Source: Candidatus Zixiibacteriota bacterium
GTDB taxonomy: Bacteria > Zixibacteria > MSB-5A5 > GN15 > PGXB01
Length of the DNA stretch: 64,000 nucleotides
Assembly (NCBI GenBank): GCA_016933955.1
Contig: JAFGTT010000010.1
Coordinates: forward strand, 1-64,000
Direction: 5' to 3'
Both the position numbers and the translations under genes were made by a program. Shown here in pieces: positions 1-64,000 of this stretch (the stretch's first letter is position 1; every line of letters starts with the position of its first letter). The notes beneath the pieces are model-generated. The model was not told where the DNA came from. It saw only the letters and a list, made by a program, of their open reading frames with translations, and searched no databases.

Positions 1-205
1 AATGACGGAAAAGGGAAGGGAATGATGGAAAAGGGGGTCGGGAATGACATAGAAGAGCCGGGAATAACAGACTTTTTTCGGGAATGACAAAATGGGAATG
101 GGAATGACATGAAAGGGGAAGGAATGACAGGAAGGAGAGTGGGAATAGCAAGAAGAAGAGTGGGAATAGCAAGAAGAAGAGTGGGAATAGCAAGAAGAAG
201 AGAGT
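1..205. repeat. GGAAT-phased tandem repeat array
   Basis: GGAAT recurs at about 19, 41, 61, 81, 101, 121, 142, 163 and 184. The period is 20 bases in the middle and 21 bases at the end. The last three copies are nearly identical units of the type GGAATAGCAAGAAGAAGAGTG; the earlier ones are diverged (GGAATGACA followed by variable purine-rich sequence). The array starts before the window. Units are contiguous with no spacers, so this is a minisatellite rather than a CRISPR. The purine bias is strong on this strand. Function unknown. Confidence 0.8.
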
Positions 206-231
206 CGATTAATCGCAGGAGGAAAAGGTGA

Positions 232-259
232 TTGACAAATCGGGATTATCCTTTATAAT
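232..259 (+). promoter_or_regulatory. consensus sigma-70 promoter upstream of the first lipoprotein gene
   Basis: TTGACA at 232-237 and TATAAT at 254-259 are separated by 16 bases. Transcription would start near 266 and give a leader of about 138 bases before the gene at 404. A CCGGG/CCCGG hairpin lies in the leader near 302-315, and a second TATAAT without a good -35 lies at 359-364. Confidence 0.6.
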
Positions 260-403
260 TGAAATATTGAAGGGGATATCGTGTGTTTTTGAAAACTCCA
301 TCCGGGAAATCCCGGGTTGTATATCCTGTTACTAATAGCATTACCGGATGAAGTATGCTATAATGCAACCGTGAATTGACTTATCAAAATCCGGGAGGAA
401 CCG

Positions 404-1108
404 ATGCGAGATTGTGTCGAAGGCGATTATCGTCCGAAACTGAGATTTCTTCTGCTGGCGGTTATTTTACTGCTGACGGCGGTTGTGGTTTTCAACTGCG
501 GTGACGACAAGGGGACCGATTCCAATAACAACAACAATGGCTCCAATGTGGTCGGGCCGGAAGGGGGCACGGTTTCCGATGGCGACGGTTCATCGGTAGT
601 CATCCCGGCCGGGGCGCTCGACGCCGATATAACCGTCAGTGTCAAGACTATCAGTGAAATTGATGATTTACCTGACAGCCTGCTGTCGTACGGTTTGGGG
701 TTGTACGGAGCGATTGAACTGGGACCGGACGGCCAGCAGTTCAATACCCCGGTAACGATAACATTCCCGATCGATACTCAACTTACCGCGGGCGACAGCC
801 TGCCGTTATTTTCCTGGGTGCCGGAGGATTCCTGCTGGCAATGTGAAGGAGTTTTCGCGGAGGTACAGGCAGGGGGAATGTCGGTCAGCGCCGAGGTGAC
901 TCATTTTTCCCACCATACGGTCTGGGGTTCGGTTGGCGGCGGCGGATTATTCGATGGTTTTGCCTGGGAGAAAGGGCCGGAAGCGGCCTTTTACGAGTTC
1001 GTCGATTTGTATGATACCTGGCAGGATTCAAAGATCGTAGAGGGGGGCGAATCCGACGGTTGTTGTATGAGTGTGGTGAAAAGGAAATTTTATTTCGAAT
1101 ATCACTAG
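404..1108 (+). CDS. secreted lipoprotein, N-terminal part (ZU5-like domain), ends at in-frame TAG
   Basis: 234 codons with SD GGGAGGA before ATG. The N terminus has a hydrophobic segment (about residues 14-31) followed by Cys32, an imperfect lipobox, and then an Asn-rich linker, so it is probably exported and lipidated. Residues 50-175 (GPEGGTV, then VVIPAGAL and a VTITFP strand) resemble ZU5-like beta domains of FCB surface proteins. It ends at TAG 1106-1108. The same frame then stays open from 1109 to 2041, so this looks like the front half of one 545-residue protein broken by a single nonsense codon. Function unknown. Confidence 0.7.
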   Translation: MRDCVEGDYRPKLRFLLLAVILLLTAVVVFNCGDDKGTDSNNNNNGSNVVGPEGGTVSDGDGSSVVIPAGALDADITVSVKTISEIDDLPDSLLSYGLGLYGAIELGPDGQQFNTPVTITFPIDTQLTAGDSLPLFSWVPEDSCWQCEGVFAEVQAGGMSVSAEVTHFSHHTVWGSVGGGGLFDGFAWEKGPEAAFYEFVDLYDTWQDSKIVEGGESDGCCMSVVKRKFYFEYH

Positions 1109-1138
1109 GACGAAATAAACCTTAATCTGGAACGGGAG

Positions 1139-2041
1139 GTGGAGGGCTGGACCACGGAATGGGACCGGATGGAAATATACGAACAGGTTCTGACCAATGA
1201 ACTCAACGGAATGTATGCCAGACTACGGGCGGAAATTTACTGGAACCATGACGATGTGGCGTTACGAGTGTGGGCCAATCCGGATGTGATCGATGTGGCT
1301 TCGGATAATCCGACCACGGAGATCCAGATTGATTTCGATTGCGATAACGCTCCGGAGGACGGTGCCATGATAAATCTGTCAACAACCGGTCCGGGGTATC
1401 TCGATGTTTCCTCGGTCGTTTCGGGATCATCCAGCCACGGGACCTCGAAGGCTACGCTGACGGCCACCGACAGCGGCCAGATTGTGGTCACGGCATCGTT
1501 TACCGCCTGCCGCAACAACAGCGAACAGGATATCGAGGCCAGTGCCAATATTGATGCCGTAAAGGATGAAGGCTGGGCCGGTTACGGATACTATGTGTTC
1601 GATCATTCCCCGGGGACCTGGACGTTCCATGACTCGATATATTTCGGTTACATATTCAATGTCGGTGAGGACGGGCAAATCACCGGCGAGGGGACGGGTT
1701 ATCACCATGTGACGGTTTCTCCGACCGATTGCGCTCTGTTGAGTATCAATGCTCCCGAGTTTCCGATGTATGTGTCGGGGACGACTTTCGGCGATAATTT
1801 CGTATTCCAGATATTACCGGTCAGCCCGGCCACTTATCCGGTGGATTTCACGATGCAGTGTGATGATGCCGTCATGACTATTGACGCCTATCGTTACCTT
1901 GAAGCGTCGGTGCTTGGTATGCATGTGATTTTCAATATGCCCCCGCAGACTAATTCGGAGGACGAAGGGTCGGGGTCGGAGGATTTCGGCGAGTCCTACC
2001 CGATTATGTTCGAGTACTATCTTATGATGAATGAGCTTTAA
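1139..2041 (+). CDS. C-terminal part of the interrupted lipoprotein
   Basis: 300 codons from a GTG at 1139; the frame is already open from 1109, directly after the TAG that ends the previous ORF. There is no credible SD or signal peptide of its own. The product looks like the middle of an extracellular beta protein: Thr/Ser/Asp-rich, with an Ig-like stretch near residues 60-130 and further beta segments to the end. Either it is a pseudogene remnant, it is reached by stop-codon readthrough, or the TAG is a sequence error. No catalytic motif was recognised. Confidence 0.5.
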   Translation: MEGWTTEWDRMEIYEQVLTNELNGMYARLRAEIYWNHDDVALRVWANPDVIDVASDNPTTEIQIDFDCDNAPEDGAMINLSTTGPGYLDVSSVVSGSSSHGTSKATLTATDSGQIVVTASFTACRNNSEQDIEASANIDAVKDEGWAGYGYYVFDHSPGTWTFHDSIYFGYIFNVGEDGQITGEGTGYHHVTVSPTDCALLSINAPEFPMYVSGTTFGDNFVFQILPVSPATYPVDFTMQCDDAVMTIDAYRYLEASVLGMHVIFNMPPQTNSEDEGSGSEDFGESYPIMFEYYLMMNEL

Positions 2042-2207
2042 TGCCTGTTTGGCCCGTGTGGGCGGTTTAACCATGTTGTCGGATTTCTCGTGAATGCGCC
2101 GGAAAGCTTATTTTCTCGTAAGCTGATATATCGGGGCCGTAACGTGAACTGTTTAATCTCAGGATTGAAAACCCAATCCACGGCAGTTGCGGGATGCCGG
2201 ATATTTT

Positions 2208-2903
2208 CTAATTGCGGCGGCCCATTATTCGAAGCAACATTAGAAACAGATTGATGAAATCAAGATAAAGTCTCAGGGCCCCGATAATGGAGTTTTTGCG
2301 TTCGGTTTCCTCGCCTTCACCCGCGACAAAACCGCCCTGTTTGATTTTCTGAGTATCATAAGCCGTCAGGCCGACAAAGACCAGGACACCGACAAAAGTC
2401 ACGATCCAGTACAGCGTTTGATTGTGGAGAAATAAATTAACCAGCGAGGCGATTATCAGACCGATCAGGGCCATGAAAGCCAGGTTACCGATAGTGGTCA
2501 GGTCCCGTTTGGTAACATATCCATAGAAGCTCATAATACCGAAGGTTCCGGCCGTAACAAAGAAAGTAGAAGCGATCGAGGCCCCGGTGTAGAGGACGAA
2601 TATAACCGAAAGAGTCAGCCCGTTAAGAATTGAATAGGCGATGAAAACCGAAGTGGCGGTCAGGGCCGACATTTTGTGTATCCGTGCGGTGAGGAAGACC
2701 ACGGCGACCAGTTCGGCGATAATCAGGCCGAAAAAGACGATTCGATTCTGGTACACAAAACCCAGAAGGCCTTGTGCCGATGCGGTGTACATGGCAACCA
2801 GGGCAGTAATAGCCAGAGCCAGACACATCCAGCCGTAGACTTTGGTTATCAAGGCTTGTTGAGCCTCCTGAACATGGGGCAGGGCGTAATCAACTGTATT
2901 CAT
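2208..2903 (-). CDS. Bax inhibitor-1/YccA (BI-1) family membrane protein
   Basis: 231 residues, seven predicted hydrophobic segments, start ATG behind GGAAAGGA. Length and layout fit the bacterial BI-1/YbhL family: a soluble N terminus, closely packed helices, and the late AYDTQKI motif whose Asp belongs to the pH-sensing di-aspartyl region in BsYetJ-type calcium-leak channels. It acts in the inner membrane, with a likely role in ion (Ca2+/H+) leak or stress tolerance. The gene is monocistronic and divergent from the next gene. Family assignment is confident; substrate is unknown. Confidence 0.88.
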   Translation of the reverse strand: MNTVDYALPHVQEAQQALITKVYGWMCLALAITALVAMYTASAQGLLGFVYQNRIVFFGLIIAELVAVVFLTARIHKMSALTATSVFIAYSILNGLTLSVIFVLYTGASIASTFFVTAGTFGIMSFYGYVTKRDLTTIGNLAFMALIGLIIASLVNLFLHNQTLYWIVTFVGVLVFVGLTAYDTQKIKQGGFVAGEGEETERKNSIIGALRLYLDFINLFLMLLRIMGRRN

Positions 2904-3063
2904 AGAGATTTCCTTTCCGATAATTTGTCATCATATCTGTCTCTTCTTTATACCCAAAAACAGATTCGCTTTCAATTATAATTGTAACAATCATTCAGAA
3001 TACTCGGTTTCCTGAATATTTTGCCTGAAATCATAGTATATTAGATAAACAAGGAGAATTAAT

Positions 3064-3489
3064 ATGGGCGGAGCAGTTACCGGCGGCGGAACGGCCGCCT
3101 CGATGGCCGCGATAATTGCGGCCCGAGAGGCCGCCAGGAAAAGACAGGAGGAGGAAGATATGACCGGGTACGATAAGGATGATATGGACGGATGGGAATT
3201 TAAAATCGTTCGAAGCGCAACCGGCAAATTCAAAAAATACGAAGAGGTGCGGAAGGTTTGTGATGAGGAAGCCAAAGCCGGCTGGGAGCTTTTGGAAAAA
3301 TTCGATGACTATCGGATACGGTTCAAACGCCGGGTGGAAAAGCGGGCCGGGGATCAGTTTTTAAATGCGGATCCATATCGCACCAATACCGGATTATCAT
3401 CCAATGTCCTCGGCCTGACCATTGCCGGGATAATCATTTTTCTGGCGGGCATGGCGGGCTTGTTGTTTATTCTGATTGGCCGGCATTAG
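3064..3489 (+). CDS. DUF4177-like hypothetical protein with C-terminal membrane anchor
   Basis: 141 residues, SD AAGGAG seven bases before ATG. An Ala/Gly-rich then charged helix (residues 10-35) precedes a small alpha/beta unit (about 40-98) with the paired GWEFKIV and AGWELLEKF motifs typical of DUF4177-like proteins. A single C-terminal TM helix (about 115-138) follows. It is probably a tail-anchored cytoplasmic domain. No enzymatic motif; function unknown. Confidence 0.65.
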   Translation: MGGAVTGGGTAASMAAIIAAREAARKRQEEEDMTGYDKDDMDGWEFKIVRSATGKFKKYEEVRKVCDEEAKAGWELLEKFDDYRIRFKRRVEKRAGDQFLNADPYRTNTGLSSNVLGLTIAGIIIFLAGMAGLLFILIGRH

Positions 3490-3661
3490 AACCAGGGGCC
3501 CGAATCGACTAAAGTAAACATAGGATACTGGATCAATCGGGCATTCAAAGTCATGTACCGGAGACTTTTTTTAATTGGATGGAGTGCTATTGAGAATTTT
3601 ATCCGTCTTTTGAGTGAATAACAGAATCTCAATAACCGGGCCATTCGACCTTGATATGTTA

Positions 3662-4078
3662 TCAGGTCTTATCCGTACCAATTGGTTGATTGCCTCTTGT
3701 TTGAAACAGCATCGGAGCGATCAGCAACAACAAACCTGAAATCATGAGAATTATGCACCAGGCAATGGCAAGATACCCTTTCCATTCCGGCATATTGATA
3801 CATGGAACAAAAAATCCAAAAGCCCCTGTAAGTATGGAACATACTGATCCGCAAATCCTAAAAATCGGCAGTGATTTTGTTCCTGGGTCAGCTTTTCCCG
3901 AATGAATTATTTTGTAAACGAAACTCAGGGAAATCCAGGCAACGGCGCCGGTCCACAGGGCCGGATAGTAATACCCGTCAGGCTGATTAATCATGATAAA
4001 AATAACGCCAAATAGAGTCAGAACCATTGGCAGAAATACCATCATCTTGTACAGCCGAAGAGACATAAAACTCTTCAT
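3662..4078 (-). CDS. four-TM hypothetical membrane protein
   Basis: 138 residues preceded by a strong SD (AGGAGG in the transcribed strand, 4081-4088). Four hydrophobic segments lie near residues 12-30, 38-56, 72-92 and 100-120, with short polar loops and a basic C-terminal tail. No family motif was recognised. It sits downstream of and co-directional with the helicase gene, 60 bases away, so it may be the last gene of that transcript. Confidence 0.6.
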   Translation of the reverse strand: MKSFMSLRLYKMMVFLPMVLTLFGVIFIMINQPDGYYYPALWTGAVAWISLSFVYKIIHSGKADPGTKSLPIFRICGSVCSILTGAFGFFVPCINMPEWKGYLAIAWCIILMISGLLLLIAPMLFQTRGNQPIGTDKT

Positions 4079-4138
4079 GGAAGCCTCCTGTTTTTCGGAA
4101 TTCGTGATCCTGTCACTTTATTGAAAATACGTTTTTTC

Positions 4139-6409
4139 TTAAGATAGTCCCAGCATAAAGCGTAACATGCGGATCGTCCCATTCTTGCCGAATTCACCCA
4201 CTTCCATCTCAGGGCCGACACACGAGGGACATCCTCCCTGACAGGGACATCCGCCAACCTGCTCCAGACAGGCCCGGAAAAGGTCATCGGAGATATTGAA
4301 CAACTTTTCCGAATACCCGACCCCCTCGGGAATATTTTCATATATGTATATGGTCGGCAACTCGGTGAAGGGTGAACGGACCTGCGAGATCGAGCGCAGG
4401 TCATGCGGATCGCACATCATCCACAACGGGGCAATCTTGCCGAGGATATTGGCCACGCCTCTCAGGGAGCCGCCGAACTGCTCGCCCTCAAGATTGATCC
4501 GGAAACGGATATCACCGGGGAAGGAGTACCAGAAAGAATGAGTGCTTAATTCCAGTTCGGGTAAATTGAGTTTGCCGGAACCGACATTTTCATGGGTGTG
4601 GAACTTGATTTTTTTGAACAGCACCGTGACTGAAGTCACTTTGACTTCACCCCAGGCCATCCGGCAATCGCCGGATTGTTTTTGATCGGCTACGGAAAGG
4701 ACTTTCAGATCGGTTTTGGTTTCGGCGTCGGTATAGTAATCGACTTCGGTTTCTTTGACATAGGCTTTCCGTCCCTCCCAGTCGAGTTCGGTGACCTGGT
4801 ACTGGTCGGCATCATGGAGATAAATCGCCTCGGGGTGCAGGAAAATCGGGGCCGAATAATAATCGATTTCACCTATCACACGGTTGTTGTCGGTCTCGTT
4901 GAGGATGACGAAATTTTCGGGCGAGGCTGAGCGAAGCGACACCCCCTGGGCGGGGTAGATTTCCGATGACCAGTGATATTTGCCGCCCGATTTCCGGAGG
5001 ATATTCTGTGATTCGAGATAATCAAGAATTTCCCCGGTGCCATCGGGGCGGAAGGTTTCATCGACGGACAGCGGTAATTCGAAACTGGCACATTTGATAT
5101 GATTGGCGCTGATGATCAGGTTGTCGGGGTCAATGATACCCATCTCCGGGGTCCGTTTGAGCAGGTAGTGCGGATCGCGGGCCAGGAACTGGTTGATGGC
5201 CGAGCTGTTGGCCACGAAAATAGTCAACGAAATTCCCGAACGCCGTCCGGCCCGTCCCGCCTGTTGCCAGACCGAGGCAATGGAACCCGGATAACCGCAG
5301 ATGATGGAAACATCAAGGGCGCCGATATCGATCCCGAGTTCGAGGGCATTGGTCGAGACCACCCCGGTAATGGCTCCGTTTCTCAAGCCCGCTTCGATCT
5401 CGCGGCGTTGATTGGGCAAATATCCTCCCCGGTATCCGGCCACGCGAATATTTTTTCCGAAAGGTTCGGCGAATTTCTCTCTTAAGTATGACAGCAAGAT
5501 TTCGACCTGGAGGCGGTAATGGGCGAAAATAATGGTTTGAATTCTCTCCCGTATAAAATATTCGGCCAGTGACAGGCTTTCGGTCAGGGATGATTTTCGT
5601 ATTCCGAGCTGGCGATTGACGATCGGCGGATTATATAATATGAAGTATTTTTCCCCGGTCGGGGCACCGTTGTTGTCGATCAGTCTGACTTTCTTTCCGG
5701 TGATTTTTTCGGCCAGCTCGGCGGGATTGGCAATGGTGGCCGAGGAGGCGATAAAAATCGGGTCGGAGCCGTAGAAGCGGCAGATTCTTCGCAACCGCCG
5801 AATGACATTGGAGAGGTGCGATCCGAAAATACCGCGATAATGATGAATCTCATCGATGACGACATACTTGAGATTCTCAAACAATTTGATCCACCGGGTG
5901 TGATGGGGCAGGATACCGGTATGGAGCATATCGGGATTGGTGACGACAATGTGTCCGGCCGATCGGATCAATCGCCGGGCGGTCTGAGGAGTGTCGCCAT
6001 CGTAGGTGAAGGTCCTGATATCGACATCAAGAGTATCGATCAAGCCGGTCAATTCGGCCAGTTGATCCTGTGAAAGGGCCTTGGTGGGGAAGAGGTAGAG
6101 AGCGCGAGTCGATTTGTTTTTGATGATACTGTCGAGCACCGGCAAATTGTAACAGAGGGTTTTGCCCGAGGCCGTCGGAGTGACTATCACGGTATCTCTA
6201 TTATCATGGATGCTGTCGACAGCTTCGCGCTGGTGGGAGTACAGCTTCTGAATTCCCCGTGTTTTCAGCACACGCACCAGTTTTTCATCGAGAAAGTCCG
6301 GGAATTCGCGGAATTCTCCCGGTTTGGGCGGGAAGATTTCCCAGTGCACGATATTCCCGGCAATGGCCGGATCGGTTTTAAATGACTCAAGAATCTGCGG
6401 CAGGTTCAT
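4139..6409 (-). CDS. MrfA/YprA-type superfamily 2 DEAD/DEAH helicase with C-terminal Zn cluster
   Basis: 756 residues. Residues 60-85 carry the Q-motif region and Walker A (TPTASGKT, 78-84). DEIH is at 186-189 and SATI at 223-226. Helicase domain 2 has the QQAGRAGRRSG motif. The C-terminal DUF1998-type region ends in a Cys cluster (C714, C721, C723, C727, C730), as in Bacillus MrfA and eukaryotic Hrq1, which unwind DNA 3' to 5' in mitomycin-type lesion repair. The start overlaps the intergenic end of the archaemetzincin gene (stop at 6415). No YprB/MrfB nuclease gene is seen beside it. Confidence 0.9.
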   Translation of the reverse strand: MNLPQILESFKTDPAIAGNIVHWEIFPPKPGEFREFPDFLDEKLVRVLKTRGIQKLYSHQREAVDSIHDNRDTVIVTPTASGKTLCYNLPVLDSIIKNKSTRALYLFPTKALSQDQLAELTGLIDTLDVDIRTFTYDGDTPQTARRLIRSAGHIVVTNPDMLHTGILPHHTRWIKLFENLKYVVIDEIHHYRGIFGSHLSNVIRRLRRICRFYGSDPIFIASSATIANPAELAEKITGKKVRLIDNNGAPTGEKYFILYNPPIVNRQLGIRKSSLTESLSLAEYFIRERIQTIIFAHYRLQVEILLSYLREKFAEPFGKNIRVAGYRGGYLPNQRREIEAGLRNGAITGVVSTNALELGIDIGALDVSIICGYPGSIASVWQQAGRAGRRSGISLTIFVANSSAINQFLARDPHYLLKRTPEMGIIDPDNLIISANHIKCASFELPLSVDETFRPDGTGEILDYLESQNILRKSGGKYHWSSEIYPAQGVSLRSASPENFVILNETDNNRVIGEIDYYSAPIFLHPEAIYLHDADQYQVTELDWEGRKAYVKETEVDYYTDAETKTDLKVLSVADQKQSGDCRMAWGEVKVTSVTVLFKKIKFHTHENVGSGKLNLPELELSTHSFWYSFPGDIRFRINLEGEQFGGSLRGVANILGKIAPLWMMCDPHDLRSISQVRSPFTELPTIYIYENIPEGVGYSEKLFNISDDLFRACLEQVGGCPCQGGCPSCVGPEMEVGEFGKNGTIRMLRFMLGLS

Positions 6410-6414
6410 GTTAT

Positions 6415-6957
6415 TCAGTTAATCCCCGTCAGGCGACGCTGGCAGATATCACAGAATTTTTCACCCTTGCGATCGATATCGAGCATATCCTGGCTGTAGT
6501 AGTTGATACATTTGGGATTCCGACAACTGGGAATTTCGAACAGGTGCGACAGTTGATGAATCGATTGCTTGAATAGCCGATCGTACACCTTCATGTCGTT
6601 TTCAGGCAGACCGTAAAATTCCTGGCGTAGTTTAAATAATGATATCACGGCCGTTCCCAGCACGATATCGGAATACCCGAGAACAAAAGGCTCATCGGGT
6701 AGATAAATATCTTCCTCGCAAACGCCGAGAATCAGCTCCCGTGAGTTGGCCTTGACCCGTTCCAGTTTGGCCAGGATGATGCTGGCGTAATGCTGGGAGC
6801 GGATGACATTGTAGGCTTCCTCCGGGATTTTCATGCCTTTGAGAATATCCACCGAGCGGCCGAAAATCGGACCGATACTGGTAGCCAGCCGGTTGACCAT
6901 CATGAAATCTACATCGCCCAGCGGAACCACCACGATTTTACTTTTCTTCAGCAACAT
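6415..6957 (-). CDS. archaemetzincin-like protein (M54) with degenerate catalytic site
   Basis: About 180 residues, starting at ATG 6957 (a TTG lies one codon before). The fold markers of archaemetzincins are present, including the structural Zn site: C145, C150, C169 and C172 in a C-x4-C ... C-x2-C pattern. The active-site consensus HExxHxxGxxHC reads HQLSHLFEIPSC here, so the general-base Glu is Gln (codon CAA), the Gly is Glu and the third Zn-ligand His is Ser. Only two metal ligands remain. It is probably not a protease but a structural or regulatory relative. The neighbours are the helicase and a small Zn-ribbon protein in one operon. Confidence 0.75.
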   Translation of the reverse strand: MLLKKSKIVVVPLGDVDFMMVNRLATSIGPIFGRSVDILKGMKIPEEAYNVIRSQHYASIILAKLERVKANSRELILGVCEEDIYLPDEPFVLGYSDIVLGTAVISLFKLRQEFYGLPENDMKVYDRLFKQSIHQLSHLFEIPSCRNPKCINYYSQDMLDIDRKGEKFCDICQRRLTGIN

Positions 6958-6965
6958 CAATTATT

Positions 6966-7169
6966 CTATTCGGCCGTAAAAAATTTGCTTTTTGATCCCA
7001 GAGGGGAAACCCGGACTTCCATTTTGGCGGCGCATTTCGGACACCATCCGACGAAGGCATCTCCTTTTTTATTCAAATAAATCCGTGAATATATGCGGCA
7101 ACATTTGAACAGAACCCCGATATGGGGCCGCCGGGGAGTATTAGAATCTCCTTCATTCGGCATGTTCAT
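6966..7169 (-). CDS. small zinc-ribbon-like conserved protein
   Basis: 67 residues; start ATG directly follows the deoC stop codon (7170-7172), so the two are translationally coupled. Cys pairs CC at 23-24 and CPKC at 43-46 flank a short beta hairpin, suggesting one Zn-binding knuckle. The layout (HIGVLFKCC, GWCPKC, then a VRVSP strand ending near SKFF) looks like a conserved bacterial small protein rather than a chance ORF. Function unknown. Confidence 0.6.
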   Translation of the reverse strand: MNMPNEGDSNTPRRPHIGVLFKCCRIYSRIYLNKKGDAFVGWCPKCAAKMEVRVSPLGSKSKFFTAE

Positions 7170-7841
7170 TTAGTGCCTGCTCCGGATGGCAAGATATTCA
7201 TTCATTATGTTGACCGATGCCGAGGAACCGATACGCTGAGCGCCGGCTTCGATCATGGCCAGGGTATCGCCCAGGGTCCGGATGCCCCCGGACGCTTTAA
7301 CCTTGATTCTTCCGGAGGCCGCCTTGTATAACCCGGCAACATCATCGGTTGTTGCACCGCCAAAAAATCCGGTGGCCGTTTTTGCGTAATCCGCTCCGGC
7401 GTTGACTATAGCTTCCACCGCTGTATCCCTTATGGTCGGGGTGATTTTGGGCGTTTCAATAATGACTTTAAGCAGGCATTCTTTCGGAAGATGTTTCCTT
7501 ACCTGTGAGATTTCGTCCTCGACTTTATCATATTCCCCGGAAACCATCCAGCCGATATTGGCAACCATGTCGATTTCATCGGCGCCGTCCTCGACGGCCC
7601 GGACCGCCTCGGCGATTTTAATGGCGGTGGTATTAGCCGAGAGGGGAAATCCGGCCACCGATATGATCTTGACCGGGGCGCCGGATAACTCCCTATGGGC
7701 CTGAGTTACCCAGCAAGGATTAATGGCAATACCATAGAAATCATTTTCAACCGCTTCACGGCACAGTTTGATAATAGCGTGGTGGTCGGTCTCCGAGGTC
7801 AACAGTGAATGGTCGAAATATTTATTCAGGTTGTCGATCAT
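7170..7841 (-). CDS. deoC: deoxyribose-phosphate aldolase
   Basis: 223 residues, full length. It cleaves 2-deoxyribose-5-phosphate to glyceraldehyde-3-phosphate and acetaldehyde in deoxynucleoside catabolism. The Schiff-base lysine lies in KTATGF (K154), the assisting lysine in KASGG (K182), with D91 and K125 (LKVIIET) completing the site. It is transcribed with deoB (13-base gap), the preceding step of the same pathway. Start ATG has a weak upstream GAG. Confidence 0.95.
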   Translation of the reverse strand: MIDNLNKYFDHSLLTSETDHHAIIKLCREAVENDFYGIAINPCWVTQAHRELSGAPVKIISVAGFPLSANTTAIKIAEAVRAVEDGADEIDMVANIGWMVSGEYDKVEDEISQVRKHLPKECLLKVIIETPKITPTIRDTAVEAIVNAGADYAKTATGFFGGATTDDVAGLYKAASGRIKVKASGGIRTLGDTLAMIEAGAQRIGSSASVNIMNEYLAIRSRH

Positions 7842-7854
7842 ATCTCAATACGCG

Positions 7855-9039
7855 CTAAGCCGGTTTTTTCTCTATATCTTTTAAAAAACTTGTTCCCGGG
7901 AAAGTATAGTCGATCCGGAATATTTCCGCAAGGGTTTGAGCGATATCGGCAAAAGTGGTTCTGGTCTCCAGATTAACTCCGGGTTTTATCTCCCTGCCGT
8001 AAACGAGAAGAGGGACATACTCCCGGGTATGATCGGTGGAGTTTTTCAGGGTGGGGTCGCAACCATGATCGGCGGTGATAATCAGCAAATCATCGGTTTT
8101 CATAATATCGAGAATCTCCGGTAACCGGGAATCGAAATACTCCAGGCCGCGCGCGAAGGCTTCGGTGTCATTGCGATGTCCCCAGAGCATATCGAAATCG
8201 ACCAGGTTGGCAAATATCAAACCATATTCGGTTAAAGATATTTCGTCAATCACTTTATCGATGACTTCGGTATTGTTCCCGGTTTTAACGGCCCGGCTGA
8301 AACCGCGGGAGGCAAAGAGGTCGGATATTTTCCCGACCGATACAGTCGGTATCCGGGCGGCTTTCAATTTGTCGAGGATAGTATCCTGCGGTGGCGGCAG
8401 GGAAAAATCGCGCCGGTTGGGAGTCCGGTTGAAATCCCCCGGTTGACCGATAAAAGGCCTGGCAATAACACGACCCACGGCATGGGGGCCGGTAAGAAGT
8501 TCCCGGGCTATGAGGCATATCTCGTAAAGGCGATCGAGGGGGATTACATCTTCATGAGCGGCCAGTTGAAAAACCGAATCGGCCGAGGTATATAAAATCA
8601 GAGCGCCGGTTTCAAGATGCCGCTCACCGAGTTTTTTGATAATCTCCGTTCCGCTGGCCGGGTAATTGCCGATGGTTTTCACACCGGCACGCTTTTCGAA
8701 TTCTGCCACCAGGTCGGGTGGAAAACCATTTGGATAAACCGGGAAAGGCTGTTCGAGAATTATTCCGCCGATTTCCCAGTGGCCGGAGGTAGAGTCTTTG
8801 CCGGGGGATTGCTCCGTCATGCGGCCGTAACAGGCGGCGGGAGATACAACCGGTTCAATCCCGGTGATGGGGACGATATTGCCCAGACCCAGTCGCCGGG
8901 AGTGGGGCATATGCAACCCTCCCTTCTCAAGGGCGATATTGGGCAGAGTGGCCGCTCCGGTGTCGCCATAGGCTTCAGCATCGGGCAATTCGCCGATCCC
9001 GCAGGCATCAAGAATTATTAATAAAACCCGTCGGATCAT
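7855..9039 (-). CDS. deoB: phosphopentomutase
   Basis: 394 residues, typical length. An alkaline-phosphatase-superfamily enzyme that interconverts ribose/deoxyribose 1- and 5-phosphates and supplies DeoC. Metal-ligand motifs are visible: D11 in the first strand (LLIILDACGIG), DSTSGHWE near 82 carrying the phosphorylated Thr, DFDMLWGHRND, and ADHGCDPT. It leads the deoB-deoC pair. No pyrimidine/purine phosphorylase gene is in the window. Confidence 0.95.
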   Translation of the reverse strand: MIRRVLLIILDACGIGELPDAEAYGDTGAATLPNIALEKGGLHMPHSRRLGLGNIVPITGIEPVVSPAACYGRMTEQSPGKDSTSGHWEIGGIILEQPFPVYPNGFPPDLVAEFEKRAGVKTIGNYPASGTEIIKKLGERHLETGALILYTSADSVFQLAAHEDVIPLDRLYEICLIARELLTGPHAVGRVIARPFIGQPGDFNRTPNRRDFSLPPPQDTILDKLKAARIPTVSVGKISDLFASRGFSRAVKTGNNTEVIDKVIDEISLTEYGLIFANLVDFDMLWGHRNDTEAFARGLEYFDSRLPEILDIMKTDDLLIITADHGCDPTLKNSTDHTREYVPLLVYGREIKPGVNLETRTTFADIAQTLAEIFRIDYTFPGTSFLKDIEKKPA

Positions 9040-9076
9040 ATTAGGAAATTTACCGGATAAATAGGCCTCATCAAAA

Positions 9077-9110
9077 TAAAAAAAAGCGGTCGATTCCGAC
9101 CACTCTTTTT
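9077..9110 (-). terminator. Rho-independent terminator after the sigma/anti-sigma/lipoprotein operon
   Basis: In the minus-strand transcript a 7-bp stem GTGGTCG/CGACCGC (one G-U pair) with a 4-base loop is followed by a run of eight or more U. The plus-strand coordinates of the stem are 9086-9103. Confidence 0.7.
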
Positions 9111-9129
9111 GGGCTATTTTATTATCAGG

Positions 9130-9981
9130 TTACAAATTTTCAATTTCAACAAGGCGGCTTGTGAAATTTCTGATCTCATCGATTTTAAAGTTAATTTCCT
9201 GTTTGCCGCGGGTTAGAATACCTTCCCGGACCACATGCGAGGTTTCCTCCTCGCGGACAATCGTACCCAGGGTGTAGGCGAAATAAACGACCCCCTCGAC
9301 ATCGATACGGTCATGACCGCTGGCAGTAATGTCCGGATCTTTTGAAAGGTTGTCGGCCAGAGGAATGAACATGGTTCCCTTATATTCGATAACGGCGCAA
9401 TCATAACCGGCCTCCCTGACCAGGGCTTTGATTTTATAGGTCGTCGAGGCATCGGTGGTTCCTGTGTTCAACACCGCCTTAACGGTATGATTCCAGTTAT
9501 AACCGACCGAAACCGGTTCCTCGGGGTACATCGGTGAGGTTTGTTCGAACAATTTTTTATAATAATCGATGGTTTCCGCGGAGGTTTCATCCCCGGCGAT
9601 GATGTCGATTATTCTCCCGCGGGGATCCATTACAAAATCGGTACTCCAGACCCCGGAATCGGATACTGCGGAAGCGGGCGCGATCTCATTGGCTCCGGAA
9701 GGCTCGGTGCTGTAAACATAGTGCAAACGGCCATTGCCGTCATCCGTGATGGCGGCCGTTTCCATGGTATAGGATATTTTCTGAGGCTTTTCTCCTGAAT
9801 CGACCAGCTTCCCGTTTTCATAAATGGTGGAATTGATTTCACCATCGTATTTATAATGAAATTTTTTATCGGTCGGGAATTTATAGGCAAGCTTAACTTC
9901 CTTTGGCCCCGATTCACAGCCGGTCAGTATCAATAATTCGAAGGCAAGGATCATTATCATAATTACGGGTTTGAGTTTCAT
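9130..9981 (-). CDS. hypothetical lipoprotein of the sigma/anti-sigma operon
   Basis: 283 residues from ATG 9981. A GTG five codons upstream lies inside the apparent SD (GAGGT), so ATG 9981 is the better start. The signal peptide has lipobox LILTGC (Cys22), then a beta-rich domain with repeated Tyr/Lys-containing strands (KFHYKYDGEI, DVEGVVYFAYTLGTI). No known enzyme motif. The gene immediately follows the anti-sigma gene and precedes a terminator. It may be an envelope component sensed or controlled by the ECF sigma factor (inference). Confidence 0.7.
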   Translation of the reverse strand: MKLKPVIMIMILAFELLILTGCESGPKEVKLAYKFPTDKKFHYKYDGEINSTIYENGKLVDSGEKPQKISYTMETAAITDDGNGRLHYVYSTEPSGANEIAPASAVSDSGVWSTDFVMDPRGRIIDIIAGDETSAETIDYYKKLFEQTSPMYPEEPVSVGYNWNHTVKAVLNTGTTDASTTYKIKALVREAGYDCAVIEYKGTMFIPLADNLSKDPDITASGHDRIDVEGVVYFAYTLGTIVREEETSHVVREGILTRGKQEINFKIDEIRNFTSRLVEIENL

Positions 9982-9992
9982 GGTCTCATACC

Positions 9993-10523
9993 TCACAAGT
10001 TTATGCCGAAGTGACCTGCCATCAGATGTCCGCCCATGGAACCCGGCGGGGACATCATCATGGATCCAAGAATGTCGGAGTCGGGTTTTATGTTTAAAAT
10101 TAATGATTCGGTTTTAAATTCATCGGATTCAAGACTGGTTTGTAAGGTCCCCGGTTTATTCGGGACAAAGCTGTCAATGGACAGGGAGACAAACAAAAAC
10201 ACCAGAGAGGCGGCCAGGGGAATCAGGATACTTTTCCATGATGATGAATCCTCGGCGGTAGAAACGGGCAGGCTGTTCCATGAGCTGACCTCATTGATCC
10301 TGACGCGATCGAAGATGGATTGTTCCAGGCCGTCCCAGTAAAGCTGGCCGGGGTCGGGAATAGTGTCCGATTTGAGAATAGCCAGCAGGGTTCGTTCTCT
10401 GTCCAGCTCTTCGCGACAGACCGCGCATAACTCCAGATGATTCTGCAGACGTTCGCGGTCAGCGTCCGAAATACAATTGGCGAGGTAGTCATCGAAGTAC
10501 TCAATGGCCCGATTGCAATTCAT
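9993..10523 (-). CDS. anti-sigma factor with zf-HC2 domain and one TM helix
   Basis: The N-terminal zinc finger reads C3 ... H29-x3-C33-x2-C36 counted from ATG 10523, the usual anti-sigma HxxxCxxC pattern, and binds and inhibits an ECF sigma factor. A TM helix lies at about residues 95-113, followed by a periplasmic tail of about 60 residues rich in Met/Gly at the end. ATG 10523 lies 12 bases after the sigma stop. An in-frame ATG at 10555, overlapping the sigma gene, would add 11 residues; neither has a clear SD. Confidence 0.8.
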   Translation of the reverse strand: MNCNRAIEYFDDYLANCISDADRERLQNHLELCAVCREELDRERTLLAILKSDTIPDPGQLYWDGLEQSIFDRVRINEVSSWNSLPVSTAEDSSSWKSILIPLAASLVFLFVSLSIDSFVPNKPGTLQTSLESDEFKTESLILNIKPDSDILGSMMMSPPGSMGGHLMAGHFGINL

Positions 10524-10534
10524 GGTAAAACCGT

Positions 10535-11095
10535 CTATATTTTTTTTCTGATCCATTTTTTCAATTTTGTTCTTGCGATATGAAGATTTGATCGGACCGT
10601 AGCCTGGGGACACCCCAGAGACCGGGCGATTTCCTGTTTGGAAAATCCCTCAATATCATGCAGGATAATCGCCATCTTTTGTTTGGGCGGCAGATCCTGA
10701 ATAGCTTCCTTAATGGCCGCCGCGATTTCGGTATTCTCGAGGCTCTGATCCGGGCTGACGATTCGCTCGGCCAGTTCTTTTTGAACTTCCGGCAGAAAAG
10801 CCAGATCGTCAACCGAAACGAAATTTTTTCGACGCCTGCGAATCATATCGATTGAATAATTAGTGGCAATACGCAAAATAAAACTGGAAAAATATTTTAT
10901 GGAGCCTAATTCCTGTCTTCGTTCATAGAGCCTTACGAAAGTCTCCTGCGTTACTTCGTCAGCATCAAGATGATTTCCCAGCATTCGATAGGCGATCGAA
11001 TATATTTTCTTTCCATACCTCCTGACCAGTTCGGCAAAGGCCCCCCGGTCATTGCTGATCAGTCTTTCGATCAGCAGTTTAAGATCATCGTTCAT
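10535..11095 (-). CDS. ECF (RpoE-like) RNA polymerase sigma factor
   Basis: About 186 residues from ATG 11095; in-frame TTG 11119 and ATG 11107 are alternatives. Region 2 contains DADEVTQETFVRLYE and IATNYSIDMIRRRRK; region 4 contains KQEIARSLGCPQATVRSNLHIAR as the helix-turn-helix for the -35 element. It directs core RNA polymerase to a small regulon, probably envelope stress. It is cotranscribed with its anti-sigma and a lipoprotein and ends in TAG, showing that TAG is an ordinary stop here. Confidence 0.92.
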   Translation of the reverse strand: MNDDLKLLIERLISNDRGAFAELVRRYGKKIYSIAYRMLGNHLDADEVTQETFVRLYERRQELGSIKYFSSFILRIATNYSIDMIRRRRKNFVSVDDLAFLPEVQKELAERIVSPDQSLENTEIAAAIKEAIQDLPPKQKMAIILHDIEGFSKQEIARSLGCPQATVRSNLHIARTKLKKWIRKKI

Positions 11096-11161
11096 TGACA
11101 CCGGCATTCCTGTCGGCAATTATTAGACGTCAAGATACCAATACCGTTTAAAACTAAATCA

Positions 11162-11190
11162 TTGACTCTAACCGGCTAAAAGATTATGAT
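11162..11190 (+). promoter_or_regulatory. promoter of the MFS exporter gene
   Basis: TTGACT at 11162-11167 and TATGAT at 11185-11190, spacing 17. The predicted start (about 11197) is just before a palindrome at 11200-11225, the usual place for a repressor operator. Confidence 0.6.
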
Positions 11191-11199
11191 TCAACCCTG

Positions 11200-11225
11200 T
11201 GTTGTCAACTGTTTTTAAGACAACA
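11200..11225. promoter_or_regulatory. palindromic operator candidate
   Basis: TGTTGTC at 11200-11206 and GACAACA at 11219-11225 form a perfect 7-bp inverted repeat with a 12-base centre. A second offset pair, AACTGTT/AACAGTT (11207-11213 and 11222-11228), overlaps it. The site starts about three bases after the predicted transcription start of the exporter gene. No TetR/MarR-type regulator gene is in the window. Confidence 0.5.
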
Positions 11226-11233
11226 GTTTGTAT

Positions 11234-12655
11234 ATGGCGGCAGACGGTTTGGAAGATTATTCGAAATTTCGAAGAAAAGTGCTGATAACTTCCGGGGTGG
11301 GGACCTTTATGGCGACCCTGGATTCTTCGATAGTCAATGTTTCTTTGCCGACTATCAGCCGGGAATTGATTACCAGTATAACCATGGTTGGCTGGGTAAT
11401 TTTATCATATTCCATTGCGCTATTTTCGCTTTTAATGATTTTCGGGGCCTGGTCGGAGAAAAAGGGCTTTCAGTTTTCGTACAAGTATGGCTTTGCCATT
11501 TTCGGGATCGGTTCTTTCCTTTGCGGGGTTTCTTTTAATATATACATGTTAATCCTGTCGCGGGTTTTGCAGGGTGTCGGCGGAGCCCTGTTGATATCAA
11601 TCGGGCCGGCGTTGATTACCCACAGTTTCCCGGCATCGGAACGAGGGCGCGCCTTGGGAGTGATCGGGATGGTGGTTTCAACCGGTCTGATGCTCGGTCC
11701 GCCGCTGGGCGGGTTTATAATCGGACTTATCGGATGGCGCTGGATTTTCTGGGTCAATATCCCGGTCAGTATATTTGGTGTTTACTACGCCATAAAATGT
11801 CTGTCAGATTTTCCCGTTACCGATCCGGATAAAAAAATCAGCATTCCCGGTGCCGTGTTTCTCTCGGTCGGGCTGTTAACGCTAATGATTACCTTGCTTT
11901 TATTCAGCCGGGATATAATTAGTATTGCATATATAATAGTATTAATATTTGTTTCCAGCCTGTTTCTGATGGTCTTTTTTTATTTTGAAAGCCGGCCGGA
12001 GACAAGATTAATCGGGGTAGAAATATTCAAGAATCGGGTTTTCAGTTTTTCGGGTGCGGCTATGTTGTTGATATTTATTTCCCTCAGTTCCATAACGGTG
12101 TTGATGCCATTTTATCTGGAAGAGGTCAAGAAACTGTCGCCTGAGCAGGTTGGGTTGTTTCTATCCATAATTCCTATATGTGGTTTTTTTCTGGCCACTC
12201 CGGCCGGTTATCTGGCGGATAGAATCCAGGCCAGGGTAATATCCAGTCTTGGGGCCACCCTGCTTCTGATCGGAATTTTGTTCACCAGATCTCTTACGGG
12301 AGCCTCGACAACCATGCAAATTATTATTCCTCTTCTTCTTGCAGGAATCGGAATGGCCCTGTTTTCAACGCCCAACACCTCTACCCTGATGGGTTCGGTA
12401 AAGAAATACCAGCTTGGTTCGGCCTCGGGTATTCTGGCGACCATCAGGACCCTGGGAATAACGGTTGGGGTGGGTTTAAGTGTTTCGATTTTCAGCTATT
12501 ACCGCCAAATCGGGTTGAATAAATCGGGTGAAGAGCAAGCCTCGTTTATTTTCGGATTCCATTCGGTTTACAATATTATTTTATTTTTTATTACTTTGGC
12601 CATCATTTTCAGCCTTATTCGCGGCAGAAATATGAACTCGGAAGGTCGCCCTTAA
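11234..12655 (+). CDS. MFS transporter, DHA2 (EmrB/QacA) drug:H+ antiporter family
   Basis: About 473 residues from ATG 11234 (a TTG two codons earlier is also in frame). Fourteen predicted TM helices, characteristic of DHA2 rather than 12-TM DHA1. Visible motifs are the LDSSIVNVSLPTI start of helix 1, the RVLQGVGGALL motif B region and the GPPLGGFI motif C (antiporter) in helix 5. An inner-membrane exporter of drugs or metabolites; substrate unknown. The promoter-proximal palindrome suggests ligand-controlled repression. Confidence 0.88.
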   Translation: MAADGLEDYSKFRRKVLITSGVGTFMATLDSSIVNVSLPTISRELITSITMVGWVILSYSIALFSLLMIFGAWSEKKGFQFSYKYGFAIFGIGSFLCGVSFNIYMLILSRVLQGVGGALLISIGPALITHSFPASERGRALGVIGMVVSTGLMLGPPLGGFIIGLIGWRWIFWVNIPVSIFGVYYAIKCLSDFPVTDPDKKISIPGAVFLSVGLLTLMITLLLFSRDIISIAYIIVLIFVSSLFLMVFFYFESRPETRLIGVEIFKNRVFSFSGAAMLLIFISLSSITVLMPFYLEEVKKLSPEQVGLFLSIIPICGFFLATPAGYLADRIQARVISSLGATLLLIGILFTRSLTGASTTMQIIIPLLLAGIGMALFSTPNTSTLMGSVKKYQLGSASGILATIRTLGITVGVGLSVSIFSYYRQIGLNKSGEEQASFIFGFHSVYNIILFFITLAIIFSLIRGRNMNSEGRP

Positions 12656-12665
12656 GTTATATGGG

Positions 12666-12693
12666 TTGACAAACACTCAAATCTTAATATTTT
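12666..12693 (+). promoter_or_regulatory. promoter of the yicC-gmk-rpoZ-topA run
   Basis: TTGACA at 12666-12671 and TATTTT at 12688-12693, spacing 16, ending 35 bases before yicC. The SD GGGTGAT precedes the yicC ATG. Confidence 0.6.
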
Positions 12694-12728
12694 ATCAGGC
12701 TAATCGAACTAAACCGGGTGATTAAGAT

Positions 12729-13604
12729 ATGTATTCAATGACCGGATATGGCAAAGCCGTATACAAAACCAAGGATCTGGCGGTTTCCGTGGAAATTTCC
12801 TCGGTTAACAACCGTTTTTTAGAATATTCATTTCGTTTGCCAAAACAGATTTCGTTTCTTGAAGCGAAATTCAAAGAACTTATTTCATCACAGATCAGCC
12901 GGGGGAAGATTAATCTGGCGGTCAGCTATGAAGATTACGGGATCGGGGTGGATCGGCTGGTGGTTAACAGAAAGCTGGCCGATGAGATGTATCGGCAGTT
13001 GGCCGAGATGAAGAAAAAATATAAGTTGACCGGTTCCATTGAATTGACCCATCTGCTTGGTTTTCATGAGGTTTTCAAGGTCGAGAAGTCGGATGATATC
13101 GAGGATCGGATCTGGCCGCCAATGAAAAGGGCGGTGGAAAAAGCGCTTAAGGATTTAGGCGCCATGCGAAAAAGGGAAGGCGCCAATCTTAAGAAAGACC
13201 TGGTTGGAAGGCTTAAAATTCTCAACCGGAAAATAGGTCTGGTGGAAAAACTGGCCGATGAAAATGTCACGGCATACCGGCAGAAATTGACCAAAAGGAT
13301 TCAGGATATCCTTGAAAACCGGGCTCTCAATACAACCCGCCTTGAAGAAGAAGTGGTGTATATGGCGGAACGGGCCGATATAACCGAGGAGTGTGTCCGG
13401 TTTAAAAGCCACCTGAAGCAGTTCGATGCCGACCTGAAAAAAGGCGGTTCCCTGGGTAAGAGATTGAATTTTATACTCCAGGAGATGAACCGCGAAACCA
13501 ATACAATCGGTTCCAAGTCGGCCAATACCGAAATTTCTCATCTGGTGCTGGGGTTGAAGGAGGAGGTGGAGAAGATGAGGGAGCAGGTTCAGAATCTCGA
13601 ATAA
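12729..13604 (+). CDS. yicC: YicC/YloC-family endoribonuclease
   Basis: 291 residues, typical length. It starts with the family signature MYSMTGYG and ends in the DUF1732 region (LNFILQEMNRETNTIGSK, then EVEKMREQVQNLE), as in E. coli YicC. Family members are metal-dependent endoribonucleases linked to RNA turnover. It lies 25 bases before gmk, the conserved yicC-gmk-rpoZ order of many bacteria. Confidence 0.93.
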   Translation: MYSMTGYGKAVYKTKDLAVSVEISSVNNRFLEYSFRLPKQISFLEAKFKELISSQISRGKINLAVSYEDYGIGVDRLVVNRKLADEMYRQLAEMKKKYKLTGSIELTHLLGFHEVFKVEKSDDIEDRIWPPMKRAVEKALKDLGAMRKREGANLKKDLVGRLKILNRKIGLVEKLADENVTAYRQKLTKRIQDILENRALNTTRLEEEVVYMAERADITEECVRFKSHLKQFDADLKKGGSLGKRLNFILQEMNRETNTIGSKSANTEISHLVLGLKEEVEKMREQVQNLE

Positions 13605-13629
13605 GTCTTCGGATACATTTCATTAAGGC

Positions 13630-14253
13630 ATGAAAAACATAAAAGTCAAGGGCAAGATCGTCATTATTTCCTCGCCGTCGGGAGGCGGGAAATCATCTAT
13701 CTGTCAAAGTCTTCTGAAAAAAAATCGGAGGTCCGGCTGGAAATTTTCGATATCTTATACGACCCGTCCGAAGCGGCCCAATGAAAGGGATGGCCGCGAA
13801 TATTTCTTTGTCGATCATGCCGAGTTTATGAGACTCCGCGATCGCGGCCAATTCGCCGAATGGTGCCAGGTCCATCGGTTTTATTACGGAACCCCGCGGC
13901 AACCGCTGGAGGAGGTTTTGTATAACGGTGGAGTGATGATTCTGGATGTGGATGTTAAAGGGGCGCGAAAACTTAAAAAAGAATATGAAAAAGCCGTTAA
14001 AATATTTATTCTCCCGCCCAGTCGGGGCGAATTGAAGCGGCGATTAAAGCAAAGGGGAACCGAAGACGATAAGCATTTAAAGATTCGTCAACGGCGGGCT
14101 CTGAGTGAAATGAAATTATATAAACAATTCGAATATACGGTGATAAACAGAGACCTTGAAACGGCCGTCAATGAAGTCGATATGATTATTAAATCCCTTC
14201 ATTGCCGAAGGAATAATCTCGATCTGGAACAAATTGGCCGAATAATTGGTTGA
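13630..14253 (+). CDS. gmk: guanylate kinase
   Basis: 207 residues. It phosphorylates GMP/dGMP with ATP. The P-loop is S15-PSGGGKSS, slightly variant from the usual GPSGAGKST. The GMP-binding region has SYTTRPKRPNERDGREYFFVD, and the lid has RLKQRGTED. Full length. Gene order with yicC and rpoZ supports the call. Confidence 0.95.
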   Translation: MKNIKVKGKIVIISSPSGGGKSSICQSLLKKNRRSGWKFSISYTTRPKRPNERDGREYFFVDHAEFMRLRDRGQFAEWCQVHRFYYGTPRQPLEEVLYNGGVMILDVDVKGARKLKKEYEKAVKIFILPPSRGELKRRLKQRGTEDDKHLKIRQRRALSEMKLYKQFEYTVINRDLETAVNEVDMIIKSLHCRRNNLDLEQIGRIIG

Positions 14254-14277
14254 GCAGTTGAATTCATTGGAGGAATA

Positions 14278-14511
14278 ATGGGGAGAGTATCATTCAAAGA
14301 TGTCGACAAAATGACAAAAAATCGCTATGAGGCGGTTCTGATTGCCGCCCAGCGGGCGCGTCAGATAAATTCCATGAGGCTGGCCCAGCTGGAAAGAATG
14401 GCCGAAGAGGATATAACGATTGATGGCCGCAAGGTAACCACGATTGCTCTCCAGGATCTGGCCCAGGGCAAGTTAAAATTTCGCAGAACCGAAGAAGAGG
14501 AAATTTCCTGA
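14278..14511 (+). CDS. rpoZ: RNA polymerase omega subunit
   Basis: 77 residues, SD GGAGGA before ATG. The RpoZ pattern is clear: NRYEAVLIAAQRARQIN followed by a short linker and TTIALQDLAQGKL. It helps assemble beta' and is the usual ppGpp site-1 partner. It sits between gmk and topA, eight bases before the latter. Confidence 0.92.
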   Translation: MGRVSFKDVDKMTKNRYEAVLIAAQRARQINSMRLAQLERMAEEDITIDGRKVTTIALQDLAQGKLKFRRTEEEEIS

Positions 14512-14518
14512 TTAGAAC

Positions 14519-16774
14519 ATGGCAAAGAATCTCCTGATAGTTGAGTCGCCGGCCAAGTCGAAGACGCTCAAAAGGTTTCTGGGGCGCGGTTTTGAAATTC
14601 TGGCGACCATCGGTCATATTAAAGACCTGCCGAAATCCAAACTCGGGGTAGATACCGATAACGGATTTTCTGTCCATTATGAGACGATAAAGGGCAAGAG
14701 CAAGGTCCTCAAGAAATTGAAGGAATCGGCCCAAAAGTCGGAAACGGTTTATCTGGCTCCCGACCCGGATCGGGAAGGCGAGGCGATTGCCTGGCACGTG
14801 GCGCAGGAATTGAAAGGAACGGGCGAAATAGTGCGCGTCACTTTCAATGAAATCACGAAGTCTGCGGTTCTGGAAGCGCTGAAAAACAAGCGAGAGATCG
14901 ATGAAAATCTGGTCAATGCCCAGCAGGCCCGCCGGGTGCTGGATCGCCTGGTCGGCTATAAGGTCTCGCCGTTTCTCTGGAAAACGATTGCTTACGGTTT
15001 ATCGGCCGGGCGAGTGCAGTCGGTGGCCCTTCGGATTATATGCGAGCGGGAAGAGGCTATCGGTGATTTTGTCGAAGAGGAATACTGGGAAATCGAGGCT
15101 CTTCTGGCGGATAAAAATAAGGTTCAGATACTCTCCCGACTGGTCAAGATAGACAATCAAAAACCTAAAATAGAAAATAAAGAGCAGGCCAATAATATCG
15201 CCGCCGATCTGGAAAAGGCGGAGTTTATTGTATCATCGGTCACCAAAGCGGAGCGCAAACGGAAACCGTCACCGCCCTTTATTACCAGCACTCTGCAACA
15301 GGAAGCGGCTCGCCGGTTCTATTTCACGCCCAAAAAAACGATGATGATCGCCCAGCAACTTTATGAAGGAGTGGAACTGGGGGACGAGGGTCCGACCGGC
15401 CTGATTACATATATGCGAACCGACTCCACCCGGATTGCCGAATCGGCTCTGACGGCCGTAAGGGTGTTTATCAAGGATACTTACGGCGATGCCTACCTGC
15501 CCAAGAGCGCTGTCAGATACAAAGCTCGCAAGGGAAGCCAGGATGCCCATGAGGCGATTCGTCCGACCTATATGGATCATTCTCCGGACAAAGTGAAAAA
15601 ACTGCTGACCAAAGAGCAGTTTAAAATTTACAGCCTTATCTGGGACAGGTTTGTCGCCAGCCAGATGTCCCCGGGAGTGTATGATACGACTTCGGTGGAT
15701 ATCGGCGCCGGCAAATACCTTTTCAACGCGAGGGCCCAGGCTCTTAAATTCGATGGGTTCTTAAAATTATATCAGGAAGCAAAAGATAACGGTAATGGAA
15801 ATGGTAATGGTAATGGCGAGGAACCTCTGATTGATTATATTCCGCAACTGCATGAAGGAGACCGACTGAATCTGGTGGAATTAAAACCATCGCAACATTT
15901 CACCAAACCCCCGGCCCGTTTCACACAGGCCACGCTGGTGAAGATACTTGAAGCCGAGGGAATCGGGCGTCCCTCGACCTATGCCACGATTGTCTCCACT
16001 TTACTTGACCGGAAATATGTCGAATCCAAAGAGCGTCGTCTTTTTGCCACGGATTTGGGAAGGACGGTCAACAGGATTCTGGTGGACAGTTTCCCGGCCA
16101 TATTCAGTGTCGAGTTCACGGCGCATATGGAGGATGATCTGGATCAGATCGAAACCGGCAAGGCCGACTGGGTCAAGGTGATCCGGGAGTTTTATAATCC
16201 GTTCGATAAAAGGCTGGCAACATTATCCTCCAAGCAACAGGAAATCAAGGAATCCCTGACGGAAAAAACCGAAGAAATCTGTGAGAATTGCGGTTCTCCC
16301 ATGGTGATTAAATGGGGCCGCAATGGCCGTTTTCTGGCCTGCTCCGGATACCCGGAATGTAAAACGACCCGTCCTCTGGCCGGGGAGACCGAGGAGGTTG
16401 TGAAGACCGATGAGAAATGCGAGAAATGCGGTTCTCCGATGGTCGTCAAGACCGGGCGGTTCGGCAAGTTTCTGGCCTGTTCGGCCTATCCGACCTGCAA
16501 AACAACCAGACCTCTTCCGACCGGGGTAAAATGCCCCCGGGAGGGATGCGGCGGTGATGTGGTCGTGAAGAGATCCAAGCGCGGAAAAGTCTTTTACGGA
16601 TGCAGTAATTACCCGAAATGCGATTTTGTGGCCTGGTACAAGCCGGTCAATAAGACTTGTCCGCAGTGTCAGAATAATTATATGTACGAGAAGGTTTCTC
16701 AGAAGCGAGGAACCTATCTGGCCTGTCCGACCTGCAAGCATAAGGTTTATCTGGAGACCGAGGAAAAAGAATAA
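14519..16774 (+). CDS. topA: DNA topoisomerase I
   Basis: 751 residues, type IA topoisomerase that relaxes negative supercoils. The TOPRIM domain is at the N terminus (LLIVESPAKSKTL; DPDREGEAIAWH). The catalytic Tyr298 is in TYMRTDSTR. Three C-terminal Cys4 zinc modules follow from about residue 585, then a fourth CPQC/CPTC module. An Asn-Gly repeat (NGNGNGNGNG, coded near 15787-15820) sits in a surface loop and looks like replication slippage. The topA-xerC-hslV-hslU order is widely conserved. Confidence 0.97.
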   Translation: MAKNLLIVESPAKSKTLKRFLGRGFEILATIGHIKDLPKSKLGVDTDNGFSVHYETIKGKSKVLKKLKESAQKSETVYLAPDPDREGEAIAWHVAQELKGTGEIVRVTFNEITKSAVLEALKNKREIDENLVNAQQARRVLDRLVGYKVSPFLWKTIAYGLSAGRVQSVALRIICEREEAIGDFVEEEYWEIEALLADKNKVQILSRLVKIDNQKPKIENKEQANNIAADLEKAEFIVSSVTKAERKRKPSPPFITSTLQQEAARRFYFTPKKTMMIAQQLYEGVELGDEGPTGLITYMRTDSTRIAESALTAVRVFIKDTYGDAYLPKSAVRYKARKGSQDAHEAIRPTYMDHSPDKVKKLLTKEQFKIYSLIWDRFVASQMSPGVYDTTSVDIGAGKYLFNARAQALKFDGFLKLYQEAKDNGNGNGNGNGEEPLIDYIPQLHEGDRLNLVELKPSQHFTKPPARFTQATLVKILEAEGIGRPSTYATIVSTLLDRKYVESKERRLFATDLGRTVNRILVDSFPAIFSVEFTAHMEDDLDQIETGKADWVKVIREFYNPFDKRLATLSSKQQEIKESLTEKTEEICENCGSPMVIKWGRNGRFLACSGYPECKTTRPLAGETEEVVKTDEKCEKCGSPMVVKTGRFGKFLACSAYPTCKTTRPLPTGVKCPREGCGGDVVVKRSKRGKVFYGCSNYPKCDFVAWYKPVNKTCPQCQNNYMYEKVSQKRGTYLACPTCKHKVYLETEEKE

Positions 16775-16849
16775 TCCTTTCGGTCGTCATTTGTTCCGCT
16801 CAAATCCAATTTTAATTGACCTGCGTATCATTATGGGGTATTATTTGAT

Positions 16850-17740
16850 ATGCTCAAAAAGGCCCTTGAAAACTATTTAAGATATCTGGCTGAAAAACGT
16901 CGTCTTTCTCCGGGTTCGGTTGAAACCTATCGTTACCATCTTACCCCCTGGATTGATTTTCTTGAACAGGAATATCCCCCCGGTTCACCGGATTCCAAAA
17001 TAACCGCTATTCTTTTAAGGAAATACCTGGCCGGAAGACGCCGGGAATCGATCTCGCTTCGGACGCTGGCCGGTTTTATTTCGGCCCTGTCCGTTTTCCA
17101 GAAGTACCTGGCCGCCGAAAAAAAATATGAGAGTTATCTCTGTAAACTTGGCCGGCTTAAATACACCCAGAAAATCCCGGATTTTTTATCCCAGAAGGAG
17201 GCCGGAGAGCTTTTTGATCTTATCGGCCGCGATAATTATCCGGCCTGGCGTGATTATATGATGGTGTCGCTGTTTTACCTGTCCGGGATAAGACGGGCCG
17301 AGATGGCAGGCCTGAAACTGAGCCATATTGATTTTTCCAGAAGAATTATGAATGTTCTGGGCAAGGGCAATAAAGAGCGGATGGTTCCATACGGAACCTC
17401 ACTGGCCGTGGATTTGGAACACTACCTGGCCGTTCGAGAGAGTTTTATTTCCGGAAAGGATAACCATCACGGTCATCTTTTTTTGAATTACCTGGGTGGA
17501 CCCCTGACGGTTCGATCGATCGACCGGATAGTCGGGAAATATTGCGCCCGGTTGGGGAAGCGAGTTACGCCGCATATGCTTCGTCACAGTTTCGCGACCC
17601 ATATGCTGGAAAACGGGGCCGATATTCTGGCCATAAAGGAACTTTTAGGTCACAGTTCTCTGGCTACCACCCAGAAATATACGCATGTCACCACCGAGCA
17701 ATTGAAGACGGTATACCGTAAGGCTCATCCGCGAGCCTGA
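16850..17740 (+). CDS. xerC: tyrosine recombinase XerC/XerD
   Basis: 296 residues. SAM-like N-terminal domain, then the catalytic domain with all residues: R148 (SGIRRAE), K172 (GKGNKER), H242 and R245 (HMLRHSFATH), H268 (LLGHSS) and nucleophile Y277. It resolves chromosome dimers at dif. Position between topA and hslV favours XerC over XerD. No phage or integron features are nearby. Confidence 0.93.
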   Translation: MLKKALENYLRYLAEKRRLSPGSVETYRYHLTPWIDFLEQEYPPGSPDSKITAILLRKYLAGRRRESISLRTLAGFISALSVFQKYLAAEKKYESYLCKLGRLKYTQKIPDFLSQKEAGELFDLIGRDNYPAWRDYMMVSLFYLSGIRRAEMAGLKLSHIDFSRRIMNVLGKGNKERMVPYGTSLAVDLEHYLAVRESFISGKDNHHGHLFLNYLGGPLTVRSIDRIVGKYCARLGKRVTPHMLRHSFATHMLENGADILAIKELLGHSSLATTQKYTHVTTEQLKTVYRKAHPRA

Positions 17741-17755
17741 CACGAGGGAATGATT

Positions 17756-18292
17756 ATGAGAATGCATGCAACGACAATATTATGTTTAAGGTACAAAGGG
17801 GTCGTGGCCATCGGCGGCGACGGGCAGGTTACTTTCGGTGATACGGTCATGAAATCGAAGGCGATCAAAATCCGGAAGATTTACGGAGATACCATTCTAA
17901 CCGGGTTTGCCGGGGCGGCGGCAGATGCCATGGCGCTGTTCGAGCGATTCGAGGCCAAAATCGAGGAATTTGCCGGGAATCTGCCACGGGCGGCGGTCGA
18001 ACTGGCCAAAGAGTGGCGGACCGATAAGTACCTTCAAAAACTGGAAGCTCTTCTGGCCGTGGCCGATAAGAAAAATTCATTGCTCATATCGGGCACCGGC
18101 GAGGTGGTCGAACCAGACGACGGTATTCTGGCTATCGGTTCCGGTGGACCGTATGCTCTGGCCGCGGCCAGGGCGATCATAGCACTTAATCCGAAAATGT
18201 CGGCCGAGGAGATCGTCCGCAAGGCTCTTGAAATAACCGCCGAAATCTGCATTTACACCAATGAACATATCACCGTGGATACCATAAAATGA
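17756..18292 (+). CDS. hslV: HslV (ClpQ) protease subunit
   Basis: About 178 residues from ATG 17756, which has SD GAGGG at 17744-17748; the earlier ATG 17750 abuts the SD. After a short propeptide the catalytic Thr is the first T of [24 protein letters not shown] follows as in all HslV. A dodecameric threonine protease working with HslU in the cytoplasm. Its TGA overlaps the hslU ATG (ATGA), so the two are translationally coupled. Confidence 0.95.
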
Positions 18293-19650
18293 TCAATAAA
18301 GAAATTCTGACTCCCCGCGAAATTGTCGAACATCTCGACAAATATATCATCGGCCAGGATAAGGCCAAGAAATCGGTCGCCATTGCCCTTCGCAATCGCT
18401 GGCGCCGCCGCGAGGTGACCGGCGAAATCGGGCGGGAAATTCTGCCCAATAATATTCTTATGATTGGTCCGACGGGGGTCGGAAAAACCGAAATCGCCCG
18501 GCGTCTGGCCGATATGGCCGGGGCGCCGTTTATGAAGGTCGAGGCCTCGAAGTTTACCGAAGTCGGCTATGTCGGGCGGGATGTCGAGTCGATGGTCCGC
18601 GATCTGGTTGATCTGGCCGTTAATATGGTCAAGCAGAAAAGGTCCGAGGAAGTGGCCCAGAAAGCCCGTGAAAATACTAATGAAAAGATACTTGATCTGC
18701 TGTTACCGCCGAATCGAAAATCTCTGCCTGTGCCGGGGCAGGAAGTAAAGGCCGAGGAACCGAAAATCCAGGATAGCGGGACTCGGGAGAAATTCCGGCA
18801 GAAACTGGCGGAGGGCAAGCTTGAGGAGCGGATTATCGAACTGGATGCTCCGCAGGATCGTTTTCCGGTGGTGGAGATTTTTTCCCCGATGGGCATGGAG
18901 GAACTGGGGATTAATTTCCAGGAAATGTTTTCCGGGTTGATGCCCAAGAAAACCAAGCGGCGGAAAATGACGGTGGCCGAGGCGAGGAAATTTATCTATT
19001 CCGAGGAGCTTTCCAAGCTGGTTAATATGGATGATGTCATCACCGATGCTCTTGAGCTGGCTCAGGAGGCCGGGATTATCTTTATCGATGAGATCGATAA
19101 AATCGCGGGGGAGAAATCCAAGGTCGGTCCCGATGTCTCCAGAGAGGGTGTTCAGCGGGATATTCTGCCGATTGTCGAGGGATCGGCGGTGATGACCAAA
19201 TACGGGATGGTGATTACCGATCATATTCTTTTCATTGCGGCCGGGGCTTTCCATTCCTCGAAACCGTCCGACCTGATTCCCGAATTGCAGGGCCGGTTTC
19301 CGATTCGGGTGGAACTGGAATCGTTGACCTCGGAGGATTTCGTGAGGATTCTTTCCGAGCCCAAAAACGCCCTGGTGAAGCAGTATATCGCCCTGATGGA
19401 GGCTGATGGGGTTCAATTGGTGTTTGAAAGCAAGGCGCTTAATCGTATTGCCGAGATTGCCGAGCAGGTCAATACGGAGACCGAAAACATCGGGGCCCGC
19501 CGGCTTCATACGGTCATGTCGACTCTTCTTGAGGACATCATGTTCGATGCTCCCGGGAAAAGCAAACGGATCAAAATCACCGCGGCTCTGGTGGATAAAC
19601 GTCTGAAGGAAATTATCCAGAGTGAGGATTTGAGCCGGTATATTTTGTAG
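18289..19650 (+). CDS. hslU: HslU (ClpY) ATPase subunit
   Basis: 453 residues, full length. AAA+ unfoldase that feeds HslV. Walker A is G60-PTGVGKT; Walker [10 protein letters not shown] lies near 260; the inserted I-domain spans about 110-240; the C terminus ends DLSRYIL, as needed to open HslV. Ends with TAG. A GGTGCGA/TCGCACC hairpin follows at 19676-19692. Confidence 0.97.
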
Positions 19651-19675
19651 CGGATTTTAATTGCATTATAAAAAG

Positions 19676-19692
19676 GGTGCGAGGGTCGCACC
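19676..19692 (+). terminator. hairpin after hslU, weak terminator
   Basis: Perfect 7-bp stem GGTGCGA/TCGCACC with a 3-base loop, followed only by GGTTTATTT. It may terminate poorly or act as an attenuator before the gene at 19717. Confidence 0.4.
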
Positions 19693-19716
19693 GGTTTATT
19701 TAAAGGAGATCAGATC

Positions 19717-20100
19717 ATGACACGCGGGACCTTCGCGACCGCTATTAACTGTATGGACGGCCGGGTACAACTCCCGGTGATCAACTTCATGAAGGAAAGA
19801 TACAAAGTTGATCATGTCGATAAAATAACCGCCCAGGGTCCGATAAAAATTCTATCGGAAAACAGGGATATGAAGATCGTCGAGGCCATTCGGGAACGCG
19901 TCGCCATTTCGGTCGAACAGCATGGTTCGAAAGTAATCGCCATCACCGGTCATCATGATTGTGCCGGGAATCCGGTGGATCGGGGTATCCAGCTGAAACA
20001 ACTGGATAAGACGGCCGCCCTGGTGAGAGGCTGGGGATTTAAGGCGGAGATTATCAAGCTATGGATTGATGAAAACTGGGAGGTCACTCCGGTCGAGTAA
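19717..20100 (+). CDS. small beta-carbonic-anhydrase-like protein
   Basis: 127 residues, SD AAAGGAG. The Zn-site pattern of beta carbonic anhydrases is present: C12-M-D14-G-R16 and H79-x2-C82, giving the Cys-His-Cys ligands plus the Asp/Arg dyad. The protein is much shorter than classical beta-CAs (about 200 residues), lacking the N-terminal helices and C-terminal part. It may be a minimal CO2 hydratase or a Zn-binding relative with another role. Monocistronic after hslU. Confidence 0.65.
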   Translation: MTRGTFATAINCMDGRVQLPVINFMKERYKVDHVDKITAQGPIKILSENRDMKIVEAIRERVAISVEQHGSKVIAITGHHDCAGNPVDRGIQLKQLDKTAALVRGWGFKAEIIKLWIDENWEVTPVE

Positions 20101-20129
20101 TCGAAAAATACAATCCCATTTCAAGTCGA

Positions 20130-20495
20130 TCAGCGCGAAATATAATTGGCCAGATTCAAAAATTCCGGGCTGTTGATAAGCATTTCAATAATCTTTCTGA
20201 TGTCATCGGAGACGTTTTTCAACTGGAATCCGGCCCGGTAATAATAGGAGTCGTCATCCTTGCGACTCCACAGATTGCAGGCCTCGAAGGTTAATTCCGT
20301 GACGCCGTTAATACTCACGGGTAATTCCAGCCTGAGGTGAACCGGCCCGGTAGCGGTGATATTTTTATCCCCGATTAACATAATGCCTTCGGTCGAGATA
20401 TCTACCAGGTTCCCGAATGGCTGTCGGGTGTCCAGATTGAAGACATTAATTCTGATACCCGGACGGGCCCGCTCATGTTTTCTGCGATCATTCAT
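20130..20495 (-). CDS. PilZ-domain protein
   Basis: About 121 residues from ATG 20495, preceded by AAGGGA; an earlier in-frame start at 20567 is less likely. It has the c-di-GMP signature: RRKHERARP at the N terminus and DISTEG near residue 35, then the six-stranded PilZ barrel. A cytoplasmic c-di-GMP effector with no fused output domain, relevant to the pilus genes about 16 kb away. Stands alone between convergent and divergent genes. Confidence 0.8.
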   Translation of the reverse strand: MNDRRKHERARPGIRINVFNLDTRQPFGNLVDISTEGIMLIGDKNITATGPVHLRLELPVSINGVTELTFEACNLWSRKDDDSYYYRAGFQLKNVSDDIRKIIEMLINSPEFLNLANYISR

Positions 20496-20717
20496 AGGTT
20501 GTCCCTTATATCCGAAGAGTGCCGATGTTGATACCTGATGCCGATTTCGATCACACCTTATGGGCATGAAGACTGTATCAACATGTCTATTTTAATTATC
20601 GACAGGCAGGGCTGTTATTTTAATTAAACCAGCCGATCTGTCGATGGCGATAAGATTATCACTTTCAATTTCATTTCTTTGCCATATATCGGATTTGCCG
20701 CGGCGTATAGATATTAA

Positions 20718-21395
20718 GTGTATGAGACTCATCAAAATACGGACAGCCCGGGTGAGGGCCCGACTGAATTGGAGGCGGAAGAAGGCGATGAAGAAGGTTT
20801 CGGTGAACTTCTGAAGTTCACCCTGCCGGGATTTATCGCGGCTTTTATTGCCGGAATCTTTCTGGATCAATTGGGTTTTCAAAAAAGCGGAGTCGGGCAG
20901 TGGTTGATCCGAACTCTGGCCGGGGAAGGAGAATCTCTTTTTGAAGGCATCTTCTCCCTGCGCCGGCGATTGACTCGGGCGGCCGGATCGATGGCCGAAG
21001 CCTATGGGTGGGGGAAATTACTGGGAATGCTGGTTCCTTGGCTGGTTGACTGGGGAAGCCGTCTGGCCGGAGTCGATGTCTATGGAGTCGATAGCTTTTA
21101 TATTCCCTATTTTTATGCCATGTCGGACCAGATCGGGGCCAATATTTCCGGCTCGATATATCTCCGTAAAAAGGAAGGTTCCTGGCGATCGGCCGCTGGC
21201 AAATACTTCCGTCATCCGGTTATGCTGACCAGCCTGGCGATCATTCTAATTGTCCCCGTCGGGCTTTTATTGGTCCGTTTATCTGGATTCAGTCCGACCA
21301 CCCAGAAATATACCGCCCTTGAGACCATCGCCGCCAATCTCTGCTGGCTTCCGGTCGTGGTTGGCTGGCTGGCGGATCGCAAATCCGCCAAATAG
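20718..21395 (+). CDS. hypothetical inner-membrane protein
   Basis: 225 residues from GTG 20718 with an acidic N terminus ([11 protein letters not shown]). Hydrophobic segments near residues 33-50, 100-118, 176-198 and 205-220 suggest three or four TM helices. No family motif recognised. Neighbours (PilZ protein divergently, EF-hand protein downstream) give no clear functional link. Confidence 0.55.
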
Positions 21396-21589
21396 AAAGG
21401 TGAAACAATATTTTCCGGCCACTTTGATTTCCGAATCCATTTCTCGAACATGTATCCTCCGTTACAATTTGAAACAATTAAACCCCTTGATTTTACGAAA
21501 GTCTGCCGGATTCCAACCGAGATTATCATCAGGTATGGGAAAATTCCGACACCGATCGGAAAGTAGAAAACAACCCACAGGAGGTAAAC

Positions 21590-21940
21590 ATGATTAGCGA
21601 AGTCCAGAGCAACATGAGTATGTCGTCGGACATGATGTTGCAGATGCGCGAAGAAATGTTCGCGAAAATCGATCTGAACGGCGACGGTCAACTGGATCAG
21701 GATGAAATCCAGCAAATGATGAATCAGAGACCGGCGCCTTCGGAGCACGCGCTGAACGCCGAGGAATTCCTGGCGCAAGTGGATACGGATGGCGACGGCG
21801 TGATCAGCAAAGAGGAATTCGAGGCGATGGAGCCACCCAAGCCGCCGACCTACAATCTGGCTGATATTATGGGTGAAGGAAACTCCCAGGAATCGATAGA
21901 GTCCCGGATGACGGGCAGCCTGCTGGATATTCTAAGCTGA
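21590..21940 (+). CDS. EF-hand calcium-binding protein
   Basis: 116 residues, strong SD AGGAGG. Two canonical 12-residue EF-hand loops are present, DLNGDGQLDQDE (about 28-39) and DTDGDGVISKEE (about 66-77), each with Asp at 1, 3, 5 and Glu at 12. There is no signal peptide and an acidic, Met/Gln-rich N terminus. It is probably a soluble Ca2+ sensor or buffer. Followed by a strong terminator, so monocistronic. Confidence 0.82.
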   Translation: MISEVQSNMSMSSDMMLQMREEMFAKIDLNGDGQLDQDEIQQMMNQRPAPSEHALNAEEFLAQVDTDGDGVISKEEFEAMEPPKPPTYNLADIMGEGNSQESIESRMTGSLLDILS

Positions 21941-21964
21941 ACGATCCCTTCTCATCTCTCTATC

Positions 21965-22002
21965 AAGGCAGAATGATTTTTTACTTATTCTGCCTTTTTT
22001 TA
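21965..22002 (+). terminator. Rho-independent terminator after the EF-hand gene
   Basis: AAGGCAGAATGA and TTATTCTGCCTT form an 11-12 bp stem around a short T-rich loop, followed by a long T run. Confidence 0.85.
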
Positions 22003-22051
22003 TTTTTATTTAATTAGTCTTTTTTGGTCCAGCGGTGTCATAAATTAAGAT

Positions 22052-22804
22052 ATGGATCAATTATATACCGGTTTTAAACTGCAGTCACCGATCAGATATG
22101 GGGTGCTGGTGGTCCGAACCCACGATCAGGGGATCCTGGCCGACCGAACCTGTTTTACCGCATCCGGTTTCACGATCCTTGAAGAAATCGGCCCGGGGGA
22201 TTTCAAGCGGGTTGTCAAGGATATCCGGCCCGATATCGTTCTTATAATCGGTGAGCTGAAAACTTATCATGATGTCGCCATATGTCGGGAGATTTGCGGC
22301 GGTTTCAATGGATTAGTGGTGGCTGTGGCGGTCAACGACGCCACCCAATTCGAATCTGTTATCCTTGAAAACGGCGCCGATGATTTTATAAGCGGTCGGT
22401 TTTCAATCGATAGTCTTCTGGCCCGTATGAAAGCCCTTATTCGCCGGACCCAGAGCCCAGCCAGTCAGACCGGAAATGGTCATAATGGCAACGGCCTCAT
22501 CAGGATCGGAGATCTGGAGATTAATGGTACAGGTCGAATGGCCAGCCTTGATAATCGTGAAATCCCGCTGACGACGGCAGAATTCGACCTGCTATGGCTT
22601 TTGGCCAGCCGCCCGAATCAAATTGTTTCCCGGGATGAGTTATATCGGGAACTTATGCGGATTGAGTATGATGGTCTTGACCGATGTGTCGATCTGAGGG
22701 TTTGCCGCCTGAGAAAAAAACTGGGCGATTGCGGTAAAAAACCGCGAATGATCAAATCCGTTCGAAGCGAAGGCTATGTTTTGGTAGGTGAGCAGCTTAA
22801 GTGA
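22052..22804 (+). CDS. OmpR-family regulator with pseudo-receiver domain
   Basis: 250 residues. The C-terminal winged helix (about 150-248) is a clear Trans_reg_C domain: PLTTAEFDLLWLLASRPNQIVSR, DLRVCRLRKKLGD, SVRSEGYVL. The N-terminal domain has a receiver-like layout but the key residues are gone: the phospho-Asp position after PDIVLI is Ile66, the acidic pair is Arg-Thr (22-23), and the Lys of the usual TKPF motif is Gly (SGRF). It probably works without phosphorylation. No histidine kinase is adjacent. Confidence 0.82.
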   Translation: MDQLYTGFKLQSPIRYGVLVVRTHDQGILADRTCFTASGFTILEEIGPGDFKRVVKDIRPDIVLIIGELKTYHDVAICREICGGFNGLVVAVAVNDATQFESVILENGADDFISGRFSIDSLLARMKALIRRTQSPASQTGNGHNGNGLIRIGDLEINGTGRMASLDNREIPLTTAEFDLLWLLASRPNQIVSRDELYRELMRIEYDGLDRCVDLRVCRLRKKLGDCGKKPRMIKSVRSEGYVLVGEQLK

Positions 22805-22860
22805 AGCTGTTTTTGGATTTTCTCGACAACAATTTCCCCGGAATTAATTTAAATAAAACA

Positions 22861-23451
22861 TCAGGCCTGATGGATTTTGATATCTCCAAAAGTGGTCGAG
22901 GCCGTAATCTGGAGTTTATCGGGAGCCGAATCATAATCCTCGGTGCTGGCGGTCAGGCCGGCCGAAAATCCCGAAGCGGCCTTACCGAATAAGTAAATAT
23001 CTCCCATGGTCGATGAAGCGTAGGCGCTGGCCGCCATATCCGAAGGGACGATAATGGTAACATCGCCAAAAGTGCTCGCTATAACAAGGCGATTGGCACC
23101 GGACCGGAGTATTCCGCCGGCCAGGTTAATGGAAATGTCGCCAAAAACGCAGGAATAACTTCGACCGTCAATATCCATCCCCCGGGCCTCAATATTAATG
23201 TCCCCGAAAACGTGGGAATGCCCGGTTCGGGAGTCATTTCCGATCTTAATATTGACATCATCATACATCGATGTCGTCTTATTCCGGCGTTTTCTGAAAA
23301 TCAGGGCGATACCGATTATTATCAGAAGCAGGGGCCAGAGGTCACGAAACAGGTGTCGAGTCGGATAGTGGATGATATCCAGGTTATTCAGTAAAATCCA
23401 CAGGCCCAGGACGAGAATAACCGCTCCCCAGAATTCCTTACGTTTGAACAT
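22861..23451 (-). CDS. LiaF-like membrane protein with FGDI-repeat beta domain
   Basis: 196 residues from ATG 23451 with SD GGAGG. Two TM helices (about 7-25 and 32-50) with the DLWPLLLIIIG motif of DUF5668-type toast-rack proteins. A C-terminal beta-helix-like domain follows in which FGDI/FGDV recurs four times (VFGDINI, VFGDISI, TFGDVTI, TFGDIKI). Related proteins (LiaF) respond to cell-wall stress. It converges with the pseudo-receiver regulator gene. Role here is inferred from the family only. Confidence 0.75.
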   Translation of the reverse strand: MFKRKEFWGAVILVLGLWILLNNLDIIHYPTRHLFRDLWPLLLIIIGIALIFRKRRNKTTSMYDDVNIKIGNDSRTGHSHVFGDINIEARGMDIDGRSYSCVFGDISINLAGGILRSGANRLVIASTFGDVTIIVPSDMAASAYASSTMGDIYLFGKAASGFSAGLTASTEDYDSAPDKLQITASTTFGDIKIHQA

Positions 23452-23559
23452 ATTTAATCCTCCATTGGATTGGGATACGTCTATTTTAACCAAAATGTTG
23501 CGATATGCAAGAGAAACCTGGATGGTCGGATTCAATTATTCCGGGCAACTATTACAATC

Positions 23560-23589
23560 TTGACACAGGCGGATTCGGAGTATTATATT
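23560..23589 (+). promoter_or_regulatory. promoter of argF
   Basis: TTGACA at 23560-23565 and TATATT at 23584-23589, spacing 18 (TATTAT at 23581 would give spacing 15). It ends 32 bases before the argF ATG, and SD AAGGAGGG lies between. Confidence 0.55.
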
Positions 23590-23621
23590 CGTCGGCTTTT
23601 AAAAGATGGAAAGGAGGGCGC

Positions 23622-24524
23622 ATGCCCAGATCATTTACCGAGATCACCGATTTGACCGCCGGTGAAATTCATGAGGTTTTCGAGTTATGCCGGAAGATGA
23701 AATCCGGCGAGATAACGCCCCGGCCGCTGGCCGGGAAATCAGTCGCCTGTATCTTCACTAAACCGTCCCTGCGAACCCGGATATCTTTTGAGGTGGGAAT
23801 TAACGAGTTGGGGGGGAATGCCCTCTACGTTACCGATAATGAGATCCAGATCGGCAAGCGCGAATCGGTTCATGATGTGGCCAAAGTTCTTTCTCGATTC
23901 GTGGGATTGATCATGATTAGGACCTTCGCCCATACCGATGTGACCGGACTGGCCAAATATGCCACGGTTCCGATTGTCAACGGGTTAACCGACCTGGTCC
24001 ATCCCTGCCAGATCATGGGGGACTATTTTACGCTTCTTGAACACCGCCGCAAAGACCGTTTTGCCATCGCCTATCTTGGTGACGGCAACAATATTGCCAA
24101 CAGCTGGCTTAACCTGGCCAGCCGGATTCCCCTTGATCTTCGGATCGGAACGGCCCAAGAAACGCCGCCGAATAAAGCCCTTTTGGAACGAGCTCGGGCC
24201 AACAAGGAGAGCCGGATTACAATAACCGAGGATCCTAAAGAAGCCGTCAAGGATGCCGATGTTATCTATACGGATGTCTGGGCCTCAATGGGCCAGAAAG
24301 ACTTATTAGAGGAGAAGCAAAGGTTATTACGTAAATTCCAGGTAAATGCGGCGCTATTGGCCGGAGCCAGCTCCGATGTGTTGGTTATGCACTGCCTGCC
24401 GGCTGAGCGGGGGAGGGAAATTACCGACGAGGTTATGGATGGTTCTCACTCGGTCGTCTTCGACGAGGCGGAAAACCGACTGCACATCCAGAAAGCAATC
24501 ATGACCTTCCTGCTCGAGCATTAG
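23622..24524 (+). CDS. argF: ornithine carbamoyltransferase
   Basis: 300 residues from ATG 23622, which has SD AAGGAGGG; an upstream in-frame start at 23505 lies before the predicted promoter and is rejected. It makes citrulline from ornithine and carbamoyl phosphate. The carbamoyl-phosphate motif is S49-LRTR, HPCQ is at 127-130, the SMG loop at 222-224 and HCLPA at 257-261. The classical STRTR is SLRTR here. No other arginine gene is in the window. Confidence 0.92.
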   Translation: MPRSFTEITDLTAGEIHEVFELCRKMKSGEITPRPLAGKSVACIFTKPSLRTRISFEVGINELGGNALYVTDNEIQIGKRESVHDVAKVLSRFVGLIMIRTFAHTDVTGLAKYATVPIVNGLTDLVHPCQIMGDYFTLLEHRRKDRFAIAYLGDGNNIANSWLNLASRIPLDLRIGTAQETPPNKALLERARANKESRITITEDPKEAVKDADVIYTDVWASMGQKDLLEEKQRLLRKFQVNAALLAGASSDVLVMHCLPAERGREITDEVMDGSHSVVFDEAENRLHIQKAIMTFLLEH

Positions 24525-24581
24525 GAATCATTGCCGTCATGGCCGGCACCCGGTTAAGAGGGCCGCGAAAGGAGATGCCGT

Positions 24582-25433
24582 ATGCGTTCAAAATTCAGTC
24601 TTCCGGGATTCGGCCTTGTTTTGATGGCGATCCTCGCGTTGATGTTCGCAGGATGCTCGGATGACAGCACAACCGTCATCTATGACGACAGCCTGACCAA
24701 TGGTGATCCCGAAGATCCGGAATTTCTTCTGGTACAGGATCGGGTGAACGATTTCTTCACTCAGACACAGGAAGATTTCCTGCTCGGGTTTGAAAATATT
24801 TACCAGTTGCCGACCGATACCGAAGAAGTCCGTAATATGTACGGTCCTATGGGACCGGAGGATATCGTCAATTATGTTTATGCCAATGGCTGGCATATTA
24901 CGTATGTCGAACGCAATAACGCCTATTTCAACGATTTCTTCCATGATTCCGTGCAATTTCAGATCGACAGCGAACCGGTGGAAGAACCGACCGGGCTCGA
25001 TCTCCTGCATTACATTCGGTACTGCGGGTATGCAACCAATGTGACCGATGAGACGCATACGGATTACAATGGCCATGTCGATCTGATCTTTGAAGATCTT
25101 GACACGGAAACCTGCACAATCAATGGCACCAACAGCAAGCTACTCGAATATACTTATATATGTCCCGAATCGACCGTGGTGTCGACATATGACTTCGACA
25201 ATACGATAAGTGATGTCAATGTAAATGAGGTTCCGTCTTATGGCTGGTCCGGCAGTTATCCGGTTACCGGCGAGATGGTCATCACCGTCGCTCAAGTTCG
25301 CGATGTCGATTATGGTTCCGGCAGTCAAATCACGGTTCGTAACTGGTCGGTTTCGGTTGAAATTGAAGATGGTGTTGCGGCAGTGCGGGTGGTCAGCGAT
25401 GATTTAGTCTGGGATTATGAGATGGAGCTTTGA
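24582..25433 (+). CDS. hypothetical secreted lipoprotein
   Basis: 283 residues, SD AAAGGAG. Signal peptide with lipobox MFAGC (Cys25), then a soluble acidic domain with many Tyr/Asp residues. No recognised family. Ends before a strong terminator. Probably an outer-membrane or periplasmic lipoprotein; function unknown. Confidence 0.65.
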   Translation: MRSKFSLPGFGLVLMAILALMFAGCSDDSTTVIYDDSLTNGDPEDPEFLLVQDRVNDFFTQTQEDFLLGFENIYQLPTDTEEVRNMYGPMGPEDIVNYVYANGWHITYVERNNAYFNDFFHDSVQFQIDSEPVEEPTGLDLLHYIRYCGYATNVTDETHTDYNGHVDLIFEDLDTETCTINGTNSKLLEYTYICPESTVVSTYDFDNTISDVNVNEVPSYGWSGSYPVTGEMVITVAQVRDVDYGSGSQITVRNWSVSVEIEDGVAAVRVVSDDLVWDYEMEL

Positions 25434-25471
25434 TCCTTGAATCCGGAAAAGACACTATTAAACGGTAATAT

Positions 25472-25500
25472 AAAACCCGGCCTTGCAGCCGGGTTTTTTT
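25472..25500 (+). terminator. Rho-independent terminator
   Basis: AAAACCCGGC and GCCGGGTTTT form a 10-bp stem with a 6-base loop and end in a T run. Confidence 0.9.
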
Positions 25501-25505
25501 GTTGA

Positions 25506-25533
25506 TTGACAGTTTTCTGAAAATCAGTAAATT
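25506..25533 (+). promoter_or_regulatory. promoter giving a probably leaderless mRNA
   Basis: TTGACA at 25506-25511 and TAAATT at 25528-25533, spacing 16. The expected start (about 25540) coincides with the ATG at 25541, and no SD precedes that ATG. Confidence 0.5.
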
Positions 25534-25540
25534 AAAATAT

Positions 25541-25975
25541 ATGAAGGAAATAGCCAAATATTCAGGATGTTTTATTTGCGGTGAAAAAAATTCTATCGGT
25601 CTGAAATCTCGCTTTTATTTTACCGGAGAAAAGGCGATCACCGATGTCGTTGCGGAGAAGCAGTATGAAGGTTATCTGGGTATTTATCACGGCGGGATAA
25701 CCGCGGCATTGCTCGATGAGGTCATGATTAAAGCCTTGCTGGCCCGTGAAATATATGCCTTGACGGTCGAATTGACGGTTCGTTTTCAAAAGGCTATTCG
25801 GATCGGCCAGAAGTTACATTTCGAAGGATACCTGGAATTACAGAAGGGTCGTCTGTTCGAAACCCGGGGGAAAGTTATGGTTGAGTCGGGAGACGTGGTC
25901 GCTTCGGCCAGCGGTAAATATCTCCGGGTCGATGGGGATATGCGCATGGAATTGATGGAATCTCTGGAACCGTGA
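25541..25975 (+). CDS. PaaI/YigI-type hotdog-fold thioesterase
   Basis: 144 residues from ATG 25541. Single hotdog domain with the PaaI motif HGGITAALLDEVM (the HGG plus catalytic acidic residue), followed by VELTVRFQKAIRIGQKL. It begins with a CFICGEKN segment, as in a subclass of these thioesterases. It would hydrolyse acyl-CoA; substrate unknown. An in-frame TTG at 25499 lies in the terminator and is rejected. Confidence 0.8.
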   Translation: MKEIAKYSGCFICGEKNSIGLKSRFYFTGEKAITDVVAEKQYEGYLGIYHGGITAALLDEVMIKALLAREIYALTVELTVRFQKAIRIGQKLHFEGYLELQKGRLFETRGKVMVESGDVVASASGKYLRVDGDMRMELMESLEP

Positions 25976-26106
25976 TAAAGACTCTGCGTATTGATTTATA
26001 ACGGGCGAAATACCCAATGATAAAGCAAATTTACATATGTTGATATATTACCTCAGTTTTGATTGGAAGACCTCACCGCCGATAAATATTTTTTGAGAGC
26101 TGAATA

Positions 26107-28842
26107 ATGGGTCCAGCCAGGATTTTTAACGGAATATTGTTGGTTTTTTGTCTGTTTTCAGCGGCCTATTCCGCGGATTTATATCTGCTGGATATTGATA
26201 GTTACCGTGAACTTGGTACGGCCCGGAGATTTGTCGATCACGCCCGGGGCCGGATCGGGTCCGGATTTGTTGTCGATCTTGATAAAACCACTGCGGGAGA
26301 TATGGCGGCTGAGGGATTAAAGATCAGTCTGCTGGCAGAGGATATCGATTTCAATGGAGTTTATTATATCAGCCGGATTCACCCGGAACCATCCCAGACC
26401 GTTCTGGCTTTTGAACCTCTGGTTTCCGCCGATGGGCGGCATCTGGTGGAACTGGCTCCGGCCGAGGCAGGGATTTTGAAAAAAGACCGTTATACGGTCA
26501 TTCCCGTATCGGGCCTGGAAACGCCCCTGTTTTATAACCCGCCGGTGGTCATGGCCGAATATGAGGATTATTATCCGCTGGATACGCTGGCCGATCGGGT
26601 CAGTCAGGATTCGCTGTACAGCTACGATACGCGTCTGGAGGCTTTTCAGACCAGATATATAACGACCGATTCCATTCTCGCCGCCCGGGATTGGCTGATC
26701 AGTAAATTTCAGGAATTCGGCTATACCGAGGTGAGTACCGATGTTTTTTATTATACCAGCGGGACGACATCATATGGTTGTTATAATGTCCTGTGTTATA
26801 AGCAGGGATCGGCGGAACCGGATAAACTGATAGTCATCGGAGGTCATTATGATTCTATCAATCACGATTCCCCGCCCACGATTTATGCCCCCGGGGCCGA
26901 TGACAACGCCAGCGGAACGGCTGTGGTCCTTGAGATAGCCCGGATTCTTAAAGATGTGGACACCCGGAAATCATATCTTTTTGCGGCCTTCACGGCCGAG
27001 GAAGTGGGTTTGTTCGGTTCGCAACATGTGGCCTCGAATCTCTATGATGAGAATGCCGATGTCGAGTGTATGCTCAATTTCGATATGGTGGCATACAGCG
27101 AGGATGCCGTCAACGATGTTACTTTTTTCAGCGGCAGTGATCCGGTCTATGCCAATGTTTTGGCCGAAGCCGCCGGAAGGGTGACGACATTGTTGCCGTA
27201 TTATGGTGGTGCGGCCGGCAATTCCGATCATGCTTCGTTCGATGATTATGGTTATCTGGTGGCCTATACCCAGGAGGGTGATTTCAATTATGACGGCTGG
27301 CATACCAATCTGGATATCAGCAGTCGGCTTGATTTCCCGTACTTCGAGGAGATCGTCCGGATGACGGCCGCGGCGGTGGGACATATCGATGTGGCCGCCA
27401 GTCCGACGCCGATCGATGAGATCCGGGATATCGGTGACGGGCAGTCTCTGCGTCTGATCTGGGACAATTGCGACAATACGTATTCGTATAAAATGCTCTT
27501 TGGGACCCAGTCGGGGGTCTATTCGGATACGGTGGATCTTATTACTCCGCCCTGCTCCTATGATTTAAACGGGCTGGAAACGGGAGTAGAATATTACTTT
27601 GCGGTTATGGGTATCAACCCGGATGGGATCGGTCCGCTTTATTTGATTGAGAACAGCGGGGCTTCATATATCGAGCCGCGGAAACCGACCGGCATAAGTG
27701 CGGAACCGGGGTATCGCAATATCAGTCTGAGCTGGAATCCCAATATGGAACTGGACTTAAGCCATTACCGTCTATTGCGCCGTCCTTCCGGAGGAACCTG
27801 GGCGGTTTTACAGGACGACCTGACGGAGACGGAATTCGAAGACAGTAATGCCGGCGGGCATATTGTCTATGAGTACCTGGTCCAGGCGATTGATAATGAT
27901 TTCAATCTTTCCGACAGTTCGAATATTGTCAGCGCCATGGCGGCCACTTTTGACTACCCGCTGTTACTGGTCGATGAAACCGGATCGACGGGCTGGCTCA
28001 GTCCCTCCGAAAGCGCCCAAGCGGCCTTCTATGACAGTATTTTCACCGGTCTCGATTACGATAAGGTCAGCGTTGGAACGACGCCGGATCGTATCGACAG
28101 AATTACAGTCGGGCAATATGGTTCGATTTTCTGGGTCGATGATGATCAGACGGTGCAGGTTTTATCCAGTTCGGTGGATACTCTGAATTGGTATCTGGGG
28201 TACAATAACGATCTTTTTGCGGCAGGCTGGCAGACGATATATTATATGGCAACACCAGCCGCAATGTCGCCGGGCGGATTTTTATATGATAATTTCGGGA
28301 TATCCGATCTGGATATGAACCTTGATTTCGATTTTATCGGGGCTGAGGGACAGAACGGCTGGCCGAGTGTTCAGACCCGGACGGATAATGCTATCGGCGG
28401 TCTGTTTCCCAATATTCCTGTTTTTGGTGTTAACCCGGGAGCCGAGGTAATATATACTTTTGATTCCGAAACCGATGATCCCGCGTTTGAAGGCCTTCCG
28501 GCCGGAGTGGCCTATGATACGCCGCAGGGCAAAAGAGTGGCGCTGGCTTTTCCGCTGTATCATCTGACCGAAGCGGGAGCCCAGGCTCTGATTGCCAGAG
28601 CGGCCGAGTATTTCGGCCTTCAGGATTATTACCTGTATGGCGATGTCAATCACAGCGGGAATATCAATATTATGGACGTTGCCTACCTGATCAGCTATTT
28701 GTACCGGGGCGGTCCAGCTCCGGTTGTTCTCAATCAGGGTGATCCCGACGGCAATTGTGAGACAAATATTCTTGACGGTGTGTATATAATCAACTATCTG
28801 TATAGAAAAGGACCGGAACCTCAGGCAGGATGTATTGAATAA
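26107..28842 (+). CDS. secreted M28-family zinc peptidase with FnIII-like and dockerin domains
   Basis: 911 residues with an N-terminal signal peptide (about 1-22). The M28 catalytic domain spans about 195-425; the five co-catalytic Zn ligands/acid are H247 (GGHYDS), D265 (GADDNASG), E298/E299 (TAEE), D326 and H375 (NSDH). A fibronectin-III-like region (about 430-615) and a second globular region follow. A C-terminal dockerin-like pair begins at G845-D846 (GDVNHSGN, then GDPDGNCE). An extracellular aminopeptidase or protease, probably displayed or complexed through the dockerin. Confidence 0.9.
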   Translation: MGPARIFNGILLVFCLFSAAYSADLYLLDIDSYRELGTARRFVDHARGRIGSGFVVDLDKTTAGDMAAEGLKISLLAEDIDFNGVYYISRIHPEPSQTVLAFEPLVSADGRHLVELAPAEAGILKKDRYTVIPVSGLETPLFYNPPVVMAEYEDYYPLDTLADRVSQDSLYSYDTRLEAFQTRYITTDSILAARDWLISKFQEFGYTEVSTDVFYYTSGTTSYGCYNVLCYKQGSAEPDKLIVIGGHYDSINHDSPPTIYAPGADDNASGTAVVLEIARILKDVDTRKSYLFAAFTAEEVGLFGSQHVASNLYDENADVECMLNFDMVAYSEDAVNDVTFFSGSDPVYANVLAEAAGRVTTLLPYYGGAAGNSDHASFDDYGYLVAYTQEGDFNYDGWHTNLDISSRLDFPYFEEIVRMTAAAVGHIDVAASPTPIDEIRDIGDGQSLRLIWDNCDNTYSYKMLFGTQSGVYSDTVDLITPPCSYDLNGLETGVEYYFAVMGINPDGIGPLYLIENSGASYIEPRKPTGISAEPGYRNISLSWNPNMELDLSHYRLLRRPSGGTWAVLQDDLTETEFEDSNAGGHIVYEYLVQAIDNDFNLSDSSNIVSAMAATFDYPLLLVDETGSTGWLSPSESAQAAFYDSIFTGLDYDKVSVGTTPDRIDRITVGQYGSIFWVDDDQTVQVLSSSVDTLNWYLGYNNDLFAAGWQTIYYMATPAAMSPGGFLYDNFGISDLDMNLDFDFIGAEGQNGWPSVQTRTDNAIGGLFPNIPVFGVNPGAEVIYTFDSETDDPAFEGLPAGVAYDTPQGKRVALAFPLYHLTEAGAQALIARAAEYFGLQDYYLYGDVNHSGNINIMDVAYLISYLYRGGPAPVVLNQGDPDGNCETNILDGVYIINYLYRKGPEPQAGCIE

Positions 28843-28847
28843 TTATT

Positions 28848-29963
28848 ATGATCGGAAGATATATCGATCTGATTAAATACGCGTTGATTTTGATTATCCT
28901 GATTCCGGCGGGAGCCCATTCATTTCGGCTTCGGCAATTGGAATCGATTCCACTGGAGGGAGGGGCAAAAGTTTATGGACAGGCCTCGGGTAATATCGTT
29001 ATTGCCTCGAAATCAGGATTGAAATTTTTTGATTGCCGCTGGAAACCTCGTTTTGAACTGGCTCCCGATTCAGCCGTGCGGAGTGTCGTGGCCGAAAGCG
29101 GTCTTTATTACGGTATCGAGGGGCAAATTCCGAGTCTCAATGGCCGGGCGCCAGTCAATATCATTAATATTTATAACGCCCGCCAGTTGCCTCTCTGGTC
29201 GGCCTATGATCTGGCGTCGGGGGAATATTACCTTTCACCCGATGGCAACTTTCTGGTGGTTGCGTCCGGAGCCGAGGGATTGAACGATTACGAATTGCTG
29301 ATATATCATATTGATCGCCAGGTGATAAAAGTATCTATTGGATCTTTCGTTGGTCTCACAATTTCGTCCGACAGCAAATTCATTCTGGTCGATTGCGGTT
29401 CCAGAGGGGTAAGATTATTGAATTCCGATGGTAAGATTCTGGGGAAATACGATTACCAGAAAAAATATGCTTTTTCGGAAGACGGCCGCCTGGCGGGATT
29501 CTATGTCAACGGCCGGATAACAATAATTGAGCCGGGGAAAAACGAGCGCCGCCTGGACTTTCAAAAAACCCTTCTCAATGATATGGTCATTCGGGATGAT
29601 CTAGGACGGCTGGCACTTGCTTTTTCTGATGAATTTATCATGGCAGACCTGAAGGATGGCAGAGTCCTTTGGAAATATCCTCCCAATATCAAGCTGGGCA
29701 AATATGTTTCCGCCGATATCTCTCCCAACGGTAAATTCGCGGCCGGCGGGGTTGACGTTTCCCGTGGAAGTGATGTCGATATTGCGGAGAGACATGTCCA
29801 GGGTTTTATCCATGTTTATGATATCGGTGGCCAGACGGTGGAGAAGTTTGAAGTCGGGTACAGCGGTTACGGTCAGGGAATGCCCGAGGTGGTTTTTTCT
29901 CCGGACAACCGGACAATAGTGGTACAGACGAAAGATTCACTCCATGTCATCGGTATTTATTAA
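28848..29963 (+). CDS. exported beta-propeller-like protein
   Basis: 371 residues, five bases after the peptidase gene. N-terminal signal/anchor segment (about 10-25, ending AHS). The rest is a repeated pattern of four-strand units with Ser-x-Asp turns (YLSPDGNFLVVAS, ISSDSKFILVDCG, ISPNGKFAAGG, FSPDNRTIVVQ), typical of WD40/YVTN-type propellers. Probably periplasmic or secreted, cotranscribed with the peptidase. Function unknown. Confidence 0.7.
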   Translation: MIGRYIDLIKYALILIILIPAGAHSFRLRQLESIPLEGGAKVYGQASGNIVIASKSGLKFFDCRWKPRFELAPDSAVRSVVAESGLYYGIEGQIPSLNGRAPVNIINIYNARQLPLWSAYDLASGEYYLSPDGNFLVVASGAEGLNDYELLIYHIDRQVIKVSIGSFVGLTISSDSKFILVDCGSRGVRLLNSDGKILGKYDYQKKYAFSEDGRLAGFYVNGRITIIEPGKNERRLDFQKTLLNDMVIRDDLGRLALAFSDEFIMADLKDGRVLWKYPPNIKLGKYVSADISPNGKFAAGGVDVSRGSDVDIAERHVQGFIHVYDIGGQTVEKFEVGYSGYGQGMPEVVFSPDNRTIVVQTKDSLHVIGIY

Positions 29964-30023
29964 AACCTGAATTGCTTTGCATATCACCTATTGCTTCTCC
30001 CTGATTGTTTTTTTTAATTCCCG

Positions 30024-30069
30024 CAACAAAGGTATATTCTCTTTTGCCAAAAGAGGTTAACATTTGTTG
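30024..30069 (+). other. two-tier stem-loop upstream of the gene at 30156
   Basis: CAACAAA (30024-30030) pairs with TTTGTTG (30063-30069) around an inner hairpin CTCTTTT/AAAAGAG (30039-30045 and 30049-30055). A further GATGCC/GGCATC hairpin lies at 30089-30104. Could be leader structure; no known riboswitch recognised. Confidence 0.35.
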
Positions 30070-30155
30070 TTGCATGACTATTCCAAAGGATGCCTCCCGG
30101 CATCTCAATTGCTTGAAAAGCTCTAATAATTACATATTTCCCGAGGATTGTTGTC

Positions 30156-30965
30156 ATGAAGCCAAATCTTAAAATTGTTCCGACTTCGGAAATTCTGCCC
30201 TTGACCGGTTTTAGCGAGAAGAAAGTCATTTATCTTAAGAATATTATCGAGAATTCGGAGTCAATAAAAAACCCACTGGCGCTGGCGGCGGTAGAACATA
30301 AGTATTTACTGCTCGAGGATGCGGCCTTGCTGGAAGCCATCCGGCGGGCAAATATCCACTTTGTTCCGGCCCAGGTGATTCGGCTGAAAAAGAATCTGAA
30401 AATATATGCCAATTTATTTGCCAAAGATCCTGTTGATTCCTGCTTGGATGATTTCCAAGCCAGATTCCCGCGTTCCTGCCGGTTTGTAAATGAAAGTGCT
30501 ACCGGGGACTTCAATAATTCTCATACCATCTTTGCCCCCGGTTCGGGTAAACAGGATGAAAAAGTTTTGGCCATTAAGAAAACCGGGGCAGGTTACATTT
30601 CGCCCCTTGTCTTTGATTTCCTGGAATATCTCGCCTGTTCCTGCACCCTGATCGAAAAAATATTCCCGTCGGAATGGCGGGCGGTTAACCTGAAAAAACA
30701 TGATCCCCCGGAACTCCTCCGCATTACCAATCTGACCGGCACCGATCTCCGTTTTTCGGGAATGAATGGTTATTTGCTTCCTTCCGGCAGTCTCAGGGTG
30801 GAATTCGGTAGCCGGATTATCGGCATAAATTTTCCGGTCCGGGTCCTCAATGAGGGCGTTCCTGCCCATCAGAAGGAGCAATTCCTTTACGACCTGGTCA
30901 ACTTCCGATTGAAATCCGGATTCTCAGAGTATATCAAGAGCGGAGTCTACCTCCTGAATTACTGA
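30156..30965 (+). CDS. hypothetical protein with ParB/SbnI-like N terminus
   Basis: 269 residues, GAGG upstream of ATG. Residues 1-75 follow the ParB/sulfiredoxin-like layout: an IVPTSEILP strand, a KVIYLKNIIENS helix, an ALAAVEHKYLLLEDAALLEAIRRANI unit and a VPAQVI strand. The usual GHHR catalytic motif is absent. Residues 76-269 are of unknown fold. SbnI-type proteins bind nucleotide or heme and regulate, but nothing here shows that. Function unknown. Confidence 0.55.
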   Translation: MKPNLKIVPTSEILPLTGFSEKKVIYLKNIIENSESIKNPLALAAVEHKYLLLEDAALLEAIRRANIHFVPAQVIRLKKNLKIYANLFAKDPVDSCLDDFQARFPRSCRFVNESATGDFNNSHTIFAPGSGKQDEKVLAIKKTGAGYISPLVFDFLEYLACSCTLIEKIFPSEWRAVNLKKHDPPELLRITNLTGTDLRFSGMNGYLLPSGSLRVEFGSRIIGINFPVRVLNEGVPAHQKEQFLYDLVNFRLKSGFSEYIKSGVYLLNY

Positions 30966-30983
30966 TTGATGTCCATTATTTAG

Positions 30984-31012
30984 TTGTCTCGCCGATGGCG
31001 CCATAATAAATT
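30984..31012 (+). promoter_or_regulatory. promoter abutting the ferredoxin ATG
   Basis: TTGTCT at 30984-30989 and TAAATT at 31007-31012, spacing 17. The expected start (about 31019) leaves at most a three-base leader before ATG 31022, which has no SD. Confidence 0.4.
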
Positions 31013-31021
31013 AATCGCGTT

Positions 31022-31207
31022 ATGGTGGTGATATTCCAATCGCTTTGTCTGGAATGCGGGGGGTGTGTTCCCCTGTGTCCCGAAGGGGCCCTGTTTTTAT
31101 CATTTGAAAAAATAGAATGCGATCAGGATCTTTGTACCATGTGCAGGGTCTGTATCGAATTTTGCCCCACCGGGGCCATAGGAGAGGATTCCCTTGTCGA
31201 GGTATGA
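31022..31207 (+). CDS. 2[4Fe-4S] ferredoxin
   Basis: 61 residues with two cluster motifs: C9-x2-C12-x2-C15-x3-C19 and C38-x2-C41-x2-C44-x3-C48, each ending in CP, plus an extra Cys33. A small cytoplasmic electron carrier. It overlaps the start of the flavoprotein gene at 31194 by 14 bases, so it is very likely the dedicated electron donor for that reductase. Confidence 0.88.
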   Translation: MVVIFQSLCLECGGCVPLCPEGALFLSFEKIECDQDLCTMCRVCIEFCPTGAIGEDSLVEV

Positions 31208-32375
31208 CGCGGTTATTATCGGGGCGGGACCGGCCGGGGCGATGGCGGCGCACGAAATCGCCGAAGCCGGGTTTAAGGTGCTGATCCTGGAGAAACACCA
31301 TCGTCCCGGGCGGCCCCTGTGTTGTGCCGAGGCGGTGACCCGACAACCCCTTCATGACCTGCTGGAACCCCTTGAAAGCTGGATCAAAAGCCGTATCAAC
31401 CGGGTGAAAGTATTTGGTCCCTGGGGATATTCGTTCGAGGTCTATCATCCGGAGGCCGGTTACATTCTGGATCGAACGGTTTTTGATTATGATCTGGCAA
31501 GCCGGGCGGTGGAAGCCGGTTGCCGTCTGGAATGCGAAACCATCGGCCTGAGACTGGAATGCGGGGAACGATTATTTTCAAAGCTTGAAATCCTTAAACC
31601 CGGCGGGGTCAAGAACATGGTGGAAGCCCCGATTTTTATTGCCGCCGATGGAGTCGAATCCGGAATCGCTCGCCGGGCGGGAATTGACAATGATATTGAT
31701 CCGACCGAAGTTGAATCGTTGCTTCAATATCGGCTGGAGGATATCTCCCTCGATCCGGAAACCATGGAATTCCACATGGGTCATGACATCGCGCCGGGCG
31801 GCTATTTATGGGTTTTTCCCCGGTCCTCATCAGCAGCCAATGTCGGTCTGGGGATTACGATCAAGGGGCAGCGTTCGATAAGACTGGAGAATCTCCTGAA
31901 CGGGTTTATAGAAAGTCGTTTTAAACATTCAAAGATTGTCGAGAAACACTGCGGCCTGGTACCCAAGTATCAGGGTCGGAAGGCGTTCCGGCGAGGCAAT
32001 TTACTGGTGGTCGGGGATGCTGCCCGGGCTTTGGATTCTCTGACCGGGGCGGGGATCATTAATGCCATGAAATCGGGTCGTTATGCCGGCCGGGCGGCCG
32101 TCGAATATCTTTCGGGAAGAATTACCGGTATTGACGATATTGAGGAATTGTATCCGGGGCGGTTTTTTGAGGAAAAAGAGAAGGAACTGGATTTATATTT
32201 AAAATTGAGACAGATGTATTTGCGTCTTACTGACGATGAAATTAAAGATATTATTGAAGTTCTTGACAATTATTTTGGGGGTAAGACAGTCAGGAGTGTC
32301 AATGCCTTTAAACTGCTGGCCCATCTGACACGAACCAGACCGCGTTTGTTGCGGCTGGTTCGGCATTTAATCTAA
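31194..32375 (+). CDS. geranylgeranyl reductase-family FAD protein
   Basis: 393 residues from TTG 31194, which has SD GGAGAGG at 31181-31187. N-terminal FAD motif GAGPAGAMAAHEIAEAG, then RPLCCAEAV (the Cys-containing loop of GGR enzymes), a central YxWxFP-like motif (GYLWVFP) and GDAARALDSLTGAGI. It resembles archaeal digeranylgeranylglycerophospholipid reductase and bacterial GGRs, which saturate isoprenoid double bonds using ferredoxin. The likely substrate (quinone tail or polyprenyl lipid) is not determined by sequence. Confidence 0.82.
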   Translation: MSRYDAVIIGAGPAGAMAAHEIAEAGFKVLILEKHHRPGRPLCCAEAVTRQPLHDLLEPLESWIKSRINRVKVFGPWGYSFEVYHPEAGYILDRTVFDYDLASRAVEAGCRLECETIGLRLECGERLFSKLEILKPGGVKNMVEAPIFIAADGVESGIARRAGIDNDIDPTEVESLLQYRLEDISLDPETMEFHMGHDIAPGGYLWVFPRSSSAANVGLGITIKGQRSIRLENLLNGFIESRFKHSKIVEKHCGLVPKYQGRKAFRRGNLLVVGDAARALDSLTGAGIINAMKSGRYAGRAAVEYLSGRITGIDDIEELYPGRFFEEKEKELDLYLKLRQMYLRLTDDEIKDIIEVLDNYFGGKTVRSVNAFKLLAHLTRTRPRLLRLVRHLI

Positions 32376-32387
32376 AGCGGTCGGCGA

Positions 32388-32645
32388 TTAAGCGGGCAGA
32401 TTTTTGACAAAGGACATTAATTTGGATTTATCCCTGGCCGCCTTGTTTTTATGAATTACGCGATGCTGAGCTGCCTTATCTATGGCGCTGATGACACTGT
32501 TGATCATGTTCTCCGCTTCCGGGCGAGATTGGAGACTCCTCAGCGACTTGATCGACTTTTTCATAAACGAACGAGCATTGCGATTCCGCTCGCGCTGGAT
32601 AGTCGATGTTTTCATCCTCTTCTTACAAGACTTATGATGCGGCAA
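32388..32645 (-). CDS. rpsT: 30S ribosomal protein S20
   Basis: 85 residues. The bS20 pattern is clear: MPHHKSCKKRMKTS, then RNRNARSFMKKSIKSL and AIDKAAQHRVIHKNKAARDKSKLM. It starts at TTG (32643-32645) with SD AAGGA; no ATG is available. E. coli rpsT also uses UUG, as part of autogenous control. Convergent with the GGR gene (12-base gap) and divergent from murJ. Confidence 0.93.
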   Translation of the reverse strand: MPHHKSCKKRMKTSTIQRERNRNARSFMKKSIKSLRSLQSRPEAENMINSVISAIDKAAQHRVIHKNKAARDKSKLMSFVKNLPA

Positions 32646-32682
32646 TTTATTTATTCCTTTCCAATATAAATTTTAGCCTTTT

Positions 32683-32710
32683 AATATATACGTTAATTGA
32701 AAATTGTCAA
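32683..32710 (-). promoter_or_regulatory. rpsT promoter overlapping the murJ start codon
   Basis: On the minus strand TTGACA (32710-32705) and TATATT (32688-32683) are 16 bases apart. Transcription would start near 32676, leaving about 31 bases of leader to the TTG of rpsT. The -35 element covers the first base of the murJ ATG. Confidence 0.65.
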
Positions 32711-34275
32711 TGGATAAACTTCGCAGTCAATCATTCGCCGGTTCGGCCGGCACGGTTTCCCTGGCCACCGCTTTTTCGCGGGTTTTGGGTCTTATCCGCG
32801 AGCAGGTAGTGGCCTATTTTTTCGGAGCCGGGATGGCTACCGATGCATTTGTGGCGGCCTTCAGGGTCCCCAATCTGCTTCGTGACCTGTTCGCCGAGGG
32901 TGCCCTGTCGTCGGCATTTATTCCGGTTTTTAAGGATAAAATGGTTAAAAGCGGGGAGGAGGCCGCATTCCGGCTGGCCAATCTGACATTATCGGCCCTG
33001 TTATTGATTGTCGGCCTGGTGGTGGCCATCGGAATAATCCTGACTCCGGGTATAATTTATATTTCGGCCAACGGTTTCACCTCGGAGCCGGCCAAATTCG
33101 AAATGACGGTCAACCTGACGCGAATCATGTTCGTCTATCTGCTGATGGTTTCGGTTTCGGCGGTTTTGATGGGGATTTTAAACTCGCTTGGCCGGTTCGG
33201 AATTCCGGCCCTGTCTCCGGCTCTTTTCAATATCGGGATGATCCTGGCCCCAATTATCCTGTATGATTATTTCAGTCTGCCGATCTATACGCTGGCGATC
33301 GGGGTGGTAGTCGGCGGTATCGGGCAACTGGTTTTTCAACTGCCCTCGCTTTATCGGGTCGGCTTTCGATTCCGATTTATGTTCAGCCTGGCCGATGAGG
33401 GGATACGCCGAATCGGTCGGCTGATATCGCCAATGATTATGGGACTTTCGGCCTCGAGAATAAATATCCTGGTTAATACTCTTCTGGCATCGATGCTGAT
33501 CGAGGGGGCAATGTCATATCTTAATTATTCTTATCGTCTGATGCATTTCCCACTGGGGGTATTCGGGGTGGCACTGGGAACGGTGACACTCCCGCGGGTT
33601 TCCGATGATGTGGCGCGAAATGAAACGGCCAGGCTGGTCAGGACTTTTCATGAGGCTATCGGCCTGTCGATGTTTCTGGTTATTCCTTCGGCGGTTTACC
33701 TGGCCGGATTCGGGGAGGATTTGATCCGGCTGATTTATCAGCGGGGGGCTTTCGGAGTTGAGGACACCGTGCAGACGGCCCGGGCACTGTATTTTTATGC
33801 ATATGGTCTGGTTGGTTTTGCCGGAGTCAGGGTGGTCGCTCCGGTCTATTATGCCCTGGGTGATGCCCGGCGGCCGATGTATTACTCGATCATATCGGTC
33901 CTTATCAATATCGGTCTGAATTTCGCCTTTATTCCGCTCTGGGGATTCGCCGGTCTGGCGGCGGCCACCTCAGCGGCCGGGCTGGTTAATCTGACCCTGT
34001 TGATTATATATCTTCGAGACAAAATCAGCGGGATAAAATACCGGGGAATAATAGTTCATACCGGGAAAATTTTATTTGGAGCCATGGCGGCATTAATCCT
34101 TGTCAAATTGATCGACTTTGGTATATTTGTAAATATGGAGAATATTTTCGGCAAAATAATTGTCGTGATTTTGCAGGTCGGCCTGATGGGTGTTTTTTAT
34201 GTCACCATCCTCTGGTTTTTTCGGCTGAATGAAGTCCGGCGACTGCTGGGATTATTGCATTTGAAAAAGAGATAA
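32710..34275 (+). CDS. murJ: lipid II flippase MurJ
   Basis: 521 residues from ATG 32710. Fourteen predicted TM helices of the MOP/MviN family. The N terminus is typical (GTVSLATAFSRVLGLIREQVVAYFFGAG, then FRVPNLLRDLFAEGALSSAF). It flips lipid II across the inner membrane for peptidoglycan synthesis. Directly followed by comEC with no gap. No SD is visible before the ATG. Confidence 0.94.
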   Translation: MDKLRSQSFAGSAGTVSLATAFSRVLGLIREQVVAYFFGAGMATDAFVAAFRVPNLLRDLFAEGALSSAFIPVFKDKMVKSGEEAAFRLANLTLSALLLIVGLVVAIGIILTPGIIYISANGFTSEPAKFEMTVNLTRIMFVYLLMVSVSAVLMGILNSLGRFGIPALSPALFNIGMILAPIILYDYFSLPIYTLAIGVVVGGIGQLVFQLPSLYRVGFRFRFMFSLADEGIRRIGRLISPMIMGLSASRINILVNTLLASMLIEGAMSYLNYSYRLMHFPLGVFGVALGTVTLPRVSDDVARNETARLVRTFHEAIGLSMFLVIPSAVYLAGFGEDLIRLIYQRGAFGVEDTVQTARALYFYAYGLVGFAGVRVVAPVYYALGDARRPMYYSIISVLINIGLNFAFIPLWGFAGLAAATSAAGLVNLTLLIIYLRDKISGIKYRGIIVHTGKILFGAMAALILVKLIDFGIFVNMENIFGKIIVVILQVGLMGVFYVTILWFFRLNEVRRLLGLLHLKKR

Positions 34276-36564
34276 TTGACGGTTGAGGTTTTTTTGGCAA
34301 GAAAACACCCGGCCATACTGGTTCTCGGTGCCGTGGCTGCGGGGATAGTTCTCGCCGACTATTTTGATATTGCTTCCTGGATTTTCCTATTTGTCGCGCT
34401 GTTGTTTTTCCCGCTGATCGTCTGGCTTTACCTGAAGGATCATTCCTGTGCGGCAGTCCTGGCCGGACTGGTTTGCCTGACGGCGCTTTCGGCATTCAGT
34501 TATACTTTTCGGATAAAAAGCTTTCCGCCCGGTCATATAATTCATCTGGCCGGAGACGGGCGAAATTATACCATTTTCGGAACGGTGACCGATTGGCCGG
34601 TTATTAAACGTCATCAGACCACTCTCCTTCTCGATGTCGATTCTCTCGGTTATGAGGGAGTCGTAAGGAAGGGGAAAGGGCGGTTGCTGCTTAAAATTGC
34701 GACCGAGACAACCCTGCTGGAATATGGCGATCGAATAATTTACCATGCGAAAATCTATCCGATCAGCGGCGGACCGGGACCGACCGGTTTCAATTACCGC
34801 CGTTATCTGAATTTGAAAGAGGTCTTCGGAACCACTTATTTGCCTCACCTTTACACCATCCAGATCGACCCGATCGGGGGATCGAATTTTTATCGGGTTA
34901 TCGGTTCAATGCGATCCTTTATAATCGATGTTTTTTCACGGACTCTGGACAGCCACACGGCGGCCCTGGCCTCAGGATTTTTAATTGGTGAAACGCGCAA
35001 TATCCCAGTCGATATCTATAATCTTTTTCGTGACAGCGGGACGCTTCATTTGCTGGCCGTGTCCGGTTCCAATGTAGCTTTGATTGTCGGTCTGTTTTTG
35101 ATAATATTGCGGGCCTCGCCGTTGAAAACGACCGGGCGGATCGTGATCCTGCTGACGGTTATAGTGTTTTTTTCCTTTTTGTCATACAATCAGCCATCGG
35201 TGGTCCGCGCGGCCGTGATGGCCGCCCTGGTGATTCTGGGCCGGGCATTGCAGCGGCGGATAGAATTGAATAATATTATCGCCGCCACAGCCGTGATAAT
35301 TTTGGTTTTCAAACCGACGGAGTTGTTCGATGTCGGATTCCAGTTATCATTTATAACGGCCTGGGGATTGATTTTTTTCGTTCCCCGGATCGACCGTCTG
35401 TTTGGGGGTTTGAAAACGCGATGGTACTACAGGTATTTAATTTTACCGGTCCTGGTTTGCGCTGTGGCCCAGATAGTATCGTTACCCTTGAGTGCCTATT
35501 ATTTTCAGCGCCTGCCGGTCATTTCCTTCCTTTCGAATCTGGTAATAGTTCCCCTGGTGAGTCTTATGGTGGTCGGAGAGGTCATTTTGATTCTGAGCAG
35601 TATGTTACTACCTGAACTGGGTTTTTTCGTCGGATCGCTGTTAAATCCGCCGGGGAATCTTATTTTGAATTTTTTGGAAATTTTCGGTTCGGGGGATTTG
35701 AGCGTGTTGCTGAAATTCCAGGTGTCAGGAGTGATTCTGGGAGTCTATTTTATTCTGGTCACGCTTGTTTTTTTCGGCCTGTCATCGCTTCGGGCTCGCC
35801 GTATGGCGGTGCTGGCGATTTTGATTATCGCCAATATTGGTCTGTCGGCCCATCTATTCGCCTCCGGGCGGGGAAAACGGATGACGATTTTTCCCGTTCC
35901 CGGAGGGATGGTGATGGTCAATCATGGCCCCCCGGCCCAGGTGATTATGACCGATCTGATCGGGCGCGACTATCTTATTTCGGAAACCATTATCGCTCCT
36001 TATTTGAATATCAGTCGGGTTGATCGACCTGACATTATTGCTCTTTCCGATGATTATGCCACCGTTCGGGAGGCGGCTTTTCTGACCGATATGTATCCCG
36101 GAAGTCAGGTATATATTCCATCCGGGGCGATTCCGGTTTACTTCGATATCAGGGGGAGCGACAGTCTAATGATTGATTCTGCACGGACCCGGTTTTACAC
36201 TACTGCGGAAGTCGATTTTCGGGATGAATCGCCGGATATTTTTCTTTCGGAAAACCTGATAATTTATGACTGTGACTCATTGGCGCTGGTTTTCGCCGGT
36301 GAGGATTATAATCTGGCCGACCTGGTTGAATCGGTCAGGACCGATTCTCCGGCCGACAAACTGGTGCTGGTTAAGCCCAATCTAAGCAGATCAGATCAGG
36401 AAATCTTGAAGGGAATCTCGGATCGACTGGATGTCGTTATTTCTGACCGATTTAAGGCGGTTCCGGGGCTATACGAAAATGAGCCGCCGGAATACTTTGA
36501 AACCGCCCAAGCCGGTGTTATAGAACTGGTTATAAAGGATGGCCGGATTTCTGTTGAGGATTGA
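34276..36564 (+). CDS. comEC: ComEC/Rec2-family channel protein with degenerate C-terminal MBL domain
   Basis: 762 residues, TTG start immediately after the murJ stop (another TTG at 34294). N-terminal TM and DUF4131-like soluble region (about 1-190), then the Competence domain with the LLAVSGSNVALI motif and many TM helices (about 215-535). The C-terminal part (about 540-762) follows the metallo-beta-lactamase layout but lacks the HxHxDH site; the matching strand reads IIALSDDYATVREA. It transports single-stranded DNA in competence, if active here. Confidence 0.88.
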   Translation: MTVEVFLARKHPAILVLGAVAAGIVLADYFDIASWIFLFVALLFFPLIVWLYLKDHSCAAVLAGLVCLTALSAFSYTFRIKSFPPGHIIHLAGDGRNYTIFGTVTDWPVIKRHQTTLLLDVDSLGYEGVVRKGKGRLLLKIATETTLLEYGDRIIYHAKIYPISGGPGPTGFNYRRYLNLKEVFGTTYLPHLYTIQIDPIGGSNFYRVIGSMRSFIIDVFSRTLDSHTAALASGFLIGETRNIPVDIYNLFRDSGTLHLLAVSGSNVALIVGLFLIILRASPLKTTGRIVILLTVIVFFSFLSYNQPSVVRAAVMAALVILGRALQRRIELNNIIAATAVIILVFKPTELFDVGFQLSFITAWGLIFFVPRIDRLFGGLKTRWYYRYLILPVLVCAVAQIVSLPLSAYYFQRLPVISFLSNLVIVPLVSLMVVGEVILILSSMLLPELGFFVGSLLNPPGNLILNFLEIFGSGDLSVLLKFQVSGVILGVYFILVTLVFFGLSSLRARRMAVLAILIIANIGLSAHLFASGRGKRMTIFPVPGGMVMVNHGPPAQVIMTDLIGRDYLISETIIAPYLNISRVDRPDIIALSDDYATVREAAFLTDMYPGSQVYIPSGAIPVYFDIRGSDSLMIDSARTRFYTTAEVDFRDESPDIFLSENLIIYDCDSLALVFAGEDYNLADLVESVRTDSPADKLVLVKPNLSRSDQEILKGISDRLDVVISDRFKAVPGLYENEPPEYFETAQAGVIELVIKDGRISVED

Positions 36565-36679
36565 GTAAAATCAGACTATCTCCATGTAAAGAATAATCCC
36601 TGTTTTCCCGATAACATTAAAGAAATAGTTGAATTATGGGCTTTTTCCGGCAATCCGCCGGTAAATGAAATGATACGAT

Positions 36680-37888
36680 ATGAGTTTAACCGGTAATCTT
36701 AAGACAGTTTCATTTCCGGACATACTGCAACTTCTTTCAACCGGCAAAAAGACTGGTGTTCTGCAGGTTTCGACAGCGGCCCGCGAAAAGGAGATCGCTT
36801 TCCGGGATGGAAATATTATTTATGCATCATCGATCAATTCTTCCGAGGATCTCCTGGGTAATTTGTTGTTGAAGCGGGGTAAAATATCCAAAATTGATCT
36901 TGAAAAGGCAATTGCCCAGCATAAACAGACCGGGCGCCAGCTCGGGACTACGCTGGTGGATATGAACCTCTTCGAAAAGGAAGAGGTGATTGACTGCCTG
37001 AAGATGCAAATCGAAGAAATCGTTTATAATCTTTTCAGCTGGAGCGAGGGTGAGTTCAAATTCATCGAGAATGCGGCTCCAAGGAAGATGCAGTTTTCCA
37101 TTGAGTTAAGCACTATCAGCATTATCATGGAGGGCACCCGCCGAATCGACGAATGGGTTGAAATCCAGAAAGTCCTTCCCCCCGATGATGTCAAATTACA
37201 GTTAAGCCTGACTCCTAAAATCCATAAAGAGACTATTACGCTGTCACTCGAGGAATTCAAGATTCTGTCGTTGATTAACGGGGAGCGAACCCTGCCCGAT
37301 TTAATCAACGCCTCGCCGGTCGGGGAATTCGTCACCTACCGGGCGCTGTACCGGTTGATTCTCGGCGGCCTGGTGCAATCGGCCGGCCGGGCGGCCAGCC
37401 GGGATGAGATCGTAGAAAACGAGGAAGAGGTCATTCTTTCGATCCTGTTTACTTTATACAACAGCTGTTTTTATCGAATCCGTGCCATAGTAGAGGAAAT
37501 TGTCGGCGATCAGAATCCGATGTTCAATAAATATCTGGCCAGTTTCCGGAACGGTTTTCTGACATTTTTCCCGGGATTCGATCCGGGCTCGAATCTCAAC
37601 TCGTCTTTTGACAAATTTTACACCGAGATTTTAAAGATTCCGGCGACGGTTCGGATGCATAATGTTATGAGTGCGCTGGAAAATATGCTCAGCAATCAAC
37701 TTGAATATGTTTTTTACTTTCTTGGTTCGGGCATTTATCGTTCTGCCGCCGGCAGGGTGAGAAAAGAGATATCGGAGCCGATGGCATTACGACGCGAACT
37801 GGTGAAAAGGTACAAGATTGATGATAATCTTTTCAGCTCTATCAAGAAAGCCGATAGGGTTGTCAAGCTGGTGAAAGGTGCATCGTAA
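36680..37888 (+). CDS. DUF4388 (PATAN-like) protein with MshEN-like motif
   Basis: 402 residues. Residues 1-55 form a DUF4388/PATAN-type unit (MSLTGNLKTVSFPDILQLL, GVLQV, IAFRDGNIIYA). Residues 57-110 carry a tandem MshEN-type motif (LGNLLLKRGKIS ... LEKAIAQHKQTGRQLGTTL ... L), the GspE_N fold that binds c-di-GMP in MshE. A winged-helix-like region follows at about 190-235, then an all-alpha C terminus. Its TAA overlaps the next ATG (TAATG). In DUF4388 systems such proteins pair with MglA-type GTPases, which this cluster has. Confidence 0.78.
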   Translation: MSLTGNLKTVSFPDILQLLSTGKKTGVLQVSTAAREKEIAFRDGNIIYASSINSSEDLLGNLLLKRGKISKIDLEKAIAQHKQTGRQLGTTLVDMNLFEKEEVIDCLKMQIEEIVYNLFSWSEGEFKFIENAAPRKMQFSIELSTISIIMEGTRRIDEWVEIQKVLPPDDVKLQLSLTPKIHKETITLSLEEFKILSLINGERTLPDLINASPVGEFVTYRALYRLILGGLVQSAGRAASRDEIVENEEEVILSILFTLYNSCFYRIRAIVEEIVGDQNPMFNKYLASFRNGFLTFFPGFDPGSNLNSSFDKFYTEILKIPATVRMHNVMSALENMLSNQLEYVFYFLGSGIYRSAAGRVRKEISEPMALRRELVKRYKIDDNLFSSIKKADRVVKLVKGAS

Positions 37889-38262
37889 TGAAAAGAGTCG
37901 GTTCCCTGATATTCATAATTGCGTTAATGGTGCTGGGTTCGCATCAGCCGGCCCGGGCGGCATTCAACATGGATAATTTATCTTCCCCTTCGGGCCTGAT
38001 AAATATTGTAGTCCTTTTGTGTGCCGTTATTTGTCTGGTCTGGGCCTTAAAGATAATGTCGCTGGTTCGCGGCGGTTTGATTTCAAAAAGCTGGCAGATG
38101 TTTGCGCTTGGATTCAGCTTTTTAATAATGGCCCAAGTCATTGTTGTTCTGCAGGAAGCGGGCTTTTTCAGTGTGCCCGGATACCTGACGACCGCACTAT
38201 ATTTAATTATGACAATAACTTGGCTGATGGGATTATATCAGACGCGAAAAGTGCTGGGTTAG
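37888..38262 (+). CDS. small membrane protein of the pilus/GTPase cluster
   Basis: 124 residues. Cleavable signal-like N terminus (ends ARA), then three hydrophobic segments (about 34-52, 67-87, 94-112). It starts within the stop codon of the DUF4388 gene, so it is translationally coupled and probably its membrane partner. No recognised family. Confidence 0.65.
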   Translation: MKRVGSLIFIIALMVLGSHQPARAAFNMDNLSSPSGLINIVVLLCAVICLVWALKIMSLVRGGLISKSWQMFALGFSFLIMAQVIVVLQEAGFFSVPGYLTTALYLIMTITWLMGLYQTRKVLG

Positions 38263-38274
38263 TTTTTTATTTGA

Positions 38275-38303
38275 TTGACATAAGTGCAAAGGACCATTAT
38301 AAT
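38275..38303 (+). promoter_or_regulatory. consensus sigma-70 promoter of the Roadblock-MglA-pil run
   Basis: TTGACA at 38275-38280 and TATAAT at 38298-38303 with the ideal 17-base spacing; both hexamers are perfect. It begins 13 bases after the upstream gene ends and gives a leader of about 68 bases before ATG 38378. Confidence 0.8.
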
Positions 38304-38377
38304 TATGGTGCGAGTAAATATGACCCATTTTAATTCTTTGAAATACAATGGCTTGTCGGTCATAATGGAGCGGTAAC

Positions 38378-39247
38378 ATGGCTCAACTTACGGAACTGGA
38401 CGATAGAATAGCCAAATGTAACAAGATCTTAGGCGAGAATCCTAATTCGCAGATCTTTGCCGCCCTGGCCGAGGCTTATCGCAAAACCGGCGAGGTGGAT
38501 AAGGCTTTTCGCATATGCCAGAACGGACTTAAAATCCATCCGGACTATGGTTCGGCCCATATGGTCATGGCCAAAATCAATCTTGATAAGGGCCTTTATG
38601 ACTGGGCGGAGATGGAAGTAACCAAGGCGGTAGAACTGGATGGTGAGAGTCATGCCACCATGGTGTTGATGGCCGAAATATTCATATACAAGGGGGAATT
38701 CGCCAGGGCCACGAAAATATTGAACCAGCTTCAGGCCATTGATCCCCGGAATTCCCACGTTAGCAAGCTTCTTGAGATGGCCCGGAAGATACCTCTGGAA
38801 TCACCGGAGAAAAAGACGGTTGTATCCGAACCGATAGCGGGGGCCAAGGAAGCCCCGATTTCATCTCAGACGGCGGTATCGGAAAGCGATGAAAAGATCA
38901 GTATTGGCGGAATGCTGGACAGTATTTCTTCCATCAACGGTATTGAGGGGGTTTTATTGGTCAACGGTGAGGGCCTGGTGGCCGATGCCCGCTGGGACAG
39001 CCGTCAGCCGGCCGAGTTATATGGGGCGGTGGCCAAGGATATTGAAGCGGTCATCAAATCGCAAATAGAGATATCTCATTTCGGCAGTTATGAAAATATA
39101 CTGGTGGAAGCCGAGGATCTAATCATTAATCTTCTGCCGATTGACAATAACCTGCTGGTGATAAGAGCCAACAAGCATATCAATCTGGGGACGCTCAGGA
39201 TGAAGTTGTCCGGGCTGATGAGTAAATTGTCGTTGGAAATCAGCTGA
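38378..39247 (+). CDS. TPR - Roadblock/LC7 fusion protein
   Basis: 289 residues. Residues 5-135 contain about three to four TPR units (AALAEAYRKTGEVDKAFRIC, GSAHMVMAKINLDKGLYDWA, ATMVLMAEIFIYKGEFARA). A linker of about 40 residues is followed by a Roadblock/LC7 domain (about 170-289: LDSISSINGIEGVLLVNGEGLVAD, then a long helix and paired strands). Roadblock proteins dimerise and act as MglA regulators; the TPRs give a protein-binding arm. First gene after the consensus promoter. Confidence 0.82.
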   Translation: MAQLTELDDRIAKCNKILGENPNSQIFAALAEAYRKTGEVDKAFRICQNGLKIHPDYGSAHMVMAKINLDKGLYDWAEMEVTKAVELDGESHATMVLMAEIFIYKGEFARATKILNQLQAIDPRNSHVSKLLEMARKIPLESPEKKTVVSEPIAGAKEAPISSQTAVSESDEKISIGGMLDSISSINGIEGVLLVNGEGLVADARWDSRQPAELYGAVAKDIEAVIKSQIEISHFGSYENILVEAEDLIINLLPIDNNLLVIRANKHINLGTLRMKLSGLMSKLSLEIS

Positions 39248-39263
39248 TGGGTGGTAAGTTAAC

Positions 39264-40253
39264 ATGTTGATTTATAACAAAGAGTATTTCAAAGTCCTTC
39301 TTTTCTCGACTTTACTGGTGATGGTTCCGATGTTTTATTTCCCGGCCCGGTTCGGGATGGACCTGGCCATGGGATCATTCACGTACTCCATGTTTGAAAT
39401 TGTTTTTTACGGCCTGGTCTTTTATCTATTCCGGCCGAAAGTCACCCTTATTCAACTTTTTGCCGGAGCCGGCCTGACTTTTTTGTATCGAATCATGATC
39501 GGGTCGGTATTCGGTATTTTCCTGTCCTTTATGTACCACATGAATTTTTCCGTATCTCTGGCGCTCGGTGTTTCCCGTTATTTGCCGGCCATCCTGCTGC
39601 AAGTTATGGCGGCGCCATTTGTCATGCGGCCGTTTTTCCTTTTGATCGTCGATCAGACGGTTGTGGAACGACGCCCCGCCAGGCGTGAGCGGCCGATCAC
39701 AACCGCCGTCCAGCCGAGAAAAGATATAGAGGAGGTCGAATCAATCATGCCATTCCATTCGCGTCCGGAAAGCCGTCCGGTTCGAACCGGGAGTGATAGT
39801 ATCTCCGAGGGCGGGCCCTCCGGTATTTCTCTCGGGTCGAATATGGATGGTTTCGATCGGGCTGTTAAATATCTCGGGGAGCATCATGCGGTCGTATTGG
39901 CGACGGTGGTCGATTCCGAGGGGCTGACCCTGGGGACTTTCAAGCGCGGCGATATCGACCCGGATATCTGGGCTCCATATTCGCTGTTGTTTCGGAAAGC
40001 CAACAGCGCCCTGTTGCACCGTGCAGGCGATCAGGACAATATTGAAAATATCGATATGATTTTCGGGTCAAGACGACTGGTTATTGTCAAGACCGTCAAC
40101 TTTAACCTGCTGGTTCTCTCGAATCATGAAGAAGACGAGCTTCTCAATATCAGAATCAAGCAGGCGGCTGAAATTGTAAAAAAATACGCATCCGAACGCT
40201 ATGGCAGGCTGCTGCCGGCGAATACGGGGGAGCAATATGTATCACATACTTGA
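39264..40253 (+). CDS. membrane-anchored Roadblock/LC7-like protein
   Basis: 329 residues. Four hydrophobic segments lie in residues 12-130, then a polar linker rich in Arg/Pro/Ser (about 133-193), then an LC7-like C-terminal domain (about 195-315: FDRAVKYLGEHHAVVLATVVDSEGLTL, then IDMIFGSRRLVIVKTVNFNLLVL). It would hold a Roadblock surface at the inner membrane. Its end overlaps the next gene's start (40237). Confidence 0.7.
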   Translation: MLIYNKEYFKVLLFSTLLVMVPMFYFPARFGMDLAMGSFTYSMFEIVFYGLVFYLFRPKVTLIQLFAGAGLTFLYRIMIGSVFGIFLSFMYHMNFSVSLALGVSRYLPAILLQVMAAPFVMRPFFLLIVDQTVVERRPARRERPITTAVQPRKDIEEVESIMPFHSRPESRPVRTGSDSISEGGPSGISLGSNMDGFDRAVKYLGEHHAVVLATVVDSEGLTLGTFKRGDIDPDIWAPYSLLFRKANSALLHRAGDQDNIENIDMIFGSRRLVIVKTVNFNLLVLSNHEEDELLNIRIKQAAEIVKKYASERYGRLLPANTGEQYVSHT

Positions 40254-40578
40254 AGATCTTAATAAAACCAGCGGCATAACCGGATCGATGATTGTCGGTA
40301 AAGACGGCATTGTCATAGCTTCTGATCTTGATACTTCTTTCGAGGAAGAAGCGGTGGGGGCCCTGGCGGCTTCCATTACCAGCAATATCCAGAAATCCAT
40401 GGATCGTCTGGAGCAGAGACCTCTCAACCAGGTAACTATTGAGGCCGGGTCCGGAAAGTTATTTTTCTCCGATGCCGGAATAGGCCTGTTGGTGGTTACG
40501 GCTGAATCGGATGTTAATATCGGTTTGATTCGGCTCGAAATTAAAAATGCCATTTCCAGGATAAGCAGTAATAATTAG
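40237..40578 (+). CDS. Roadblock/LC7 domain protein
   Basis: 113 residues from ATG 40237, preceded by GGGGGAG; an earlier in-frame start at 40201 is less likely. A single LC7 domain: LEDLNKTSGITGSMIVGKDGIVIAS, central helix, KLFFSDAGIGLLVVTAE, terminal helix. Comparable in size to minimal MglB. It lies 14 bases before the GTPase gene. Confidence 0.82.
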   Translation: MYHILEDLNKTSGITGSMIVGKDGIVIASDLDTSFEEEAVGALAASITSNIQKSMDRLEQRPLNQVTIEAGSGKLFFSDAGIGLLVVTAESDVNIGLIRLEIKNAISRISSNN

Positions 40579-40592
40579 CCAAAAAGGGAATT

Positions 40593-41756
40593 ATGGTAGC
40601 TATTAATTACGCAACCAGGGAAGTCACCTGTAAGATCGTCTATTACGGTCCGGGGCTGTCAGGCAAGACGACCAATCTGCAGATGATTCACGACAAGGTC
40701 CCTCAAAATACCAGAGGGAAGATGATTTCACTGGCAACCGAGGCTGATAGAACCCTTTATTTTGATTTTTTGCCGATCAATATCGGGACTATCAGCGGTT
40801 TTGCGGCCAAGTTTCAACTGTACACGGTTCCGGGACAGGTCTATTACAATGCCACCCGGAAACTGGTTTTACGCGGGACCGACGGTTTGGTCTTTGTCGC
40901 CGACAGCCAGCCGGATAAAATGGATGAAAATATTGAATCCCTCAATAATATGAAAGAGAATCTGGCCGAGTATGGTTATGATATCAAAGACCTGCCGATT
41001 GTCATTCAGTACAATAAACGGGATTTACCCAACATTCTTCCGGTCGCCGAACTTGAAGCCAAACTCAATGAGCTGGGCTGGAAGCATTTCGAGGCGGCGG
41101 CTGTCAGCGGGACAGGAGTTTTCGATACTCTGAAAATGATAATCAAACTGGTTCTTGATAAAGCCCGTTCCAGTCAGTCGAACTCGGCGAGGTCCAAACC
41201 CTCGGTTGCCGCGGCCCCGGCCTCGCGAGCCGAAGGGGGCGCCGATCAGGCCCCGCCGGCGGTGCATACGGAGACAAAAACGGAAGTAGCCCCGCGATCG
41301 GCCTCGGATACCGCCCCGATTAGGCAGGCGGCTTACCAGGCCGAGAGTGTCCGTGAGGCGGAAGAACAGGCCGCTCGCCCGGAACATGAATTCCATGGAG
41401 ATGAAGCTCCGATTGTCCGGGAATCACGTCAGGCCGCGGAGTCCCATGAGGATCGCGAGGCCGGACCTTCCCCGGAGCAGGCCGCGATTGAAGAGGAAAA
41501 CTGGGGGCAGGATCGGCCGTACCCGGGATCGACGGGCAGAATACCAAGACGGGGAAAACGGATCACTGTTTCAGATTTCCAGCCGGCTTCAAAAGATGAA
41601 GATATTTCGACGCTCAAGAGCGGTTTAAGTGAGACCGCCGATGGCGATGATACAGAAAACGACCAGAAGCTGCCGACCCCGATGATGGCGCGTTCCAACC
41701 GGGTGGTCAAGAAGAAACGCGGTTTCTTTAAGCGGCTGTTTGGAATAAAGCAATAA
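40593..41756 (+). CDS. mglA: MglA-type small GTPase with long C-terminal extension
   Basis: 387 residues; classical MglA is about 195. The G domain (1-190) has P-loop G19-PGLSGKTT, R53, T78, PGQ with Q82, and NKRD at 141-144; R53, T78 and Q82 match the numbering of catalytic and signature residues in characterised MglA. Residues 192-370 are low-complexity and Ala/Glu/Pro-rich. The last 15 residues (KKKRGFFKRLFGIKQ) form a basic amphipathic helix that could dock on membrane. Flanked by LC7 genes on both sides. Confidence 0.88.
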   Translation: MVAINYATREVTCKIVYYGPGLSGKTTNLQMIHDKVPQNTRGKMISLATEADRTLYFDFLPINIGTISGFAAKFQLYTVPGQVYYNATRKLVLRGTDGLVFVADSQPDKMDENIESLNNMKENLAEYGYDIKDLPIVIQYNKRDLPNILPVAELEAKLNELGWKHFEAAAVSGTGVFDTLKMIIKLVLDKARSSQSNSARSKPSVAAAPASRAEGGADQAPPAVHTETKTEVAPRSASDTAPIRQAAYQAESVREAEEQAARPEHEFHGDEAPIVRESRQAAESHEDREAGPSPEQAAIEEENWGQDRPYPGSTGRIPRRGKRITVSDFQPASKDEDISTLKSGLSETADGDDTENDQKLPTPMMARSNRVVKKKRGFFKRLFGIKQ

Positions 41757-41769
41757 GGAGGAGCCGTCC

Positions 41770-42258
41770 GTGAACGATGATAACCTGATTATTTATGAAG
41801 AAGAGATAGAAAAGATAGATTCTATCCTGGCCCGGATGTTGAAAGGGGCCGAGGCCAAGTGCGCTCTTCTGGTTGACAAAGACGGCCATTTAATTACCCG
41901 TCAAGGTTTTACGCATTCTCTCGACACTACTGCTCTGGCGGCCCTGCTGGCCGGCTCCTTTGCCTCGACCAAAGAAATCGCCAGACTGGTCGGCGAATCG
42001 GAATTCTCGGTTCTTTTTCACCAGGGCAAGAAAGACCATATTCACATGTCGCTGGTGGGGGACCGTTCGATTCTGGCGGTAATATTCGATGACCGCACGA
42101 CCATCGGGATGGTACGTCTGTATGCCAAAGAGACAGCCATTGACCTGGCCCGTATTTTCGTGTCCCTGAAAGCCAAGGGGCAGGCCGATAACCGCGGGCT
42201 GGCCGACGATTTTGCCGCTTCTGCCGGAGAGAAACTGGACGACATATTCCAGGATTGA
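41770..42258 (+). CDS. Roadblock/LC7 protein, MglB-like
   Basis: 162 residues from GTG 41770 with SD GGAGGAG. Canonical LC7 layout: IDSILARMLKGAEAKCALLVDKDGHLITRQG, LAALLAGSFASTKEIARLVG, FSVLFHQGKKDHIHMSLVGDRSILAVIF. Closest in pattern to the MglB (GAP) partners placed beside MglA. The C-terminal 25 residues (ASAGEKLDDIFQD) extend past the domain. It lies 13 bases after the GTPase gene. Confidence 0.85.
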   Translation: MNDDNLIIYEEEIEKIDSILARMLKGAEAKCALLVDKDGHLITRQGFTHSLDTTALAALLAGSFASTKEIARLVGESEFSVLFHQGKKDHIHMSLVGDRSILAVIFDDRTTIGMVRLYAKETAIDLARIFVSLKAKGQADNRGLADDFAASAGEKLDDIFQD

Positions 42259-42326
42259 GATCTGAGTCGGGCATATGATGTTTTCTGCCGGAGGATGTCT
42301 CTGCACCGAGAGTTGGGTTTTTCCAA

Positions 42327-44018
42327 ATGTCTGATGAATTAGGTGCCATACTCGTCAAGGCGGGCAAGATTTCGCAGGAACAGCTGGATCGAGCCCTAGC
42401 CCTGGTGAATGATAAAAAACAGAAATTCGAGCAGGCGTTGGTGACCGTGGGCGCCATTGCTTCCGAGGATGAGTATACCACATTTATCGGCAAGCAACTC
42501 AATATGGGCACGCTCCGGCTTTCCGATATTGAACTTAATCCGGAAATCGTCAAACTCATCCCGGTCGATATCGCCCGTAAATTCAATGTAATCGCCATTT
42601 CCAAGCTGGGCAAAAACCTGATTGTTGCCATATCCGATCCCAATAACATTTATGTTCTCGATGCCGTCAAGTTCATTACCGGGTGTTCTATCCAGCCGGT
42701 TATCTCGCCGGAAAAGGCCATCCAGAAGTCTATCGAGGTTTATTACAAGGATGAGAATGCCCTTTCGGTGATTATCAAAGGGTTGGAGGACGATACCAAC
42801 CTGGAAGTCATCGAGGCCGAGGAAGGAATTTCGGAGGCGGATTTACAATCGGCCATCCAGGACAAGCCGCTGGTTAAGCTGGTTGATTCCATTATCGCCG
42901 ACGCCATCCGGACCGGAGCTTCCGATATTCATTTTGAATGCTATGAAAAGCGGATTCGGGTTCGTTTTAGGGTTGACGGGGATCTACATGAAAAGGACCC
43001 GTTGCCGTTCAAGTATCGGGCGGCCATCATCTCCCGGCTGAAAGTCATGGCTGATCTGGATATCTCCGAACGGCGGTTGCCGCAGGACGGGCGAATCAAG
43101 ATTAAAATCGGCGAACGTACGGTTGACCTGCGAGTCTCGGTTTTACCGACCATTTTCGGCGAGAAGGTGGTTATGCGAATTCTTGATCCGAAGGCGCTCA
43201 TGGTCGATATGACCAAACTCGGATTTACCACGGCGGCTTTGAAAAGATTCGACAAAGCCATTCACCTGCCTTACGGAATTATCCTTGTAACCGGACCAAC
43301 CGGTTCCGGTAAAACGACCACCCTGTATTCGGCCTTGAAGCAGATCAATACGACCGATATCAATATCATGACGGCTGAGGACCCGGTCGAATTTAACTTC
43401 GACGGAATCAACCAGGTTCTGGTCAAGTCCGAAATCGGATTGACTTTCGCCGCGGCCCTTCGGTCTTTTTTGCGGCAGGACCCCGATGTCATCATGGTCG
43501 GTGAGATTCGAGACGGGGAGACGGCCGAGATCGCCATCCGGGCCGCTCTGACCGGACATCTGGTTTTCTCTACTCTGCATACCAATGATGCCCCGTCATC
43601 AATCATGCGTCTGGTCGATATGGGAGTCCCGGCCTACCTTGTGGCCGGGGCCACGCGTTTGATTATGGCTCAGCGAATGACGCGGAAAATCTGCCAGGCC
43701 TGCAAGGTGGAGCAAAAGCTGACCGAGGAACAGCTTCAGGCTCTTCATGTTCCCGATGAGATGCTCAAGGGACTGGTTGCCTATCGCGGTCAGGGATGCA
43801 GTGAATGCAACAATACCGGCCTTTCGGGTCGATCCGGCATATATGAAGTGATGAATGTTTCCCATGATGTCGAACGGATGATTCTGGCCAACGCCTCGGA
43901 AAACGAGCTCCGGGAGCAGGCCATCAAGGATGGTATGTTAACTCTGCGGATGGCGGCGGTGGACAAGCTCCGACAGGGCTTGATTTCTATCGACGAGGTT
44001 TTTGCGGTCACTTCTTAA
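42327..44018 (+). CDS. pilB: type IV pilus extension ATPase PilB
   Basis: 563 residues. N-terminal MshEN/GspE_N domain (LGAILVKAGKISQEQLDRAL; the second half is degenerate). Walker A is G323-PTGSGKTT, the Walker B region has DPDVIMVGEIRD, and HLVFSTLHTN follows. The Zn tetra-Cys site is C456, C459, C491, C494, diagnostic of PilB/GspE. A hexameric cytoplasmic motor for pilus extension. It follows the MglB-like gene by 68 bases. Confidence 0.95.
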   Translation: MSDELGAILVKAGKISQEQLDRALALVNDKKQKFEQALVTVGAIASEDEYTTFIGKQLNMGTLRLSDIELNPEIVKLIPVDIARKFNVIAISKLGKNLIVAISDPNNIYVLDAVKFITGCSIQPVISPEKAIQKSIEVYYKDENALSVIIKGLEDDTNLEVIEAEEGISEADLQSAIQDKPLVKLVDSIIADAIRTGASDIHFECYEKRIRVRFRVDGDLHEKDPLPFKYRAAIISRLKVMADLDISERRLPQDGRIKIKIGERTVDLRVSVLPTIFGEKVVMRILDPKALMVDMTKLGFTTAALKRFDKAIHLPYGIILVTGPTGSGKTTTLYSALKQINTTDINIMTAEDPVEFNFDGINQVLVKSEIGLTFAAALRSFLRQDPDVIMVGEIRDGETAEIAIRAALTGHLVFSTLHTNDAPSSIMRLVDMGVPAYLVAGATRLIMAQRMTRKICQACKVEQKLTEEQLQALHVPDEMLKGLVAYRGQGCSECNNTGLSGRSGIYEVMNVSHDVERMILANASENELREQAIKDGMLTLRMAAVDKLRQGLISIDEVFAVTS

Positions 44019-44103
44019 AAAAGCCGTCCCGATTTTCCCAAAAATTCAAATTCCTTACATTTCAACAGGTTAAGTAATTCAAACCATAATATTCTTTTCA
44101 AGA

Positions 44104-44131
44104 TTGGCCCGTATTTTCCGATAACTATTAT
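44104..44131 (+). promoter_or_regulatory. possible secondary promoter before pilT
   Basis: TTGGCC at 44104-44109 and TATTAT at 44126-44131, spacing 16, in the 154-base pilB-pilT gap. The -35 is weak. Confidence 0.3.
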
Positions 44132-44172
44132 GATGACCGGACTGATTAGGAATTTATTTCTCAGGAGAAAAT

Positions 44173-45249
44173 ATGGTAGGCTTACGACAGCTTCTTGAAG
44201 AGATGGTGAAAATGGATGCTTCCGACCTTCATCTGACCGTCGGTTCGCCGCCGGTGGTCCGTGTCGATGGCAAATTGAATCGAATGCCATATGATCTTCT
44301 CATGCCGGAAGATACCAAGAAACTGGCCTATTCGATGATGAATGAGAAGCAACGATTAAAATTCGAAACCAACTCGGAGCTTGATCTATCATTCGGGATT
44401 GAACAGATGAGCCGTTTCCGCTGTAATATTTTCATGCAACGGGGGAATGTGGCCGTCGCCCTGAGACAGATTCCTTTTCGTATAAAGACCTTCGAAGAAC
44501 TGGGATTGCCCAAGGTAATCGCCGATATGGCCAAACTGCCGCGGGGGCTGGTCCTGGTAACGGGTCCGACCGGGTCCGGTAAGTCCACCACGCTGGCGGC
44601 CGTGATTGATAAGATCAACCGGGAGCGACCCTGCCATATTATTACGGTCGAGGATCCGATCGAATATCTGCATCGGCATCAGGCCTCGATCGTCAATCAA
44701 CGCGAAGTTTACAGCGATACCCAGTCGTTTTCATCGGCCCTGAAGTACGCTCTGCGCGAGGACCCGGATGTGGTTCTGATCGGTGAAATGCGCGATCTGG
44801 AAACGATCGAATCGGCCCTTAATATCGCTGAGACCGGTCACCTGGCTTTTGCCACGCTACATACCAACTCCACGGCCGAATCGATCAACCGGATAATCGA
44901 CGCCTTTCCGACCAACCAGCAGGAACAGATTCGGATTTCCCTTTCCTTCAGTTTGCAGGCGGTCGTATCGCAGTGCCTTATTCCGAGGATTGGCGGAGGG
45001 CGCTGTCTGTCGATGGAAATTATGGTTTGCACTCCGGCTATCCGGGCCCTGGTTCGTGACGATAAGGTTCATCAGATATACAGCATGATACAATCCGGCC
45101 AGAAGTACGGCATGAAGACCATGAATCAGTCTCTGGCGGAGTTGTACAACACTGGAAAAATAACCATAGGTGATGCCATGGGCTTCAGTTCCAATACCCA
45201 GGAATTGAATGAAATGCTGTCGCGATCAAAATCGCCGGCGATGGCCTGA
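44173..45249 (+). CDS. pilT: type IV pilus retraction ATPase PilT
   Basis: 358 residues, SD AGGAGA. LEEMVKMDASDLHLTVGSPP start typical of PilT, Walker A G131-PTGSGKST, Walker B region DPDVVLIGEMRD, HLAFATLHTNS. It lacks the N-terminal MshEN and Cys4 Zn module of PilB. Drives pilus retraction and twitching. Confidence 0.95.
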   Translation: MVGLRQLLEEMVKMDASDLHLTVGSPPVVRVDGKLNRMPYDLLMPEDTKKLAYSMMNEKQRLKFETNSELDLSFGIEQMSRFRCNIFMQRGNVAVALRQIPFRIKTFEELGLPKVIADMAKLPRGLVLVTGPTGSGKSTTLAAVIDKINRERPCHIITVEDPIEYLHRHQASIVNQREVYSDTQSFSSALKYALREDPDVVLIGEMRDLETIESALNIAETGHLAFATLHTNSTAESINRIIDAFPTNQQEQIRISLSFSLQAVVSQCLIPRIGGGRCLSMEIMVCTPAIRALVRDDKVHQIYSMIQSGQKYGMKTMNQSLAELYNTGKITIGDAMGFSSNTQELNEMLSRSKSPAMA

Positions 45250-45275
45250 TCAGGCATGCAGGAAAGGGATAGCTT

Positions 45276-46472
45276 ATGCCCGTCTTTGAATACAAGGGAA
45301 AAACACTGGCCGGTGCGGTCGTTCAGGGTGAACTGGATGCCAAGGATAGAGGTGATCTGGAACGAATTCTGCGCCGTAACCGAATAATGGTATCAAGTAT
45401 CCGCAAAAAACCGGCGGAACTCAAGATTAAATTCGGGACCGGTATTAAAAAAGTCGATATTTCCAGGTTCACCCGGCAATTCGCCACCATGATCGGGGCC
45501 GGTTTGCCAATGGTGCAGTGTCTCGATATTCTCTCCTCCCAGATGGAGAACAAAGAGCTGTGTAAGATTATAACCAGTGTCAAGGAAGGTGTTCAGGGAG
45601 GGGAAACGCTCTCGGAGGCTCTTAAAAGACACAGCAAGGTGTTTGACCAGCTTTATACCAACATGGTTGAGGCCGGAGAAGTGGGTGGCGCGCTTGACAG
45701 TATTCTTGTCCGTCTGGCCATTTATCGGGAAAAAGCCGATGCCCTGATCCGCAAGGTCAAGGGAGCATTAATATATCCGACCATCATCAGTATTGTGGCG
45801 GTTGGCGTCACCATCGCCATGCTGGTTTTCATTGTGCCGGTTTTTGCCAATATGTTCGGCAGTCTGGGGGCGGAACTTCCCAAACCGACCCAGATCGTTC
45901 TTTCCATAAGCGGTTTTCTCCAGCGGAACTTCCTTTTCATACTGATTGGGTTGATGGTCGCGGTAGGGGTTTTCATCTACTGGATTCGAACCCCGGGTGG
46001 GCGTTTGACCTTTGATGGGCTCCTGTTGAGGGCGCCTGTTTTCGGCGACCTAGTCAGGAAATCCTCAGTTGCCCGGTTCACGCGAACGCTGGGGACACTG
46101 TTGTCATCGGGTGTGTCGATTCTTGATGCTCTGGAAATCACGGCTAAAACGGCCGGCAACATGGTTATTGCCAGGGCCATTAAAAAATCGGTATTATCCA
46201 TCGCCGAAGGTGATACCATCACTGCCCCGTTGAAGGAATCCGGCGTTTTCCCACCTATGGTAACCCAGATGATTTCGGTCGGTGAAAAAACCGGCGGGCT
46301 GGATGAAATGCTGGCCAAAATCGCCGAGTTTTATGATGAGGAGGTCGATGCGGCGGTTTCGGCCCTGACGTCAATCATCGAGCCGGTGGTTATTGTCGTC
46401 ATGGGTATTGTCATCGGCGGTTTGCTGGTAGCCATGTATCTCCCGATGTTTGATATTATCGGCAAGATATAG
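45276..46472 (+). CDS. pilC: type IV pilus inner-membrane platform protein PilC
   Basis: 398 residues. Two T2SSF domains with TM helices near 165-190, 215-237 and 370-392. FEYKGKTLAGAVVQGELDA start, FTRQFATMIGAGLPMVQCLDIL and VEAGEVGGALDSIL signatures, repeated as ARFTRTLGTLLSSGVSILDAL and ISVGEKTGGLDEML. Couples PilB/PilT to the pilus base. Followed by a terminator. Confidence 0.95.
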   Translation: MPVFEYKGKTLAGAVVQGELDAKDRGDLERILRRNRIMVSSIRKKPAELKIKFGTGIKKVDISRFTRQFATMIGAGLPMVQCLDILSSQMENKELCKIITSVKEGVQGGETLSEALKRHSKVFDQLYTNMVEAGEVGGALDSILVRLAIYREKADALIRKVKGALIYPTIISIVAVGVTIAMLVFIVPVFANMFGSLGAELPKPTQIVLSISGFLQRNFLFILIGLMVAVGVFIYWIRTPGGRLTFDGLLLRAPVFGDLVRKSSVARFTRTLGTLLSSGVSILDALEITAKTAGNMVIARAIKKSVLSIAEGDTITAPLKESGVFPPMVTQMISVGEKTGGLDEMLAKIAEFYDEEVDAAVSALTSIIEPVVIVVMGIVIGGLLVAMYLPMFDIIGKI

Positions 46473-46489
46473 ATAACGTCAATCAGGAT

Positions 46490-46516
46490 AAGGGCGCCCG
46501 GCGGCGCCCTTTTATT
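46490..46516 (+). terminator. Rho-independent terminator between pilC and the sensor kinase
   Basis: AAGGGCGCC and GGCGCCCTT make a perfect 9-bp stem with a CGGC loop, followed by TTTATTTT. It ends about seven bases before the kinase ATG. Confidence 0.85.
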
Positions 46517-46522
46517 TTCAAT

Positions 46523-48223
46523 ATGAACAGCAGGACCATATCGATCAAAGCCGGCTGGCTGATTTCGCTGCGCCTGGCCACTTATGTAATCATCTCCGGG
46601 ATTGTAATATACTGGTTACGCTATCCGAATTTACTCAGTTTTCCTTTTTTCGCCTATTCGCTTTTGACCCTGATGCTCCCGATGCTGCTGATTGCCCAAA
46701 GATGGTTCGATTTACGATTTCTTTCGAAAGCCATTCCGCTGATCCAGATCGTTCTCGAAATAGTGATCGAAGTGGGAATCATTTATACTACCGGAAATAT
46801 TTCGTCGGCTTTTTCGGCTCTGTTCATCCTGACCATCATATCGGCGGCCCTGGTGACCAATCTGGCCGGGACTCTCGGGGTAGCCTCACTGGTATCAATT
46901 TCATATTCTTTTGTGGTCTGGTTCGGTCTGACTATCGGGGGGACTCCCGGGTCATCGACCAAAGCCCTGCAGACCATTTTTTCATCCGATGATGCCGCTT
47001 TTTATAATATTTTTCTTCACATCCTGACTTTTTTCCTGGTGGCTTTTATCTCCGGCTATTTGGTCGAACGTCTGAAGTCGAAAGACCGTGAACTGGAGGA
47101 TACATCCAAGGCTTTAAGGCAGGCCCGGCTGGAAACGGATGATATTCTCAGACATCTTAATTCCGGTCTCTTTACGATCGATCGGGACGGCAGGATTATT
47201 TATTTTAACCGCGCCGCGGAGGAAATCCTTGGGTACAGGGAGGAGGATATCAAAGGCAACGACTTACGGGATATTTTCAGCACCCGGATGCCGGAACTGG
47301 TTGAGAATCTGCTTGAGGTTCTGAATTCCGAAAAACGCAGTCCCCGCAGTGAAATATCCATAACCAATCCGGCCGGGATAAATATTCCGCTGGGCATTTC
47401 GACATCGCTTCTTATTGACGATGATAGCGCTATTCGCGGTGTTATTGCCATCTTCCAGGATTTGACAGAAACAAAGAAGCTGGAGGAAAAAATCAGGGCC
47501 GCCGATAAGATGGCCGCGGTGGGCGAATTGTCGGCCGCCATAGCCCATGAAATCCGCAATCCGCTGGCGGCCATATCCGGGTCGGTCGAGGTTCTTCGGG
47601 AGGAATTGAAACTGGCCAATGAAAACCAGAGACTGATGGATTTAATTGTCCGGGAATCAAGCCGCCTTAATAATATTCTGTCCGATTTTTTACTCTATGC
47701 CCGGGGACGCCGATCGGCCTTTAAAAAAGTCGAGTTGTGCCGTTTGGTGAGCGATGTCATCGAGGTCGTCAAGCACCATCCTTCGTATCATAAAGGAATC
47801 GATCTCAAAATGAAGGCCGAGGAATCGTTCATTTATATTTTCGGTGACGATGACCAGATCATGCAAATTCTAATCAATCTGGCGGTCAACGGCTGTGAGG
47901 CCGTTGGTGATAAAACCGGCCATATTGTCATTGATATTATTCCCGATGATCCGGGGGGAATTATTATCGAAGTTAGTGATGATGGTCCCGGAATCGATGC
48001 TTCCATCCGGACCCGGATCTTCGATCCTTTCTACTCCACCAAAAACTACGGAACCGGGTTGGGATTGGCAATTGTCCAGCGCCTGGCCGGAAATCTCGGA
48101 GCCGAGATTTCCTGTTACCCGGGCTCCCCCGCCGGTACGGTTTTCAGGCTGCAATTCAACCAGATGTCGGGTTTTCCGCAAAAATCAGAATCCCGCCCGA
48201 TGACAATTTCATCCCATTCCTGA
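46523..48223 (+). CDS. PilS-like membrane sensor histidine kinase
   Basis: 566 residues. About six TM helices in residues 10-190, a PAS domain (about 215-330), HisKA with phospho-acceptor H342 (AAIAHEIRNPLAAI), and an HATPase domain (NLAVNGCEAV, DDGPGID, GTGLGLAIV). The domain order equals PilS, which with PilR controls pilin transcription. No response regulator follows, and the gene starts just after a terminator with no SD. Probably regulates the pilus genes (inference). Confidence 0.88.
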   Translation: MNSRTISIKAGWLISLRLATYVIISGIVIYWLRYPNLLSFPFFAYSLLTLMLPMLLIAQRWFDLRFLSKAIPLIQIVLEIVIEVGIIYTTGNISSAFSALFILTIISAALVTNLAGTLGVASLVSISYSFVVWFGLTIGGTPGSSTKALQTIFSSDDAAFYNIFLHILTFFLVAFISGYLVERLKSKDRELEDTSKALRQARLETDDILRHLNSGLFTIDRDGRIIYFNRAAEEILGYREEDIKGNDLRDIFSTRMPELVENLLEVLNSEKRSPRSEISITNPAGINIPLGISTSLLIDDDSAIRGVIAIFQDLTETKKLEEKIRAADKMAAVGELSAAIAHEIRNPLAAISGSVEVLREELKLANENQRLMDLIVRESSRLNNILSDFLLYARGRRSAFKKVELCRLVSDVIEVVKHHPSYHKGIDLKMKAEESFIYIFGDDDQIMQILINLAVNGCEAVGDKTGHIVIDIIPDDPGGIIIEVSDDGPGIDASIRTRIFDPFYSTKNYGTGLGLAIVQRLAGNLGAEISCYPGSPAGTVFRLQFNQMSGFPQKSESRPMTISSHS

Positions 48224-48323
48224 AATAGACTCGCCCGGAATATATTTGGGCTTGATTTTCGCAGCGAATTGTATAAATTTCGTATTTTCTGTAATTAAAC
48301 GTTTAGAAAGACGGAATTGTATC

Positions 48324-50078
48324 ATGAAGAAGTGTCTTTTATTGATTATAGCAATCCTGGTTACCGCGGCTGTTATAGCAGGATGTAAAACCGAATCGCT
48401 GACCCGTGACGATATTCTCGCCAATAATTTTCCGGTGGTTGTTATTGATGACGGTCAGTCGAAAGTGATGGCCACCGATCTTTATTTGCGATTGGCCAAT
48501 AGTGATTTACTTGAAAAAGGCGGGGTGGTTGATTCCAGTGTATTTTTCGATACCCTGCGGGAAATTGTCCTTGATTCGATAATATCCCTCGAGGCTTTCA
48601 AGGTTGATCTTAAGAAAGACCTGCCTCTTTACCGAACTTACCGGGTTCGGTTCGAGGATTTTTATGTTAAGTATCTTTACGAGAAACTGGTTATTGATTC
48701 CATTCAGGTCGATTCGGCCGAGGTGGACAGCTTTTTCCGAAGCCGGCCGGAGACTTTCAGTTACCGGGAACAGGTCAGGGCGCGCGCACTGGTTATTTCC
48801 GCCGATGGTTTGAAGCGCGGAGCTGATTCCCTGGAATATAAAGGATACACAGATCCCCAGTTGGATTCCATGGCCCGCGACAGTATTTATGTTCTTCGGG
48901 CCCAGGTTGACTCCGGGGCCGATCTGGGGCAGTTGGCTTATGATTATTCGATGAATCGCGAAACCGGTAAGAAAGGCGGGGAACTGGGATACTTTTTCCG
49001 GAATACATACCGCAAGGAGTTCGAGGATCATGCCTTTTCGCAGGCCCCGGGGACTGTTTCCGAGCCATTCAAGACACCCGATGGCTGGAATATCCTGGAG
49101 GTAATCGATCATGTCGATTCCGGGCAGGCTCCTCTGACGCCGGAATTCTACGAGCAGGCTCGTCAGATGCTGCGTCTGGAGCTGGCCCGGACGCGCAGTG
49201 TCGGATTCATGGATTCCATTATAGCCGCCGCCGATATTGTCTATAACGATTCGGCTCTGTCGAATCCCAACCTGTATGCCGTTCCGGATTCGGAATGGGC
49301 CGCCATTATCAATCATATCGATACCATATTATTTTATAAGTTGCCGGATTATCTTCATCAGTACAAAGCCGGGAACGGATATGATACCCTGACGCTGGAT
49401 CGGATCCATGATGGTATTGCTTTTAAGGCGCGGACCAACCTGCTGATACTGGCGGGTAACGATCTGGGTATGCTGGAGCGGCCCGATGCCAAAAAACAGC
49501 ATGATGATCTGTACCATAAATATGCCAAGGATATGGTGGAAAAAGCCAGCCATGACTATGATTGGACACCATCGGACAGCCTGATTGAGGATTATTACCA
49601 GCGTAATATAAATAAATATGTTTTTGATAAGCCGGTTTATGTGCAACATATAATAGTCCAGGATTCCCTGTACGGAGAATTCCTCCGCGACCAGGCGCTT
49701 TCGGGTGTAGATTTTCTCGATCTGGCCAAGGAAAATTATCCTGGGGCGGAAGAAATTCGGGTGGCCGCGGCGGATCTGGGCTGGATCGGGGAAGGGGAAA
49801 TGCCGGAGGCTTTTTACCGGGCGGCTCTTATGACCTCACCCAAGCATATCACCCATCCGGTCAAAACCGAATGGGGTTATCATATTATCAAGGTGGTCGA
49901 TCGACGGTACAATATGACCCTGGAACAGGTTCGGGCTTCTATTGTGGATGCCCTGAAAAAGATTCATCAGGCGGAACTCCGGGCCGACTGGGAACGCTCC
50001 TTGATGGATAAACACCGGATAAAATACAATCTTGAGCCCATTAAACGAATCACCATGGCGTCCAAAGACCGCCGTTAG
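48324..50078 (+). CDS. SurA/PpiD-like lipoprotein with two parvulin domains
   Basis: 584 residues from ATG 48324, which begins the signal peptide; an upstream in-frame start at 48246 is rejected. Lipobox VIAGC puts the lipid on Cys21. SurA-type N-terminal region, then two PpiC/parvulin rotamase domains (about 140-285 with GGELGYFFR ... GWNILEVID, and about 455-560 with DLGWIGEGEMP ... WGYHIIKVVD). A periplasmic chaperone/isomerase for outer-membrane proteins. 105 bases after the kinase gene. Confidence 0.85.
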   Translation: MKKCLLLIIAILVTAAVIAGCKTESLTRDDILANNFPVVVIDDGQSKVMATDLYLRLANSDLLEKGGVVDSSVFFDTLREIVLDSIISLEAFKVDLKKDLPLYRTYRVRFEDFYVKYLYEKLVIDSIQVDSAEVDSFFRSRPETFSYREQVRARALVISADGLKRGADSLEYKGYTDPQLDSMARDSIYVLRAQVDSGADLGQLAYDYSMNRETGKKGGELGYFFRNTYRKEFEDHAFSQAPGTVSEPFKTPDGWNILEVIDHVDSGQAPLTPEFYEQARQMLRLELARTRSVGFMDSIIAAADIVYNDSALSNPNLYAVPDSEWAAIINHIDTILFYKLPDYLHQYKAGNGYDTLTLDRIHDGIAFKARTNLLILAGNDLGMLERPDAKKQHDDLYHKYAKDMVEKASHDYDWTPSDSLIEDYYQRNINKYVFDKPVYVQHIIVQDSLYGEFLRDQALSGVDFLDLAKENYPGAEEIRVAAADLGWIGEGEMPEAFYRAALMTSPKHITHPVKTEWGYHIIKVVDRRYNMTLEQVRASIVDALKKIHQAELRADWERSLMDKHRIKYNLEPIKRITMASKDRR

Positions 50079-50088
50079 TGCGTTTTAG

Positions 50089-50703
50089 ATGGTGCAAAAT
50101 CAGGCTTCAAAGAATATTTCTTTCAAGGGGGAACTCCTCCGAAAGCTGACTCACCTGGGCGCTTTCACCATTCCGGTTGGCTATTATGTTCTCGGCCTGA
50201 GCCGATCGGAAGGCCTGATAATCATGATCCCCATTACCCTGCTTATGATCATGATTGATATTAGTCGATTGCGGGGATGGGAATTGTGGGATCGGATCGG
50301 CTGGCTGATTCGGCCGATGTTGCGCCGGACCGAAACCGGCGGGGATTTCACAGGGGCCACTTATATTCTTGTGACCGCCTGTCTGGTGATCGCCATATTC
50401 TCCAAACCGATCGCGGTAGCCTCGCTGGCCTTCATCATCGCCGGCGATCCTCCCTCGGCCCTGATCGGAAGCCGCTGGGGTAAACGCCGGTTCAAAAACA
50501 AATCGTTCGAGGGCTCGCTGAGTTTCCTGGCGGCGGCTTTAATCGTAGCTCTGATAACGCCCGGTTTGCCATTGACAGTTACACTGATAGGAGCCGTGGT
50601 GGCAACCGTTACCGAGGCGGTATCATTTGAAATCGATGATAATATCACTGTCCCGCTGGTCAGCGGGCTGGCCATGTTTCTTCTATTGAAATTATTTTTT
50701 TAG
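50089..50703 (+). CDS. polyprenol/phytol/diacylglycerol kinase-family membrane protein (SEC59/DGK1/VTE5)
   Basis: 204 residues. Six to seven TM helices. LLRKLTHLGAF start and the family CTP-binding signature GDPPSALIGSRWGKRRFKNKSFEGSLSF in the middle, then a late EAVSFEIDDNITVPL. Family members are CTP-dependent lipid kinases for dolichol, phytol or diacylglycerol. The lipid here is unknown; an isoprenoid alcohol would fit with the GGR-type reductase elsewhere in the window. Confidence 0.85.
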   Translation: MVQNQASKNISFKGELLRKLTHLGAFTIPVGYYVLGLSRSEGLIIMIPITLLMIMIDISRLRGWELWDRIGWLIRPMLRRTETGGDFTGATYILVTACLVIAIFSKPIAVASLAFIIAGDPPSALIGSRWGKRRFKNKSFEGSLSFLAAALIVALITPGLPLTVTLIGAVVATVTEAVSFEIDDNITVPLVSGLAMFLLLKLFF

Positions 50704-50716
50704 CAGTTAAATATTA

Positions 50717-51415
50717 TCAGTCGAGGGGAATGCTGTAAATTAATCCCCCGGTAATATTTATCCCCGATCCTTTTAAACCGTTAGGAATTTCAGCCCAATC
50801 TCCAATGCCCCTGGCCCGGCTGTAATTAATGTATCGATAGGTAATACCGGCATTGAGATTCAACTTCGGCATGACATAAAGATTAATTCCGGCGCCAAGG
50901 TTGATTCCGACTCCCGTGAATCGGGCGTCTTCAAAGACGCTTTGATAGGTTCCTGAGACGGAGCCGTTCTTGGCTGTGAAACGGGGGACGGAGATGCCGA
51001 ATAATAAATATGGTTCTACCGGAGAAGCATCATAAAATGCTTTAAGATTGCCACTGAAGATAATCAGAGTAGCAGTGCTGGTCCAGGTGCTTTGCGTTAC
51101 ATCATGTGATGTCCGTTCAAAGGCAAGTTCAGCGCCGAAACCTAATTTTCCGTTGAAATATTTTTCATATCCGGCAACGGCACCGAATCCGATTGCCCCA
51201 TCGGCATCAGGGATATAAAAGCCTTCCTGAAGGCCGCTGTTATAAAGAGAAAGGCTTCCATCAAAATCGCCACCGACGGTATTGTAGGGCAGGGTCAATC
51301 CCAGGTAGATTTTTTTAGGGAATGACTGCGAGAATGCAAAAGACGAAGTCAATATTAACATGGCCGCTATGCAAAAAAGGCATCGGCGCAGATTATTTCC
51401 TGAAAGTAAATTCAT
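50717..51415 (-). CDS. outer-membrane beta-barrel protein
   Basis: 232 residues from ATG 51415 with SD GGAGG; the longer frame to 51460 is rejected. Signal peptide ends near FAFSQS. The rest alternates amphipathic strands (LGFGAELAFERTS, VEPYLLFGISVPRF, VGINLGAGINLYVMPKLNLNAGITYRYINY), as in OmpA/OmpW-like eight-strand barrels. Function unknown. Confidence 0.78.
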   Translation of the reverse strand: MNLLSGNNLRRCLFCIAAMLILTSSFAFSQSFPKKIYLGLTLPYNTVGGDFDGSLSLYNSGLQEGFYIPDADGAIGFGAVAGYEKYFNGKLGFGAELAFERTSHDVTQSTWTSTATLIIFSGNLKAFYDASPVEPYLLFGISVPRFTAKNGSVSGTYQSVFEDARFTGVGINLGAGINLYVMPKLNLNAGITYRYINYSRARGIGDWAEIPNGLKGSGINITGGLIYSIPLD

Positions 51416-51538
51416 ATCATATCCTCCGGTTTTTGAAAATGATGTGGTCATATATACCATATAATGGTGCTGTTGTCAATTATATCCAAAAGCAAAATTC
51501 CTCTGGTCAGAATCGGTTTGAGTGGTTATATTCGGCAG

Positions 51539-52576
51539 ATGGAATATATTGACCTAAGATCCGATACTATCACCAAACCGTCGCCGGCCATGCGGAAGGC
51601 TATTGCCGAGGCCGAGGTGGGCGATGATGTTTTCCGTGATGACCCGACTGTTTTGCGTCTGGAAAAAACGGTCGCCGAGCTTTTCGGCAAAGAGGCGGCC
51701 CTTTATGTACCTTCCGGAACGATGGGCAACCAGGTGGCTTTGAAAACCATATCGGAGCCGGGCTGGGAAATTCTTTGCGAACGGGATTGTCATATTGTCA
51801 ATTATGAGACGGCCGGTCCGGCGATCCATTCCTCGCTTTTGGTTAATATGATCGACACCGAATACGGGGCTTTCACGGCCGAGCAAATCGAAAGCCGGGT
51901 GCGTGATATTACCATCCACAGTCCGATCACCAAAATTGTAGAGGTTGAGAATACCCATAATCGCCACGGGGGAACCATTTTTCCGCTGGAGGAAATCCAT
52001 CGGATCAGAAGGGTGGCGGATCGACATAACCTGATCATGCATCTCGACGGGGCGCGAATCTGGAACGCTCATGTGGCAACGGGGATTCCCCTGGCCGATT
52101 GGGTGGCACCGTTCGATTCGGTTTCAGTTTGTCTTTCAAAAGGACTTGGGGCGCCGATCGGGTCAGTTATTCTGGGTAATCATGATTTTATCAAGCGGGC
52201 ATTACGGACTCGCAAGCTGTTCGGGGGCGGGATGCGCCAGGCCGGGATTGTTGCCGCGGCCGGGCTTTATGCGGTCGAGCATAATATTCCCAGGCTGGCC
52301 GAGGATCATGAGAACGCGCGTTTGCTGGCCGAGGGGTTGAGCCGAATTGATGGTTTCGATATCGATTTGAAACGGGTGCAGACCAATATTATTCTGGCGG
52401 ACATCCCCAAAACCGGTTTGACCTCGATGGAGGCCTTAAAAATAATGAGGGAACAGGGAGTTCTGGCAGTGTCCTTCGGCAAAACCAGGCTGCGTTTTGT
52501 GACCCATCTGGATGTCAATCGCGAGCAATGTCTTAAGGCCGTCAAAATAATCGCCGGATTGAAATTGAAAAAGTGA
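51539..52576 (+). CDS. ltaE: low-specificity threonine aldolase
   Basis: 345 residues from ATG 51539; the earlier frame start at 51464 is rejected because the family begins with the IDLRSDTITKPSP motif. PLP-binding Lys201 is in CLSKGLGAPIGS; HLDGARIWNA precedes it. Cleaves threonine to glycine and acetaldehyde. Divergent from the barrel gene. Confidence 0.93.
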   Translation: MEYIDLRSDTITKPSPAMRKAIAEAEVGDDVFRDDPTVLRLEKTVAELFGKEAALYVPSGTMGNQVALKTISEPGWEILCERDCHIVNYETAGPAIHSSLLVNMIDTEYGAFTAEQIESRVRDITIHSPITKIVEVENTHNRHGGTIFPLEEIHRIRRVADRHNLIMHLDGARIWNAHVATGIPLADWVAPFDSVSVCLSKGLGAPIGSVILGNHDFIKRALRTRKLFGGGMRQAGIVAAAGLYAVEHNIPRLAEDHENARLLAEGLSRIDGFDIDLKRVQTNIILADIPKTGLTSMEALKIMREQGVLAVSFGKTRLRFVTHLDVNREQCLKAVKIIAGLKLKK

Positions 52577-52624
52577 AATAAACGGCGCCAGTTTCATATA
52601 GATGATAACCGGGCCGGAGAGGAT

Positions 52625-53542
52625 ATGATTATGACGATGGAAACTTTTATGGATATCCCGACACTCAAAGATTTCTGTAATCATCCTGATTATGAAAATA
52701 GCCTGCATCGGATCGAGGAATTGAATGCGCGCGAGAGGTTGAATCTGAATCTCAACCTGTTTCCCTTTTTCGAGCAACTGGGAACTTCCGAGAATGAGGA
52801 ATCGTACCGTAAAATCCAAGGATTTATCAACAGCACCCTGGCTATCAAGGATGAAAACGTGCTGTTGCCGGTGGAGCTTTATGTCTGGCGGATGTCGGAT
52901 GCTTTGCCGGATGATTCTCTTCGGGACGGTAGTTTATTCTGGTTCGAGTTAATCAACGATTTTTTCCAGGGTAAAGGGCCTGAGGAAATGGCCGACAACC
53001 TGGCCAAGGTCAAAGATTACCGGGACAAGGCGTACAAGTATATCACCAATTTCGGCGAGGCGGTGCGAGCCCATGCGGCGGGATTCGCCAATCCGTCCGG
53101 ACTGCGGCAGACTTTTGCAGGCAACAGCGATCTCGTCAATGATTTCCGCCGGTTTATTTTCGATAAACTTCAATTGCGGTTTAAACTCAAGGGAGTCATG
53201 AACAATTACCCGGATTTTCAATACATGGTGCAACGGTTGATTTCATTGTTTTATCTGGCTGATGTGCAAATTTGTTACAACCTGAATCTGCTTGAGGGTG
53301 CCGCGCCGGATGACCGGGAGTATATCGATCTGGAACAGATTGTTTATCTTAACGGTTGTGATTATTTTATTACCAATAATAAAAAATATCTCAGGTTAAT
53401 TAACGAATGTTCTTTTGCGGATCTTAAGGGTCGAGCGATTTCACTGGATACATTTATGGAATGGCTTAAATCCGAGAATTTCAATCCGGAGAAAAAGGCG
53501 CTGGTGTTTGTCTCCCGGCTGGATTTCGAGATCGAGGAATAG
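52625..53542 (+). CDS. hypothetical protein with PIN-like C-terminal segment
   Basis: 305 residues. Mostly alpha-helical. The C-terminal part has a DLEQIVYLNGCDYFITNNKKYLRL segment that resembles the last strand and metal-site region of PIN-like ribonucleases (CDYFIT followed by NKK). The first acidic residue cannot be placed with confidence. 48 bases after ltaE and 33 before the MBL gene, all co-directional. Function unknown. Confidence 0.55.
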   Translation: MIMTMETFMDIPTLKDFCNHPDYENSLHRIEELNARERLNLNLNLFPFFEQLGTSENEESYRKIQGFINSTLAIKDENVLLPVELYVWRMSDALPDDSLRDGSLFWFELINDFFQGKGPEEMADNLAKVKDYRDKAYKYITNFGEAVRAHAAGFANPSGLRQTFAGNSDLVNDFRRFIFDKLQLRFKLKGVMNNYPDFQYMVQRLISLFYLADVQICYNLNLLEGAAPDDREYIDLEQIVYLNGCDYFITNNKKYLRLINECSFADLKGRAISLDTFMEWLKSENFNPEKKALVFVSRLDFEIEE

Positions 53543-53575
53543 AGAGACGAAAACTTTAAGGGGGGGAAGGTCAGA

Positions 53576-54343
53576 ATGATAAAATGGACAGTGCTGGGGT
53601 CGGCGTCGGGAATTCCGTCGGGGGAACGAAACAGCTCCGGGCATGTTCTCGACCTCAATGGCGATCTGATCCTGTTCGATTGCGGCGGAGGTGTCGCGTC
53701 GGCTTTTCTTCGGGCCGGTTTCGACCCCACCCGGCTGGCGGCGATCTTTATCTCGCATATGCATCCCGATCACTGCTCCGATCTGCCGTTGTTGATGCAA
53801 AAATTGTATCATACCCGGCGGGAGAGGTCAATTGATATATTTGTTCCCGATGAGGCGGTTATCCCGGTGGGAAGGTTTTTTGATGCCTGTTACCTGTTTC
53901 AGGAAAAATTTCCTTTTCGGGCTAATTTACTGGCGGTCGAGGATGAACATCGGCCGGCCGGCGGCCGGGTAATAGTGCGGTCATTTCTCAATGGGCATCT
54001 GGAAGGTAACGCCCGTCTGATTGCCGATTACGGTTATACTAACCGGATGCAATGTTATTCTTTTCTGATCGAGGGGGATGGTAAGAAAATTTATTATTCG
54101 TCCGACCTGGCCTCGCTGGATGATATCCACCCCGCCCCCGATGATCTTGATTTGCTGATCCTTGAAACGACCCATATCGATCTGACCGTCCTTCCGGAAC
54201 TTATATCCGGGAAAAAGGTCCGGAAAACAATCCTGACCCATATTGCCGATGAAGATGAATCGAGAATAAGGGAATTCGTGGCCGATTTATCCGGGAAGGC
54301 CGATATTACCGCGGCCTCGGATGGTTATACATCCGAACTTTGA
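53576..54343 (+). CDS. MBL-fold metallo-hydrolase, RNase Z-like
   Basis: 255 residues, SD GGGGGAAGG. Metal-binding motif H61-M-H63-P-D65-H66, a later HLEGN His, SSDLA Asp and TTH at the end of the fold. Start VLGSASGIPSGERNSSG is the GTGxxxP-type loop of the RNase Z/ElaC and phosphodiesterase-like subgroup. Binuclear Zn phosphodiesterase or hydrolase; substrate not known. It is shorter than RNase Z and has no flexible arm. Confidence 0.8.
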   Translation: MIKWTVLGSASGIPSGERNSSGHVLDLNGDLILFDCGGGVASAFLRAGFDPTRLAAIFISHMHPDHCSDLPLLMQKLYHTRRERSIDIFVPDEAVIPVGRFFDACYLFQEKFPFRANLLAVEDEHRPAGGRVIVRSFLNGHLEGNARLIADYGYTNRMQCYSFLIEGDGKKIYYSSDLASLDDIHPAPDDLDLLILETTHIDLTVLPELISGKKVRKTILTHIADEDESRIREFVADLSGKADITAASDGYTSEL

Positions 54344-54498
54344 TAAATTTTAAAATCCCGCGCGGGGACCGGGAATTCTATACTTTCAGGGATAGAATTA
54401 AAATAATACGGAACCGGCGTATCGGGCCGATCTAAGGTTAATCGACGCCGGCCAGAGACGATCATTCGGGGAACCGCCGGTGTCATTCAACATATTGC
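54344..54498 (+). other. structured non-coding stretch before sdh
   Basis: No gene. Palindrome CCCGCGCGGG (54357-54366), an 8-bp hairpin AATTCTAT/ATAGAATT (54374-54381 and 54392-54399), and a 7-bp stem CCGGCGT/ACGCCGG (54414-54420 and 54445-54451) enclosing a small ATCG/CGAT hairpin. Lies upstream of the sdh promoter, so it is not the sdh leader; it could be 3' structure of the MBL transcript or a small RNA. Confidence 0.35.
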
Positions 54499-54528
54499 TT
54501 GACAAGGGCCAATTTAATCATCTAAATT
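54499..54528 (+). promoter_or_regulatory. sdhCDAB promoter
   Basis: TTGACA at 54499-54504 and TAAATT at 54523-54528, spacing 18; TAAATTTG also matches the Bacteroidetes-type TAnnTTTG box. Transcription would start near 54535, and SD AAGGAGG precedes the sdhC ATG. Confidence 0.6.
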
Positions 54529-54573
54529 TGAAATCATAGACATGATTGAACCAGTATTTCCAAGGAGGATTTA

Positions 54574-54936
54574 ATGGCAGAAAAAGTGTCGAACCAGAGC
54601 GCCCTGGCCTGGTTTCTGCAAAGAATTTCCGGCATTTTGCTGGCGTTCTTTCTGATAACACACTTGAACGTGCATCACCTATTCCATAATATTACCGCCG
54701 AAGGAATTATCAATTTTCATTCGGTACAGGAAAACCTGACATCATCGGTATGGTGGAAGGTGTACTATATGCTGTTCGTTCCCTTTGTGGCTTTTCATGC
54801 CATGAACGGAATCTGGCAGATAATGGCCGATTTCCGGTTGTCGCCCGGGGCGACTATTTTCCTGAAGGCTATTTTCTGGGTGGTTGGGTTGGTATTAACG
54901 GCAATCGGCGCAATGACGCTGATTAATTTGTTTTAA
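54574..54936 (+). CDS. sdhC: succinate dehydrogenase membrane subunit C
   Basis: 120 residues, SD AAGGAGG. Three TM helices (about 15-35, 60-85, 93-117). WFLQRISGILLAFFLITHLNVHH matches the QRxSG and His motifs of SdhC/D-type cytochrome b subunits. Anchors complex II and contributes to quinone/heme binding. First gene of sdhCDAB. Confidence 0.88.
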   Translation: MAEKVSNQSALAWFLQRISGILLAFFLITHLNVHHLFHNITAEGIINFHSVQENLTSSVWWKVYYMLFVPFVAFHAMNGIWQIMADFRLSPGATIFLKAIFWVVGLVLTAIGAMTLINLF

Positions 54937-54947
54937 GGGGTGACGAT

Positions 54948-55361
54948 ATGACATCAGATTCAAAATTGAAGGATGTCGTCAACGACATCAATTTGAACAA
55001 GAATATCGGTAATTTCACATATTGGGTGCATCGTCTCTCCGGAATCGGCCTGGCCATTTACCTGATCATGCATACCTATGTGTTATCATCGGCGATTTCG
55101 AGTCCGGAGGCCTTTTCAGCCCGGATGGGTCAGGTGCAGAATCCGTTTTTTGCCGTATTGGAAGTGCTACTGGTGGCCGGGGTTTTCGCCCATATGCTCA
55201 ACGGTCTCAGAATAACGCTGACCGATTTTTTCGGCTGGACCCGTGCCCACAAGGCCCTTTTCTGGGCGGCGGCGGTTCTTTTTATTATTCTGATGGTTAT
55301 CGCCATCATTCTCCAGTGGCCGAAATTCAGTCCGGGCAGTTACATGGCGGGAGGAAACTGA
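54948..55361 (+). CDS. sdhD: succinate dehydrogenase membrane subunit D
   Basis: 137 residues, SD GGGGTGA. Three TM helices; WVHRLSGIGLAIYLIMHTYV carries the HRxSG and heme-ligand-type His motifs, and HMLNGLRITLTDF lies in helix 2. Paired with the 120-residue subunit, so a two-subunit anchor. Ends one base before the sdhA ATG. Confidence 0.87.
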   Translation: MTSDSKLKDVVNDINLNKNIGNFTYWVHRLSGIGLAIYLIMHTYVLSSAISSPEAFSARMGQVQNPFFAVLEVLLVAGVFAHMLNGLRITLTDFFGWTRAHKALFWAAAVLFIILMVIAIILQWPKFSPGSYMAGGN

Positions 55362-55362
55362 T

Positions 55363-57066
55363 ATGTTTTATGATATTATTGTCGTCGGCGGCGGACTGAC
55401 CGGACTGAGGGCGGCGGTAGCGGCGCATGATGCCGGTATTGCCAAGGTGGCGGTAATTTCGAAAATTCATCCGGTGCGGTCGCATTCGGGTGCCGCCCAG
55501 GGGGGAATCAACGCCGCTCTGGGGAATCACCCGGACGGTCATGATGACACTCCCGACCGTCATGCCTATGACACGATCAAGGGTTCGGACTTTCTGGCCG
55601 ATCAGGACGCGGTTCAGATAATGACCTCGGACGCCCCGGGGATTATCATCGAGATGGAACACTGGGGTTGTCCTTTTTCCAGATACGAAAACGGCAAAAT
55701 CGCCCAACGGCCGTTCGGGGGGGCGGGATTTCCCCGCACCTGTTACGGGGCCGATCGAACCGGGTTGTACTTATTGCATACCCTCTACGAACAGGGGGTC
55801 AAACGCGGGATAACGGTTTTGTACGAACGTTTTGTCACCAAACTGGCGATTCGAGACGGTCATTGTGCCGGGGTGGTGGCGATGAATCTCCACAGCGGCG
55901 AATTCGAAACTATCGGAGCCAATGCCGTTATCTGGGCGACCGGCGGTTCGGGGCGGGTTTATTCGGTCAACACCACCAACGCTCATGCCTCGACGGGACT
56001 CGGAGTGGCCATACCGTACTGGGCCGGAATACCTTTAAAAGATATGGAATTCATTCAATTCCATCCAACCGGACTGGACGGTTCCTCGATCCTGATGACC
56101 GAGGGATGTCGGGGAGAGGGCGGCTACCTGCTCAACAATGTCGGCGAACGCTTCATGAAAAACTACGTTTCCGAGAAAGTGATGGAACTGGCGCCGCGGG
56201 ATATCGTGGCCCGTTCCATGCAAACCGAAATCAACGAGGGACGAGGGTTCGAGGACCGTTATTTGCATCTAGATCTGCGGCATCTGGGGGCGGCCAAAAT
56301 CATGGAACGGCTTCCGGGTATCAGGGAAATCGCCATGAATTTCCGCAATGTCGATCCTATCAAGGAGCCGATTCCGGTGCATCCGGCCATGCATTACACC
56401 ATGGGCGGAGTGGACTGCGATAAAGACGGGGTGACAGTTTGTGACGGTTTCTATGCCGCCGGAGAATGTGCCTGTGTTTCGGTCCATGGTGCCAATCGTC
56501 TGGGCGGAAATTCGCTTCTGGAGACGATTGTTTTCGGGGCCCGGGCCGGTTACCATGCCGCCGGACGGGTTAAGGAAATGTCGAAAACCGAGGATGAGGA
56601 AACGCTGGACCGGGCCAAAAGAGAGGAAGCCGATCGGTACAAGCAGCTTCGCAGTGCTTCCGGCCGGGAGAATCCCTATACTATCAAGGATGAACTGGCC
56701 CGGATCATGATGGATAAGATCGGGATTTTCCGCAACAAGACCGATATGGCCAAGGCGGTCAGCGAAATTAATATTCTCCGGGAACGGATGAAGAAAATCC
56801 GGGCTATTCCCGAAACCGGTAAATTCAATTATGATTTTCTGTGGGTGTCCGAGATTGCCGGGAATCTGGATACGGCCCTGACCATTGCGGTCGGGGCGCT
56901 CAACCGGACCGAATCGCGCGGCTCTCATTTCCGGCGCGATTTCAACAAACGCCTTGACGATCAATGGCTGAAACACTCCATGTTTGTTTATCGGGAGGGT
57001 GAGCCGGAAATATCGTATAAGCCCGTGACCATGGGTAAGTACGAACCCGAGGAAAGGAAATATTGA
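55363..57066 (+). CDS. sdhA: succinate dehydrogenase flavoprotein subunit
   Basis: 567 residues. FAD motif IIVVGGGLTGLRAAVAA; the covalent-FAD His is H41 (RSHSGAAQGGI). Substrate-site motifs HPTGLDGSS and the GGNSLLETIVFG loop. C-terminal capping and helical domains are complete. Oxidises succinate to fumarate in the TCA cycle, or reverses it. Cotranscribed with sdhC, sdhD and sdhB. Confidence 0.96.
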   Translation: MFYDIIVVGGGLTGLRAAVAAHDAGIAKVAVISKIHPVRSHSGAAQGGINAALGNHPDGHDDTPDRHAYDTIKGSDFLADQDAVQIMTSDAPGIIIEMEHWGCPFSRYENGKIAQRPFGGAGFPRTCYGADRTGLYLLHTLYEQGVKRGITVLYERFVTKLAIRDGHCAGVVAMNLHSGEFETIGANAVIWATGGSGRVYSVNTTNAHASTGLGVAIPYWAGIPLKDMEFIQFHPTGLDGSSILMTEGCRGEGGYLLNNVGERFMKNYVSEKVMELAPRDIVARSMQTEINEGRGFEDRYLHLDLRHLGAAKIMERLPGIREIAMNFRNVDPIKEPIPVHPAMHYTMGGVDCDKDGVTVCDGFYAAGECACVSVHGANRLGGNSLLETIVFGARAGYHAAGRVKEMSKTEDEETLDRAKREEADRYKQLRSASGRENPYTIKDELARIMMDKIGIFRNKTDMAKAVSEINILRERMKKIRAIPETGKFNYDFLWVSEIAGNLDTALTIAVGALNRTESRGSHFRRDFNKRLDDQWLKHSMFVYREGEPEISYKPVTMGKYEPEERKY

Positions 57067-57067
57067 T

Positions 57068-57793
57068 ATGGCGATTTTCAAGGTTTTTCGATACAATCCC
57101 GACACAGAGGATATGGCGCATTTTCAGGAATACCAAATGCCCGATACCAGTTCGATGACGGTCCTCGAGGGGCTTTACTATATCCTCGAGAATCTGGATC
57201 CGACCCTGGCTTTCCGTTCTTCGTGCCGGCAGGGTGTCTGCGGATCATGCGCCATGCATATCAACGGGCAGTACCGCCTGGCCTGCGAAACGCAGGTGGC
57301 GGCGATGGGGGAGATTGTGACAGTGCGACCGCTGTCGCACATGAAAATAATCCGCGACCTGGTGGTTGACCTGACCCCGTTTTTTAAGCAATTCGAGGCT
57401 ATCAAGCCGTATCTTATCGATGACGGCAACCCGCCGGAGAAGGAATATCTGCAATCGCCGAAAGATCGTCTCAAGCTGGATCACCTGGTTGATTGTATTT
57501 TCTGTGCGGCTTGTTACGGGTCCTGCCCGGTATTGGCGACCGACCAGAAATATCTTGGGCCGCAAGCGCTGTTAAAAGCCTTGCGGTGGGTGGATGATTC
57601 CCGCGATACGGCCACCAACGAACGGCTGGCCTATCTGGCGACCGATTACGGGGTGTTCCGGTGCCATACCATTTTCAACTGCCAGCAGGTTTGTCCCAAG
57701 GATCTCGATCCGACGGGGGCGATCGGGAAGCTGAAAATGAAGGCGATCAAGGCGAAGTTCCTGGGGCGGTTGAAAAAGACGGGAAGCGATTGA
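57068..57793 (+). CDS. sdhB: succinate dehydrogenase iron-sulfur subunit
   Basis: 241 residues. [2Fe-2S] ligands C53, C58, C61, C73. C143, C146, C149 and C209 fit the [4Fe-4S] cluster; C153, C199 and C205 fit [3Fe-4S], the classical complex II set. Starts one base after the sdhA stop. Followed by a bidirectional terminator. Confidence 0.95.
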   Translation: MAIFKVFRYNPDTEDMAHFQEYQMPDTSSMTVLEGLYYILENLDPTLAFRSSCRQGVCGSCAMHINGQYRLACETQVAAMGEIVTVRPLSHMKIIRDLVVDLTPFFKQFEAIKPYLIDDGNPPEKEYLQSPKDRLKLDHLVDCIFCAACYGSCPVLATDQKYLGPQALLKALRWVDDSRDTATNERLAYLATDYGVFRCHTIFNCQQVCPKDLDPTGAIGKLKMKAIKAKFLGRLKKTGSD

Positions 57794-57815
57794 ATTGTGT
57801 ATAGATTACTGGATT

Positions 57816-57843
57816 AAAAAAGCGGGCGGAGGCCCGCTTTTTT
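57816..57843. terminator. bidirectional terminator between sdhB and the convergent gene
   Basis: A6-GCGGGC-GGAG-GCCCGC-T6: a perfect stem flanked by A and T runs, able to stop transcription from both sides. Confidence 0.9.
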
Positions 57844-57874
57844 ACATAGTATTACCTCAAGATCAAATTCGCTA

Positions 57875-59215
57875 TCAATATTGGCGGCCCTGGTTCTTAT
57901 TACTCTCGAAAGAATATAGTCCTTCAAGTTTTTTCCAGATTAATTTTATGGCGATATAAATTATACATGAAACAACTACCAGAAATATCAAGGACCATAA
58001 GGTGTTGGGAGCATATGTCCAACCGTACAATTCAATAGACCTTTCAATTGAACAATATCTGCTTAAACACCACATGCCCATTATTAAAGATATAATCACG
58101 GATATTGCAATCATCAGCCAGTACTGAAATGATCTCTCCCGTGACTCAATTCCCGGGTTACCGTTATTATGGAAAAGTTCACGGCTGATTTCCATCATGG
58201 AAAGTCCGGAGTGACGGGCAAGTAACTGGAGGAAGAAAAGGGCGATGATCAGAATGCCCCATCTTAGGAATAATAATCCGACCACATCATTTGACCAAAC
58301 TTTTTGATCGAAAAAAAACATTGCCGGAGCCCAGCTCTTTGTTCCGGTAATCATGCAATAGGCTTTGCCATACCAGATCATCGAAGTTATATCCTCAAAG
58401 AGATTGAAAAGAATCGCAGCGAAGGGGACGAAAAACATCAAGAATGCCATGGGACTTACTGAACGCCTTGATCGTATAAAGATGAACTGCATTGGTATCC
58501 AATCTTCGAAAAATCGTCTCTTTGCAGAATAGCCTGGGTAATTTATTAATAAGCTGCTGGTATTCTGCTTTATTTGTTTGAGATTCAGCGTCAACCATAT
58601 CATGGCGACTAACAGAATGGTTGAGCCAACGATTTCAATGTCATCCTGACTCACACTGAGGCCGATTACGGGAACAGTGGTTTGAGGAATTCTTATGACG
58701 TCCTCGGGTAATTTGGTGTTGGATATTTGTCCTCTTTCAAGAACGATGTTGGCAAGGTCGGTATATTTAACCTGATGGCCTGAGACGGAATCATAAAAGG
58801 TGGAATCTTTCCATTGTTTGAGTATCAGCGGGTAGTATTTCTGGCACCAATAAATAATATTTTCATATGAAGGATTAACGGGCAACACAATTTGTTCCGA
58901 ATCCACCTGGTATTTAATATAAGCTCCCATACGTTGATCAGATGAGTCAAAATAGTCATACCTGATGGAATCCGCATCTTTATTCAGCTTTATTAAATTC
59001 ATCTGATTCAGCCCGGCCTGAACAACATGATGACTGAAAGGTGTCCTCAGAAATTGCCACTTTATGAGTCCGGACAATTCGCAGGCTATTATCCAGACCG
59101 ATATTAGAGAGATGGTGAGCAATAAAGCCCTGGTTCGTTTGATGGATGCGACAATCGACTTCATGCATTCCTTATCCATGTCGGACAGGAGATTCCGAGG
59201 TATTTTATTATTCAT
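57875..59215 (-). CDS. hypothetical multi-TM membrane protein, possibly acquired
   Basis: 446 residues. One TM near 30-50, a soluble region of about 150 residues with the VNPSYENIIYWCQKYYP segment, then four to five TM helices. Codons are visibly more A/T-rich than in the flanking sdh and hdr genes. It lies alone between the two operons with its own promoter. No family recognised. It could be a recent arrival; function unknown. Confidence 0.6.
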   Translation of the reverse strand: MNNKIPRNLLSDMDKECMKSIVASIKRTRALLLTISLISVWIIACELSGLIKWQFLRTPFSHHVVQAGLNQMNLIKLNKDADSIRYDYFDSSDQRMGAYIKYQVDSEQIVLPVNPSYENIIYWCQKYYPLILKQWKDSTFYDSVSGHQVKYTDLANIVLERGQISNTKLPEDVIRIPQTTVPVIGLSVSQDDIEIVGSTILLVAMIWLTLNLKQIKQNTSSLLINYPGYSAKRRFFEDWIPMQFIFIRSRRSVSPMAFLMFFVPFAAILFNLFEDITSMIWYGKAYCMITGTKSWAPAMFFFDQKVWSNDVVGLLFLRWGILIIALFFLQLLARHSGLSMMEISRELFHNNGNPGIESRERSFQYWLMIAISVIISLIMGMWCLSRYCSIERSIELYGWTYAPNTLWSLIFLVVVSCIIYIAIKLIWKKLEGLYSFESNKNQGRQY

Positions 59216-59277
59216 GATGCACCTATATTGAAAATGCCACGATATCCAGAATCATTGAAATCAACCGGATTGGTTGC

Positions 59278-59306
59278 TATTTAAATTGCTGATATGAAAT
59301 TGTCAA
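59278..59306 (-). promoter_or_regulatory. promoter of the 446-residue membrane protein gene
   Basis: On the minus strand TTGACA (59306-59301) and TAAATA (59283-59278), spacing 17. Predicted start about 59271, leader about 56 bases. Confidence 0.6.
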
Positions 59307-59334
59307 TAGGAGCATAATATATTTATTCAATAAA

Positions 59335-59371
59335 AAACCGTCGGGCTGATTAAAGTCCGGCGGTTTTGGTT
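59335..59371 (-). terminator. terminator of the Hdr-linked flavoprotein operon
   Basis: In the minus transcript CCGCCGG and CCGACGG (one mismatch) form a stem around a 12-base loop, followed by six U. Confidence 0.6.
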
Positions 59372-59392
59372 TAGGTCAAGTATCCGATTATT

Positions 59393-61072
59393 CTACTTAA
59401 ATGTTCGCATCGTGCCCAGATACCTGGTGGTGTATTGACGGGCCTTGGTGCTACTGCTGGTGTAATCAGGAAGAAGCATCGGAGCCACTTTTTCCGGTTC
59501 GATTCCGGCTTCGGCGACTTCCTTATTGTACCTGACCACATGTTCCAGAGACAATTTACTGCCATTGGCTTTTTCCCTGGCATAAATAGTGGCACTTTTG
59601 CCGGCAATACGGCCGAAAACCATAATATCGAGAAGGGAATTACCCATCAGCCGGTTTTCGCCATGAATCCCGCCGCCGACCTCGCCGGCCACGTATAATC
59701 CCGGGACTTTTGTCTCACCGGTATTTTTAAATTCAAGGCCGCCATTCTGGTAGTGCAGGGTGGGATAGATCAACATCGGATCTTTGGAGATATCGATACC
59801 GAACCGTTTATAAAGAATGAATTTTCCGGGGAATTCGCGCTCGACAGTGCCCTCACCGGAAAGCATGTCAATCATCGGGGAATCAAGCCAGATACCCATC
59901 TTGCCCGTCGGCGTCGGGATGCCTTTGCCTCTGCCGATACATTCCTTAATAATGGAAGCGGCCTCGACATCGCGCGGCTCGCGTTCATTAACAAACTGCT
60001 GTCCATCGATATTGACCAAATTGGCGCCGGATCCGCGGAATTTCTCGGTAATCAGGATACCTTCGGCCTGTTCCGGGAAAACGATTCCCGTCGGGTGGTA
60101 CTGGACGGTATGAAGGAAACAGACGGGAACACCGGCCCGGTAACCCATGACGATACCATCGGCAGTCGCGCCATAGTGGTTGGTGGTCATAAAACCCTGA
60201 ATATGCAGGCGGCCGGAACCGCCGGTGGCCATGACGACGGATTTGGCCTTAATGATAAAATATTCCTCGGTTTCCATGTTATACAGAACGGCCCCGGCGC
60301 AGTGGCCTTTTTCATTGAGGAGCAGTTCCACGGCCGGAGAGAATTCAATGACTTTGATATCGGCTATCCGGTTACGGGCCTCATCGCGAATAGTGCGCAT
60401 CATCTCGGCCCCGGTGATGTCGGCCGCATAGTGCATTCTTTTGCGGCTGGTTCCGCCGCCGTGAATGGTATGAAGCGTCCCATCGGGGAACTTGGAGAAA
60501 TTGCACCCGAGACTCTCAAGCCATTTGATCACGTCAGGGGCTTCGGTAACAAGTTTTTCAACCAATTCCGGGACATTGTTAAAATGTCCGCCGCCCATGA
60601 CATCGAGATAGTGATAATAAGGAGAATCCTTATGGCCCTTGGTGGCGGCCTGGATTCCGCCCTCGGCCATCATGGTGTTGGCGTCGCCGTGACGGAGCTT
60701 GGTGGCGATAATGACTTTGGCTCCCTGTTCCTGGGCCAGAAGAGCGGCGGCCGTTCCGGCTCCGCCTCCGCCGATCACCAGGACATCGGTTTCATAATCG
60801 ATTTTAGACAGGTCTATGTCATCGGGATTGACTCGGCTACGAGCCTCAAGGAGATTACACATTTCATGAGCGATACGATAGTTTTTGGAGGGACCGACCT
60901 TGAGCGGCCGACGGCCCTCTTCTTTGAAATCGGGGTGGTTATTGAGCATTTCCTTGCGTTCGTCAAGGGAAAGAAACGGGACTTCCTCGTTTTTCTTTTT
61001 CCGTTCGACCCGTTCCGCCCGGGTGCTCTCGACGATTTTGATGAGTTCTTTTAATTCCTGTGGATACGGCAT
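59393..61072 (-). CDS. SdhA/FrdA-like flavoprotein of the Hdr-linked complex
   Basis: 559 residues from ATG 61072 (SD GAGGT; the longer frame to 61111 is rejected). N-terminal extension of about 95 residues, then FAD motif VIGGGGAGTAAALLA. Where SdhA has the covalent-FAD His, this protein has Asn132 (DANTMMAEGGI), as in aspartate-oxidase-type enzymes, so FAD is probably non-covalent. HPTGIVFPEQAEG and GENRLMGNSLLDIMVFG are conserved. Operon order hdrC-hdrB-FeS-flavoprotein suggests a thiol- or Hdr-coupled fumarate reductase or type-E-like succinate dehydrogenase. Confidence 0.85.
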   Translation of the reverse strand: MPYPQELKELIKIVESTRAERVERKKKNEEVPFLSLDERKEMLNNHPDFKEEGRRPLKVGPSKNYRIAHEMCNLLEARSRVNPDDIDLSKIDYETDVLVIGGGGAGTAAALLAQEQGAKVIIATKLRHGDANTMMAEGGIQAATKGHKDSPYYHYLDVMGGGHFNNVPELVEKLVTEAPDVIKWLESLGCNFSKFPDGTLHTIHGGGTSRKRMHYAADITGAEMMRTIRDEARNRIADIKVIEFSPAVELLLNEKGHCAGAVLYNMETEEYFIIKAKSVVMATGGSGRLHIQGFMTTNHYGATADGIVMGYRAGVPVCFLHTVQYHPTGIVFPEQAEGILITEKFRGSGANLVNIDGQQFVNEREPRDVEAASIIKECIGRGKGIPTPTGKMGIWLDSPMIDMLSGEGTVEREFPGKFILYKRFGIDISKDPMLIYPTLHYQNGGLEFKNTGETKVPGLYVAGEVGGGIHGENRLMGNSLLDIMVFGRIAGKSATIYAREKANGSKLSLEHVVRYNKEVAEAGIEPEKVAPMLLPDYTSSSTKARQYTTRYLGTMRTFK

Positions 61073-61120
61073 ATATTCAAACCTCGTTTTATTCTCATTT
61101 GCAGTTAACAAATCCCCGAT

Positions 61121-61876
61121 TTACAAACAGGTATTTTCTTTGGGGGTCCAGTCTTCTCCCGCCGACGCCGGTTCCATTTCACGCGCGGTGTACAGCTTTT
61201 TCAGATTTTCCTCATCGGACGCCTTGAGTTTGCCGAGACATTCGGTATAACGTCCGGCCTCGATATTGGCCACCATGGTTTTCAGGTGTTCGGCCCGGGG
61301 AGTCAGATAGGCGCCGTTCAGGCGGCGGGCCAGCTGGGCGATATGATACTGGGGCAATTCACCCATACACCGGCTGGCGCACAATCCACACTGGATGCAA
61401 TCGAACGAAATCTGGGCGGCCGCCTTGATATCTCCACGCTTGAGAGCGGCGATATAGTCCATCACTTCGACATCCATCGGGCAGACCTTGGTGCAGGCAT
61501 TGCAGGCCACGCATCGGAACAGCTCGGGATAGAGCTCGAAAATCTGTTCCGGTTCCCCGGTCAATTCGGCGAAATCATAGGTGGCCCGCAGGGCCGGGTA
61601 AAACGGCAACTGGGTCAGGTACATCTCCGGTTCGACCACTGTCTGGCAGGCGAGCCCGGTGTATATTTTATAATCATTGGGTCTACGGTAAACCGTACTG
61701 CAGGCGCCGCAGACGCCGCCGCGACAGCCGCATCCCCGGATATACTTATACCCGGCATACTCCATCGCTTTCATAATCGTCAGCGACTCGGGCACATCGT
61801 ATTTTTTTCCCATGATATAGATGGGAATCATTTTGGCTTCCACGGCCGCCACTTTTTCTTTCATTGTATCGCTCAT
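61121..61876 (-). CDS. iron-sulfur subunit of the Hdr-linked fumarate-reductase-like complex
   Basis: 251 residues from ATG 61876 (SD AGGTG). N-terminal [2Fe-2S] domain with C49, C51, C56, C59, C77 (CGCRGGVCGAC), then two full [4Fe-4S] sets: C122, C125, C128, C132 and C160, C163, C166, C170. Classical SdhB has one [3Fe-4S] instead of the second [4Fe-4S]. Resembles the N-terminal half of TfrB, without its fused HdrB-like half, which here is the separate gene at 61920. Confidence 0.87.
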   Translation of the reverse strand: MSDTMKEKVAAVEAKMIPIYIMGKKYDVPESLTIMKAMEYAGYKYIRGCGCRGGVCGACSTVYRRPNDYKIYTGLACQTVVEPEMYLTQLPFYPALRATYDFAELTGEPEQIFELYPELFRCVACNACTKVCPMDVEVMDYIAALKRGDIKAAAQISFDCIQCGLCASRCMGELPQYHIAQLARRLNGAYLTPRAEHLKTMVANIEAGRYTECLGKLKASDEENLKKLYTAREMEPASAGEDWTPKENTCL

Positions 61877-61919
61877 TGTCACCTCATCTATACTGCAACA
61901 TATTGTTTTTTTATCATTG

Positions 61920-62807
61920 TCATGCCGAAGCCTTGATTAAATTACGAGCTTTCAGAAGTTCCAGGGCGCTTTTCCGGTTTAGTTCAAAATGCGAAATACC
62001 TGGATCAACGCCAAGGGCAATGGCCATTAACTGGGTGAAATAGTAAACCGGCACCTCGCCGGCATCGTCGTACTTCTCCAGCATCTTATCCTGCCGACGG
62101 CCCAGGTTGTAGTCGCACAGGGGACAGGTCAGGGCCAGGGCTTCGGTGCCATGCCGGACGGCATCGCCGAGAATCTCATGTGAAACCCGGAGCGAGGCCT
62201 CGGGTGCGCCCAGGACCTGATAAGTTCCGCAACAGGTAGTCGATGACGGGAAATCAACCACCGTGGCTCCGAGGGCCTCAAGAAATCGATGCAGGACTGA
62301 CGGATTATCGGGTTTGTCGATAGCCACTTCCCTTGGTCGTAAAAGGGTACATCCGTAGTACGGTGCGACTTTCAAGCCGGTCAGGGGATTGATTACTTTT
62401 TCCTTTAATTTATCGAAACCATAATCGTCACGGATGAAATCAAGAAAATGCACGACTTTCACTTCCCCGGCATAATCGGGTTCCTCATCCATGAAAGTAT
62501 TGATGGTGAATCGTTTTTCCTCATCGTGTTTCATCAACTCATTGGCGCGGGCCAGGGTATTGAAGCACATTGAACACAGTGTCATAACAGTGTCGTGACC
62601 GCTTTCTTTGACACGGATCAGATCACGGACGGGCGCCACCAGGTGAATTAGATCATCATCGGCCAGCGAATAAACCGCCCCGCAGCAGTTCCATCGTTCC
62701 AGCTCATCGACCTCGATCCCCAGCGCTTTGAGAGCGGCCAGGGCGGAGAGTTCCAGATTTTTGGCCTTGGTTTTTAGAGTACATCCGGGATAATAGCTCA
62801 ATTTCAT
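61920..62807 (-). CDS. hdrB: heterodisulfide reductase subunit B-like protein
   Basis: 295 residues, SD GAGGTG. Two CCG domains with all cysteines: C9, C41, C42, C78, C81 and C153, C192, C193, C228, C231, the ligand sets of the non-cubane [4Fe-4S] clusters of HdrB. Likely reduces a disulfide or passes electrons to quinone or thiol, as in SdhE of type-E complex II. No hdrA is present. Confidence 0.9.
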   Translation of the reverse strand: MKLSYYPGCTLKTKAKNLELSALAALKALGIEVDELERWNCCGAVYSLADDDLIHLVAPVRDLIRVKESGHDTVMTLCSMCFNTLARANELMKHDEEKRFTINTFMDEEPDYAGEVKVVHFLDFIRDDYGFDKLKEKVINPLTGLKVAPYYGCTLLRPREVAIDKPDNPSVLHRFLEALGATVVDFPSSTTCCGTYQVLGAPEASLRVSHEILGDAVRHGTEALALTCPLCDYNLGRRQDKMLEKYDDAGEVPVYYFTQLMAIALGVDPGISHFELNRKSALELLKARNLIKASA

Positions 62808-62816
62808 GGGTTCACC

Positions 62817-63224
62817 TCACGATGTCATCTTGCGGAAGCCGGAAACCATAGCGATCTGGGGCAGGTCGGAGACTTCTTCGGGTTTAATCTTTTTCAGTTC
62901 CACGTGATCGATATTCCGACGGAGTTTTAGCAGACGCAGTGCCTCCATGACCCGGGGAATATCAATTCCGCGCGGGCAACGAACCATGCAGGTATGACAT
63001 GAAGCGCAGATCCATGGGGTATTGGCCTCCTCGAGAGCCTTTTTATTCCCCAGTTGCAGAAGAGCCATGATTTTTCGCGGAATAACGGTAATATGGTCGG
63101 CCATGGGACATGATCCGGAGCAGGTTCCGCACTGGAAACATGTTTGAAAATTCTGGCCGCTGATTTCCATAACTTTCCGCCGCAACTTATCGTCGGTGTC
63201 GCGTTTGGATATGAAAAGTGGCAT
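62817..63224 (-). CDS. hdrC: heterodisulfide reductase subunit C-like protein
   Basis: 135 residues from ATG 63224 (GAGGT upstream). Two [4Fe-4S] motifs: C29-x2-C32-x2-C35-x3-C39 and C73-x2-C76-x2-C79-x3-C83. Small electron carrier of the HdrBC pair, first gene of the minus-strand operon; nine bases separate it from hdrB. Confidence 0.88.
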   Translation of the reverse strand: MPLFISKRDTDDKLRRKVMEISGQNFQTCFQCGTCSGSCPMADHITVIPRKIMALLQLGNKKALEEANTPWICASCHTCMVRCPRGIDIPRVMEALRLLKLRRNIDHVELKKIKPEEVSDLPQIAMVSGFRKMTS

Positions 63225-63227
63225 CAA

Positions 63228-63589
63228 GACCTCATTTTAGAAAGGTTGATCGCTGAAAAATTTACAAAAGGGTATATTTTTCTTTATATTAACTAAAAAG
63301 CAGACAAACATTTAGTGTATTCCCACGCCTTGTTTTAAACCGAAAATCGTGAATTATTTCACAATAAAAACCGGCTTAATATTTCAATATAATCAAAATA
63401 ATCCCGGCTGACAATATTCTATCCGGTTTTTTTAACATTTTTTTATGTATTTTTCTTAAAAAAATAACACTCTGATTTCAATTTACCCGACTTCCATTCC
63501 TAAGACATTGACATTATCAAGCAAACTATTAAATTGCCGAATCATAAGAAACGGCGTTGAAATTTTACTCCGATTAAAGGTGTCAAGGA
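63228..63589. other. A/T-rich divergent intergenic region
   Basis: No ORF of note. It must hold the promoters of the hdrC operon (minus) and sucC (plus). A TTGACA at 63508-63513 lies upstream of sucC but its nearest -10 (TATTAA, 63527) is only 13 bases away, so no promoter is called. No strong hairpin seen. Confidence 0.4.
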
Positions 63590-64000
63590 ATGAGACTTTA
63601 TGAACATGAGGGCAAAGAGCTTTTTGCCAGATTTAAAATCCCCATCCCGGCCGGGGAAATAGCTCTGAATACGGACGAAGCGAAGAAAATAGCTACGGAA
63701 ATCGGTCTGCCGGTGGTGTTGAAGTCGCAGGTTTTGACCGGCGGGCGCGGTAAAGCAGGTGGAATAAAAGTGGTTGATAGCCCCCAGGCCGCCGAAATTG
63801 TTGCGGGGGAGTTATTCCGTCTTAAAATCAATGGTTTTCCGGTCGAAAAAATCCTGGTGGAACCAAAACTGAATATCGCCCGGGAGCTGTATATCGGGGT
63901 GACTATCGATCGGGTTAATTATAAGCTGGTTGTGATCGCTTCCTCGGAAGGCGGCGTTGATATTGAGGAAACGGCGGCCAAAACGCCGGAGAAGATATAT
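63590..64000 (+). CDS. sucC: succinyl-CoA ligase (ADP-forming) beta subunit, 3' truncated by window edge
   Basis: 137 codons from ATG 63590, open to the window end. MRLYEHEGKELFARFKIPIP start, then VVLKSQVLTGGRGKAGGIKV, the ATP-grasp signature of SucC. Continues EKILVEPKLNIARELYIGVTIDR. TCA-cycle enzyme, placed beside the two complex-II-like operons. The rest, and probably sucD, lie outside. Confidence 0.93.
   Translation, partial: MRLYEHEGKELFARFKIPIPAGEIALNTDEAKKIATEIGLPVVLKSQVLTGGRGKAGGIKVVDSPQAAEIVAGELFRLKINGFPVEKILVEPKLNIARELYIGVTIDRVNYKLVVIASSEGGVDIEETAAKTPEKIY

Follow-up and report, generated by a model that had tools for sequence, protein, structure and literature searches.

A conserved archaemetzincin-family protein with a decayed catalytic site, encoded between a small four-cysteine protein and an MrfA-type helicase in Zixibacteria

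The pseudo-archaemetzincin locus

The window, by which we mean the whole 64,000-nucleotide stretch of Candidatus Zixiibacteriota DNA that was analysed, carries on its minus strand (6415..6957) a gene for a 180-residue protein that we refer to as the pseudo-archaemetzincin, with an ATG start at 6957 and an in-frame TTG at 6960. The frame was found to be open, and its checked translation reads as a first-pass annotation of this DNA had given it. Directly upstream on the same strand, across a gap of 8 nt, lies a gene for a 67-residue protein with four cysteines (6966..7169; FKCC...GWCPKC...FF), which we named ZNR, and 5 nt past the stop of the pseudo-archaemetzincin starts a gene for a 756-residue MrfA/YprA-type SF2 helicase with an MZB Zn-binding domain (4139..6409, minus strand). 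A gene of the deoxyribose-phosphate aldolase (DeoC) family, whose position is conserved in the order, ends where the ZNR gene begins (7170..7841, minus strand) and is preceded by a gene for a phosphopentomutase-like metalloenzyme (PF01676; 7855..9039, minus strand) that is probably the first of the transcription unit. A terminator-like hairpin of 14 pairs with a T tail (9079..9110, minus strand), which is a consensus match only, parts this unit from an ECF sigma/anti-sigma operon. The minus-strand genes upstream of the phosphopentomutase at 9130-11119, encoding an ECF sigma factor, a zf-HC2 anti-sigma factor and a DUF6263-like protein, are syntenic across the order.

The pseudo-archaemetzincin was assigned to family M54 by Pfam (PF07998; E 2.5e-16, 60.7 bits versus a cut-off of 24.4), and the NCBIfam archaemetzincin model NF033823 scored 134.4 bits, slightly below its cut-off of 145 bits. 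Its sequence matched the solved archaemetzincins 3lmc, 2x7m, 4axq and 3zvs (E 5.5e-20 to 9.4e-16). An AlphaFold2 model based on a 59-sequence alignment reached a mean pLDDT of 92.7 and a pTM of 0.88, and the top five PDB matches to this model in a Foldseek search, those four structures among them, were all archaemetzincins, with TM scores of 0.79-0.90. Sequence and predicted fold together place the protein in the archaemetzincin family, but because it is without the defining catalytic features of that family it should not be named a protease.

The first-pass annotation had placed the gene in an operon with an MrfA-type helicase and a Zn-ribbon protein, and both neighbours proved to be real. 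The helicase aligned with the MrfA/YprA structure 6znp over residues 18-738 (E 1.1e-264), carries the Pfam domains DEAD, Helicase_C and MZB (DUF1998) and classifies as MrfA/YprA. It matches MrfA of the Bacillus subtilis MrfAB (YprAB) system over its whole length, but no MrfB exonuclease adjoins it in the window, where the pseudo-archaemetzincin and the small cysteine protein are found instead. The latter has a CC...CPxC pattern, and its identification as a known zinc ribbon was rejected: Pfam gave no match, NCBIfam only a sub-threshold one, and the PDB none of note by sequence. Its structure was predicted with moderate confidence to contain five strands, and a PDB fold search with this model returned no match at E < 1. 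The residues Gly18, Cys23, Cys24, Tyr27, Cys43, Pro44, Cys46, Gly58 and Phe63 are invariant in the protein, which looks, from its sequence, like a member of an undescribed family.

Catalytic decay and the invariant Cys4 element

Where archaemetzincins have HExxHxxGxxHC, residues 134-145 of the window protein read HQLSHLFEIPSC. Within the decayed catalytic site, HQLSHLFEIPS (residues 134-144; 6526..6558, minus strand), Glu135 has been replaced by Gln, Gly141 by Glu and His144 by Ser, with His134 and His138 both still present, and the C-x-M of the Met-turn reads CIN, Met having given way to Asn152 (6502..6504, minus strand). Replacement of the catalytic Glu and of the third His had been noted at first pass and is borne out, but the count of two losses proved too low: the motif Gly and the Met-turn Met have gone as well, so that the decay exceeds two residues. 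The structural Cys4 zinc-finger element (6442..6525, minus strand) was likewise said to remain, and does, with both of its pairs complete (Cys145-x4-Cys150 and Cys169-x2-Cys172). As read from the sequence, the features of an active zinc protease are thus divided in the window protein, the catalytic motif and the Met-turn Met being absent and the Cys4 element present.

Conservation was assessed in 66 non-redundant orthologues from the order of the window and compared with 47 intact homologues. Glu at position 135, His at 144 and Met at 152 never occur in the order (0/66 each), and the Met-turn position is Asn in 57 and His in 9 of these orthologues, versus Met in 47/47 intact homologues. Each of the four cysteines is present in 66/66. 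It had been proposed to check whether the HQxxH form is conserved, and it is not, since position 135 is Gln in only 48 of the 66 (otherwise Arg in 11, His in 3, Phe in 2, and others) and both remaining histidines are lost in part of the order, His134 being kept in 55 and lost in 11 and His138 kept in 53 and lost in 13. Across all columns the mean entropy in the order was 0.92 bits; it rose to 1.51 in the four catalytic columns and fell to 0.00 at the cysteines. Of 23 columns conserved to at least 95% in the intact homologues, those still invariant in the order are the cysteines together with Arg53, Gln55, Asp83, Tyr115, Arg127, Asp162 and Lys164, and no catalytic column is among them. Judged by these alignments, the conserved trait is the loss of catalysis rather than the letters HQxxH.

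The window protein shares with AfAmzA, MkAmzA and 3lmc the same predicted fold (TM 0.79-0.90) and the same spacing pattern of the Cys4 element, and has in common with archaemetzincins the invariant Arg53, Gln55, Asp83, Arg127, Asp162 and Lys164, but differs from them in that the catalytic Glu, the third zinc His, the motif Gly and the Met-turn Met are all replaced. The Cys4 site of AfAmzA and MkAmzA holds a structural zinc required for stability, and neither protein, with its motif intact, showed protease activity in assays (PMC3427221), so that losing the motif may not mean that a demonstrated activity was lost. In vertebrate AMZ1 the third zinc His is replaced by Asn, Ser or Thr (PMC3427221), a substitution by a non-ligand that resembles the Asn of Zixibacteria families f15-f17 and the Ser of the window protein; AMZ1, however, retains the Glu of HExxH.

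Distribution, graded loss and gene neighbours

The dead form was present in 70/80 genomes of the order, 8 of the others giving no match and 2 an intact paralogue only. Orthologues were found in 56/60 relatives, including 41/41 near-complete ones (the match in G029 being its intact paralogue), and a match was found in 121/132 genomes across the phylum. Named relatives at 55-78% identity are labelled almost without exception Candidatus Zixiibacteriota. In the genome of the window itself (3.38 Mb, 96.6% complete) the pseudo-archaemetzincin is the sole M54 member, and no second, intact archaemetzincin was found elsewhere in it. According to the first-pass annotation, close orthologues with an intact HExxH would have made this a local mutation; none occurs among the orthologues at 55-80% identity, which span more than 40 genera, and the intact motif is confined to other families of the phylum at about 46-50% identity. 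A local mutation or a sequencing error is ruled out by the order-wide conservation of the dead form. Two order members, G029 and G084 (the latter 77% complete), carry intact stand-alone archaemetzincins only, and a dead copy was not found in them. None of the papers in the literature collection searched links Zixibacteria with archaemetzincin.

In a maximum-likelihood tree, made by a quick method with no bootstrap and with the motif columns omitted, the operon-borne Zixibacteria copies formed one clade (55 rows, SH-aLRT 97), separate from the canonical archaemetzincins that stand alone in Zixibacteria and in other phyla. Members of this clade span all states from intact, through single losses of either the Glu or the third His, to total loss. 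Two full-length copies are fully intact (L161, HELGHLMGFKHC; L174, HELGHTMNLHHC). In L172 and L204 (family f14; HQLGHLLGLKHC) the Glu alone has been lost and all three zinc His are kept, a change of the same type as in CarG, and in families f15-f17 (L176-L188, L192, L195, L210-L212) the third His has become Asn, giving HExxHxxGxxNC, with the Glu kept in most. The minimum numbers of changes on the unrooted tree were 6 for the Glu, 4 for the third His, 9 for the first His and 8 for the second; such counts do not by themselves separate gain from loss, and loss is the natural reading of these sequences because the homologues outside the clade are intact.

Selection was estimated from close pairs with unsaturated dS. 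Among dead copies dN/dS was 0.01-0.06 (0.012 for L073/L078, 0.020 for L009/L010 and 0.025 for L008/L011), which shows that the dead protein is in use. The two intact pairs available gave values above these, 0.12 and 0.15.

Sequence comparison revealed a conserved tandem of the small four-cysteine gene, the pseudo-archaemetzincin and then, usually, the MrfA helicase. The ZNR gene was found in 93/132 genomes of the phylum and lay upstream in 86/106 sampled clade loci, and MrfA lay downstream in 60/88 sampled clade loci with enough downstream sequence, both clade counts including by default one distant sequence, L128. Neither neighbour accompanied the 46 archaemetzincins outside the clade (MrfA downstream in 0/46, ZNR upstream in 0/46). 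Because much of the synteny within the order extends over a larger block, adjacency counts for less there than in the distant families; adjacency to MrfA extends to families f5-f9, f16, f18 and f19 and to the intact copy L174, but not to f17 and others. Four near-complete genomes of the order (G055, G035, G039 and G046) have kept the pseudo-archaemetzincin and the cysteine gene with no MrfA match at E 1e-100, and MrfA is hence not the sole reason for the pseudo-archaemetzincin to exist. The link to the helicase is real yet dispensable.

No copy with a complete HExxHxxxxxH was linked to a ZNR gene, and the two intact full-length copies and those that lost only the Glu all come from families in which no ZNR gene was found. 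Members of the ZNR family were also present in 32/119 sampled genomes of Planctomycetota, next to other genes, which indicates that the family is not dedicated to the pseudo-archaemetzincin; neither archaemetzincin nor helicase neighbours were found at these loci. At the Planctomycetota loci L220-L238, the small cysteine gene is often followed by a gene for a cysteine-containing protein of about 160-185 residues (with starts such as MDDYKISRTTRTCAKCEAAF and MDYHLKPLGKSCSATGKEF), with no archaemetzincin.

A probable binding role and its alternatives

The suggestion made at first pass, that this is a pseudoenzyme kept for binding, gained support from the want of close orthologues with an intact HExxH and from the strong purifying selection on dead copies. 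Sequence conservation and analogy together point to a conserved non-proteolytic binding role, which we consider probable, with the protein serving as a Zn-stabilised protein-interaction module. As the dead form has been inherited across the order beside a DNA-repair helicase gene, it most likely binds proteins rather than cuts them. The precedent is CarG of Myxococcus xanthus, an archaemetzincin-like HQxxH protein without protease activity (PMC8156234, PMC3427221) that has the motif HQx2Hx2Ex2HCx4CxMx16Cx2C (PMC8156234), loses function in vivo in single Cys-to-Ser mutants, which fail to complement (PMC8156234, PMC3427221), and works by partnering another protein, without binding DNA itself (PMC4374960). 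By extension from CarG, the Cys4 zinc of the window protein would stabilise the fold, and the former substrate cleft and its surroundings may serve as a docking surface. The likeliest partner would be the small cysteine protein encoded directly upstream, and in genomes that have MrfA the two probably take part in DNA repair by acting on the helicase or jointly with it.

The likeness to CarG is considerable, comprising the change of Glu to Gln in HExxH and of Gly to Glu, the kept Cys4 element and a length of about 170 residues. Were the window protein an orthologue of CarG, it would bind a CarD-type RNA-polymerase-binding protein and, as a transcription co-regulator, be required by ECF sigma factors, and the HQxxHxxE form shared with CarG, which is non-proteolytic (PMC8156234), the weak matches to the CarG-type NCBIfam model NF033824 in all 10 members of A1 and the syntenic ECF sigma/anti-sigma pair upstream are consistent with this. 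However, that model gave the window protein only 93.3 bits versus a cut-off of 250, and was outscored by the general archaemetzincin model; CarG has kept the third His and the Met-turn Met where the window protein has Ser144 and Asn152; and the terminator-like hairpin, itself a consensus match, lies between the pseudo-archaemetzincin and the ECF operon. CarG is moreover coupled to carD, whose product has a CarD_CdnL domain and an HMGA/H1-like tail, and no such gene goes with the window protein. No stand-alone CarD/CdnL was found in the genome of the window or in 59 relatives, the CarD-domain frames being nearly all of about 1130-1230 residues and representing Mfd, which alone carries the CarD_CdnL domain in the genome of the window. 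With the CarG model failing and stand-alone CarD lacking in the relatives, orthology to CarG was rejected as very improbable. The best reading of the analogy is that the window protein works like CarG in kind, yet is not CarG.

A more specific form of the binding role, with which it overlaps, would make the protein a subunit or regulator of MrfA in particular, keeping substrate protein or partner nucleases at the helicase while crosslinked DNA is repaired. The full-length helicase is the immediate co-directional neighbour in 60/88 loci, distant families and L174 included, but the near-complete genomes in which the protein and the ZNR gene occur with no MrfA match, and families such as f17 in which MrfA is not adjacent, leave this dedicated role possible but rather unlikely. 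That the protein might still be a metal enzyme, with His134, His138 and an acidic residue 141 (H-x3-H-x2-D/E, in one helix) forming a remodelled site for other chemistry, is suggested by Asp or Glu at position 141 in 45/66 and by both His in 49/66 of the order. We regard this as improbable and rejected it, as the acidic residue and the two His do not covary significantly (Fisher p 0.14), many members have lost the His (DQVSF, QQIAY, RLLAQ, SQMGY) and variability in these columns is above average. Stepwise loss of catalytic residues in several lineages could also be expected of a functionless gene decaying in the operon that carries it, but a pseudogene is ruled out by dN/dS of 0.012-0.06 between dead copies, and with the cysteines and dozens of further columns invariant and the frames intact in nearly all genomes this explanation is hardly credible.

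Inactive archaemetzincins were already known as two isolated cases, CarG of myxobacteria and vertebrate AMZ1; what is new here is a phylum-wide graded series from intact copies through single losses to complete loss, within one orthologous clade and with conserved gene neighbours. Such a series makes it testable whether binding, rather than proteolysis, is the conserved job of archaemetzincins, a question that is relevant because even the intact AfAmzA and MkAmzA were without protease activity in the reported assays (PMC3427221). As a conjecture that we hold to be doubtful, the ancestor may have been a protease-helicase pair of archaemetzincin and MrfA that cleared crosslinked proteins from DNA, the protease half of which later became, in most Zixibacteria and several times by differing residue losses, a non-cutting adaptor sharing an operon with the four-cysteine protein. 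If this were true, every stage between enzyme and pseudoenzyme would be preserved in the phylum, within a single conserved genetic context. The locus also draws attention to what looks like an undescribed small four-cysteine family and to a module that may be accessory to MrfA helicases.
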